A stretch of DNA of 64,000 nucleotides from the NCBI GenBank assembly GCA_945910005.1, contig OX246741.1, positions 41,031,180 through 41,095,179 of the forward strand, in the 5' to 3' direction. How positions within the stretch are numbered: the stretch's first letter is position 1; the number at the start of each line of letters is the position of its first letter. Shown here one piece after another: positions 1-64,000 of the stretch. Both the position numbers and the translations under genes were made by a program. This DNA is from Isoperla grammatica (taxonomy: Eukaryota > Arthropoda > Insecta > Plecoptera > Perlodidae). The notes beneath the pieces were generated by a model. The model had not been told where the DNA came from. It saw only the letters and a program-made list of their open reading frames with translations, and did no database searches.

Positions 1-1490
1 TCAACTGACATCATGTAATAGTTGTTAAAGACGTATAGGCTATCAAATAAGAATCAAAATCTGAAATAATCGTGTTTGTTTGGGTGCCGCAACTTGTCTC
101 TAACTTGGCACAATGTGTTTTAACTGACACATGTATACTTGTTAGTTAAGTCCAGACAAGAACCTATCAGAGATTGTCCCAAGGTCTCCTACGCTGCACC
201 ATTTGAAGTAATGCATGTCGTGATGTTCTTGTATTAGGGCCTGGATTATATACCTGATTTATCTATGATTGCCAGATCAATCTATGTCATGTTGTTTCGA
301 AAGCTGACAAGATTATTAGGTGCTCTTATGTGAGTGCATGGAGGTTAATCGAGACGATGGGTGGTGTTTTACGCGCACAATGGTTACATTATACAATATA
401 CAGGCTTGCCAAAAACTTGATATATAGACACAATGTTAGCATGACATATAAACACATGCTAGAGTTGTGATGTCTAATTATGTAAATATGGACGTGGCAA
501 ATGGGTGTAGTCTCATAAGAAAACCGTACAAAATTATAATTTGTTAATCGTATCGCAAAAATGTCACACCAATCGGAACAGTGAGAAAGTCGCCTATGGG
601 TTTCGTAAACTCTATACACACTTTATGAGAAATGTATTATATTGTATTCAATGTGGTTATTTTGATAATGTGAATTTGCTTCGATTAATTGTACAGATAT
701 TATTTCGTATTTCTATAATTTCGTTTCTTTTAACTGTGTATAATTATGCGACCGTTTTGTATCAGGTTGAAGAGGGCAATGTAGGCATACTCTATATCTA
801 TATTGGACTTGAAATAAAATAACTAAATTACTACAATTACGAACCCACTAGTACGATATAAGGCTGGAGGGAAGGGAACTACAGAAGCTTTGTTTGTAAG
901 CAATGGACGGCTGTGATGCCTGGTTCATTCAGCAGCTTCGATTTGAATAAAGTAGTGCAAGTTATCTTACAACCTGCAGTGAAGAAGTCCAATATAACCA
1001 GGCGTTATGCAATTAGAAACTACCCCGCCCACAGAGAACCCAATGTTGGTCTCGAGTGGGCAGAAAACAACACAAGTTAGGTGATTTATTTCCTTAATGA
1101 CCAAACCAATCTAGAGATTTGTGTAACGCGGCGGTTTTAACACCTCCGAAGTGAGAGTGGACCATGATGAGAGTGGACCGACTCGTGGGCCGAGGTCACA
1201 GGGGTGAACGATGTCGTCAGTGTTGACAACGTGACGGGAATAAACATGGCTACAGGTTGACAACATAGATGGGCGTTATTTTGTCTGGCGGGTAAGATTA
1301 GGTTGGCCCTACCTATGATCCAGCGCTTGGCATGGTTCAGTTTTGACGTTAGTTCACAGGACGCTCATTTTAAGCCATAAATAAAAACAAATAGTCACGT
1401 TTTGCGAATTTGTAAAATCCCTACAAAGAGCATTCTAATGATTCTTTAAAGATTGGTTTTCTCATTCTAACTATTATAATTTTAATATTT

Positions 1491-1554
1491 ATGTAATAGA
1501 TTGCATTCGATTCAATATATTTATGTAATAGATTGCATTCGATTCAATATATTC
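1491..1554. repeat. 32-bp tandem duplication
   Basis: ATGTAATAGATTGCATTCGA followed by TTCAATATATTT occurs twice head to tail, starting at 1491 and 1523. Confidence 0.9.
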
Positions 1555-2352
1555 TGTAATTTTTCATATGCAAGAACAGTATTTTGGCTTCGCTAAAAAG
1601 CAAAGAAATAAAAGAAAAACGTTTTCCAGTCGAGACAAACACTTCCAACAATAGTTCCACATACATCCAGCCTTCAACTGTTGTACTAATACAACTACTA
1701 AACCTAGACTCACAACCGTAAATACAACTTACGCATCTGCACTTATTATTACCACACAATGTGAATGTTTAACATTTTACACGATTACACAAGTGTATAA
1801 TCTGTGTGCGTGGATGCGTAGGTGGGAGCGGTAGATGGAACATTCATTGTAATAGTATGATGTTGTGAAATGACGTTTCACTACTTTGTAGCGTCATCCT
1901 TCGAGGGTCTATAATTTGTATCATTACAATCTTTAAGCATGTATTAGTGAGGCGGGTGGTTATTGTAAGGTTGAATTTTACATAATTGTCGTTGCACATC
2001 GTCTTTTACTTCTAGCTAACATCTTGAATCTTGAAAATACCAAGGTTTGTATAAAGATAATCCCCCCTAGATGGATGAAATTACAATGAGCACCTAGCCT
2101 AGCCTGTATGACATCACTAATCGATGTAACTATTGCCGTAGCTCTAATAGCTCCATGGGAAGTAGCTATTTTATACTTATCTTATTCAGTTCTACAACGA
2201 AATGAATAGGAATAGGCAAATCAAATAATATTCTGACTTCTTCTGACCAAGGTCTACTGGATTTACTCCTGGCGGAGTAGGCGCTGCGCGCGCGCTACAA
2301 GCGATCTAGTGGACCTTGCTTCTGACTGGTAAGCGTCATCGCAATGTTTCTG

Positions 2353-3010
2353 TTCAGGGCACTAGCAACACCAAAAGACAACAATGGAACAAATGAATTG
2401 AACTGATGGACATACAATCAGCTGTCAAAATAATAAAAGTGCAACCATAGAAATAAAAACAAGTGTAGCAATTTAAGAGCGAAGGATACCTCTACGTCAA
2501 AAACCGCAGACAATTTTCATTTCTTAACAATATCTCAAGATTGAAACACAACATCAAAAATCTGAGACACCATAGCGCTGTGGTTTGGTAATCCCTACAC
2601 ACTGAATGATAAATATATTTAACGTTATCATCAGTATGACTGTGATGACGATTTCCTTAAATTACTAAGGAAATCGTTATCACAGTCATACTGATGATAA
2701 CGTTAAATAAATTTATCATTCAGTGTGTAGGGCTTACCAAACCACAGCGCTATGGTGTCTCAGATTTTTGATGTTGTGTTTCAATCTTGAGATATAATTA
2801 AAAAATGAAAATTTTCTGCGGTTTTTGACGTAGAGGTATCCTTCGCTCTTAATGATAGAGAACGACTAGTGAAAATTTAGTAGGTGTATTTGTTTGTTTT
2901 TTGTTTTGTTTTCCGAAGTCAGAAGAAATTATTTTTGACAGCTTGTTGTTTGTCCATCGATTCAATTCATTTGTTTCATTGTTGTCTGTTGGTGTTGCTA
3001 GTGCCCTGAA
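2353..3010. mobile_element. Foldback (palindromic) MITE-like element, about 660 bp
   Basis: Inner arms 2473-2660 and 2664-2852 are near-perfect inverted repeats meeting at a few-base centre. Outer arms (about 2353-2432 and 2930-3010) are also inverted copies but more diverged and unequally spaced. No transposase ORF is present. A small separate inverted pair (caaggtctactgga at about 2248 against tctagtggaccttg at about 2323) lies just to the left. Confidence 0.85.
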
Positions 3011-5046
3011 TTCAACTTAATAAATCACGCGAAATTATAGTAAAAAGTAAAAACATCATTCAGTTGAACACAGAAAACATCCACAACGTTTAATATAAGA
3101 AAAATTTAAATTTTGAATGTAAATACTAAATAGTATGTTCATTTACTTGCTGATAAAAACTAAACGTTTGCTTTGACTAACACACCATATGTACGTCTAA
3201 CTAACACTGTCAGAATCTGAGATCTCTCTGTACGTTCAAAGACCACTCCATTAATATTAAGATACAATTAATTATACTGGGCATCATTCCAACAACATAA
3301 ATATTTATCACAAATCTCATCTCAATCTCTGGGATATAATAAATTAAAATAAATTAATTATGGGAACAATCTTCAGTAAGTAATTAATTAATTGCTCACT
3401 TACATATGTATAACATGTAAAAACACAGCTTTCTAACCAGTAAACGTTTTTGCCCCAACATGTAAAAATAAGAGCCGGTGGTTCAATTAGCATGCCCTGC
3501 ATGCATGATACAAGTATTATGACTAATCTAGACGGGAACCCGTTTTGAACCGGTCCCTACGTAAGACGGCGTTAGTTTGTTACCCCACGGCCTATCTGTC
3601 CGGTATTTGGAGGCGGGGGAGGAAGCCGGGGAGTACTCTCTCGTATAATGCGCGTGGCGGCCATATTGGGGGCCATATTGGGGGCCACAAGAACGTGTTT
3701 GTTTGCTTTCGATGGCCAGTTCATGTCATACACTCAGACGGTATGAGCCACCGTAGATCGAAGAGTTCATACACCTCCTGGATGGTTCAGCCCTAGACTG
3801 AGACGCCCATTCAGATTCCTTCTCGAGTTTTCACAGTTATCATCGGACATCCACTGTAGCAGGTTCTACCCATGATACAATAATATTCCTGTGTGGGTTC
3901 TATCCCCATTCATCCTCAAACTCATTTCTTATTATCACCCCAGCCCTATATTCCTTCATCTGCTCTGAAGGATCAGCTCGAGAGAGCGTCCAGCAAACTA
4001 TTGCAATCTAGTATAAGTAGTAATATGACACCAGGGCATTTGAGCCAATGATTATAGACAATAGCTTCGTTTAGATGGATGGAATTTAGCAAGTCCAAAA
4101 TAAGAAACGTTTCGGTTATGAACTGTCAACAGTCAACACCCAACAATTCATTCATGTACTGTTAACTTTGTAAGAGTTTTATGCCCCGTTTGGGCCCAGG
4201 GTTCTAATTGGCTAGTGACTCTGCCGGTCGTAAGAGATGATCATACATGGTCCTCTCCTTTCTCCTAATACCACACAATTAAGTCGGGTATCTTTCCCAT
4301 CTATATTTAGCACGCTAATAAAATAGACCCAGGTGTCTCTGCCTGTCGTACGAGGCGACAAAGGGGCCGGTACTGCAAATGACGCGATAGAGAAATAATA
4401 ATGATTCGATATTTTTAGGAAGTATTTTTTACCACTTGTTGTTCGACTACTGAGATTACCGGTTTGATTTCGAGCTCGGGTACCGAGACAATGACGCAAC
4501 AAAAAACGTCGGGTGCCACAATGGCGTCGCGTCACGGTAGCGCAACATTCGAGGGACATATTATTCGAGTCTCGTAATGAGTTGGTCGCAACTGTACCAC
4601 AGTATTGGTGACGTTCAACTCTTGTTACAACCTCAAGTCGGTCTAGTAATTGTTGTTCTCGTTATGGGCCACGTGGGTTTGTTGAAAGTAATTCATTATT
4701 CTTGGTCTTCATTACCTAAAGAGTTTTCCATGTGACGTCAGAGCATTAGGTATGCATCATATAGTACACACTGGCGCATAACGCCGTGCGGAGGAGGAAA
4801 ATTACTGACACAGTAGAAAGAAGATACGGACAAAAAATGACAAATGGGTAAAACGAAGTAGCATAGATAATAAGCCTATAGTTAAATGATATACGGATTC
4901 AAAAATGGGCCCTAAATTAAGTAGTCCCTAATTGATTGTTTTCACAATGGGCAAGCGGGATGATTTGAAAGGTGCTTTATGTGAAATTATTTTTATATTT
5001 TGGATTTTACATCCCAATCTCATAGCATGGCAATGGTTATAAATAA

Positions 5047-5145
5047 GACGATGAGAAGGTAATTTATGAATGTGAAAAAACTAAAACACGTGAAATCCAT
5101 GCTAAAACGAGAATTCGAACCTGAACGCAGAAACTACGGTTAATC
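5047..5145 (-). mobile_element. tRNA-derived SINE-like copy (family S1)
   Basis: The minus strand shows CAGGTTCGAATTCTCG, close to the pol III B box GGTTCGAATCC. It is flanked by TTCTGCGTT and, downstream, CTCATCGTC. It aligns over its length with 43603-43735, which supports a dispersed family. Confidence 0.6.
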
Positions 5146-5220
5146 ATACTGAGTTGACATGTGAGATATGAGAGTGGGATGTGAGCTGTAAGTCAGGGTA
5201 TGTAATGCATGTGTACTCAC

Positions 5221-6385
5221 AGTCATCCTCTTCCTGGTTCTCAGTTTCCGCCTCCTCAAGGACTCAGTCCTGAACCCCATCCCGGTCTCTGCGCCCATGA
5301 GAGGGGACCCGTCAATGGTCGACGAGGACACATTGATGACTCCCGAGCCGGAGAGCGGCCCTTTCTGCGGCGTCGCCGTCGGGGCGATCTGGTTGAGCGC
5401 CGACTCCGAGATGGAGAAGTGCGAGAGCGGGTCACAGCTCGTAGGGGTCGCGTCCACCATCCCCTGGGGGACGCCGGAGACGCTCCACGGTCTGTCGCAG
5501 GCCTGGCGTCGCTTGGCGCGCATCACGACGTGCGGGGGTGAGCGCAAGGGGGACGTCTTGTCCCCTTGAGGGGTCACGTCCAGCGCGTCCGCAGACCCCG
5601 ACCGCGAGCACCCCAGGAGTATCTCCACCTGACGACACGTCGCGACGCTCCCGTTGAAGTCCTCCGACGACTGAGACTCTTTCTCCTCGTCAGAGTCGCC
5701 CGTCGTGTACTCCCCGCTCGCGTCGCAGCTGTCAACAGGTGGCAACGCGGACCTGTCGTCGCCCTGCAGGTGCACCTGCAACCACTCCTTGATCCTCGTG
5801 TGCTTCGCGTGGTTCGAAGACAACTTCTCGTCCCCGAATATCAGCGGTTCGAACACCCGAGCTGCCCGGATAGCCGCCGCCATTTTGTCGGGTGATGCCA
5901 CCATTTCCTCCGCTTGGATCACGAGTCTCTGAATAGACTCGCGACTGTTTCTTCTCGCACATATTTTATCTACATTTTTATACACCTCGTTGTTTTGATG
6001 GTGGCCGTTTGTCTCCACCGCGTTGTTAACATTTTGATTGTTTTCATAGACTAGTTGATGTTCCACACCCATCTCTGAGGTCTCGTCCGCGCTGAAGTCC
6101 AGCCGGACGACGAAGGAGCCCTTCTTCCCGTTGCGCGAGTGTTGTCGCAGTGACGTGGTTGTCTCGGAGGAAGAGCTCGTCTCGTTCTCTGCTTTGCCGC
6201 TAGGATCGTCGGCGCCGCACGTGAACGTCCACTCCTCCTCGGAAGATTCCTCCTGAGACTTCTCGTTCCCTGATCCGCCCGACGGACTCCCGGCTACTTC
6301 GCCCGTCTTCCTGGCGTCCTGCTCGGAGTCCGTGTCCAGGTGTTTGAAGTAGAACGTCGCGTAGTTCGGGGCCTCGCGGTTCGAC
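5221..6385 (-). CDS. klar: Exon C of KASH/Klarsicht-like protein: conserved pre-KASH region
   Basis: Large internal exon. Its first base completes a split AGG codon and 388 codons follow. The acceptor is GTTTGTTGCAG at 6386; the donor is GATGACT|GTGAGTAC at 5221/5220, phase 0. Visible blocks are YATFYFKHLDTDSEQ (about residues 8-22), an acidic run SQEESSEEEW (about 45-54), a helix SRESIQRLVIQAEEMV (about 147-162), RIKEWLQVHL (about 197-206), the acidic CDASGEYTTGDSDEE (about 220-234), and a basic tail SLRRRKLRTRKRMT at the end. The mix of short conserved helices and CDASGEYTT-like acidic segments fits the region before the KASH domain of insect Klarsicht; a nesprin is the alternative. The membrane anchor is not in this exon or anywhere to the left in the window, so at least one more exon lies outside. 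The ATG at 6072 is internal, because the frame is open without a stop back to the acceptor. Confidence 0.75.
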
Positions 6386-6648
6386 CTGCAACAAACAGTG
6401 TGGGTTACAAGAGAACTACACTATCGCGACCTGTTGTAGACAGTATTTATAGGTGTTTCAAGGGGACAGGGGATTCTCAACTAACCAATTAAAAACTAAT
6501 TTTTGACTGGCCTCCAAAGTAACACCAAAGCAACAAAATGTAAAATATTCACTTCTTTAGTCCAGTGTTTATTTTTTACAAATCTAAATGTTGATTAGTA
6601 ACAACTTTTTAGGGCGCGACAGCGGCCTTATAAGTTTGCACCAGATTT

Positions 6649-6698
6649 ATGTATGTATGTATGTATGTATGTATGTATGTATGTATGTATGTATGTAT
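6649..6698. repeat. (ATGT)n microsatellite
   Basis: About 12 uninterrupted ATGT units in intron B-C. Confidence 0.98.
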
Positions 6699-7020
6699 CC
6701 GTTCGCATTTCGCGCGCGACAAGAAAGATGTATTTATTTGAAGTAGAAGATATTAACGAATATAAATGAAACTTGTCAATAATGATCTCAGTAGAATGAC
6801 GTATGTGTTTTGTAAATCTCAATATTTTGAGCCGGGCGTAAGTACCACTAAGTGCAAGTTTTGTAAGACAACAAAATTTGTTACTTTGCACATCGCTACG
6901 GTTTTTTAAAAAATGTCTGCTATCAATTTTGCGTTATCATTATGAAACTCAAACTTGACCTGTAGTAATCCTTTGACTTTAGAATGGCGTAACATTTACA
7001 TTTCTGACATTTGTATTTGA

Positions 7021-7206
7021 GACGCTACGTGTTACAGAAAATTCATTCAATTTTAAATTGTGTTTTTGGTTTTACACTTTATGGCCAATCTGAAGTAATG
7101 TTTATGCATTGTTACGAAAAATACGCATTCATGTTGTAAATCCAGTCGTATGTGATAGAAAAAAACAAAATAATACATAAAATATTATCCAGGGGTGACT
7201 AAACAG
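7021..7206 (+). repeat. Dispersed repeat family X, copy 1
   Basis: About 186 bp beginning GACGCTACGTGTTACAGAAA and ending CAGGGGTGACTAAAC matches 9725-9909 closely in the same orientation. No coding capacity was recognised. Confidence 0.9.
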
Positions 7207-8905
7207 GTCAAGTTTTGGCCCGCATTTTGGGCTCGGCAAGATAAATGAATTTATTTCTGGTTGAAGATTGCAACCCATATTACTGATTTTTTGCATGGCA
7301 TTTGTCACTAAAGGAATGTAATAGTATGTAAATTAGCAATGCTATTGGTTGAAGGATAGATGAATAATTCTAGTTTGAACGATCCTCAGCTCAGCCTCGC
7401 GCTATAAAGAACGACAAGTGGAATGCTCGTGTTTACGTGTGCGTGGACAAAATGTGGAATGACTGTTGTAGTACACTTACGCAAATGAGTCTTCCATTGT
7501 TAGATGCCCAATTACTATTATGGCAATGCAAAAACCGAGGATTTGTCCGGTGATACAAAAAGCAGTCTGGCCCAGATCGTATGTCGCCATGCTTCAAAGC
7601 CGGATTATATGTTAGTCACTCAACGATACTACCCTTGCAAAATGCATATGGCTGTTATTGAAATAAAACCGTGAAAGTTGTAATACGGAAAACTAAAACA
7701 TGATATTAATATTACACAGAGCTGTATTTATTTGGTGTAGGCCTACACTGTAAAGTGTAGGCCTATATTACATACTAAGATTTTATTAAGTGTGTACAGT
7801 GTATCATTTTTTCTTTCTAATATTTGCGGTATGTACCCGATAGCGCAATTAGCAGGAGATTTGTATGTACGGCCGGAGTTAGAGCAGTTGCAACTTTGTA
7901 GTATACTTTCGTATGACACGACAGCGATTATCAAATTGGTTGTATTACTTTGAATATATTTATTCGTATGTATCACTGATTAATATTCGCAAGAAACCAT
8001 GCACGTACCTCTCGTAACCAGAACATCAAACGACTTGATGATAGTAGAACCTTAATTAACAATATCGGTCTCTATAGCCAAAGCTCTTGCCATTCGACAC
8101 AGAACAATAACAAAACATTTATTAAAAACAAAAATTGAAATTGAAGCAATTAACACTTAATGTATGTTTTAAAAAGCTAATAAGAAAGTGATGCCTAAAA
8201 ATAGAAATAGATGAACGTAAAATGCATAAAAAATATCTTCGGTGAAGCTTGCACTCAGCTTGAATAATTTTCGAAACGTCTCGAAAAACAAGGTTCTTGT
8301 TCACCTATCAACTATCATAAGACCTATTACTCTGATATCTGTAAGATTGTAATAGGTCGTATAGTAGGAAATAGTCGAGTTATAGGTATGCTTCTTCATA
8401 CGGTCCACTTTCTCCGCTTGTTGCATGTGATCCTCAAACCGGACAGTTGGATATAAAATAAACCCTTCCGACTTCCCCCTGTATGTATTTAATTAATTGA
8501 AGTTAATTGATATGTTGTGTGACGAAACGTCAGTAAACTGTGGCTTCACTGTAAAAGCACGCTGCCAGCTTATTGGTTAATGGCATCATGTTTAGTGGCA
8601 AGTGAATTATGAGGGTCTGTTTCATATCGGGGTCAGACACAGGAGGCGAAGAGGGAGGGGGAATCTTACCATGTGTTTATACAAAAAACGGAACATGCAC
8701 CTAAATTATCGTATAGCTCGCAGTTTTGACTGTGTCGCCGTGATAGAATTCATTTTGCCTATCTGGACACTGTTCGTCTCTATGTTCTAATGCCACAACA
8801 GTATGTAGAAACATTATCAGATTATAAATTTCAGCCCTTACATGACATGCATAAAGAAATTAATATATTCATATAGTAGAAATAGCATTCATTCTCCTTT
8901 TTGCA

Positions 8906-8998
8906 AGTCCAATTTACAGGTAAAAAATCATAATCCTAATGATGTCGGGATTGTTTTATGGGAGTTGTGTCTCAGGATTCTAATTATTTTATTTTTAA
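8906..8998 (+). repeat. Dispersed repeat family Y, copy 1
   Basis: Contains AAGTCCAATTTACAGGTAAA, then AATCATAATCCTAATG, then GGAGTTGTGTCTCAGGATTC. It aligns with about 10816-10895 at moderate identity. Confidence 0.6.
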
Positions 8999-9724
8999 TA
9001 TTATTGGTTCACCAATAATAATTATTATTTTCATAATTTTGGTATGTAGTACGTGTCTTGCCCAAAAGTCAAAGTATCAAAGCATTACGTTTTACTGAAT
9101 TCAAATTGTTTTATCGCACTTAGAACAATATCTACGAAATCTGTTATATTTATTGTTTCATGAAGTTTATGATCATTGTGCAATATGATATGTATTGTAT
9201 GATTTTTTTGATGCACTCGTTAGGCCTACCGATTTCTATGTTTCCTGGTATATCGTTTACGGATTATTGCCATGTCCTAATTTCCCCCATTTGTGTGGAA
9301 TTTCTTGTGCTGTGAAAACAGATGCCTTGTGGTCCGCGTAATGGTTTGGTCATGCTATAATCGGTGGGGCTGACTGTAAGGATCAAACTTCATCTGGAAA
9401 GTGTCACAGAATTTGTGCCTGGCCGTGGCCGTTATGGTTTCCGATATTTATGTGGCGTGAGGGGGGTTGTTTCTTAAAATCACTATGAGAACAAAATCCG
9501 TCCACATGCAGTAGTCTTCACAGCGAGTGCATGGGTGCGTGTTGACTTGTCCATGTGATTTGTATAATCGACGATCTATGAGTGTGCTATCAACATTAAT
9601 GAAGTGATTATTGGATATTGCGTTTAAGGTGTTCACTTCACCCTTGCGTGTGTGTTATATTTATTTGTCTTTGTTTGTGCACGTTGTATGAACACATGTG
9701 TAGGCCGTGTGATCGTACTTGTGC

Positions 9725-9909
9725 GACGCTACGTGTTACAGAAAATTCATACAATTTTAGAGTGTGTTTTTGGTTTTACACTTTATGGCCAATCTGAAGT
9801 AATGTTTATGCATTGTTACAAAAAATACACATTCATATTGTAAATCCAGTCGTGTGTGATAGAAAAAACTAAATAATACGTACAATTATTATTCAGGGGT
9901 GACTAAACG
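9725..9909 (+). repeat. Dispersed repeat family X, copy 2
   Basis: Same sequence as 7021-7206 with scattered substitutions (for example TACGAAAAATACGC against TACAAAAAATACAC). After the shared CTAAAC the two copies diverge completely. Confidence 0.9.
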
Positions 9910-10815
9910 GGGTTTAAAAAAAATTGTTTGTTTTTTTTTTGATCGCGATAGCGGTCGAACGAAAAGTCCGATCAATTTGAAATTTGGACCATCTACAAGC
10001 CTCGATGTGGATTTAACGTCATTAGTTTTGTGGACAAATCTGTTGAAAAGTAACAAAGTTACAATTTAATTATTACAAAGTTATTCCCAAACACAATGGC
10101 GGCAAAATGTGAGATAACCATTTTTTAGTAAATTTCTAGCCGGTCACGAATATACAAATTATAACGCGATCCGATGAGAATTGTAGGTACAAATTACAAT
10201 TTTGTATTGCTGAATTGTAGTGAAGTAACTATGACAACGAAACATCCAAGCTATAATTTATATGGACAATCGATCTTTTATTGAACAATGGCAGGAAGTG
10301 TAATAACTATAACAGTAAAAACTCAAATCTTTCCACATTTTTGTCACTTTCATTGAACTATGACGATGGCTTTGAGAACTTTTCGCCAGAAAGTTCGTGG
10401 ACATATGGACGCGCTCGTTTATCAACGCGTCAAACAGAGCGTTTTCCTAGTGTGAGTAGTCCATAAGTGCAGTATGTAGTTGAGACAGGGACTTACAAAG
10501 CCTGTCTGGAGGACTGGAGTTATAAGTAGTTCGGTAAATGAAATGGTGTACAATTCAATTTTATCCTTACATTTTGTCAATATGCGTAAACATTTATAAT
10601 GATTATCTTATCACACTTTTTAGTTTTTATTATTGGTTAAATGGCAATTTAAAATCATAGCAGAAGACCGTTTTAATATTTTAAAATATGATTCATTTTT
10701 AAGAAATGATGGGTCCTATTTACGTTTGGGGAAAATGAGCTTCTATTGTTATATACGTTCCAAATCCATTATATATATTTTTTTTAAATTGATCGCGCCC
10801 TACAGTAAATGACAT

Positions 10816-10895
10816 AAGTCCATTTACAGATAAAATCATAATCTTAATGTTGTCGATATAGTGTTGTATGAGTTGTGTATCACGATTTTAATTAA
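10816..10895 (+). repeat. Dispersed repeat family Y, copy 2
   Basis: Contains AAGTCCATTTACAGATAAAA, then TCATAATCTTAATG, then TGAGTTGTGTATCACGATTT. It matches about 8906-8998 in the same orientation with small gaps. Confidence 0.6.
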
Positions 10896-11434
10896 TGTAA
10901 TCGAATCATCGTATCAGCAGATTATTTTTAATCTCGTGGATGTTCTTTTAGAGCTAATATTACATCACCCTGGTATCTCGGAGGGCGAAATGTGTTTCTT
11001 TCAACTATTAATTTTTTAAAATATTTATTTACTTCACGTCGTTTTATAAATTATAACAAGTGACACTGTCAGTATTTGATTAGTTTGTAACATATGCCCC
11101 GGAAATGACTGGCGAGGGAACAAGGTCGCGCCAGCGACCTTGTTTAATATTGTGTATTGTTCTCAAGACATTACTGAAATACATTAATTCTGGACGGTTT
11201 TGACACTACCAGTTAACGCAACTAGTTATTACTTGTGTGACGCTCGACATTATTCACATTTTGACATCAATCACAATACCAAGGTCCAAGGAAGATGGGC
11301 TCGTAAAAGTTGCGTCACCCACAAATAATCAACATGCTACGACAAAATAGTCCGAACTATATCTCTTATAAGTACCTGTAGTTTAGTTCACAAAAATAGA
11401 TGTAGATACACTGTCACAAAACAAATTAAGAAAT

Positions 11435-11536
11435 AAGACATTCGTCACTGGCCCAAGTAGGTTTGACACTAAATGCATGTCTAGTAAGACATTCGTCACT
11501 GGCCCAGGTAGGTTTGACACTGAATGCATGTCTATG
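11435..11536. repeat. 51-bp tandem duplication
   Basis: Two units, 11435-11485 and 11486-11536, each beginning AAGACATTCGTCACTGGCCC and differing at about three positions. It lies just downstream (minus sense) of the exon B donor. Confidence 0.92.
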
Positions 11537-11684
11537 AGTCCATGCGACTTAGGTTTGATAAGATGCAGCTTATCTGCTGTCGTGTATCCTGTATATATAT
11601 CATTACGACACAAAGTGACATTCGTTACATACAAATGTGATTTCCTTTCGTGAAAAACAAACAATGGGAGATAGGAATATTTAC

Positions 11685-12049
11685 CTGTTAAAACTAGAAC
11701 CTCCTGCCCATCGCGTGGTCGATAAGACATTCTCCCCTTCCACCGACTTGGGACTGCCGATAACGAGCCTGTGCGGCGCGGCCGGTAAAGAAGCCGCCAC
11801 CCTGTCCTCCAGAGCTTGTATTTCCTCCCGCGAGACCACGTTGCGTCGCTTCTTGGAGCCGACCATGGTGCGCTCTAGTGGCGGACTCGTGTCCATCAGA
11901 CTAGGGGCGTCGCCGCCATCCTCCTCGCACGAGGCGTCGCCGTCGGCGTCGTCGGGGCGTCGGTCCACGGGGGAGGCGGCCTGGCAGAGGCGAGGGTACT
12001 TGCTGACGGGCTCCTCGTCACTCTCAGAGGCGCCGACCGAACCGGGACT
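11685..12049 (-). CDS. klar: Exon B of KASH/Klarsicht-like protein: acidic linker
   Basis: Internal exon of 121 codons plus two bases. It starts SPGSVGASESDEEP after the acceptor TTTGTTTCCAG and ends FN plus AG at the donor AACAG|GTAAATATT. The start phase (0) matches the end phase of the exon at 63110-63334. The two leftover bases match the one-base start of the exon ending at 6385, making an AGG codon. The peptide looks disordered and has an acidic stretch (DDADGDASCEEDGGD, residues 33-47). A basic cluster GSKKRRN at 64-70 could be a nuclear-localisation-like or membrane-proximal patch. A short charged helix SREEIQALEDRVAA follows at 73-86. No catalytic motif is visible. Codon use is GC-rich like the other two exons. 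It is inferred to be a spacer between the spectrin-like helix and the conserved C-terminal region. A plus-strand ORF over the same bases is a shadow. Confidence 0.7.
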
Positions 12050-15000
12050 CTGGAAACAAACAAGATACTTCGTCAGACTCTGGAGTTTTACAACACAAGG
12101 AGCAACACAATTCATTTTAAGGCTGACAAAACTGTTCTTGCACACTAAGTTGATTTGATATCACATCATCTTCCAACCCTGATCCACCATAAGGTTATGT
12201 CTGAACTCGGCGAGTCCAGCCTGTAAACGAGGTTGGAACTTGATTGATGTGGTACAGAGTTTAAAATGACCATAACATTATTTAGACTGATTCAATTTTA
12301 CGTAATTTAAAATTCGACACGAACCTTTGAAACTACATTGAATATCAACAGTTTGGGATGATGCGGGGCTAAATATGATCAAGATCAATTCAGATAGTAA
12401 AAAGGTGGAAAATTGATTGCGTTTGGATACAATAATTTTCTTTTTTAATTTGTCAATATCTCTAATTTTATCAAAACACAACACATTTTGCATCTTTTTG
12501 CTGAGAATTGTTGTAGATCACCATGATATCTGGCCGCTTTACACGACAATGAATGTTGTAGATATGAAACTACACCACTTATGATGTATAGTCGAGGTTA
12601 TGTAGTGAAGTTAGTCATTACTCGCGTCAAATGCATCTCACATGAGATGGGCAGTGATTATAGGGACGGCTCCATAATATTCCACCACACAACAGTTTTA
12701 TAGCCTTCGAGACTCGTTCGCTTTGTCAAGAACCGACACATATTAAATAAGCCACACACAGACAACTTGGGGTTAGAGAGTTAACATTACTCATGGGTGC
12801 AAGATGTCTATACGCGTAGAATTATATATTGTTTATTTATTGTTATACAATAAAATGGATTGTCAAGAATTATGTCTTCGTAGTTTCGTAAGTTTGAAGC
12901 GTTTCTGGATATAAAGCATAAAAATGGCAAATGGAAATTTAGAATGGGAAACTAAGTGTCTGTGTTACCAGAAATGTCTCGGGTTGGAGGCATCAGGCGT
13001 TTCGTATTTTTTGTCAGCCAAACCAATCGTTCTGAACAAAGTTGAACATCAACGTAACATCCAACTTATATTTTAAAACAAATCTTCAAGTCTAGGTCTT
13101 TATCGAAGCTTTATGTCAATACCTAAAGAAGAAGAACGTATGCTACCTAAACGCGACTATCTTGACCTAAGAAGCAACAGGTTGATTTATTCCGGAATTA
13201 GCTACTATACACAGCCGAGTAAACTATACAATAATTTACACATAAACATTGTCTTTTCCTAAAATGTATTTTTCATATTCAAGATAAATAAACCAATAAT
13301 AGCAAGTTAGCATTCACAAGTCGTAAGAAAAAGACAATCCAAACAACGTAGTTTTTAAATTGTTTTCCACGTGGACAAACAAGAGTCATACAGAACCAAA
13401 CGCACCGACATTGTTCATGGCTGTGATGGCCAACCAGTGAACCCGTACAATAATAAAAAAATGAAAACAATTTAAAAATGAATAATCTCACCCTTCCTTA
13501 ATATGACATGTGTTAGCGAGTGAACGAGTTCCCCCGAGGCACAATGGACTGCACTAAGGATAAACCACCACGTCCAAGACCCAGCCCTACCATATACATC
13601 ACGCGCTGTGATTAACATGGCGTCCAGAGGTCATCTCACATCAGACTGACCACAACACGGACGCCAACAATGTCCGTCTTGTCTTCACAAAACACTTTCA
13701 TGCCCATTATGTCTTGTAATAATAATATGTAGTCCAGCAAATACCTGCGGGGATTGTAACAAGAATGTACTGATTGATATGCAAGGGCCGTGGTTAGTTT
13801 AGTGTGTTATTAGGGTTACATCGAGAACATGTACAACTATCCACTGTCTAGGGTGGAAACTCAAGGGTGGACGGAACGTAAAACGTAAATAAATATTTCC
13901 TTGTGGCTTCGATGGGGTCTAGAAACTGGATTTCAATTGGATTGAAGTAAAAACTTGTTACTTGTAAAGTTCAAGCAACGTATTCCTTGCCTTACACAGT
14001 GGTATTTGAACCATGTCACATTCATTACACAACATGGCAAATAGTCTCAAGCTAATACAGGCGTTAGCTATCCTGCGAGTTTTGAAGGTAGGACAATTCT
14101 CTTATAAGTCGATGCAAGAAAAATAACATAGAGGACGAACTTTCGACAATTGTCAAGGATTAACTACACTATTAGCCCTAGTGAACAAGTTGTTGCAGAT
14201 ATTTTATGCGTGTAGATGAAAATGTTCACATTTCGGTAACGAATTAGGTTTTTGTACGGGTTTCTAAAGAAAGCAATCAATACAATGTTTCATTGGACAT
14301 TCGTGTATTCATACAAAATATTAGCAATGATATCAACATTGACATTAGTCAATACTCTAAGAGGATAGCAAGCCGATATAGTATAACCATAAAGCGTCAC
14401 AAGAAATCTCCCGAAAACATTTCCATTATTCAACAGCAACGCCGCAGTTCAGTTTTTGCCCGCACACTAAGTGGTATTCAAAGTGGGGTTCGTTCTACCT
14501 CGTGATCTTTTGACTTTCGTTCATTTTATACATAATGGAGGCACGAGAGTGTTGGCCATTTTATCACATTATCGCTGGGAAAATCTAGAGAGTTCGTTAA
14601 ATTTAAATTATATTTTGCGAACAATATAACCTACGATTATATTGTTAACCAATTTTAATATTTATGCATAAAGAAGATTGTTTTATTAGTAGGCCTACGT
14701 AGAAAAGAAAGTGGTTTTCCGGTTAACGCACGATTTAGGAACACTTTATGTCAGTGTTATTGTGACAACAGGGAACTGTCCATCTTCAATGTTAGTACAA
14801 AAGTATATTCCCAATGAAGTGAAATGGTATGTGACGTCATCGTCAGGTAAACAATCCTGTTTATGAATGAAAACCAACGTATTCATTGATTGTTGTTAAT
14901 CTCTTTACAAATTCCAAACATTATTTTCTGGATACATTAAAAATGATACTAACTATTTTTTTATTGTTAATAATGAATGTTACGTTGATATTTGATTGCA

Positions 15001-15159
15001 AATCCAACAAGTGAAATTCTCTAATTTAGTAGATCAGAATTCTAAAACTATAAGTGTTCCACATTGCAACGTCTGATTTGTATAGATGGCTACGTTACAT
15101 AGTATATCCGCTAGGTAGGGGTAGTAAAATCGCATTACGCGTCGTCTGCAGATACGCCT
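12050..15159. other. Unremarkable intronic DNA
   Basis: AT-rich, and only short chance ORFs (up to 71 codons). No repeat, exon or RNA gene was recognised. Confidence 0.5.
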
Positions 15160-16130
15160 ATTCAGACAAGCATCTCTGCCTACCCAACCCTCACACACCT
15201 GTTCAAAAATTCTCCTATATGTTCATTAACTTTTTACACCCCTCTGCTTTCCCACCTCAGTCCAAGTCTTGGCTTCAACCTCTCCACCGTAATTCTCATT
15301 ACCATTCTTTCCTCAAGCGTTCTATGGACGTGGCCACGCCATTATCATTAGGTAATCTATAGCCACTGTCTCCAACTGTTGGACTAGCATATCCCAGGCT
15401 CGGTGGTGCTGTAGTCTGCTCAAGCGTTCTATGGACGTGGCCACGCCATTATCATTAGGTAATCTATAGCCACTGTCTCTAACTGTTGGACTCATCTCCC
15501 AGGCTCGGTGGTGCTGTAGTCTGGGACGCGGACCAAACATGGGAGATAAAGACACCAATAATTGTGTTTAAAATTAAAATACATAAAAGAAATCAACAGT
15601 GAGGAAATATCACTGTTGCTCGTTGATGACGTTATAACCTTACGTTTAGAAGATCCGCGCAGAGAAATGTAGCATATTGTTTTGGTGCTATGGACCGAGA
15701 CTTAAGCGTTATATAAAATAGTTAACAATTTGAGCATATTGTATACGTTATATACGAGTCACCCTCTTCTGAGAGCGGAAATGTGCCGGGCCCAAATATT
15801 TGTTTGGCTAATAATTGGTACACGAACGAATGGGTTTGAAGATCGCTTGCCTATCTGACATATCAGGAAGTGTAAGCATTCTTCTTGTAAAAATAATTCA
15901 TACATGTAGTCATCTCGATTGGCCCCGTTGCCAACATATGAGAAGAAGCCTAATAGTTATTATCATCACCGTTCTCTACGTTAGCAGGAAGTCCAATGTG
16001 CTCACAGTTCAAGTTGTTCTCTTCTCTAACCCCCAACCTTTCCAACGTGATATGTATTGTCAGTCTTTCCTCATGAGTTCTTTGCATGTGCCCAGACTAT
16101 CATCATTAGTACCCATCTACATTGTACTAG
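15160..16130 (+). pseudogene. Two diverged copies of a TE-like coding remnant
   Basis: Plus-strand peptides LQPLHRNSHYHSFLKRSMDV (about 15274-15333) and PQPFQRDMYCQSFLMSSLHV (about 16032-16091) align, and the DNA around both shares a pyrimidine-rich pattern plus TCATTAG. This looks like degenerate copies of one transposon-derived sequence. The element class is not recognised, and no complete ORF exists. Confidence 0.4.
15312..15525. repeat. 107-bp tandem duplication
   Basis: Units start CTCAAGCGTTCTATGGACGT at 15312 and 15419. They share ATTATCATTAGGTAATCTAT and CTCGGTGGTGCTGTAGTCTG, with a few substitutions and a short deletion in the second copy. Confidence 0.92.
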
Positions 16131-17403
16131 TAGTCCTAGCTGATACATCTGAGGATAAGCATTGTTCTTAGAGATATACTTCTTTACGTGTAGCGGATTA
16201 TGTACCTCAACACACGAAACACGATCGTCATTGCGAATAGTTTCTAGACCAATCAGAAGACTGGGATCTGCTCAAACTGGAGAACGCTGCGAATGATGCG
16301 AACTGTCAAAATGCTTTCTAACAATTTGGTCTCTCGTTCGTTGCACCGACTTCACGCAGTTAGCTTGAGCAGCAGAGCCACACTTCTCCGTGGATTTTAT
16401 TAAATATAATTCCATTCAGTTATCCATATGGGCTGATGACATAGTTTGAACAATTCTTGGCTTCGGCCAACATTTTACACAACCAACTGTATGTACACAA
16501 AACACTTAGTAATAGTTCAAAATTCTTTACATATAGTATATATTACGTATTTTGTTTGGATCCTTGTAGTCACCCATTGGACCCATGTTGGACAGCAGAC
16601 AAGTAAATTGTTGTTATCTCTCACTATAACCCGTTAATGGCCGAAACGAAGGATGAAACTACGTCTCTCAGACATGGATAACACTCGCTTTCTTTTAAAC
16701 TATGTTATTTAGTATATATTTTATTAGTAAATACTGTTGGTAACTATTTAAAAACCATACAATCGTTGATACATTGCAGAGAAAGCAAGAAGCATTAGGG
16801 TCCGCTCGTCATCAAATCAAGGCTGTACATACACCGCTCACAGCTCCCCGCACTCAGTCAATTTACATGAGGACAATGTCCACTCTTTGTGTACCGGCGT
16901 CGCTTTGCACCACGGATCGGTGCTCCCATTACCGCAGCACAGGTGTGAACCTAACCCTTTATTCGCTCGGCTCGGAGCATATCATTACCCCCCCCCCCCC
17001 CCCCCCTCCTTATTTCCGCCAATCAAACACGCGGCACACTCATAGGCCCGACTCACAACTGATGATCTAATACATTTCGACTAATCAACACACACAAAAA
17101 ACAAACAAAGACAAAGAAGATGAACTTTTTATTTTTGATATCACGTGACTAAAAAAAATCCGCCTGAGTTCATGTTTAACAATGGTCTAGAAACACAAAA
17201 AAACTATATTATTGTAATGCGGGCGACATTCCGTGTTCTCGTATTCCACGTTGTAATAATGACCTAACCGTTACTCTAGCGACAGTGACAGTACTCGTTA
17301 ATCTTGCCGCGAGTAATGACAAACGACGAGCAGCACGCGCGGGGGGGGGGGGGGGGTCATCGCCCACCTAGGGGCGAGCGGACCGTGTCACGCGATGCCG
17401 GCC

Positions 17404-17431
17404 ATAAAAAGGGAATGAAATGAAATGAAAT
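17404..17431. repeat. (GAAAT)n short microsatellite
   Basis: Several GAAAT units following GGGAAT. Confidence 0.85.
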
Positions 17432-18977
17432 CTTCTTTATTGACACAGGTTGAATCTTGAGTTTAGAAAACTCTTTACAGATTCCTTAACTTACATTTAC
17501 AATCAAGAATTGGGATTATGTCTTATATACTAACTTATATACTAACTGAGTACTAATAAATAATGAAAACAAAATTGGAAGAAACATGATAACATACATG
17601 ATATGGATATACATGATATCATATACATGATAATGCTGTAATTTGGGGGGAAAGCAACTTATATACGGTACTCTAGTACTCCAGATAGGAACTTTATGGT
17701 TATATGGATGTAAATAAATAGTTTACCGTGGGAGAGTATGGATTACTGCTACTGGGCAATTCCAAAAAATGAGCTTTTTCTAGGAAGAATATTCTATTCT
17801 TTATAGAACATAATGGGTACGGGGAAACAGGGTTGCGGATACTTACTATTGTTATACCAATAAGTTACACTTATAAGGATGACGTGACGTTAGAATAATA
17901 TGATGACGGAGACCATTTCCAGTATTTACATTCATTAATAGTAGTTTACGTTTTGCACACAACCGTGGGACAGCATCTTTTTTTAAATAACTTTTAATTG
18001 TTTGTTGTGTATTTTTATTTTATATTATATCGTGGTATTCCAGACGGAGATGGGGAAAATTACAAAAAACCAACACATCACACGGAACCTGAGCTGACGA
18101 ATAGGGCTCAGCTCCGAGTCGTATAGTAGCCATGCATATGATGGCATGAACACGTATACTCGCACAAGCGTGCAATGGCGGGCAACCACCTCGGTGGTAC
18201 AAACGAAAAGGTTCTTTAATCTTTTTAGTTTCAAACCTGATTTCCTTATCGGTAGTTCGCGTGTGAAGTTCTTTGGTCGCATTGAAGCTCTTTGGTTCGG
18301 CCACAAAAAGAAACTAAACTCCTCAACTGAATTAACACTGCAAATTTACTCTGCCCAGAGTTGTTTTCATACAAATTTACATCTTGGTTGCATTTATAAA
18401 TCACTTCAAATAAGAAAAAATAAACATCAAGGTTAATAGTAACACGCAACCCTCCTTATAAAATATATATGGCCCGGTTTTACTACTTCAACTGTTTTCT
18501 CCATGGCAACCACCAATCAGAAGCTTTAAAATCGTTATCTGACATGCTGACGTCATAACACTTATCGCATAACAGTGTTAAAATGAAGCCCAGTCTTATG
18601 ACTTGTTGTTTTCACCATATAACCACAAATCAATTGTAAGAATAAAAATATTTTGAAATTTTTTTAAGCCAGTCATGACGGTTATTATTATTAAACGTTT
18701 TCACTATCGTGTAGCTTTCTCAAGATACAACTATAACTAGTTCACTTTGAACGGTTTAAAGAGTGACATCACCCATTACCGTTAACAAAAGTGCATATTA
18801 TTAAATAAATTATACAAGGTATGTATCGCAAATGATGTAGGGATACAGTAGCAACTTTCCTCCACAAACTAACCTTTACTAAACCCCCCAGCTACTCTCG
18901 TTTGCCAGTAATTGGTGTGGGCAATGGTTCATAGCTAATACTGAACGGAAGGAGGAGCATAAGTGTCTATTATCGAA

Positions 18978-19024
18978 CGTATCTAATCGATTATATCGAG
19001 CATATCTAATCGATTATATCGAGC
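18978..19024. repeat. Short tandem duplication, about 24 bp
   Basis: The phrase TATCTAATCGATTATATCGA occurs twice in a row, followed by GC. Confidence 0.85.
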
Positions 19025-19689
19025 CTCGTTTCACGTCTTCATCGTAATTGTTTTGTGCACATGCAGTCCACAGGTTAAAAAAACATAACCCATCATCAAG
19101 AATTTTACTTGCTCTATAATTTTCAGCTATGGTGGGTGAGGCGTTATCATTGGAACGTATCTTCAAATTATATAGTTTTGCATTTAATTAATTAGATTTC
19201 TAGTAACATTTCTTAATAATGTGAGTGGTTTACTTGTGGTACCCGTGTGATCAAGGTCGCGAGCTGAATCTATATTATAATATCAAGGATTTAATTAATA
19301 CTTGTATTGATGGTTCAACACTTGACCGTAGAAAGCGGTGCTCACTAGTTGAATAACGCTAACTTGATTGTTTATATTGATAAAACGTATATGCGCAAGC
19401 GCAACTAAAACTGTCAAGGCTCAAGCTGTACCTTGTCGGCGCAATGTTAGTTTCAACCAATGTTACCAGTTTAACAACGCCTGTGCATTAGTTCATTTTG
19501 ATGCCACCACGGAGTGCACATACAGTCTCTTATCTCAAGCTAACGTGTCCGGTATAACCGGTTTAGAGTGACTCTGACGTCACTCACAGGAGAAGTTAGC
19601 TTGAGCCACGTATATGAACCTACTACTTTGATATCCTCGTTTGCTAACTACTTGCTAAAACCAATTGTTGTTTGAAAACAACACATTTT

Positions 19690-20996
19690 CGTGCCGCGCG
19701 CTCTGTCACTATCTGTTCTCGTGCCGCGCTCTCTGTCACTATCTGTCCTCGTGAGGCCGTGCCCGCTGCAACCACCCGCAGCTGTCACTGTCTGTCCTCG
19801 TGCCGCGCGCTCTGTCACTATCTGTCCTCGTGCCGCGCGCTCTGTCACTATCTGTCCTCGTGAGGCCGTGCCCGCTGCAACCACCCGCAGCTGTCACTGT
19901 CTGTCCTCGTGCCGCGCGCTCTGTCACTATCTGTCCTCGTGCCGCGCGCTCTGTCACTATCTGTCCTCGTGAGGCCGTGCCCGCTGCAACCACCCGCAGC
20001 TGTCACTGTCTGTCCTCGTGCCGCGCGCTCTGTCACTATCTGTCCTCGTGCCGCGCTCTCTGTTACTATCTGTCCTCGTGCCGCGCTCTCTGTTACTATC
20101 TGTCCTCGTGCCGCGCGCTCTGTCACTATCTGTCCTCGTGAGGCCGTGCCCGCTGCAACCACCCGCAGCTGTCACTGTCTGTCCTCGTGCCGCGCGCTCT
20201 GTCACTATCTGTCCTCGTGCCGCGCTCTCTGTTACTATCTGTCCTCGTGCCGCGCTCTCTGTTACTATCTGTCCTCGTGCCGCGCGCTCTGTCACTATCT
20301 GTCCTCGTGAGGCCGTGCCCGCTGCAACCACCCGCAGCTGTCACTGTCTGTCCTCGTGCCGCGCGCTCTGTCACTATCTGTCCTCGTGCCGCGCGCTCTG
20401 TCACTATCTGTCCTCGTGCCGCGCTCTCTGTTACTATCTGTCCTCGTGCCGCGCTCTCAGTCACTATCTGTCCTCGTGAGGCCGTGCCCGCTGCAACCAC
20501 CCGCAGCTGTCACTGTCTGTCCTCGTGCCGCGCGCTCTGTCACTGTCTGTCCTCGTGCCGCGCGTTTGTCACTATCTGTCCTCGTGCCGCGCGCTCTGTC
20601 ACTGTCTGTCCTCGTGCCGCGCTCTCTGTCACTATCTGTCCTCGTGCCGCGTGCACTGTCACTATATGTCCTCGTGCCGCGCTCTCTGTCACTATCTGTC
20701 CTCGTGCCGCGCTCTCTGTCACTATATGCCCTCGTGCCGCGCTCTCTGTCACTATCTGTCCTCGTGCCGCGTGCACTGTCACTATATGTCCTCGTGCCGC
20801 GCTCTCTGTCACTATCTGTCCTCGTGAGGCCGTGCCCGCTGCAACCACCCATAGAGATGCTACTATGTCTATGCAACCACCCGCAGCTGTCACTATCTGT
20901 TCTCGTGCCGCGCGCTCTGCCACTATCTATCCTCGTGAGGCCGTGCCCGCTGCAACCACCCATAGAGATGCTAATACGTCTATGCAACCACCCGCA
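19690..20996. repeat. GC-rich 30/49-bp composite minisatellite with higher-order structure
   Basis: A 30-bp unit (CCGCGCGCTCTGTCACTATC plus TGTCCTCGTG) alternates with a 49-bp unit starting AGGCCGTGCCCGCTGCAACC. The 49-bp units start at 19754, 19863, 19972, 20141, 20310, 20479, 20827 and 20938. Spacings are 109, 109, 169, 169, 169, 348 and 111 bp, meaning 2, 2, 4, 4, 4 and about 10 intervening 30-mers before a diverged end. Because 30 is a multiple of 3, several frames stay open; these are not genes. Confidence 0.97.
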
Positions 20997-22231
20997 GCTG
21001 TCAACACGACACAGCGCATATCATTATCTCAGGCCAAACAAAGCGGTTATCTATCTTGACAACAATTAACTTCACTTTCTGATGCAGGTTTCACCGTGTT
21101 TGGCGAGCGACATCACGCGATACACGAGATCTGCCTGACTTTCCTTCAAGACACAGTTGACCCCACTTAGCGAGGTCACACTCGATCTATAGGCGTGACA
21201 TTGGTTACACGTTTAGAATCGATCAGTTGCTGAAACACCCGGATCTCTTTGCTGTTTATTATAAACCTATTTAAGAACAAACTATTTAAAATAGTGTCTA
21301 GATTATGTTTTAGAGTGACTTCAAGATACGGTAGAGAAAACAAAAACTTAACAAAATAGTCCTTTTCTAAGCTTATACCACAGATAACAAATTAACTACA
21401 CAGATAAGATAACAAATTAACTGTGTTATCTGTGCTTATATGTTGTTCGATTAAATATACCTTAAAGGTAGAATTTATTTTATTTATCTACATATTCATT
21501 AATTTAACGTCAATTCTACTTTATTAAAATTATTTGCAATGAAGACAAGATAATAATATGCCGGAAGGAAGTCTTCTCAAACAACACAACGAGATGAAAT
21601 CCCTCAAATCCCCATCTTCAGCCGGTAAATTCTATATACGTAATGATTGAATGATGCTGTGTAATTCGATCGAGAGGAACTACATTTTCAAGACAAATTT
21701 TGAGTTACAACTCAGAGGCATATAATTATACGTTGTTTCCGTTGTAATAACGGCTAAGAAAATGGAAAGAATATAATGTTTCAACAAACAATCGATAAAT
21801 CAGCTATACTATATGGGCAATATGCAATATGGACGAAACGTTGGATTTTCTCCACCTCTTGACACAGTTGTGACCGGAAAAACTCAAATGACATCGTAAG
21901 TTAACCTAAACAATATTTTCGTGATAAGATACGTTGAATACAGCGATAAATAATTAAATGCATATAGTTATTTATCGCCACTCCTTAGGTAGAGGAAGTA
22001 TACTTTCGTTTGTTTTTAATTTGTAGCTACATATTTATCAGTTACGAATATTAAAATTAGCAATTTTGAAATGTTAGAACAGTGTCCAAGTTCTTCTACC
22101 TGTGTTAGTCCTTGGACAAACGCCTTCGGACAGTACTTGTGACGTCATGTTTAAACGATGGGTCAAAACTAGACTTTGAATGAGAATAGTTGTGGGTATG
22201 ACTGACATTGCTTTAGATGTGGGAGAACCAA
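20997..22231. other. Unique-looking spacer between two satellite arrays
   Basis: AT-rich. A small inverted pair around TGTTATCTGTG (21380-21435) is present. No gene was recognised. Confidence 0.45.
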
Positions 22232-24453
22232 CACACGTGACAGGGTAGCAAACATGGCCACGCAGCGCAACCCGATGAAAGTAAGAAGCACACGATGCGA
22301 AGACAGCGTGACAGGGTAACAAACATGGCCACGTAGCGCAACCCGATGACAGTAAGAAGCACACGATGCGAAGACAGCGTGACAGGGTAACAAACATGGC
22401 CACGCAGCGCAACCCGATGAAAGTAAGAAGCACACGATGCGAAGACAGCGTGACAGGGTAACAAACATGGCCACGCAGCGCAACCCGATGACAGTAAGAA
22501 GCACACGATGCGAAGACAGCGTGACAGGGTAACAAACATGGCCACGCAGCGCAACCCAATGACAGTAAGAAGCACACGATGCGAAGACAGCGTGACAGGG
22601 TAACAAACATGGCCACGCAGCGCAACCCGATGACAGTAAGAAGCACACGATGCGAAGACAGCGTGACAGGGTAACAAACATGGCCACGCAGCGCAACCCG
22701 ATGAAAGTAAGAAGCACACGATGCGAAGACAGCGTGACAGAGTAACAAACATGGCCACGCAGAGCAACCCGATGAAAGTAAGAAGCACACGATGCGAAGA
22801 CAGGGTAACAAACATGGCCACGCAGCGCAACCCGATGAAAGTAAGAAGCACACGATGCGAAGACAGGGTAACAAACATGGCCACGCAGCGCAACCCGATG
22901 ACAGTAAGAAGCACACGATGCGAAGACAGCGTGACAGGGTAACAAACATGGCCACGCAGCGCAACCCGATGACAGTAAGAAGCACACGATGCGAAGACAG
23001 GGTAACAAACATGGCCACGCAGCGCAACCCGATGACAGTAAGAAGCACACGATGCGAAGACAGGGTAACAAACATGGCCACGCAGCGCAACCCGATGACA
23101 GTAAGAAGCACACGATGCGAAGACAGGGTAACAAACATGGCCACGCAGCGCAACCCGATGAAAGTAAGGAGCACACGATGCGAAGACAGCGTGACAGGGT
23201 AACAAACACGGCCACGCAGCGCAACCCGATGAAAGTAAGAAGCACACGATGCGAAGACAGCGTGACAGGGTAACAAACATGGCCACGCAGCGCAACCCGA
23301 TGAAAGTAAGAAGCACACGATGCGAAGACAGCGTGACAGGGTAACAAACATGGCCACGCAGCGCAACCCGATGAAAGTAAGAAGCACACGATGCGAAGAC
23401 AGCGGGACAGGGTAACAAACATGGCCACGCAGCGCAACCCGATGAAAGTAAGAAGCACACGATGCGAAGACAGCGTGACAGGGTAACAAACATGGCCACG
23501 CAGCGCAACCCGATGAAAGTAAGAAGCACACGATGCGAAGACAGCGTGACAGGGTAACAAACATGGCCACGCAGCGCAACCCGATGAAAGTAAGAAGCAC
23601 ACGATGCGAAGACAGCGTGACAGAGTAACAAACATGGCCACGCAGAGCAACCCGATGAAAGTAAGAAGCACACGATGCGAAGACAGCGTGACAGAGTAAC
23701 AAACATGGCCACGCAGAGCAACCCGATGAAAGTAAGAAGCACACGATGCGAAGACAGCGTGACAGGGTAACAAACATGGCCACGCAGCGCAACCCGATGA
23801 AAGTAAGGAGCACACGATGCGAAGACAGCGTGACAGGGTAACAAACATGGCCACGCAGCGCAACCCGATGACAGTAAGAAGCACACGATGCGAAGACAGC
23901 GTGACAGGGTAACAAACATGGCCACGCAGCGCAACCCGATGAAAGTAAGGAGCACACGATGCGAAGACAGCGTGACAGGGTAACAAACATGGCCACGCAG
24001 CGCAACCCGATGAAAGTAAGAAGCACACGATGCGAAGACAGGGTGACAAACATGGCCACGCAGCGCAACCCGATGAAAGTAAGAAGCACACGATGCGAAG
24101 ACAGGGTAACAAACATGGCCACGCAGCGCAACCCGATGAAAGTAAGAAGCACACGATGCGAAGACAGCGTGACAGGGTAACAAACATGGCCACGCAGCGC
24201 AACCCGATGAAAGTAAGCAGCACACGATGCGAAGACAGCGTGACAGGGTAACAAACATGGCCACGCAGCGCAACCCGATGACAGTAAGAAGCACACGATG
24301 CGAAGACAGCGTGACAGAATAACAAACATGGCCACGCAGCGCAACCCGATGAAAGTAAGAAGCACACGATGCGAAGACAGCGTGACAGGGTAACAAACAT
24401 GGCCACGCAGCGCAACCCGATGAAAGTAAGAAGTACACGATGCGAAGACAGAG
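22232..24453. repeat. 71/63-bp minisatellite
   Basis: About 32 tandem units of 71 bp (GTGACAGGGTAACAAACATG, then GCCACGCAGCGCAACCCGAT, then GAAAGTAAGAAGCACACGAT, then GCGAAGACAGC). About seven units lack 8 bp at the junction (GAAGACAGGGTAAC) and are 63 bp. A common A/C variant is GAAAGT against GACAGT. All three minus frames are open for more than 740 codons, because the unit has no minus-strand stop in any frame and 71 is not a multiple of 3. Confidence 0.97.
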
Positions 24454-27267
24454 CGTTCAGTCTCGTGGGATATGGACCGCGGTCATACACACAACAATAG
24501 GATTCTCTCTTGTTTGCAAATAAATAAATACTAGAATACTTTCATTGTATTACTTTTCCGAGTCGCTGACTTTTGTAAATAAATTAATGAATTAATTGTT
24601 GCAAACATCTCAGCACAATTTCGCGATTCTCATACCTTTCCCTCAGTTGGTATAGTTCTGTTCACTTTGCTATCTTCCCATATAAATTCTACGCTTTCGA
24701 GATAACGTTTAGAAAAACATTGTTTATCTAGTTTAGAAACGGTCGAGCGACAACATAAAAATGGAATTTTAAAAACAAAGACACGTAAGTGTAACTACTA
24801 CTACTTTCTTCATTTCGCAAACAAAAATTAATCAAAATTGAAGAGAAAATGAAACAGTATTACAATATACAAACGAACACAGAACTAGGACAATAGAGAA
24901 TCTTCATTACATTTGTCATTATTTTCCATCGCTAATATGAAACATTAGAGTTTCTTTCCTACAATTCAATTTTGAAAACCAAATGAGTCGCGGCTATAAA
25001 ATAGCGAGTACAATATAATTTGCGAAATTAGTTTTGTTGTATAAGTTTAATGGCGTGTAAGAAACACTTCATGTACACAATAGAGATTATTAGTAAATCA
25101 TTACTTCCTCATTCTCAGTACTATGATTTGTTCCCACCTGGATTGTTGGCTTCACGACATTGTTTAGCAAACGACTGCGAGTGTTTATTAATTACAATCA
25201 TTTTTTTTAACTTTAGTCTTAAGACAAGACGTAATAATTTAGTTTAGCAGTATTATTTTAATTGATTTTCCCACAACAACAAAACCAAACTGTTTCTAGC
25301 TTAAATTATATTTACTACACTTACAAAATACAACCACTAAATCAAATCAAAATCCCGGTTCAGGCAAAAGTTTTTTAACTTATATTCATGATTCAGTTAC
25401 ATTACTTTTTGTCTTAGGAATAAGTAAACGGTGACTTTGGAGTCGTCCTAGCAACGAAGCACTCAATCAATTCAAAATTGTTCTGAATCGGTTTGGTTGA
25501 TTCTGGCATTTGTCCGCAGGTGTTCGCACTGTCCAATCACTGATTCATATGTTTCGTACTTGAAATATCGATCTTTGATTGGTTATCGCTCACTCGTCGA
25601 TGGTGTTCGGAGCTTACAGGGTTTGTTTAGTCGCTTTAAATTGAAGTCCCATACTGAAAATCAGTTTCGTTACTGAGTGGGTGGACTCTAAATGTGAATT
25701 TATTTATTTATTCATACATTGTAAACACCTATTCCACGAAAACCCATGCTAGTCCTTCAACAGAGCTGATGCCAAGTGAAATGGCAATGGCCAGTACAAG
25801 CGCAGCCAATTTAAAATAGTTCAATATTACTTGAACACGATTTCCGCGAAACAAGTAGGCTTAGAATAATAATAACATCGTCCGGCCTGAACTGAACTAG
25901 AGCACCATATAAAACACAACTAGTGTGTCTGTTATGTAAAGATTAATTAGTTATTAAACGTGAGAATTATGTTACAGACTAGAGTAACTATAAGTAGATG
26001 TAGCCAATATAATTACTGAAACTACTTTATTAACATGCACAGAAGTAACTAGCGCATGTACAGTGCAGCACACGATAATGTGAAAGATGTACTTGTAAAA
26101 CACGGCCGAAAGCGACCGCACTCATAACATTGCAATAGTCACCATTTAAAACTGAAACACTTACATAACATTTACATTTCATACATTCTCGGAATGAACA
26201 TTTAACGAGGCTTCTCTCAGACTATTACGTTATATTATACACCTAGAGAGTAAAGCTACAACTGATTATCATTCAGTATATATACGGACCACTTCAACAA
26301 TCATATTCTGCACTAAACGTAACCGAAAGCTATGTTATTACCCAGATGGTATCACCATCATCATCTGAAATATAATTTATAACAATGTACTTTGCGTGTG
26401 TTGTTGTTTTTATTTCAATGTTACTTCAAGATGTAATTATCTGTACTCAATTGAATTAGCATATCTTTTATTCCGTGGCGTACGTAACAGTAATGATAAT
26501 GATCACCTTGGTCGCAAATTCTCATCGTTCTCTTAATAAAATACAAAGATTATAAGATTAACATAATGAGACTAATTAGATGTAGTTTACACCGCTTCCC
26601 TGGCGTTTATAACCGAGACTGGGGCACGTGGACAATCTGCGCTGCTAGTTGTTTCTATTTACTTCTTGCAGTTAGAGAACTATTTAATGAACTAAACTAG
26701 AAATAATATCCTTCTTGTCACTGAGTGGGAAGACAATAAAATAAAACATATTTATTTATCGTATCAGGTTCAGCACGAAGCTAACAACTCTCTGTACGCA
26801 TCATTGAACAAATGACAAAAAAATAAAAATAAAATACAAAAACAGAGTTCTCGTGCGCGATTGTGTCTCTACTTTATTAAGGAAGTATCTCGATACAAAT
26901 CGTTTGGTCACTGGAGGTAAATGAATCGGAACGCTCTAAATTAGCCGACCTTAATCCGTTGACAGGACTAAAATATATGAATGTCAATACTCGGTAAAGA
27001 TTATCGTTGAAAATGAGAGCGGCGAGATACGATCGAACTAACACATATAGCTGAAGCGTTTCTAAATACCTGCTAACCATTGTTGGGGTTACGGCTTCAG
27101 CTTCTCATAACGCTTTTGGTCGTTAGGGAAAGCGTTCTCGCACCTCAAGAAAATGCGACACATGAAATTTTATTGAAAAACGAAAGAACTAAACTATAGT
27201 AAATTAAAAAAGGGACATTTTGAATCAAGTTTTTAGTTCTTACTGAAACCACATCATGGTAAATTAT

Positions 27268-27385
27268 CACTTAGGCCCAGTTTTTCAATCGGTTAACGGG
27301 TCGTTAACGGGGCCGTTAGTTGGCGGCCCGTAATCTGTAACCCAACAAACCCTTTGCAGATAACGGCCCCGTTAATGACCGGAAA
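27268..27385. repeat. Short inverted-repeat-rich element remnant
   Basis: GGCCCAGTTTTTCAATCGGT and TTAACGGGGCCGTTA, with a matching inverted TAACGGCCCCGTTAAT about 60 bases later, make a potential hairpin typical of MITE ends. The borders are not defined. Confidence 0.4.
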
Positions 27386-29009
27386 AAAAATGGCGCGATT
27401 TTTATACTAAGACTATTTTCCCGCCTTATTTGGTCCATCCATCCAGCTGATGAGTAACCAGCGCGTTTCATCATCTCGAGCCACGCGGCCACATATATAC
27501 ACGAACACACAGACACACCTCCCCCATCTCACAGCATCACTCCGGGAGACTTCCATAAATCTACCTCGCCAAGACGTGAACCACGTACAGAACCCATTGT
27601 CAGGCGAGACGGGTTCTAACCCTGAATACATCAGGACCATATGGGGAGAGAACACGGGTCCACACAACCATACGTGAGCATACGCTGCCTTAGAGCTAAC
27701 TATAGCGATGTCTTAAACGATTACGAAGATAACATCGAAAAAAATTAATATTTATTGATGTCTTGTATAAGATTAAAAATGAAGATGGTTATATCCAAGA
27801 AGTCAGGCCCCAACGGAAATAACCGCATACCATGACCTGATGGTAACAAGGTTTATTTTCGGTAGTTCTTATAAGTGAGGCAAGCACGACGTAATGGGAT
27901 TCTACTATATAAGGTTTTGACGAGGAGAGCAATTCGAAACTGTGTCCGGTAACACCCGAAAGAAAGGATTAGATCTTGGGAGAAAGTCAATTAAAATTCA
28001 ATTGAAATAGTTTTTCAACTAGATCCTATATCCTATCATGACATGTCATACTGGAAGAATATCGCTGTTGTTTTAAATTGTTTTTATTTTCCACTTCTCG
28101 ACTTCTTCCAATTTTTACAGTTTATTTCCACCCCATAACGTGAATATGATTGACAAAGATGCATCCATGCCAGTTCTAAATTAGAAGTGATAAATAACGT
28201 TATTACCACCACTAGAGTGTCTCAATTGGTAACGGTAATAACCCGAATAAATGTGTGTTTTTGTCGCAACTATCCAACCCGCTCAATTACTAGAATTGAT
28301 TTCCAGTGAGGGGCGCATTCTTATTTGCTTTGTCTCGTTGGTTGCCAGGAGGGGGGGGGGGGGGGTAACCTCCCTCGGCGAGTTTCACTTACAGCTCGTT
28401 AGTCTCGTCTTGGGGGGGGGGGGGGATTCTTTACGAGGGGTTCCCGGGACAGCTTGTGTTTTACCGTCTCTACTAGAGATGATTCCAAGTTTCTCGATCA
28501 GCTAAATAACACTCCGGTACAAATCTCCATAAATTATTATTTTCTTGGAGTATATTATTCTGTGTGGTTGAATTGGAGAGAAGGTGGAAGGACAAGAATG
28601 TATGGAGAGAATTGGTTGGAAGATATAGGAAAGTGAAGGGAAGTTCACTGAAATTTAGTGAAAATGATGGAATATGGAAAAGTAACATGTATGTGCTAAG
28701 CTTGGCAGGCTGGTACTTATTTCATTTACGCCTAAGTATTGGTGACAACACCCCCTTACCTGAAGGTTGATAAGGTGACATTGATGTGTGTATTCTCATT
28801 TATTCAACCTGCGGAATTTGTAGTTTCTAACTAGCCTAAGCAGATACCTCAAGATTCTGGTAATATCCTAGATACATGCCCTTGTGCCCTTGGAATGCAA
28901 CGCAACGTTGTAAACAAATTAATTTGAAATTAAATAACGGAATATTTTTCAAGCTTTCTATTCTTTAATGGATTTTTGATTGGCTCGTATGGATCGTCCA
29001 ACTGCAGCC

Positions 29010-29125
29010 GACCGCGGTGGCTCCGTGGCTCAAACAGTTGGTAAGGTAAGTAGGGCCGAGCCGGGCTCATACAGTTGTAAGGTCCGAACCGTGATTATGG
29101 GTCCGGACTGCAGACGGGATAGACA
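29010..29125 (+). mobile_element. tRNA-derived SINE-like copy (plus strand)
   Basis: GGTGGCTCCGTGGCTCAAAC at about 29016 resembles a tRNA 5' half and A box. GGTCCGAACC at 29081 is a degenerate B box. The spacing of about 55 bases fits. The tail is not clear. Confidence 0.55.
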
Positions 29126-32078
29126 CGAGGATATCACAACGCACGGGTTCTACTTATTGATTGTATTTAGTTTTTATGATCGTTCTAGTACCATCCACTC
29201 CCCGCCTTCCTAATGCAACTGTTTGCTGAAGTTGTTATAATCTACGAGCAATAATTTGCCGCGAATTCTGAAATGTAACGGATTGATGTTGTGGACATAA
29301 CACATTGGCTGGGGCAACGTAACAATGAACAATGAGACATCCAGGTTTGGAGGAAAATGAAATCTCATGACTTCAGACTTACCATTCAAAAGTGTAATGC
29401 TTATAGTTCTCTACCAGACTTCCGTATGGAAGGAAGTGCAGCGCTTATACATGGTGCTTGTATTAGTTACGTGCTATTAGCTCACGTGATGTAACACCCC
29501 CTGAATTGAATACATATTTAAACAGAAAGTATTGAGCATATTTGTAGTTTATTCGTGATGAAGTAATTATATTTCATCATAAAAACCGAGAAATGTGAAG
29601 CTTGAATTGTTATTTTACAGGAACATAACCTAAGAAAAACAGCTAAACTAGGCAGTAAACCGGAGAGTCGGTATTCAAAACCTCCTATTTTATTGTTTCA
29701 AGATAACATAGGGCAGAACATTAATCAAAAAAAAGCAATTACTGTTTCCCGCCCATGAGAGCACACTAGTGAACTACCTGCAAGAGAGCGTACCACGTGA
29801 CCAGGCGGCAACAAGTGTTATGGTGCGTGCGCGCGTCTACCCGGTGTACCAACCAAAGGTCATGCGCAGCAATGCTGGCTGCAGTGAAACTAGATAGGAT
29901 ATTAATTACCCTTCATAAATACAGTAACTCACCATGTGGTCACTTTCCTTGGACATCTGTTAACACACACGTATGTGATGTAAGTTCACTGCATGCAAGA
30001 ATAACACAGGTGTGCACAAGTAGCCACGCTTGACGTGGAAGCAAAATGGTGCGATTATGGCTAGCGAGGCTAATCGCGATGACTGATGAGGCACAAATTG
30101 CACTCACGATGGCTTAGTGTTGATATTTGCATTCAGTAACATATTTTGTGTAGTTAAATACGATATTTGTCAGTTTATTTAGTAACTTCTTGTTGTTCAA
30201 ATGTTCAATCATGAATGGCATCTGTATAGTTTTGAGAAAAGAGAGAACATTTTTGGAAAGTAAGCTACATCTTAGTAAGAAAAGTATTGTAAGTATTGTT
30301 CCAAACGGAATCAACCCCATCGAAGTGATGGGGACCGCTGAACAATAGATGTCGGCGCCACTGATACCAATTGCCTTTATACGACTTCAGACATAACATT
30401 GATGCTTTTCTAGTGTTGAGACAATTTTTATTTCAAATGTTTCTTTCGAAGAGAGATGGGGGACGTGAAATCCCCTAAAAAGTAACGCCCCCCTTACAGC
30501 GCACGATTGGCCCCCCGCGGAGTCAATTTACCGTGTGTTATTTGATACGAGTGCATCAGACAAGGATGGGGTTGATGCACCCTCCCTAACCCTAGACAAT
30601 GTTAGACTTTCCCTAGACCGAGTATGGCTTCGACTGCAAATAGCGGCGACTCAACGGCGGAAACGCTTTCAATTGCAACAGTTCTAGCAATGGCTCCACC
30701 AAATATCTCTAAAAGTGCACCAACTTATCACACAAGCTCTCCCTTCATAACAAATACCATGTCTCGTGTGCTCGCATTGTGGCACAACCCTCAAAAGTAC
30801 AGCAATTCTTTCCGCAGGCAACATTTGGCAATATGTATACAGAAGCTCGGTTGCAAAGAGGGGACGTTGTCGTCAAACAAAGCTTGTATTCCACTACAGA
30901 CGAACTCTCATAAGTGCACCCCACCCAATACTCGTTCGCCGTGAATGACCGAACTCTTTTGAAGGCAATTTAGGATACTTGACAAATACTCAGTATAATC
31001 AATAATCAATACTACTACACAACCATAATGTGCCTCCAGCTGGGAAATAAACGCACATACACGTGTCTTTGTGGGGTTTCTCTTCTCTCAACTTCATTCT
31101 TCATACTTCATTTCATACATCCCCCTCTCATCTTGTCCATTACAGCATGGTTACAATAATATGGGAGATACAATCCATCGTTGTCATAAGCACAGCCGAT
31201 GTCGGATGATTTCAACTGTCTTGTGTTGAGGGGTTTTACCCAACACACAGCGCCACACAAAACTCTTAAAATAATGTCAGTTCTTCATAACTGAACTAAC
31301 CAAACAGAGTTTTATATACACGGAAAAGGAGCTGGAAGCCATTATGTAAACTTTCCCCAAAATTGAGACAAAATATCGCAACAAGGGGAGCGCTATTGCC
31401 GACAGGTAAACGTGATGCTTAGTGGGCGTAGTCCAAGGAAGTTACGCCCATGTTTGCAACCCCGAGTATTAACCTAACCAACCTACAAGAATTGTCTCCC
31501 TAAAAATGTAAACAAAACAGATTTTTACATAAATACTGCTCATCTAACGAAAACTCAACCGCAAATTATACAGTGTCTGATCCGCTTTCTTGTGCAAACG
31601 CCTTATTTCCCACAACCGTCCGGAAATGATTAGCATATAATCAATGAGCACCACAACCTTACAGAGCTGTAGATATTCAGACCGGGCACATCTTCATCAC
31701 CACAAGAAACAGATCCATACGGAACTTGGCCGGCGGCAACGTGACAACGATAATACATCAATAACATCATACATCAGCGAAAGCCGGAAACAAAAGAAAT
31801 AATCATGATAACGTATAAGATCAGGCAGGACCTACACTTATGAGAATACCTTACGTATGGTCCAAAAAGAAGACAATTTTCTCTAATCACTATAATTACG
31901 GTGTTATTTATAGTAAGACACAATGGCTGTGTTATTACATTGAAATATGAAAGTCTGTGCATGTATGGTCTTAAACAATAGGCCTAATTATCTATACCAT
32001 ATAAGAAACCAAAAAGCGTCTATATAGCCATTTCCGAATCAAGAAGGACGCCGGTAAAATACTATCTCAAAGAAAGTT

Positions 32079-33300
32079 ATTTATTTATTTATTTATTAAT
32101 CATTTCCATTTACTACAAAAGTGAATGGGGGTTGGCAGAAAAGAGCACAGCTCCAAACACCAGAGTGACTGCCAACCCATACTAAAATTAAAATATAATA
32201 ATGAACATAATACAAAATACAAAATATAAAATACAAAACAAAAAACATGAAAACATAATATGAATGAAAATATAATTATAAGATACAACTGTTAAATATG
32301 AAGTAAAAAAGAATAAAAAAATGAAAATTTACAAAACAATGTTTAAAAAATGCTCCGTTAAAGAGGCTTTGAAGACATCTAATGAGCGTGCCATCCTGAT
32401 CTTGAGTGGAAGAGAATTCCACGATTGACAAGTCCTATAATAGAACCCTTTCTGGTAGGCTACTGTTCTGGCAAAAGGTGGCCTGAACAATAGACCCCTA
32501 CCAAATTGGGCACTACGATTACAGGCTTGCAGTCTTACATATGGATCCAGGTTTGTCCTACCATTCAACATGCCCCACAAAAATTGCAGCTCTACTTTTT
32601 CCTGAATATTTCCAGAGATGGAATCTTCAATGATGCACGTCTTGCCGTAGCACTATGAGTGGTAAATTGCGACCTAGCAGCAATAAAGCGTGTAGCTCTA
32701 CTTTGGACACGCTCCAACTTCATCTTGTTGCTTATAGATGTTGGGTCCCACGCTGGGCAGCCGTAGACGAGATGAGGTCTAACGAGCGCTAGGTAAACAG
32801 CCCTTTTGGTGCTAGACTGAGCATGATGCAGGTGTCTAGCAATGAAATATAAATGCCTGGTGGCTTTGGCTCGTACTACTTCACAATGAGTGTTCCATTT
32901 TAGATCACTTGTAACAATTACACCTAGTAGTCTGACACATTTTTTCTCTGGAATAGGCAAGTTATTGATCAAATAACAACAAGGGAATGGATTCTTGGAT
33001 CTTGCAAATCGGATAGACATACTCTTTTGGGGGTTAATCTTCATTGATATTCTTGTGTCTGTTAACAATCTTCTACAAAGAGCAACAAATCAGTCTTCTT
33101 TTGAACCCAACATTTGCGGGCGTGCTTCTTGATTCGGAAATAGCTTCACCTTCGTGAGGATAGTCAAGCAAGGAGTCGCTTCCAAACAAGGAAAACATCT
33201 CTCCCACGGTTCTGCCACCTTTGCGTGAATCATCTGCGAATATCAGCGAACTGATTGTGTTTGGCGCAACATATGTACACATTACTCATGGCTGCTGGAT
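32079..33300 (-). pseudogene. 5'-truncated, frameshifted LINE reverse transcriptase fragment
   Basis: On the minus strand, 33068-32592 encodes the region after the RT catalytic core: INPQKSMSIRFARS, then VRLLGVIVTSDLKWNTHCE, then LVRPHLVYGCPAWDP. A second frame, 32580-32329, continues with FYYRTCQSWNSLPLKIRMA and ends in a stop. This order is typical of the C-terminal part of CR1/Jockey-superfamily non-LTR elements. Upstream, about 33282-33073 in another frame shows IFADD, resembling the RT YADD box, but it is eroded. A 3' tail of (AATA)n lies at 32079-32098. At least two frame breaks and the missing endonuclease end make it a dead copy. Confidence 0.8.
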
Positions 33301-33887
33301 CCATCGAGGAAGATGCCAAAGAACACGACATAGCGTGACCCCGCACAATAAACCAAACGAGGCTAAACGTTTCTTTGGAAGAAGAGCTTTGCACAAAGTG
33401 GCAACGCAACATCTGTGAATAAGTAATGCGGTATCAAGAGTGCACGACCGTTGGGAGTCAAGTATTATGTAAACAAGTGATTTGAAATAGGTGCAACGCT
33501 CGTATGGTTTGCAACAACACTCGTTATATTGGATATAACGAGGGATTAAACGAGCGTTAAATATTGCGTCATTTTACAACCTATGTTTACACTTTTCGGC
33601 AAGGCCAGGATTTGTTTACGTTTGTGTCTGGCGAAAACTTCCTGACCATCATTCCCACATTGGCCTTCATTGTTTATTTCGTGTAGTGATGTTTATAGTA
33701 CCTTATTTTCTAGTAAGGAGGCTAATATAGACGATTAGTGATCGCTCGATACCTATATGATCATGAGCACAAGAAAGCGACGTTAATGAAGTTCAAAAAT
33801 TTGTTTTTCAAGATTATTGCTCATATTAAATTTTCCAAACTATTTTTTTAAAACGTAAACATTCAGTGCACGTTTACACATTTATTA

Positions 33888-34036
33888 GGTTGGAATTCAT
33901 AGTCGGCCCCTACACCTAGGGGCGCCCCTTGTTACCAAGGTAACAATATTGTTTGCATGTTATTTCCCATAAACAAAACAAATCCATAGCAACAATGGGT
34001 GCCCCTAGGTGTAGGGGCCGACTATGAATTCCAACC
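33888..34036. mobile_element. 149-bp MITE, copy 1
   Basis: Terminal inverted repeats of about 50 bp start GGTTGGAATTCATAGTC and end in the complement. The core includes AAACAAAACAAATCC. It is the same family as the element at 53748-53894. No coding capacity. The flanking target duplication is unclear here (TTA on the left, TTTA on the right). Confidence 0.9.
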
Positions 34037-34409
34037 TTTAGTGTACATTTAGTGTAGCCCTAGAATGACAACTATGCACACTTGTATGAGTGTCAAGGTC
34101 ATATCGAGAGTAGTAAAGTAAACGGCTGGGCGCCCTAAGGCCAAAACCGTCCCAGATGCATCATTTATTCATTTTATAATTGCATAGCACGGTTTATATA
34201 AATCTATTTTTCTTGTTCTGAAAGTAGACAATAATTGAACGTTCTACTTTGCAGCAATTAGCATAACGCTTACGTAATTACTAATACCAGACACCTCGTT
34301 AGCGAAAGACAGAATACTGACTGAGAGTTATGAGGACAGGAAGCCGTTCAGCCATACAACAGACAGACCAGTGTCGGTGTAAAAGGTGTACAGCGAGAGC
34401 AAATTACAA

Positions 34410-34550
34410 AAGTTTTTGAAAAACGGAAATGTTTATTGGAACAAAGAAAAATTCATAACAGCATTATGAGTATTTTGTTCTAGTTTTGAGGCAATTTAAA
34501 ACCATTTAAAAGCAATTTTAACAGACCGACATCGGGTGTTCCTCAGGGTG
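34410..34550 (+). repeat. RT-like dispersed repeat, copy at the left edge of the 49-bp satellite
   Basis: About 42 bases starting at 34510 match 54391-54432 with six differences, covering NFNRPTSGVPQGG in one frame. Further upstream, 34415-34445 also matches 54268-54299 (TTGAAAA..GGAAAT..TATTGGAACA). The copy runs straight into the first satellite unit. Confidence 0.65.
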
Positions 34551-36645
34551 GGTGAGTTGGTTGGAAATACTCCTTAAAGATGAGGTGTTCCTCAGGGTGG
34601 GTGAGTTGGTTGGAAATACTCCTTAAAGATGAGGTGTTCCTCAGGGTGGGTGAGATGGTTGGAAATACTCCTTAAAGATGACGTGTTCCGCAGGATAGGT
34701 GAGTTGGTTGGAAATACTCCTTAAAGATGAGGTGTTCCTCAGGGTGGGTGAGTTGGTTGAAATACTCCTTAAAGATGAGGTGTTCCTCAGGGTGGGTGAG
34801 GTGGTTGGAAATACTCCTTAAAGATGAGGTGTTCCGCAGGATAGGTGAGGTGGTTGGAAATACTCCTTAAAGGTGAGGTGTTCCGCAGGATAGGTGAGGT
34901 GGTTGGAAATACTCCTTAAAGGTGAGGTGTTCCGCAGGATAGGTGAGTTGGTTGGAAATACTCCTTAAAGATGAGGTGTTCCTCAGGGTGGGTGAGTTGG
35001 TTGGAAATACTCCTTAAAGATGAGGTGTTCCTCAGGGTGGGTGAGGTGGTTGGAAATACTCCTTAAAGATGAGGTGTTCCGCAGGATAGGTGAGTTGGTT
35101 GGAAATACTCCTTAAAGATGAGGTGTTCCTCAGGGTGGGTGAGTTGGTTGGAAATACTCCTTAAAGATGAGGTGTTCCTCAGGGTGGGTGAGGTGGTTGG
35201 AAATACTCCTTAAAGATGAGGTGTTCCGCAGGATAGGTGAGTTGGTTGGAAATACTCCTTAAAGATGAGGTGTTCCTCAGGGTGGGTGAGTTGGTTGGAA
35301 ATACTCCTTAAAGATGAGGTGTTCCTCAGGGTGGGTGAGTTGGTTGGAAATACTCCTTAAAGATGAGGTGTTCCTCAGGGTGGGTGAGGTGGTTGGAAAT
35401 ACTCCTTAAAGATGAGGTGTTCCTCAGGGTGGGTGAGTTGGTTGGAAATACTCCTTAAAGATGAGGTGTTCCGCAGGATAGGTGAGTTGGTTGGAAATAC
35501 TCCTTAAAGATGAGGTGTTCCTCAGGGTGGGTGAGTTGGTTGGAAATACTCCTTAAAGATGAGGTGTTCCTCAGGGTGGGTGAGGTGGTTGGAAATACTC
35601 CTTAAAGATGAGGTGTTCCGCAGGATAGGTGAGTTGGTTGGAAATACTCCTTAAAGATGAGGTGTTCCTCAGGGTGGGTGAGTTGGTTGGAAATACTCCT
35701 TAAAGATGAGGTGTTCCTCAGGGTGGGTGAGGTGGTTGGAAATACTCCTTAAAGATGAGGTGTTCCGCAGGATAGGTGAGTTGGTTGGAAATACTCCTTA
35801 AAGATGAGGTGTTCCTCAGGGTGGGTGAGTTGGTTGGAAATACTCCTTAAAGATGAGGTGTTCCTCAGGGTGGGTGAGTTGGTTGGAAATACTCCTTAAG
35901 ATGAGGTGTTCCTCAGGGTGGGTGAGTTGGTTGGAAATACTCCTTAAAGATGAGGTGTTCCTCAGGGTGGGTGAGTTGGTTGGAAATACTCCTTAAAGAT
36001 GAGGTGTTCCTCAGGGTGGGTGAGGTGGTTGGAAATACTCCTTAAAGATGAGGTGTTCCTCAGGGTGGGTGAGTTGGTTGGAAATACTCCTTAAAGGTGA
36101 GGTGTTCCGCAGGATAGGTGAGTTGGTTGGAAATACTCCTTAAAGATGAGGTGTTCCTCAGGGTGGGTGAGTTGGTTGGAAATACTCCTTACAGATGAGG
36201 TGTTCCTCAGGGTGGGTGAGTTGGTTGGAAATACTCCTTAAAGGTGAGGTGGCCCTCAGGATAGGTGAGTTGGTTGGAAATACTCCTTAAAGATGAGGTG
36301 TTCCTCAGGGTGGGTGAGTTGGTTGGAAATACTCCTTAAAGGTGAGGTGGCCCTCAGGGTGGGTGAGTTGGTTGGAAATACTCCTTAAAGGTGAGGTGTT
36401 CCTCAGGGTGGGTGAGGTGGTTGGAAATACTCCTTAAAGATGAGGTGTTCCTCAGGGTGGGTGAGTTGGTTGGAAATACTCCTTAAAGATGAGGTGTTCC
36501 GCGGGATAGGTGAGGTGGTTGGAAATACTCCTTACAGATGAGGTGTTCCTCAGGGTGGGTGAGGTGGTTGGAAATACTCCTTACAGATGAGGTGTTCCTC
36601 AGGGTGGGTGAGCTGGTTGGAAATACTCCTTAAAGATGAGGTGTT
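34535..36645. repeat. 49-bp satellite with 147-bp higher-order units
   Basis: About 43 head-to-tail units built on GAGGTGTTCCTCAGGGTGGG plus GTTGGAAATACTCCTTAAA. Three variants recur: A (CTCAGGGTGGGTGAGTT), B (CTCAGGGTGGGTGAGGT) and C (CGCAGGATAGGTGAGTT). From about 34.9 to 35.85 kb the order C-A-B is repeated several times, giving a 147-bp higher-order repeat. Rare one- or two-base deletions occur (for example near 34755 and 35896). Confidence 0.97.
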
Positions 36646-36795
36646 ACAAGAGCTACGAATCGAAAACAGAATTTCGTCATACTAACAGAATATAGTAACA
36701 TGTATTTATGCCAGATTCCTTCGTTAGACAGCCTCACATTATTCTCCCGGCGAGCCGCCACAGGACAGACGCGTAACTGCTGTGATCAAGAGCCA

Positions 36796-36838
36796 TTCAG
36801 TCAGTCATTCATTCATTCATTCATTCATCCATCCATCG
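36796..36838. repeat. (ATTC)n microsatellite with ATCC end
   Basis: CAGTCAGTC leads into five ATTC units and then ATCCATCC. A short similar run is at about 60708-60724. Confidence 0.92.
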
Positions 36839-39800
36839 AATCATTGCACACCAACCAACGATTTCGACGCAGTTCGACGAAATGCGGTATTTTCTGTAGC
36901 GAATCGTAAAACCGTGTCTGATTATTGCGCGTTAAGAAATTACTCAACAGCTGAAAGCTTTTATACTCTTCCAATGACCGAATGACACAATTTGATTCGC
37001 CAATTGCGATTGCGGTTTTTTCTTCGACAAATAGAAATCAAACAATAGCTAAAAGCTAACGAGATAGATACACAATAGGAAAGGGAGGCAATGATTTTTT
37101 TAATGTTTCAATTCAAGGCGTAAAAAGTGTAATTGAGGTTCTAAAAAAACATTCCATTCAATGTGATCTATATATATAGATATACACAAAGAAGAGAGAA
37201 ACTAGGATTACAAATACAGCAAGGTTATAAAGAATAATGAAGGAAAGTGTTCAATTAGAGTAGTTGGTGGTTTTATGTACTTCTTTTACGATTATTCCAC
37301 TATTGCGCTGACATTTACTTCGAACTAACTGGGCCATTAATATCACTAATTAATAATAACACAGTGGAGAGTGTCTTAACACTTAGCACTCGCTTTGGCG
37401 TAAGCAATGGACGAGAAACTTTCGTATGTATGATTGTTATTTGAGAGGGTGCTTTCACAAAGTATACGAAGAAAAGTGTATATCTACATCCGAACATATG
37501 TCTGAACACGACTGGCATTTGTACACAGATAATTCCCCCCTAAAATAGAAAATAATATTGAATACATATTCAATTCGCTTTGTAATATTTTTAAATTAGC
37601 ATTTAGACAAACGCAACAGTCATGTTGCTACTTTGATTTCTTTGCGAGAATCCCAACTTTCAACTCTCAATAAAATCGAAACGATTATAAAGTATTTTTT
37701 CTTGTCAGGTACGTCTGTGCAAAAAAAAACGCGTTTACAAAATATATAAACTTTCAATTATCAATGTATTTTCGTATACACGTACGTGCATGTAAAAAAA
37801 CACGTTTACAAAACGATTGCCTAAAATGTACAATTCGTAATCGTTAAATGTTTCCAAAGCGGTTATTTCTAAACGTTCATACGTCAATCACGCTAAGTCA
37901 AGCGTCGTGGTTCACAATTAGTGTGACCCCTTTCACTGTTAGCCGCAGACAAGCTGCTGTTAGTTGCGTTGCGCCTGTGCTCCTGCAAACAGGGACTATC
38001 CTAATATGTATAAACTGTACTGTACTTAATTGGACTGTACTCTGTTCTTTCATGAAAATATTATTTATTATATTCATAATATATAGAAATATATGAACAT
38101 ATTTTTATGAAAGAACAGAAAAAAGTCAAATTATTTACAAACACCTGTTCTACTAGTTTCATTCATTTAAACTCACAACCTAGTGTATCGTAAACACAAA
38201 TATAAGCTTTAATTACCTTTGGTTTACCGTCGATATGTCCAAACACGGCAAACCGTATCTCGCATAAAGAAAAACACCTTTGTTTGGTATTTATATCACA
38301 TTTCGTCAGCGTTCACTAATCCGTTTTTAACACCTTAAACAGTAGACACACGTGCGAACAGTTCTACCTATCGTAATGAGTTAAGTAATTAATGACACTT
38401 TTACAAATACAAACTTTCAAGTCTGTCGGTTTACTGTTGATATAACCAAATGGTATTTTGCACCAAAACAAATACACGTATCACAGTTATTCTGACGAGT
38501 CAACAAAACGAAAAGACCGGAACTGTTCAATAAAACAACCCGCGCACACGACAAAAACGCGTGTTTCTCCTGCGACACCGCTTCCCGTACTGTCACTACT
38601 GTCAGTCCACGCGCTCAAACCCCGCGGGTCTCACCTAACACTATCACGCCCACCCATTAATTAAAACACAACCACACGGGGTCAAATATTGCGTGGAACA
38701 AAACCCTATTATTATTTCCACATTTACGACACACAGTCCCTCCCGCAACCCTTTTCCATCAGTTTTCTTTAATACCGTCCAGCCAGAGTACAATGAAATA
38801 ATTAACCATGCATTGTAACCGATAGTAATGTGTGATAGGCCTAGGCCCACCCATTCATTTGGGCGACACGCGATACTTTGTTTGGATTGGAACATTGAAC
38901 TTGGGGACAGAACGCACAATGTCACGGCAACCCGAAACACGCTCTTTTTTTCTAGGAAGAGTTGGATTTAGACCCGTGACGCCGTTTTTTATGATCTATT
39001 TAAAGTTCAAACAGTGGATACGTACGTAGCTGAGCCTCGGAGATTCTTCCTGTCATTAGCTAATGAAGATGGATTAAAACGCGGCGTTTTTCTCGTCTGT
39101 TACGACGTCGGAGCGAACGCACGTGTCTAAGCTAAGGTGAGGAAAGTTAATGAAAAGTGGAGCTCGAATGAGGTGTTTCCATGAAATAATGGAGAAAATC
39201 ACGTGGAGTCGATTCTAACAATAGAGACGGAATGACTTGGTAATTATTTTGAAACAACAGGAATGAGGTGAAGCGATGGGGTAACAAAACAAGAAGAAGA
39301 AGAGGAAGAATATAAGAATAGTGTTGGTCGGTTTGGATTCTTGTATTCTAATTCTCGGTTGGAGCTGGTTCGAAGGTGAACATTTACTTGAAACAAATCA
39401 TTTATCACGGAAATTATATAGACTTCAATTTATTTATATATTCGTACAAGCATCATGCGTATAACCACTCCTTTAATGTCTAACAAAGAAAACCTAAAGT
39501 CAGCGACCAAAAGGGCGTGGATTTGAATCACAAACACATTGCGTGAATCGCACTATATCACATCCTTGACATCTTTGGGCATATTACACATTGCGACAGT
39601 TATACGACATGAGGTGAGGTATAGCCTTCGAATGAAAAGATTAAAACCGAAATCATCTTTTAAGTCCTCGATTTCCTGGTTCGCTTAAAAGATGAGCATT
39701 CATTTACTTATTAGTTATTTCTTCGTATTCTTCCTTGGAACGATTCTAATATAAATTTGTTACTTTTATTGTATTATCATAAATAATAGCAAATATATCT

Positions 39801-41933
39801 ACAATCCTAAATATGCTGTACATGAAGATGGAAGAGTTACAAAAATAAATAATAACAATGATTTTAAATTATTTTTATTATTATTATACAGGTATATAAT
39901 GAATATGGAATAACAGGGGCCCTCCCACACTGGACAAACTTATGTACACAGAATATCTACTTTACCTTATTGCAGTCGGTGTTAAAACTTATTTGTATCT
40001 GTTCAAATAAGTGGATCTGGCAAGTAAGCGTATTTCACTTCCAGCCTAGTATACACTTCCAAGCACGTGGAACTATTACTAAAGTCTGTATTGTTTAGGA
40101 TCTCCCGGGACCCACACACTACACAGAAACAAGCCAATGTTATAAGAAAACATTACAACATAATAATTTTGCAATTTAATATTCACTGATTCAAATCTGT
40201 CACAATTTCTCCATTGTACCGACCACTTCGTAACCAACTAGAACAGCCACAGCGTATTATCTTATCTTATCTCACTCCACTTACTTAAGTACAAGATCAC
40301 GCGAACTGAGTCACTCGCAAACATAAACACGAACAGGTTGTGACAATAATCATAATTACATTCACAAACAAATCGGTCGGTCACAGTTTTAGTTCGCGAC
40401 GTTGCCGATACAATACGCCACGCGACGTTGCCGATACATACGACCCTCGCCTAGTTGATCAGACGTGGTGTTGTGATAATAACACTCACTATCTGTGCCG
40501 GGAGATAAGGCTGTCGAGATAAGTGACATATATACAGGGGGGCGACCGTTACCTGCGTGTTGCACTCGTGTTGGACAGCACTGTACGCGCGCAAACAAGT
40601 GCACTTATGTCGAACACAGGAGGTGTAACCTGAATAGATTATGCATGACGTACGCGATTGTGTTTCGATTCGGCGGCCATTTTTGTTCTTTATTTCACTA
40701 AAAGTAATGTAGGCAGTGAATTGTTACTATTTTTAGTTGTATGATTAAATTCAATTATTTGCAATTTATTTATTTTCTTGTTAATTATGTGTAATCTTGG
40801 ATGGGCAATGACGTTTATCAAATTATTATTGAAAGACAATGATTTCTTTCAAATAAAGACTAAGACTTGTGTTCTAATGATTCTTAAAATGATGTTGATC
40901 AAATTATTATTGTAGGCTATACAAAATATGAAGAATACACACATCAGCAAGGTAAACTAATTTATTAACAAAATAAACAGCTGGAATTGCTATGTAGTAT
41001 GTACTGATGAAGCAATATGCATTAAGGACAGTGCTATGATATTTGAAAAATAATTGTTCTCAAATCACTTGGAGTTCTAGTTCGTAAGATGGAAAAGAAC
41101 CAGTTTAAATTTCGGAAAATTTACTTTTACTTTGACGATTGTAGCAACAAATAACATTTACCTTTCTATCATTTAAGATTTGTTGTCGATTACAGTAAAT
41201 AACTATGTTTGCATCTGTTGTAGTAGTTGGTTTTGCGAGTTCTTTGTTTTTCGCCTCAAATGATCTTGACCGATAATATCGTAGAAATCTACGGGCTATG
41301 CCTGTGTTGACGACAGATCCTATCTTATTGATATGAGAAGAATTGTAGATCACGGATCAAGGTCTACAGCTATCTAAAACAGCTGTGAAGGTACAAATAA
41401 AAGTCATCCTACTGCTTTGTCAGAGTTACATTTCGGAGCCCTCATGAAAATGAATTATATTCAATCGTATGCGATTTGTGTTCCCTGCTCTATGTTAATC
41501 CCCTAGGCGACTACATAAAAATAGTGTTAGCTGAGTATTGATATTATTGTTCAAAAATGGTTACTTGGATGTAACAACTAGACTTCATGGCATATGCTCG
41601 TTCTCGTAGACTGATTTCGGAATAATTCACGAACGAAACTGCAATTAAAATGAGAATATAGTTGCAAAAGAAGACTGCAATTAGTAGATTTCTTTGTATG
41701 CGATATTACATAAAGAGATATTAAATAATTTAGATGAATGAGTTAACGAAAGCGTAAATTATTAATTATCATTGTGGGAATTATTTCGTTGTAATAATAT
41801 GCGAATATATAATAACGCTCAAGACTCAAGAGTGAAGCATTACTTGCAAAACGTGAACCAAAGTGACAATTCGCGTTTTACTCTCTGCACAAGTCCAGTA
41901 ATTGCATGGTAAGATATTATTACGAATGTTATA

Positions 41934-41936
<3 letters not shown>

Positions 41937-42002
<66 letters not shown>
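41937..42002. repeat. (TC)n microsatellite
   Basis: About 33 uninterrupted TC dinucleotides in the large intron. On the minus strand this is a long GA purine tract, so it adds no polypyrimidine signal to a minus-strand transcript. Confidence 0.98.
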
Positions 42003-42005
<3 letters not shown>

Positions 42006-42235
42006 GTAGATAAATGTTTTGGTTCGCTGGTCTCAACAGGAAGAATTAAGGTTAATTATATACTTTTTTCAGGTACTGGCCATACGACTACGGCCATACT
42101 ATGTCATTAGGAGTGGTGTAGTATGGAGAGACCCACCCAAACCAAAATACGGAGCGAGTTAGTTGGACGTACGTGCGATAAGGATCTCCAGCACACCACG
42201 CTGTGCTCGGTGTAATAAATGCAAACAATTCGCGC

Positions 42236-42259
42236 GGGGGGGGGGGGGGGGGGGGGGGG
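42236..42259. repeat. 24-base poly-G tract
   Basis: A single uninterrupted G run preceded by CGCGC. Other long G/C homopolymers are at 16988-17006 (19 C), 17341-17356 (16 G), 28351-28365 (15 G), 28412-28425 (14 G) and 51653-51672 (20 C). The true lengths are uncertain because such runs are hard to sequence. Confidence 0.85.
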
Positions 42260-43602
42260 CACCGGTTAGAGTTACCCACGGTGCCGCGATCACGACTTGC
42301 ATGGCACGACTTGTGTTTTAAATTAATCTGCCATTTTGTCGGATCAATATTTTCGCAATGGATTTAACAGAAGTCCATTAAATTGTGGTTACTTATACTC
42401 GTGATGTTTTGCACAGCAGGTGTTAAATCGATTAAATTTAGAATGATTGTTCGTAAATTACATTCGTAATTGCATAAATTTACTATTGTTATATAGAGTC
42501 TGATTTCTCCCCCAATCCTGTATAATGCAGATGTTGACGATAAATATTAGATGAACGCCGTGAATGAAATTACAACAACATTAGTCAATGTCATTGCTGT
42601 AATCACTAATGTCATTAATTGACAGCGTGGTGCATGATTGCATTCAGATGATTTTATAACGAGTTTAATCATACACAATAATTACAGAATTATAATAAAC
42701 GAGAAGGCCTATAACGCGTGTGCACTCACACACGCATAGTTGTATCAACCAAGTCATCCACGCAGAACTATAACTGTACAGTGCACTTGTTTGTTTGTTT
42801 ACAATCATGCTTTCCCTATACAAAAATAAAACAAAGACAGGATATGAAATTCAAATACGAGCAAAATAAAACAAAAATAGAGATCACTAGACAAAATTAA
42901 GAAAATAATACATTTGAAACACAGCCTGAAACATTCAAACCCGCAGTCACAGATCCTATAAATGCGGAAATAAACACTAACAGATGAATACATTGAATGT
43001 TTATGGCATTTAATGTTTTGCCTAGTACGTATATAGGTAGACACTAATCATTCTCTATCAGTCTATAACCAGACTATATATTTATCTCGATAAACACAAA
43101 TATCAATTAACGCCGCCCTGTCATAATCTTTCACGAACACGTTTTCATAACCCGAAATTCACCGACGTCACTTATAACTTGACGTATACGAAGAATTGTT
43201 AATTGGGATTTATAACTCGACAGATCTGCAACGTTTTCAATTAGGTAAGTTATATTTTCGTATTAAAACCTCGCGTCTTCTTTGATTGAACCGTCAGAGT
43301 TGCACGAAATAGGGCGGGAAGGTCTTCTGGCCACTCATTGGATCTGAGCTGCCAACTTAACATGACCTCGAGGTGAAACCTTTTATAATTATTATTACTA
43401 CAGCTGTTTTGATACCATATATAGCACATCAACTAATGGAGCCAAGAGCAAAAACTGACACGTCGATAGGCAAAGCATCCATCAACAACTATGAATGACA
43501 TGATTGAAGTCTTAAAAATCAATTCATATAATACATGGGAAAGATTACGGTTAACTAGATGATGTTTGGGCGTAACACCACACTTTGACAACGATCGTAA
43601 TC

Positions 43603-43735
43603 GAGACGATGAGAGGGGGATTATGAACATGAAAGCGGTAAATGACATCTATGCCCAAGCCAGGATTCGGACCTGGAACGCAGGGACTTCGGTTGAACTT
43701 GACTAGACCAATGCTAGATCGACGGGGCTACCTTG
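43603..43735 (-). mobile_element. tRNA-derived SINE-like copy (family S1)
   Basis: The minus strand starts GGTAGCCCCGTCGATCTAGC (A-box-like) and reaches CAGGTCCGAATCCTGGC (B-box-like) about 50 bases later, then runs to CTCATCGTCTCG. The spacing suits a tRNA-related promoter. It shares its body with 5047-5145. Confidence 0.65.
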
Positions 43736-43875
43736 AAATATAAGTATAGCAAATATTTTTTTTTTTACACAACATACCTTTCATTGTGTAAAAACTTCAA
43801 ATACATTCGTTATAAACTGTACCCGATTTTTTTAAAAGCATATACAACTAACTCAATTAATGATCTTTAGGGTGA

Positions 43876-44292
43876 TACACTTGAAATCTCTCTATGACAT
43901 AATTTACTGTCATCAAAGCAGTGTTTGGTTTGGAACCACATCAAACAAAATGTTTTCAATTTGTTAACACAACCGCAAACAAACTCACATGTAAACACAA
44001 GTAAGTTTAAAATAACACAGCGGTTTCATCAAAATTCTCACAATTTTTTTTAAGTCCTAAATCCCAAACGAAGTAAGTTTAAAATAACACAGCGGTTTCA
44101 TCAAAATTCTCACAATTTTTTTTAAGTCCTAAATCCCAAACGATCTAGAGAAGGTTAAAGAAGTTAGGTTAGAGAAGTCTTGAAATCTCTCAATGACATA
44201 ATTTTTAATTTACTATCATCAAGGAAGTGTTTAGTTTGGAATCATCTCAAACTAACTGTTTTCAATTTGTCAACACACCGCAAACAAACACC
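43876..44292. repeat. Nested duplication: outer pair about 300 bp apart, inner 72-bp tandem pair
   Basis: About 110 bp at 43878-43987 (TTGAAATCTCTCTATGACAT to CCGCAAACAAACTCAC) recurs with changes at 44177-44290. Between them a 72-bp unit beginning GTAAGTTTAAAATAACACAG occurs twice, at 44001 and 44073. Confidence 0.9.
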
Positions 44293-46997
44293 CAAACTGA
44301 CGAATGCCAGCGAGGCCCAGCCAGCTGGCAGTGAAAGGGCCCGGCCGGCGAGCGAACACACGTGGTGATTGAGAGTAATGAGTCGAGTACATTACAGTAA
44401 TTACCCCACGCTAGCACGGAGGGCGCCACGCGGCAGCAGATCGCGTGTCCGCTACACTCAATGCGCGGGGGATTCACAAGATACGGTGACCTTCGAACTC
44501 TACTGGTCACTCAGTTCTGTGCAACACAACACTTTCATATTCACTTCAGACCTGTTCACGACTGTAGAAGGAGCCCTATTCTCCGAAATATTGAGCAAAT
44601 GATCTGACCTATTACCTAATTCACCACTGATGGGACAAGTTTGACACAAGTTTGGCAATTCACATGATTCTAAGATTAGCTACATTTACACAAACACAAA
44701 CATACACAAAATCTGAATGTTGATATTTGTATGGTATTTTAGAGATTCCAAAGAATAAAAATCGCTTTGTTTTTTCAGTATTTTTAAGATAATAGTGACG
44801 GACGGTGGTATACCGTCAATTCTGTAACCTATACAAAACTGTTCGAAATTGAGGCCGCTATCTGCCGACTGTAGAAGACGCTGTTTCCTTCGAATATTAG
44901 CCATGCAACCTGACAGTGACCCAAGACCTAATTAACCACTTGCATATATTCACTATAGATACCTATATAGGTTGTAACCATCGCCTGATGAAGTATACAT
45001 ATACAGTGTTGCCAAATCGACGTGACATATGGCCATGATATTTATACGCGTTGAAATTAGTTTTTGTTAAACTGGCATCTAATTAACAATATTACATCAC
45101 ACGTATGAGCTTAGACTAGACTTCGTCGTGTAAGATCTTTGGTATCGATCAGCTGTGCAGATATCATTCTACAAATCGTGTCGTACAGTTGACATCTGAA
45201 CTAAATTCAACCATTCGATATATCAAGGGATTTAGAATATAGTTCATACACTCTTACTCTAGTCTACTATGTTTAGCCTTCATCAAAATGACTTAATTTA
45301 GTTACAATTACTAGGCTATAAAGTTTAGTTCAGTTGATTAATTACTCTAGTCACCAGTAAGTAGACATGTCACAGAAATGTGTTAGTATTTAAGTTTACC
45401 TACGTCTGTTTAGTGTTAATTTAGTTTTGAAGTTTTTAAATGTTGACTAGTTTGTATCCAGTCAACGTAACGAGGCAACCACGAACAAGTTTTACGACAT
45501 GTGGATGCCTTAGTTATACCTAACCTAACCCTCCTTAGTTAGGCCTACTATACCTACGCACATGATCTGTTTTTGTGAAAACTATAACAACTCTTCTTCA
45601 TAGGCCTTATTTACAAAAGTAGGCCTACTTGTTCTCGATGTTCGCTTACGATACAAACAAACAAACCCAATTCAGCCATGTTAGATAAAACCTAACGAGA
45701 TGTGTTTCGTACTTGAACCGTCTAACGGATCTGATTCCGATCGAGATGTTAATCAACGATCGTGCTCTGGCTTCCAGCTGATCGATCAATGCCCGCAAGG
45801 ATCGATACAACGATCAATTAGCAGTATATCGATCTAACAACTACTGCAGCGCTAGTACAAGACCGCGAGCGTTTGACCAAGCTTCGTGACCGTGTACAAA
45901 GGTAAATCGGCACAACTATACACAGAATTAAATTGCTCGAATTATTTTACAGTCTAGAGTGCACAATGAATAATTTTGTAAGTACGATTATGCGCATGTA
46001 ATAACCTAGATTTTATATTACAATACAATATACAAAACATTGTTTGCAAATAGCCACGCCCACGCTAATCTATGCATTAGATTGTTTCAAGTTTCAACAT
46101 AACCGAAATGCACAATATATACTTACATCAATACAACATAGACACTTAGGCCTAATCGTTTCAGTCCAGAACTTTTCAAAATGTAATAATAGGTGAGATG
46201 TAAAATACTGATTCTAAGATCATTTGCAAGGTATTTCTCAGTATGCTAAAAATGAACGACTTTGGACTCAACTTTGTTATGTAAGTTGTGCATAATCAAT
46301 TTGACTGGCCAAATTATTCTGGATGCTCAAATTTTCTCTCTAAGGCAGACCAAATGATTGGACTACGGACCATAGTTTGGGCATCCCTGCACAACAATAA
46401 TGAATCATCTTCAACCAAACGGGTGACTTTTAATAATTAATTACCGTAGTTTGAATGTTTACGAAAAGAAAAATTAGTGTATAAAACACGGCCTAGGGAA
46501 TTAGTGGACAAGTTTACACGCGAACCAATACTTACACAATAAAACCACCTCGACTCCATTTAGACACTCGAAACTCGAGAAATCAACATTAGCTGAATAA
46601 TTAAACGATTTATTCACCCCCCAGTCCGAGCTGGAACTATAAACAGAACGTGCTGGGTTAAGGTCTCAAGGGATGGTCCACAAACGTTTCCGTGCAGATT
46701 AGAATAGTGAGAATAAAGCAAACTGAAAGTCATGGAAAGCGACTGAGAATGAGAAACTACCCCTCGAACATTCGCCCCCCGCTATACATAAGCAAGTACA
46801 ACAGAAAAACGTGTGTGACAAAGTGAGACAGTTTCTTCGATACAAAAAATTAAATCATTTGATGAATCCTGGAAAATATAGACTAGTGAGGATTGAACAG
46901 TTCAATAACCATGACGAGACAGAAATGTGTATTTTTAAATATTTGATAACAATAAAAAACAATGTGATCAATTGTAATGTCTTGAACTTCGTAAGAG
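44293..46997. other. Intronic DNA, nothing recognised
   Basis: Short ORFs only, up to 82 codons. TAGGCCTAC words recur (45540-45630), as they do near 7740 and 14690, but without array structure. Confidence 0.4.
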
Positions 46998-47515
46998 TCA
47001 GTGGCGTAGCTATCGGGTAGCAGAGGGTGCAGTTGCACTCGGGCCCGTAAAGGCGTAGCTACGCCCCTGGTAACAGTGCATTCTTACTTTTATTAAGGAC
47101 TTATAGTCTATTATATATCATACAATGACACGGTTGTTATTGTAGATTCATAGGCGTAACTACGGGGGGGCGAGGGGGGTCGCTGCCCCCCCTAGTTCGG
47201 TCAAGAAGGGGCGAGGGGGGACAAAATGCAATTTATTATTGGTTTCACCCGCTGTTGCGACCGCAAAAAATGTCACTATTTGCTATGCAATTATCCCTGT
47301 TTAATAGATATCATAATATATTTGTAAGGAACTCGTGTCTAAATAATATCAACCTATCTTACAGAAATAATTCTCTATGAACAGGCTCTCAGAAGCAGCC
47401 TTTATCAGTCTGCTGTTTTTTCATACTTCTTACACAGTCACCCCGACCAATAATCTATTATGGTTTAAAAAGTATTCGCCCCCCCAAAAAACAAGTGCTA
47501 GTTACGCCACTGGTA
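46998..47515. mobile_element. Remnants of GGCGTAACTAC-terminus DNA transposons
   Basis: CAGTGGCGTAGCTAT at about 47000 and GGCGTAGCTACGCC at about 47053 suggest one short element. GGCGTAACTACGGGGGGG at about 47153 and CTAGTTACGCCACTGG at about 47498 suggest ends of a second. Such GGCGTAGCTAC ends are common on non-autonomous DNA transposons in animals. The short ORF at 47377 is part of this debris. Confidence 0.5.
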
Positions 47516-50089
47516 GATATTGTGTTTGTTCGATCATTACAGGGTTGTTATTGCTGAATATCTAGAGGGTGTAAGTTATAAGAGCATACACTAACACTAT
47601 ACAGCTTAGAAAAGAGAGAGAATTCAATAATACACAATTAATTACCAGTTTGTTGTGTCGATATCGTTGCTGAATCCCCGAGCTTAGACCACAGACACAT
47701 ATGCATTCACATTCACGATACAAAAAAACATACTCAACTATAACACTTCAAATACAAAACTTATTTTAAATGGACATTATGCATAACACACGTTTTTCTT
47801 CCGGTTAATTTGCACACTTCACCCTCCCTCCATGTAATTGTCCGACGCACGACAGGTGTGAACTAAGTGCAGCCACTTGTTATTCAAACCAGCTCGGTAC
47901 ACTGGAAGTGAATTGAATAAAACCCACGGAGGGGGGGAGGGGGGTGACGTCATAATGCATTTGCGTGTCGGACTCACCTGCACGCTCAGTCTCAGCATCC
48001 GCAAAAAAAACCAACGCTTTAGATAAAGAAAGTTTTTTAGGTAACTTTGGGTACCTAACACGGTTCCCTATAATCATCGTTAAGAAAGCTTTTACCACAC
48101 TATCCATTCCAAGATCGCTTATGAATCATGGTCACATTTAGAAACCGAGTTAAATTTTGTAACCCATAGAATTATAAATAGCTTAATTTTAAAGGAGACG
48201 TTTGCGTGTTAATATTTTGTTAAACGCAACGTTAGAAAAAATACAGTTTCCAGACAAGGCTAGACCACACAATCAAATTAATAACGTAGTTATTATGGAA
48301 AGTGTTTGTTTCTATAAAACCTTTGGGGAAGGGGGTTTGAGGGCACGGGTTTTTAATTCAGTTTCGTCTCCAGCTCTTAAAAAAGCTTAGTAAAAATAAT
48401 ATAAACAAATCAATGAATATTTTACCCATATTAGTGAATACGAATTTGTGCAACAAAGGACTAACAATTCAGATAATAATAAAATAAATATATTTGTATT
48501 TGTAGTCTACCCATTCAGTTACATGAACTGGTTTTCTTTGCGGTACATTTATACAATTTATGACGTATTTATCGTTGCTATGACAGCTCCAAAGTAATCG
48601 TCAACGAAATATTATGCTTCTTGTTTTCTTCAAAATTATGTCGCACTGGGAAATTAAAAAAAAAAAGATTTGTTAATTTCTTGGTACTTATTTGTCTTTT
48701 CCATGTGTTTATAGCTCTCTTGATGGGATTAAGAGACTGGCCATGATTCTCTGACTGTTGTCAGAGGTTTGGTCGATAGAGGATCACACATTATACAGCT
48801 GCAACCGCTCTATTATACTAGATCGCCTTGGGGCAATGCATACGTATCTATTATTAAAATAAGGTAATAGTTAATTCACCCTTATCCCGAGCATGCAAGT
48901 GTTCACAAAGGCAAGGGTCCATCTGAAGGGACGAGTCACTCTAGCTTAGTTCTCTCATTGCCCACCCAGAGCGCAGATGATTTGTGTTGTGTCAGGGCCA
49001 TTCGAATCATTGACGCCACATTTCTCACTCGACACGCTATTTAGAAACTGGAAATATGACGGAGGTGTTTGTCGACAAACTAGAAACGCAAATGTAGAGA
49101 TAAGTTTGCTGTTTAGTATTAATTTTCTAAATTAAAATTAAAACCAAGCATTTTGTAGCGTCTATTTTTTCTTTTCATTTAAGCCTTGAATATGAGGTTT
49201 TTACACTTCTAATGGAGAATTATGTGCAGGTATTAAAATCAATTCAATTGTAACTACTCAAAGGATTGGAATAAAACATTTCAAACTAAATCTCAGTAGG
49301 CATGGGAACAAATTGTTATTTGTTTTTTTAAATTATCATTTTGTAGCGTTGCAATAACATATGTTTACTGATATAGTATCTAAAACCTAAAACGCTAAAA
49401 CAATCGTACCTCTAAGTATGCGGGATTCGAACCCACTGCCTTGGTTCCGACTGTGCAACGTTCGTGCATCCTCCCAATCAATGACTGATTGCCTATCTGG
49501 GGCTTGACGTGTTTACGAACAGGAGCCACCTAGATTCGAAGACGTTACCCATATAACTAGCTAGTAAGTTTACAACTCGGGGCCTCACGTAAAGACATCA
49601 CATCACGCAATCACAGTCAGTGAACTAGTTTGAGAACACACTCGAAGCAGTTCGACAAGTATAGTAAACGCGGACTTACACATCCAGTTGTTCGAACTAC
49701 TATCGGATTCAAAAATGAGTCCTTCGACTTTGAAAATTCGCACAAAAATGGGCAAGAGAGAAACCACTGTAAAATAGAGCGATCGTTCTTGGTTATATCA
49801 ATTTAATTTTAAAATTTGTTAAAGAGTACTGGAGCTATTTTATAGATGGAAAATACCTTAAAAGAGCAGTTTTCTAACGGTTTAGTACTTACTGATGTAA
49901 CAACAAATCACACAAGATGACATCAATAATTCAATGTAGGGATATTTTTAAGAATATAATACAATCATTTAAAATGTTTAGTATTGTACATTGTATAATT
50001 ATTCATTATTTTATTGACTGTTTTCTTATTTAAGAGAGACACGTTATTGAATCCGATAGTAGTTACCCACATAACACTTCCGCATGGGC
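47516..50089. other. Intronic DNA, little recognised
   Basis: AT-rich, with the possible SINE remnant near 49.4 kb. No conserved ORF. Confidence 0.4.
49418..49475 (-). mobile_element. Possible tRNA-derived SINE remnant
   Basis: The minus strand contains GTGGGTTCGAATCCCGC, a perfect B box, but the expected A box is only weakly matched (GGATGCACGAACG). It does not fold into an obvious intact tRNA. Confidence 0.35.
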
Positions 50090-50480
50090 ATTACAAGGCC
50101 CACGTATGGCCAGCCAGACGAAAACGCACGTGCCACATATGGCCAGCCAAGTGTGGCAATGACATGTTTTTGGCAGTGACCCCACGAATGGGCCATGCGT
50201 CTGGGCCTTACAAGGCAGAGACATGGCCAGCCAGATGAAAACGTCAGTCTCGCATCTGGCCAGCCAAGTGTGGCAGGGACTTGTTTTTGGCAGTGACCCC
50301 ACGTATGGGCCATGCGTCTGGGCCTTACAAGGCAGAGACATGGCCAGCCGGATGAAAACGTCAGTCTCGCATCTGGCCAGCCAAGTGTGGCAGGGACTTG
50401 TTTTTGGCAGTGACCCCACGTATGGGCCATGCGTCTGGGCCTTACAAGGCAGAGACATGGCCAGCCGGATGAAAACCTCG
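50090..50480. repeat. 117-bp tandem repeat, about 3.4 copies
   Basis: The landmark TGGCAGTGACCCC occurs at 50171, 50288 and 50405. Units contain GGCCCACGTATGGCCAGCCA-like and TGGCCAGCCA blocks that also occur in the 112-bp array at 52.2-53.0 kb. The open frames across it follow from 117 being a multiple of 3. Confidence 0.92.
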
Positions 50481-50659
50481 CTGGCCGCATGTAACGCCAT
50501 CTAGGAATTAAAAAAGATATCGAAGCTACGATATGACAATTAATTTATTATTACGGAGATACTATTCAATTAGAAGTTTAAACTATATCAAATCATAGCC
50601 TGTAAACAGAAGCACATCATACATTAATTTGAAGCAATTATAAAGACATACAAATCTAC

Positions 50660-50745
50660 AAGTACATTTCGGGATTTGAACTCGGCCAAACTGGAACGCT
50701 GCATCTGAAAGTAACCACCTTGACCAACGCGCCACGGAGATGATT
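50660..50745 (-). mobile_element. tRNA-derived SINE-like copy
   Basis: The minus strand reads CGTGGCGCGTTGGTCAAGGT (A-box-like) then GAGTTCAAATCCCG (B-box-like), with tRNA-like spacing. It is similar in plan to 53600-53690. Confidence 0.6.
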
Positions 50746-51305
50746 GAGCAGCGGAAGAATTCAACCCAATATATATCCACGACCATTGAAATTCGTTAGT
50801 AAGTAAGACGCATCCGGCCCACGTACGGCTAGCCAGTTTATTTAGCCTATTTAGTTATTACTTTATTTATTTAATGTCTATCCTATTCAGTTATAAAAAC
50901 TGATTTACAAAGGAGGACAATAAACAGAACTATGCGAACAATTAATAGTAATGAAATCATAAAAAGTATAAGAAAAAACAAAACAAAACGAACTACTGCA
51001 CAATATATAAAATTATGACAAATAAAATGAAATGAGTAAATAAATTGTAATAACGTTTCTTTCATGTTACATTATATTACATAACGTGAGAAAATATATT
51101 TGTGCAAATCAAAGAAAATAGCCTACCCTTAGTATTTTAGTTGATACAAGTAAAACTAAAACGAAATTATACATAGACCATATTAGCTCTTGCCCTACCA
51201 AGGGAGTTATAGTTATAAATCAAATGCAACCACTGTTAAATTCTTGTTCTCAGTGGTGTTTTAACCTGTACTTAGATTAATTATTATAAGTGTGTTATGT
51301 CTAAG

Positions 51306-51746
51306 ACCAGCGGTACTCAAACTGCGGCCGTCCATTAACAATTTTGCGGTCCAGAGCTTTTGTGTTTTCATTAATATATTTTACTATTTTAAATGACTAT
51401 TTGTTTGCTGTAGGCCTTTATATGATAATAATATTGTATTCGTGATGAATTATGATATATCGCAAACCAACTAAACTTTACTTGGTATTTGTTACCTCTA
51501 ACGTAACGTAATATAAAATGGGTAATGCTTCGAGTTTTACGCTTTGACTCGAAAAAGCACGAAATATCTATAATAGTCGAACAAATTTTGCGCCTTCGGC
51601 GAAAAGACCTCAGGCGGCTGGGGCTTTGCCATGCCTCACTTTTCCCTGTTAACCCCCCCCCCCCCCCCCCCCAAATAATTCCTAGTTACGCTTTACTTGG
51701 ATTTTTGGAAAAGTGGCCCTCCAGGAAAAAAGTTAAGAGTACCACT
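51306..51746. mobile_element. Possible hAT-type MITE, about 440 bp
   Basis: The left end CAGCGGTACTCAAACTGCGG and the right end, read in reverse as CAGTGGTACTCTTAACTTTT, share the CAGYGGTACTC terminus typical of many hAT elements. No clear 8-bp target duplication is seen. A 20-base poly-C tract lies inside. Confidence 0.45.
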
Positions 51747-52215
51747 GACTTGGACACTATCACAGTATAATCCATAATAATCAGATGTCTCCATCCACCC
51801 ACAATTTTGCATTATGTGCATGGAGACATCTCAGCAGTGCCATGCCCATGCTTGTGAAAAATGTATATGTATGGAAAAAATAATAAAAAAAAAATTTAAA
51901 AAAAAATTAAATATTAAAATTAAACAAAGCAAATCAAGTAAAAAACATTATATACATAAAAAAAATACAAACAAATTAGATTAATATGATGGCGAAACAT
52001 GGAAGGAAAAAAATTATATAGAAAAGAGAAAACGAAAAAAAGCCGGAACTGCAATCTGGGAAGAACAAAACATTCACGTAAAAGCAACCCGAGAAGCCAC
52101 ACACGCCTTCTATCTTCTCTTCGAATCTTGAAAATCAGATGGTCTTGAAAATCTTGATCCAAGAACATTAAATTGAAAGTTGCTATCAAACTGAACCAAG
52201 AAGATTGAGGAAAAC

Positions 52216-53045
52216 TGAAAACTGAAAACAGTTGTTTGCCAAGTCATGGCTAGCCGTGTGTGGAAAGGACATGGCTAGTAGCCGTCGTGCCACATACCGC
52301 TGAGCTAGGGTAAGACGCATCCGGCCCACGTATGGCTAGCCAGTTGTTTGCCAAGTTATGGCTGGCCATGAGTGGAAATAACAAGGCTGGCATCTGTCAT
52401 GCCACATACCGCTGAGCTAGGGTAAGACTCATCTGGGCCACGCATGGCTAGCCAGATGTTTGCCAAGTCATGGCTGGCCATGAGTGGAAAGGACAAGGCT
52501 GGCATCTGTCATGCCACATACTGCTGAGCTAGGGTAAGACGCATCCGGGCCACGCATGGCTAGCCGGTTGTTTGCCAAGTCATGGCTGGCCATGAGTGGA
52601 AAGGACAAGGCTGGCATCTGTCATGCCACATACCGCTGAGCTAGGGTGAGACGCATCCGGGCCTCGCATGGCTAGCCAGTCGTTTGCCAAGTCATGGCTG
52701 GCCATGAGTGGAAAGGACAAGGCTGGCATATGTCATGCCACATACTGCTGAGCTAGGGTAAGACGCATCCGGGCCACGCATGGCTAGCCGGTTGTTTGCC
52801 AAGTCATGGCTGGCCATGAGTGGAAAGGACAAGGCTGGCATCTGTCATGCCACATACCGCTGAGCTAGGGTAAGACGCATCCGGGCCACGCATGGCTAGC
52901 CAGTCGTTTGCCAAGTCATGGCTGGCCATGAGTGGAAAGGACAAGGCTGGCATCTGTCGTGCCACATACCGCTGAACTAGGGTAAGACGCATCCGGGCCA
53001 CGCATGGCTAACCAGATGTTTGCCAAGTCATGGCTGGCCATGTGT
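52216..53045. repeat. 112-bp tandem repeat, about 7 copies
   Basis: The landmark TGAGCTAGGGTAAGAC recurs at 52301, 52413, 52525, 52637, 52749, 52861 and 52973, an exact 112-bp spacing. Each unit has the palindrome TGGCTAGCCA and the near-palindrome ATGGCTGGCCAT. A solitary related stretch (GACGCATCCGGCCCACGTAC plus GGCTAGCCAG) is at about 50806-50835. Diverged sequence with the same words continues to about 53200. Confidence 0.93.
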
Positions 53046-53599
53046 GGCTGGGATATGGCCCTCTTATGCTAGTCATGAATATAAAGTTGCATGGCTAGCC
53101 TTATCTGGGCCAGATGATGCCCATGCACAGTTTGCCAGACGCATGGCAGCCTGGTGTGTGCCTTACATGGCCCAGGCTATGGTCAAAATCGTGTGCTACA
53201 TGGGTACTGCTCCATCAAACACATGGATGAATCACGCATATGTCCAGTCCAATCCGATCTAACCTTAACATGGAAATCTCTCTTCTAATTGGCAAAGGCC
53301 GCAAGGACAACATTACTATAGAATTGAAGTTAAGTTAGTTAATTAAAATAAATTACCTTCACTCGCTATTCATCAGGCCATGTATTTATAGCTGTGTTAG
53401 CTTTGTTCTGTAATTCAATGCAGGTACACCAACCAACAGTTACTAGTTAGTACTTTATGGCTTTGTATTTTGTACCTATTTGCATCACAGAACCAGGCCC
53501 ACATAACGGTTGTTCCGCTACGATTGGTTGCTTGTTTGTTTGTTTGTTATAAATAACTGGTAAAACAGATTTGTTATTGAGTGCAAAATTCCACTGACT

Positions 53600-53690
53600 T
53601 TCTAGGGATTTCAACTCCCGTCCCTTATTTAGTTCCCACTGTTTGGACAAGCGAGTCCACCGAATGAACCATCGCGACCGGCTATTCAAC
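53600..53690 (-). mobile_element. tRNA-derived SINE-like copy
   Basis: The minus strand reads CGCGATGGTTCATTCGGTGG near 53682, an A-box-like 5' part, then GAGTTGAAATCCC near 53611 as the B box. It lies directly left of the MITE-bearing inverted repeat. Confidence 0.55.
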
Positions 53691-53701
53691 TATAATGAAT
53701 G

Positions 53702-53938
53702 TTTATTGGCTACCAAAAGAAGTACAGCACTATGAATTCCAACCATAGGTTGGAATTCATAGTCAGCCCCTACACCTAGGGGCGCCCATTGTTACCAAGG
53801 TAACAGTTGTTTCCATGTTATTTCCCATAAACAAAACAAATCCATAGCAACAATGGGTGCCCCTAGGTGTAGGGGCCGACTATGAATTCCAACCTATTAT
53901 GAGAGTCGAGTGCTGTACTTCTTTTGGTAGCCAATAAA
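53702..53938. repeat. Outer inverted repeat hosting the MITE
   Basis: Arms 53702-53731 and 53909-53938 are perfect 30-base reverse complements. The MITE occupies most of the space between them, so an older foldback element appears to have received the younger insertion. Confidence 0.85.
53748..53894. mobile_element. 147-bp MITE, copy 2, inside another inverted repeat
   Basis: Near-identical to the copy at 33888-34036, with TA on each side, which suits a Tc1/mariner-type TA target. It lies within a perfect 30-bp inverted repeat (53702-53731 against 53909-53938). Between the left outer arm and the element is an extra inverted copy of the MITE terminus (ACTATGAATTCCAACC, from 53730). Confidence 0.9.
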
Positions 53939-54269
53939 TCTGGTGGTAACAAGCTGGAGTCCCGCCACTAACAATCTTGCTTGGTCAATGGTTCTGCTCA
54001 ATCATAATGTGAACTACCGTTGCCATATATAATACATACACACCCATTCCTTACAAGAGGGGCACTAACTCACCCCTGCAGAACCCCCGATTGCTCTCGG
54101 TTAAAATTGCTTTCAAATGTTTTGAAACTGTCAAAAAGTAAACTAAAACATTTCATCCCCTACAGAATCTCTTTCGTATAAATGTTTCTCTGTATACTTA
54201 CAAATATTCCGTTTTTCAAATTACCTAATTAAATTGTGAATGGTGTGTTAGAAGTTACATTAGGTCATT

Positions 54270-54435
54270 TGAAAAGAAGGAAATATATATTGGAACAGAG
54301 CAACATTTAGAAGAAAGAGAATTACATTGTCTAGACTCTAGGGGATGACATAATATATTGGTATTCTTTTTGGACATTTCAAGCATTTTGAAGCAATTTT
54401 AACCGTCAGAAATCGGGAGTTCCGCAGGGTGGCTC
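54270..54435 (+). pseudogene. Decayed RT-like dispersed repeat fragment
   Basis: The plus-strand frame near 54404-54432 reads NRQKSGVPQGGS, which resembles the conserved GVPQG box of LINE reverse transcriptases. About 40 bases earlier FFLDIS (near 54365-54382) resembles the catalytic A box. The two are too close together for an intact enzyme and are separated by stops, so this is an internally deleted relic. It matches the left flank of the 49-bp satellite at about 34410-34550. Confidence 0.5.
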
Positions 54436-57400
54436 GAGCGAGAGTTTAGGTCAGTCGTCCTACTGAATAGTAGTTGTCATTTAGTGCTAATATTCTAACA
54501 ACTAGACGCACAGAGAAGATAAGTGCCCACGAGGTGGATCTACACAGAACCTGGCACGCAATGCCCACAGAATATTGGGCAAGCGCAGAACAAACGCTTT
54601 GGTAATTGGTTTTATTTAAACATCACTACAATGGTGTTGTAAACGTAATTATATAAACCACGTAACACGCCTGCCCTGCACATGCACGGTCATGCTTCTT
54701 TTGGAATACATTATCAGAGAAATTATTTCACTCAGGATCGGCTTTCACCACACTTCTTAAAAATTCGCACTATTTCTTAACACATTGCCCCAATCTATCC
54801 ACGTACTGGAGATACGTTAGTTAAATGTTGTTACTATCGTCATGAATTGTTGGTATTTTAGTTGCCACATATTTATTTCACGTAAAATCACATTACACTT
54901 GTGCTTGCTGTATATGTAAAGTAAACACACATAATGGAAATTCTACGTAATCTTTAATATCAATGCTGTATAATTTGCATCATTTTAAAGTTAAACCTTC
55001 ACCTACATATAGTATGGATAATGGATGTGACGACAATGGTTTAATATTTACTAATGATATTGGGAAAGATGACCAGGAATTTGGCAATGAATTACTAATT
55101 GTGTCTGTACGATATGAAGTATCAGCTAATAGCTTTTACGTTTCCGCTAGTTTTCAAGGTCAAACAGATGGCACATCAAACATTGTTGAATAAGGCGTAT
55201 TTTTTTTTAACTTTAACACGCATGACTGAATAGGTTATTAATTGTGAAATAATACCTTGGCTGATAAAAACGTAGGAACTTGACCGTTTCAACTTTCCAT
55301 TGGCTAACTTAAGACCTTCAGCACAGATCGAACACACAAGAAATGAACAAACCCCACTAATGAACGTATGTACTGTATAATTATCATTATTCAACACACT
55401 TTCTCGGTTCGATGTTTACAACCGAAGATAAAACAAAGTTCGAATACAACACTGCTTGTGTTTCCATCCTGTATGGCCATTGTTAGCACAATCTCGCTCG
55501 AGTGAGGAATGTTCAGTTCATGAAAGTGATTTCAAGAAAAGCTTTCTACAGTGAATACGATTAATCGCCTGTGGTTAGCGGATGTAAATAATTGATCAGA
55601 CAAAGATATTCATTCGATAGTTTCAGCTGGGATTGGGTTCGATAAAAACGTTCGCATGCGATATATTTCGCGATTTCGTTCTTAATCACGCACTACAACG
55701 CTCGAGAAGTTTCTTGACCTACGATCAATTAAAAGATATCACGCGGAAACTAATTCATGTCAGTAACTGGTACAAATCTGTGTTTTCAACGGTAACATTT
55801 AAAAAAAATATATATATACTACCGGAAGAAAGTGAATGAAAAGGGTGTTAATAAAATTGAAACTCCCCGTTTTCACTCAATATATATTTAGTGAACGTGA
55901 TCTTGTACATTTATCTGAATCACTTCCGATGAGAAACTCAAGATTAAACCCAATGACGACTCAAAAGAATTAATGTAGGTACGAAAGCAATTATTTCGAA
56001 AGGGAAAACATGACGTTTCACGGAACGCCCAACAAAAAACAAAACTGTTCTGTCCGTGTTTCATGTTTGGTATGTTGGTAACCTCCCTCGCCGAACTCAT
56101 TCTTCTTTGCCAACACAAAAACTGACACTCGCTCAAAAACATTTCTGGGTGTAGCCAAATAAAACAAGAGTCAAACGTCACGAGAGTAAAACGATAAAAC
56201 AGTTGATGAGTCGGTGTTAGGCGGCGCAAAGCCCCGTTTAACCTTTCCGGAACTTCATTACATCTCCGCTACTTACGTAGACAATACGTACATAAACGTG
56301 CGTTACGCTAATAGCAATTCCCGCATTACAATTGATTTCACTTGCAAATCATTGTGCAGTTACTTGTTGAATGTGTCTAAGTGAGTAAATATACAAACAA
56401 CACATCGAACATACTAATTACCGCCGAGTTAGTTCTTAGGATCGTTCGTTGCAGCTGGAAGTGTAAAACGGGTTGAGAACAAACGGAAGACAATCCATAG
56501 CCAGAGAAGTGCATCATAATTGTTAGCCCTTCGGAGAAAGTCAACGACCTGAAGTTCAATAAAGACAACGTGGAAAGTAAGTCAACAGGTCTAGCGCGTG
56601 CCAACTTTGAGGGGTGCCACAGGGTTGTTTACTGTCTCCGCTTCTATTCACAAATAATCTTATAGATGGCGTTGAATTGTCCGCGATGTGACTACAACCA
56701 CAACGGGACATCAATATTGTTGCACTCTACTTCAAAGCGTGCGATGACACGTTCAATTGAATGTAATCCGTGCGGTACTGTTCTCGTCGTGGCTATTACT
56801 TCACGTTCACGACGTTCTCCATAAAGGCGGAGTTTCTTCATAGAACGAAATGACAAGACATATGTTCTATTTTCTCTCGATTTTGATGTGCCATGAAATT
56901 GAATCTTTATACTCGAGCTGAGAAGAAGAAAGAAACGGGCACACGCCTAACGGTTACGACATACGACGAACGGTGACGAACGGTGGTTTGCTTTGATGGC
57001 AGAAGACACATTACACGCTGCACAGATACAACAGTAAGATGAAGCAACGCGGGCGGTATCCTGGGGTGCACAATATGGTATTGTGCTCATGGCTTGAAGC
57101 AACTACAAGTAACTCCCAATAGCTGAGGACGCACACTAAGGCAATGTGTGTTATAAAACTCTCGATACGAAGAAGTTTTTTAAACAATGGCTAAGTAAAT
57201 GATAAAGAAAAAGTAATTTAATATTTCATTATCAATTCCTAGAAAAAAATACTTTGAGAAAGGTTATCCACAACAAAACTATTTCCACTATCTTATTTAG
57301 TGAGAGGTGGTCACATACGTATCCATACACGCACCAAACACACGCATATACTTCTCTACAACTCTGATAAATCCAAGCGTTTCCCGGTCTACCTCTTGAC

Positions 57401-60400
57401 TTCCTACCTTCAGTATCTCATTCTTATTGCTGCAGCAAATCCTTGGCGTTACATTTTCTTTGCAACCAACTGCCAACTCACCTTAGTTGTTTACTTCGTC
57501 CATATTTACTAACGAGGCTCAAGGACATAAGTAATTATGGTACTATTTGCTAGGATAATTGTTAATTGTTATTATTTCGGCGTGTAATTAGTATGCTTGG
57601 AAAGGGAAATAATACTCTACTCGCTTCACATTAAACGAGGCTACGGACACAAATATAACCTGAACACGAGAGAACTATTATATTGGCATACTTTAGATCG
57701 TGAGTGATACGAATAAAAGAAATTTCAAGTTCTTCACTAAATGGAACCAGATGCAGAAAGTTCTGCCGAAAATAATTAATACAAGTTTTTGTATTTAGTG
57801 AAATGTAGTATTTCCTACTTGATAGCGACAGAGATGCATATCTTAACAAAATTCGTGTCCAAAGAAGTTTAAATGCGTCCGTCCGCTTCTCGGAAATGGA
57901 TTCGTGCATAGCGTGGCGTGCTTCATTTAACAACTTGCATTAGTCGAAACTAATTTCGACCTTACATCAGTAAGGTTAAAACTTTGTGAACAGTCTCTCC
58001 CTCGACTCACCCCTTTCATACCACGCTGTGTCCTATTCATTCATATAGATTCCTGGAAATAAGGAGTTTAAAAAATAAACAGGAAGTTCGTCTTAGTTAA
58101 ACGAGATATTTTATGGCGTTTCCGTATTACCTTGTTTTTTATGAGATTATGACGGAAACATATGGTTGGTCTGTACGCATGATATTTTTACCGTCACTTG
58201 AATTATGAGGGCTGTCATTGTGCTGTGTACAAAGCACTTGGCCGGCCAGCTCTATTATTGCCTGTCGATATGAGTGGGACGGCCTATGACGCACACTCTT
58301 AGTCTTATCTAGCTGGTAGTGTCATGGCAACATGGTAACACCCAAGCCCTTCAAAACCGACAAAGGTTCTCACTTCATGCCGTAGCACGCACAAGGCACA
58401 TAAGATATCTCTACCGTGGTAAATTGATGTAAGTAAGACAAATTGCTCTTACGACAAACATAACGTTCAAGGTTTGATTCAAATTTGAATAAAGGAAAGC
58501 AATTTACTTTGTGAATGAAAGCGGAAGGTTTCAAAAGATGTAGAGTTGATTTTTTTTTTGTTGAATTGAAGCCTTGCGAACCCAAGTATAGACCCAAATC
58601 AAATGGTGATTTCGTCTCTTGGATTCATATTTTTTAATACAACATTAACTCATCTATTTTACCAGACTCTACCCGTGCTAAAATTATAACTTTCGTAAGG
58701 GAACCTATTGCCAGAAATACACTAAGGTGGAGCATTAAAGTGGAAGTACTCCAGAATGCAATTAAATTTACCCAACACGGAAGCGCAAGCCCACTCATTT
58801 TCTAGCAAGGCGCATTGACTCTGCAGCAAGGACAGGACGAGGAAGGATAACTAAATAGAGTAGACATCAAATAAACAAATACGCGGGTACCAACAAAGAT
58901 TCTATAAATTCGCAAAACAGAACGCAAAATAACAATTCCTCGACCAGCTCGCGTCTACCATTAGATGCACCCAAGAACAAATTTAAGACCAGCTCTAAAT
59001 TTGCAATACAAATACGAAACTTTGCAACATTGTACGGTTATGACAAAGAGGCTTAATAAAATATATGTGAATATAGAAAATACTAATGATCGCCTTAGTT
59101 CGAAGCATCTTACGACTCCGTCTCGATTATAAGAGTGGAGCTATTTGGAAACTAAAATAACGCACCTGGTTCCCCACGACGCATCAGCCACACAACTCAG
59201 TCGTCTATTTTAACTGTCGCAGCTCTCTTGGCATCTTCTCCAGATCTAACTCTGTCTCCACCAGAAGCGCAATACGAGACACGTTTGAGATGTTGGTGTG
59301 ACGAGAAGTGGTCTCTCTCACATCAATGGAGAAAGCTCTGCTATATGAAGGTGTAAACCGTCTTATCAACGGAGCTCAGATCTGTGTGGTTCACCGAGGG
59401 ACAAAGAGGTCCTTGAGGAATTAATTGTAGCAGATTATCTAGCGAGGAGTCATATACCATTGTCACCGCGTGGAAGATAATCGCAAACTATTATAAAAGT
59501 GAAAATAGCTTTAGCCTTGCTCTACATTTTTGGCAATTCTTTAACTTATTTCGTACGTGAATTCATCAGAGCTTCTGGAACATCAATTAAGAAGAAAAAT
59601 AACTTCATTAGAATTAAATAACATTTTATTTTTGATGCCATGAAAAGTAGTGAGGCGTGCATATAAAAGTACTACTACTGTAATCCATTTTAAGTCCTCG
59701 ACAAAAAATATTGCGCCAGCTTAAAAATAAATTCTATGCTCAATATTCGTATTACGGCCTCTATCAGAGACATAGTTGTAATAAGTCGGATGTATATTGA
59801 AACTTTTGAATATGATTTTTTAAAGATACAATATTTCTGAGAAGAAACATATAATTAAACCCAGTAATTAGGTAAAACATAATGTGGAAGTAACGAAATC
59901 AACCTATGGATCTCTAGCTTGTTGCTCAGTTCACGTCCAGACCACCTGCGCTGGCAATCAGACAGCTGACTGAAAGACTCGGTATATCTACAGAACGCGC
60001 AAAGACTTCCGGAAGAATATCTAATTATGTAAACAATAGCGGTTGGCGTAAAAAATGTCAACAAGTCTATTCAAGCCAAAATCCAAATATAATAATATGT
60101 AAATGAAATCGCGTTATGTTATTTATTGAGTGAATTGAAATCACCCCCACAAACCAGTATCGAACTTCTAATAACAACGAGTGGGCGTATATAATAAATA
60201 TTGAGTGTTTCTTCACTTATCACTCTTGAGGTCATTCACTCCTCTGCCCTCGCCAATTTCAACAAGACGATAGTCCGGGCTCTTATTCGCGCAGCAACAC
60301 ACACCTGTATAATTGAACAATTCCAAGAAATGCGAAACAAAAAACTCTTACATAATTATTCACCTCAGAGAAAAAGTAATTAGTGCCCAGGTTATCTGCC

Positions 60401-62594
60401 CAGCACTGAGCCCATGCCCGACCTTGGGGGCTAAAGACGTATAAAATGAGGCTTGAATGGGGAAATGAATGCAACGAAATGTCTGACGCGTCGCGTGCAG
60501 GTTTACTTCCAAACATTTGCATCGTCTCGTGAGGACTTACACATTAGTAGCTGGGTAAATGCTTTTATACGCTTTTGTTATTTAAATGATTATACGCCTG
60601 GGTGCACAAGTTTTTGATAGAACCCCTTCTTAGAAATTTTCCCATTTCCACGTACGAGTACAATTATTCGTATATTAAATTATAATTCCTTACCTCAAAA
60701 GCAATCAGTCATTCATTCATTCATGCAGTATAGTAACAAAACTATGGCTCAAAGCACCCTTAGCATTTTTTTTAGTAGGTAGGCCTACTGAATACCGTAT
60801 TCGTATCGATTTGTCTGACTATATTAAACAAACGAGCCACTATATCGATCTAGTCGTATCTTATCTATACACAGATGTTGATTCAACTACCGGATAGTGC
60901 TGACGAAAGTAAATGCAGCAGTCTTACTTTATATAACCAACGTACACCTAAATATGGGTACTGAACTGAGTCAACTCCAAACAATTTGTAAAATATAATA
61001 GTCACTTTGTTCAAGGTCATATCGAGTCCTTCACCTTGTCCAAACTAATGACCGGTATTATGACTTCCAACTAAATGTTTAGGTTTATATAACTTGACGT
61101 CAACGGTTCTGATTGGTGGTTGCCATGGTAGAAACAAGTTCGCGGACACTTGTACATGTAGTTACAAGTACAAGACAAGGCATAAGCAATATCAATGCTA
61201 ACCTATTTAAAATAATTGCTCATATAAAATAGACGTATACACACAAATGTTCAACATTTGTGATCGTGATCATAAACAGCATTCAAACAGAAACCCAGAG
61301 CTCCACTTTTAGTTATATTGTTTTATCCGAATCTAAAACTATAACAGTAAAGTGTATTGTACATTACACTTCTTGATATATTTACTTTGAAATACACATT
61401 CAAATAAAAGCACAGATTTTATGCTATATACGCACCGGTAATATGAAACATTAGCATAATTCTTTATTACATATTCATTATTGATGGTGATGTATAAGTT
61501 ATTATACATAATATAGCAACCAAAGGAGGAATTTCTTTATGAGGCAAATAAACTTAATATAATATACTCCATACATGATTAACATCTACTTAAAATGTTC
61601 AATTAAAATTCGCAGACGTAAACATGTTCGATAATTGCATCCATCCTATTACAGCGTTGCCACGTTTGCCGCGCTTAAATTGCAACAACGTGCAACGTGA
61701 CAGAACTCTCAATAGGCTTGACCGTGTACGTAAATATGACTCAGAATAATAATGGTTGCGTAAGAAGTGACAATACCAGTGCTCCCTTTCGTCGTGGGAA
61801 AGATAAAACAACTTCAAGGCCGAACGTATGAAGCCAACATGTCTAGGTAAAGCAAAGCTAGAATTGGGTATTTTTTAAATGCAATTTGTAACAATTTTAT
61901 TTCATAATTTGACGTGACTCTTTTACGTGTCCAAAGAATGCTACAACTGAAACCACCAGTAAAACCATCTTAAAGATGGGGGTGAAAGAGATGACCGAGA
62001 CACATTGAAAGGTAATTGACAAAATTCTTTCAATATTGTTAGTTTCCCAAGTTATAAACATTATTTCATTTTCTCTTGTTTTTGTGTTTGCCCAAATAAA
62101 GAACTACGCAAGGGTCACCTTGTACTGTTTGCCCTGCTAGTGCTTGTATAATCTCCAAAACTAACAAAACATTATAAAAAGGCCACATCAAATTATGCAT
62201 GTGCCTATGATCAATAACTATTTCCCCCTCATCTTTACGTTAAATTTAAATAAAAATAAATAAGCACATTCGTATTTATTGCCTGATTTTCAGGGGGAAA
62301 CATTTATATCGTTATTTGCTTTTCTTTTCACTGCAGCCTATTTACTTTCTGAGGTATCTACGGTGGCCAGCAGTGTATTATATATTTATTGTCACTAGGC
62401 AATCACAGGTTATGGCTCTACAGTAAATGCGGGAATCCATCCAAGCACATTACAGCAGTTTACACAAAAGAAAAACAACTGTTACAAGACTATTATCTTC
62501 TGAATGAAATCTAACATTGAGCGTTTACGTGGGGATCCCACTAGAGAAGAGAACAGGGTAAGCGTCTCCAACCTAGGGCTGAACCATTAAGATA
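54436..62594. other. Intronic DNA left of the splice-site minisatellite
   Basis: AT-rich. ORFs stay under 115 codons and none resembles a known family. No arrays until 62595. A minor-isoform exon or enhancer here could not be recognised by eye. Confidence 0.4.
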
Positions 62595-63132
62595 GGTACT
62601 CACATTGTTGCCTAGCTTGTCAGCAGTATCATTATAACAGTGTACTCACATTGTTGCCTAGCTTGTCAGCAGTATTATTATAACAGTGTACTCACATTGT
62701 TGCCTAGCTTGTCAGCAGTATTATTATAACAGTGTACTCACATTGTTGCCTAGCTTGTCAGCAGTATTATTATAACAGTGTACTCACATTGTTGCCTAGC
62801 TTGTCAGCAGTATTATTATAACAGTGTACTCACATTGTTGCCTAGCTTGTCAGCAGTATTATTATAGCAGTGTACTCACATTGTTGCCTAGCTTGTCAGC
62901 AGTATTATTATAGCAGTGTACTCACATTGTTGCCTAGCTTGTCAGCAGTATTATTATAGCAGTGTACTCACATTGTTGCCTAGCTTGTCAGCAGTATTAT
63001 TATAGCAGTGTACTCACATTGTTGCCTAGCTTGTCAGCAGTATTATTATAGCAGTGTACTCACATTGTTGCCTAGCTTGTCAGCAGTATTATTATAGCAG
63101 TGTACTCACATTGTTGCCTAGCTTGTCAGCAG
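62595..63132 (-). repeat. 46-bp minisatellite spanning the exon A 5' splice site
   Basis: About 11.7 head-to-tail units with an exact 46-bp period. On the minus strand each unit carries 23 bases identical to the end of exon A, through GGCAACAAT, followed by 23 intronic bases starting GTGAGTAC. The rightmost copy is the real exon-intron junction. Donor G positions are 63109, 63063, 63017, 62971, 62925, 62879, 62833, 62787, 62741, 62695, 62649 and 62603. Units fall into two blocks: the left ones read ATAACAG and the right ones ATAGCAG on the plus strand. Extending exon A through the first intronic unit meets TAA six codons in (V S T L L stop). Confidence 0.95.
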
Positions 63133-63334
63133 CGAGAGTCTCGATGTAGTAGGTCCACTCCAGCGAGCGAAGGTAGAGGTGATGCCAGCGACTCTCCAGG
63201 CGTTGAGCGACGCGCGCCGCGTCGGTAGCGTCGTAGCGGCGTCGAGAACGCGCGTCAGTGTGGGAGATACGTTCACACAGCTTCACCACCGAGCAGACTA
63301 TCTTGCCATGGGACTCTACGTCACGCTGTAGCAC
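63110..63334 (-). CDS. klar: Exon A of KASH/Klarsicht-like protein: spectrin-like helix
   Basis: Internal exon of 75 codons in phase 0, starting VLQRDVESHGKIV and ending AADKLGNN. The acceptor is a pyrimidine-rich run ending TTGTTGTAG just right of 63334; the donor is AAT|GTGAGTAC at 63110/63109. The peptide is helical and charged. It carries LCERISH near residues 19-25, RRRYDATDAARVAQRLESRW near 31-50 and LYLRSLEW near 53-60. The RW...LRSLEW pattern is typical of spectrin-type repeats close to the C-terminus of insect KASH proteins (Klarsicht, nesprin/MSP-300). These sit in the outer nuclear membrane and couple nuclei to motors. The exon is GC-rich against AT-rich flanks. Both of its splice sites are copied in neighbouring tandem duplications. 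It cannot be the first exon, because the codon before GTG is TAG within the acceptor. The family assignment is from memory of the fold and motifs; exon status is firmer than the name. Confidence 0.7.
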
Positions 63335-63457
63335 CTACAACAAACACAACACGGTACAGTTAGACGGGTGTCTGTATCACTCAGACTATCTTGCCATGGG
63401 ACTCTACGTCACGCTGTAGCACCTACAACAAACACAACACGGTACAGTTAGACGGGT
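63294..63457 (-). repeat. 76-bp direct duplication across the exon A 3' splice site
   Basis: Bases 63294-63369 recur at 63382-63457, offset 88 bp and identical by eye. Each copy has 41 exonic bases and the acceptor ending TTGTTGTAG. The upstream copy would start an exon at 63422 with the same first 13 codons (VLQRDVESHGKIV), then a TGA in that frame. It is therefore a decoy or alternative acceptor rather than a frame-preserving one. Confidence 0.93.
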
Positions 63458-64000
63458 TAGGTGGACAACAAAACAAAACTAAACAATTTAGTATAGAACA
63501 GAGAACATACACAACAAGGCAAATTGACCAGAAAGAATATATTGTTGCCTGTACAAATCTAAAGTTATATTATACCACACAACAAACTGACAACCGCAAG
63601 GGATTTGAATGAATGATATACCTACATACAAAAACCACTATACCATGCGGTTATTAGGGGTGTTACAGACAGGCTATAGTACAGGGGTGTGCAACCTTTT
63701 TTTGACAACCACTTTGAAACTTACACTGTACAGTGTATAGCATAAATCCGACATTTTACACACGAGGTTTACTGATTAGGGTGTCAAAAGAGGGGTGTCA
63801 ATTATATACCCCTCATCATTATGTACCTGCAGTGGACAACACTTGAGTAGTGACTAGTGACTAGTGAGGGTTACCATGGTCTCATTGAAGGACGTAGACA
63901 AACACAGTCGAACACGCAATAACCACTGTCTTGCTGCAATACCTATTGTATTGTATTACAGACACTATTAGAAGGTGTTTTCTTGATGGATATTATTATC
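63335..64000 (-). other. Partial intron upstream of exon A
   Basis: Contains the second copy of a 76-bp duplication (63382-63457) and, at about 63684, a sequence CAGGGGTGTGCAACCTTTTT that resembles a hAT transposon terminus. The matching opposite terminus was not found in the window. Nothing else was recognised. Confidence 0.5.

Follow-up and report, generated by a model that had tools for sequence, protein, structure and literature searches.

Tandem repeats that lie across the borders of exons have been described in several lineages. Canestro et al. 2002 is reportedly the source to be cited for those of lancelets, known as mirages; the human 6-16/IFI6 gene is said to carry a donor-bearing minisatellite at an exon end, and intron gain by tandem duplication is said to go back to Rogers 1989. 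According to PMC3087553 and PMC3902484, mirages are tandem repeats over exon-intron boundaries, at either edge of the exon, with units of 10-160 bp, ranging from 10-72 bp in Adh3 to 150-160 bp. They occur in Branchiostoma Adh3, in the globins BflGb6 and BflGb9, in TnC and in PGBD5; they are unstable in length, their edge copies are excluded from homogenisation, and splicing is reportedly undisturbed. In IFI6, two downstream repeat units are reported to be used, giving rise to three mRNAs (PMC4526556). Human segmental-duplication genes contain variable internal tandem repeats at exon-intron boundaries (mean 30-bp units, 4 copies; PMC2812944), and intron gain by tandem duplication has been described for the potato RdRp gene (PMC4974935). 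Among the open-licence titles and abstract openings searched, no report of a splice-site array at an exon boundary in an insect was found.

The window analysed here, a stretch of 64,000 nt from the genome of Isoperla grammatica, contains an exon, E1, which carries tandem arrays at both of its edges:

63110..63334, minus strand: exon E1, 225 nt, phase 0-0, encoding VLQRDVESHGKIV...ADKLGNN (seven relatives; exon end aligned)
62596..63132, minus strand: 46-bp minisatellite over the E1 5' splice site, with 12 cores and 11 full units (TRF and motif count)
63108..63109, minus strand: GT of the innermost donor, AAT/GTGAGTAC (slash, exon-intron boundary), with which the protein is kept (sequence; boundary in relatives)
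62602..62603, minus strand: GT of the outermost (twelfth) donor (sequence)
63294..63457, minus strand: 88-bp tandem duplication over the E1 3' splice site, 1.9 copies, 100% alike (TRF)

E1 is read from 63334 to 63110 and ends in AAT/GTGAGTAC. The donor array runs on from 63132 down to 62596 in units of 23 exonic plus 23 intronic bases, with a period of 46, 11.7 copies and 99% matches according to TRF. The sequence AATGTGAGTAC occurs 12 times on the minus strand, every step being 46, and the 31-nt core CTGCTGACAAGCTAGGCAACAATGTGAGTAC (23 exonic and 8 intronic nt) is the same in all 12 copies, each of which carries AAT/GTGAGTAC. The first intronic bases are found at 63109, 63063, 63017, 62971, 62925, 62879, 62833, 62787, 62741, 62695, 62649 and 62603. 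An earlier note on this DNA had proposed 12 tandem donors, each in its natural exonic context, and both proposals are borne out by these cores and their spacing; its unit of exactly 23 plus 23 bases holds for 11 units and fails for the twelfth, in which the last 15 nt have diverged. From the innermost to the outermost unit, mismatches to the consensus number 0, 0, 0, 0, 0, 0, 1, 1, 1, 1, 2 and 11: units 1-6 are identical, one change is common to units 7-10, unit 11 has two, and unit 12 is identical over 31 nt with mismatches at 11 of its last 15. That this tail is a diverged copy is suggested by 9 of 15 identical bases, a level reached by 1% of intron 15-mers; the 15-nt intronic tail of the 46-bp unit has no unchanged copy in the unique flank.

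The array has one matching place in the 874-Mb assembly, at C9:41093775-41094311, within a contig of 56.8 Mb. Copies in a near-identical array could have been collapsed or invented during assembly, and the draft assembly of one lancelet mirage was aberrant (PMC3087553). The E1 array, however, is short (approx. 0.55 kb), lies inside this large contig with many similar arrays close by, and contains ordered variants (units 7-10, 11 and 12) which mark positions, and an artefact is very unlikely. The repeat as such is far outside what chance would yield. That it overlaps a splice site is less remarkable: random placement of the 11 merged arrays of at least 71 bp in the window covered at least one of the six splice junctions in 40% of trials, and at least two in 19%.

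The E1 array is a mirage, i.e. a minisatellite across an exon-intron boundary. Its repeats span the boundary, its units contain the splice signals, and it displays concerted evolution from which the edge copy is excluded, so that an edge copy set apart is common to the lancelet arrays and this one. It is unlike them in its location in an insect KASH gene, in its 12 identical donors, in the repeats at both edges of E1, and in that 6 of the 12 exons found in this gene are hit. With 6-16/IFI6 it shares repeat units that bear several splice donors at an exon end, but the outer donors of IFI6 keep an open frame, as inferred from the isoforms, whereas those of E1 lead to TAA in 11 of 11 cases. The repeats of human segmental-duplication genes are likewise minisatellites at exon-intron boundaries; unlike the E1 array, they are reported to alter splicing or create introns, and belong to recent paralogues (PMC2812944). 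It is the size of the E1 array, its taxon and the company of other ladders that are notable, the mirage kind itself being already described.

Pfam and PDB searches with E1 alone gave no match. Seven proteins, including those of Blattella and Diploptera, match E1 with 58-63% identity (E 3e-20 to 2e-16). Directly past the end of E1, five of the seven continue with V-S, one ends and one continues otherwise, as judged from the proteins only; such read-on is expected if a gene predictor hits a GTNAGT-type donor, and this places the native donor at copy 1. Matches to E1 in a Caballeronia sequence (L001) and a viral contig (L002), one each, were taken as chance. The remaining exons needed here are the following:

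11685..12049, minus strand: exon E2, 365 nt, phase 0 to 2, first exon found beyond an intron of 51,060 nt
5221..6385, minus strand: exon E3, 1165 nt, in frame after E2, with donor ACT/GTGAGTAC
L014:9090-9344, minus strand: KASH exon (profile match, PF10541)

With the three joined exons E1-E3 as query, at least 37 homologues were found among the 7997 candidates scored, at least four of them with a precomputed KASH domain. Ten of these homologues, which are predicted proteins and not transcripts, were aligned: E1 is directly joined to E2 in seven and absent in the other three. A further six exons downstream and three upstream were found in the window's contig, bringing the number to 12 in all, and there may be more exons of this gene, e.g. 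within the 29 kb between E5 and E6. E1 is flanked by introns of about 128 kb upstream and 51,060 nt downstream, provided that no exon was missed. The most downstream exon found, approx. 124 kb downstream of E1 and approx. 61 kb outside the window, encodes a KASH domain and a stop (PF10541, 3.1e-20, 72.6 bits, cut-off 23). It is assigned to the same gene as E1 since homologues P0031, P0046 and P0047 span these exons. The KASH protein invoked in the earlier note is thereby confirmed from beyond the window, and the position of this exon accounts for the lack of a convincing match between human KASH tails and the window. The gene may be klarsicht- or nesprin-like; no names of either type appear among the homologues listed for the E1-E3 query. 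In a tree, the window's protein is nearest by path to one further sequence, followed by proteins of termites and cockroaches, and lies outside the latter.

Arrays across an exon edge are present in 6 of the 12 exons, of which E-1 and E0 lie upstream of E1:

E-1, C9 41227334-41228198 (L054): at least 7 acceptors, 144-nt steps
E0, C9 41222707-41223864: 14 acceptors, 89-nt steps
E1: 2 acceptors and 12 donors
E6, 204-kb region (L009, L012, L014; window offset 80000): 7 acceptors, 68-nt steps
E8, same region (L009, L012, L014; window offset 80000): 5 acceptors, 162- or 156-nt steps
KASH exon, 204-kb region: 10 copies of the coding end with its stop, 147-nt steps, no splice junction

Besides the E1-donor ladder there are thus six exon-edge arrays, five at acceptors, one where the coding sequence ends and none at a donor; none of the seven is confined to coding sequence. 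Use of an outer acceptor leads to a stop in 4 of 4 cases at E8, in all three read (of 13) at E0 and in 2 of 6 at E6. At E-1, one of the two outer acceptors read is open in frame, namely the first outer copy, which would add 48 residues. Because outer uses at E6 and E-1 are partly free of stops, a poison design is not common to the ladders of the KASH gene, and the occurrence of edge arrays in 6 of 12 exons suggests a general mutational process, not a device for E1. The open copy at E-1 also bears on whether an intron is being born, with outer copies coming to serve as new exon ends or as small exons by the tandem-duplication route that is called Rogers-type here. Such gain and the E1 array have in common a tandem duplication across an intron-exon boundary, and intron birth has been proposed for mirages (PMC3087553) and described for the potato gene (PMC4974935). 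At E1, in contrast, no new intron is seen, each outer donor passes through TAA, and the 46-bp unit is devoid of an AGGT proto-splice site, all of which makes this a most improbable account of the array.

At the upstream edge of E1, the last intronic bases are 63423 for the outer acceptor and 63335 for the inner one. From the outer acceptor the frame reads VLQRDVESHGKIV and then a stop; from each of the 11 outer donors the added frame reads VSTLL and then TAA as the sixth codon, exactly where the earlier note had placed it. The E1 protein is therefore kept by the innermost acceptor-donor pair only. The U1 duplex energy is -6.9 kcal/mol for all 12 donors, equal to that of the lone E3 donor (E2 donor, -8.3), so that position, and not strength, must choose among them. 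Predicted accessibility is low throughout (0.0035-0.051), with 0.018 for the first donor and the highest value for the twelfth. Of the window's 4282 sense GTs, 96 reach an energy of -6.9 kcal/mol. One such site, at 61435, is no more than 2 kb away from the array, so that the ladder is not the sole good donor nearby.

How position may choose is indicated by PMC9225289. Under exon definition, splicing in each of five minigenes bearing two identical strong donors went exclusively to the upstream site, and in a human compilation upstream choice is commoner for near-equal donors between long introns. Unfiltered human events favour the downstream donor (about 60%, in all four architecture classes), and with both identical sites weakened, two minigenes with larger exons mainly skip the exon. 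For acceptors, upstream preference is reduced under exon definition, which renders the acceptor ladders less predictable.

On these grounds we infer that the donor at 63109 is probably the one used, and that the other donors of the array are near-neutral. A young minisatellite would have started as a tandem duplication across the E1 exon-intron boundary of an insect KASH gene and grown by slippage or unequal exchange, with the copies beyond E1 all sitting in the 51-kb intron. Lying between introns of about 128 and 51 kb, E1 would be recognised by exon definition, which would pair the innermost acceptor, 63335, with the innermost donor, 63109; the outer acceptor and the remaining 11 donors would mostly be ignored. 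Occasional use of an outer donor would lead to the stop codon and probably to decay, and the array would persist as near-harmless, not as a regulator. This corresponds to an alternative given in the earlier note, namely that the array is tolerated as the first donor wins, and it is the best supported one given the long introns, the conserved exon end and the minigenes; of that note's interpretation the donor ladder is confirmed, and the tuning of productive splicing by copy number finds no support. That note is silent on mirages and IFI6 as described cases and on the duplicated acceptor of E1; the arrays at other exons lie beyond the window. Several observations count against the preferred reading. 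Selection against the outer donors, all of which are intact, is not visible, for which the array may be too young. The highest predicted accessibility falls on donor 12, the E1 donor is without a G at position -1, unfiltered events favour downstream donors (PMC9225289), and downstream repeat donors are reported to be used in IFI6 (PMC4526556).

Two regulatory readings draw on the same data. In the first, a fixed fraction of transcripts would use donors 2-12, meet TAA and decay, the copy number setting the dose of KASH protein. The 11 intact outer donors that score like the first, the TAA in 11 of 11 extensions and the precedent of repeat donors used in IFI6 (PMC4526556) speak for such a rheostat, but the first donor is favoured by exon definition, the upstream site alone is used in minigenes whose two donors are strong and identical (PMC9225289), and the other ladders of the gene, which lie at acceptors and in two cases have some outer uses without a stop, display no common poison design; we regard a rheostat as improbable. 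In the second, for which we see a slighter chance still, 12 U1 sites would help to define E1 between its long introns, or prevent premature polyadenylation early in the 51-kb intron. A spacing of 46 nt may accommodate many U1 particles, and a donor without G at -1 is compatible with such a need; none of the six other edge arrays, five at acceptors and one at a coding end, is at a donor, which argues against a platform for U1.

The surroundings of the KASH gene are rich in arrays. Those with a period of at least 10 cover 15.4% of the 204 kb around it, as against 2.2% for the surroundings of 30 kinase loci and 4.4% for those of 10 other kinase exons. Enrichment at junctions is not established for the nine exons in the 204 kb, since at this high local density 4 of 17 junctions within arrays are not above chance (2.3-2.5 expected, P 0.24-0.27). 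For the same exons, arrays touching a junction number 4 (1.6-1.8 expected, P 0.07-0.09) and arrays touching exons 5 (1.8-2.4 expected, P 0.03-0.09 depending on the cut-off), in a test that leaves out the three upstream exons and has three exon coordinates one base off.

Among the 30 best kinase loci, small arrays were found inside the match in two and an array across a match edge in none, these loci being mostly long open frames, and the edge of a domain match not being that of an exon. Arrays at most 40 bp outside the match edge were noted at two loci (L045, L052). A second sample comprised 10 of the next 11 stop-free matches, one having been omitted because it is probably paralogous to its neighbour. 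One of these 10 (L057, contig C5) features a 58-bp array of 7.2 copies (141-552) across the donor-side match edge of a kinase exon (HGVVKLCDFGFARML), with GTAAGT readable in 5 of 7 units; ten partial kinase exons do not suffice to derive a rate. At L055, a two-copy 38-bp repeat lies just beyond the match edge.

With twelve donors alike in both sequence and context, site strength drops out as a variable, and a cross-exon proximity rule becomes testable in an animal instead of a minigene. If the first donor alone is used, E1 would be a strict natural demonstration of this rule; if not, the poison-donor idea would be strengthened. The ladders of the KASH gene, together with one in an unrelated kinase gene, bring to insects a class reported, in the papers cited, only from lancelets, from human genes and from one gene of potato. 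Their clustering is relevant to the ways in which introns and the ends of exons evolve. A more tentative proposal, and one that we hold to be rather less probable than its negation, is that minisatellites arise preferentially at exon edges in Isoperla grammatica, with many splice-site ladders across the genome of the type found here, where they reach 12 donors and as many as 14 acceptors. If so, these ladders would amount to a natural collection of identical splice sites in competition, with spacing and copy number known, from which the cross-exon rule could be read in vivo, and some may be en route to new exons or in-frame protein repeats.

Other repeats were noted in the introns of the gene. 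An array of 82 copies of 68 bp, with 79 sense GTRAGT motifs, lies deep in the 128-kb intron (C9 ~41111949-41117477, i.e. window-relative 80770-86298, L005/L010); as a candidate for a second donor ladder it was set aside, no coding exon having been found adjoining it. Large intronic minisatellites occupy window positions 19689-21003 (units of 30, 109 and 169 bp), 22236-24451 (71 bp), 34535-36645 (49 bp), 50085-50476 (117 bp) and 52229-53047 (112 bp). An open frame at 32595-33089 on the minus strand may encode something akin to the C-terminal part of a non-LTR reverse transcriptase, and a long inverted repeat at about 2350-3010 of the window, read by eye, resembles a foldback element.
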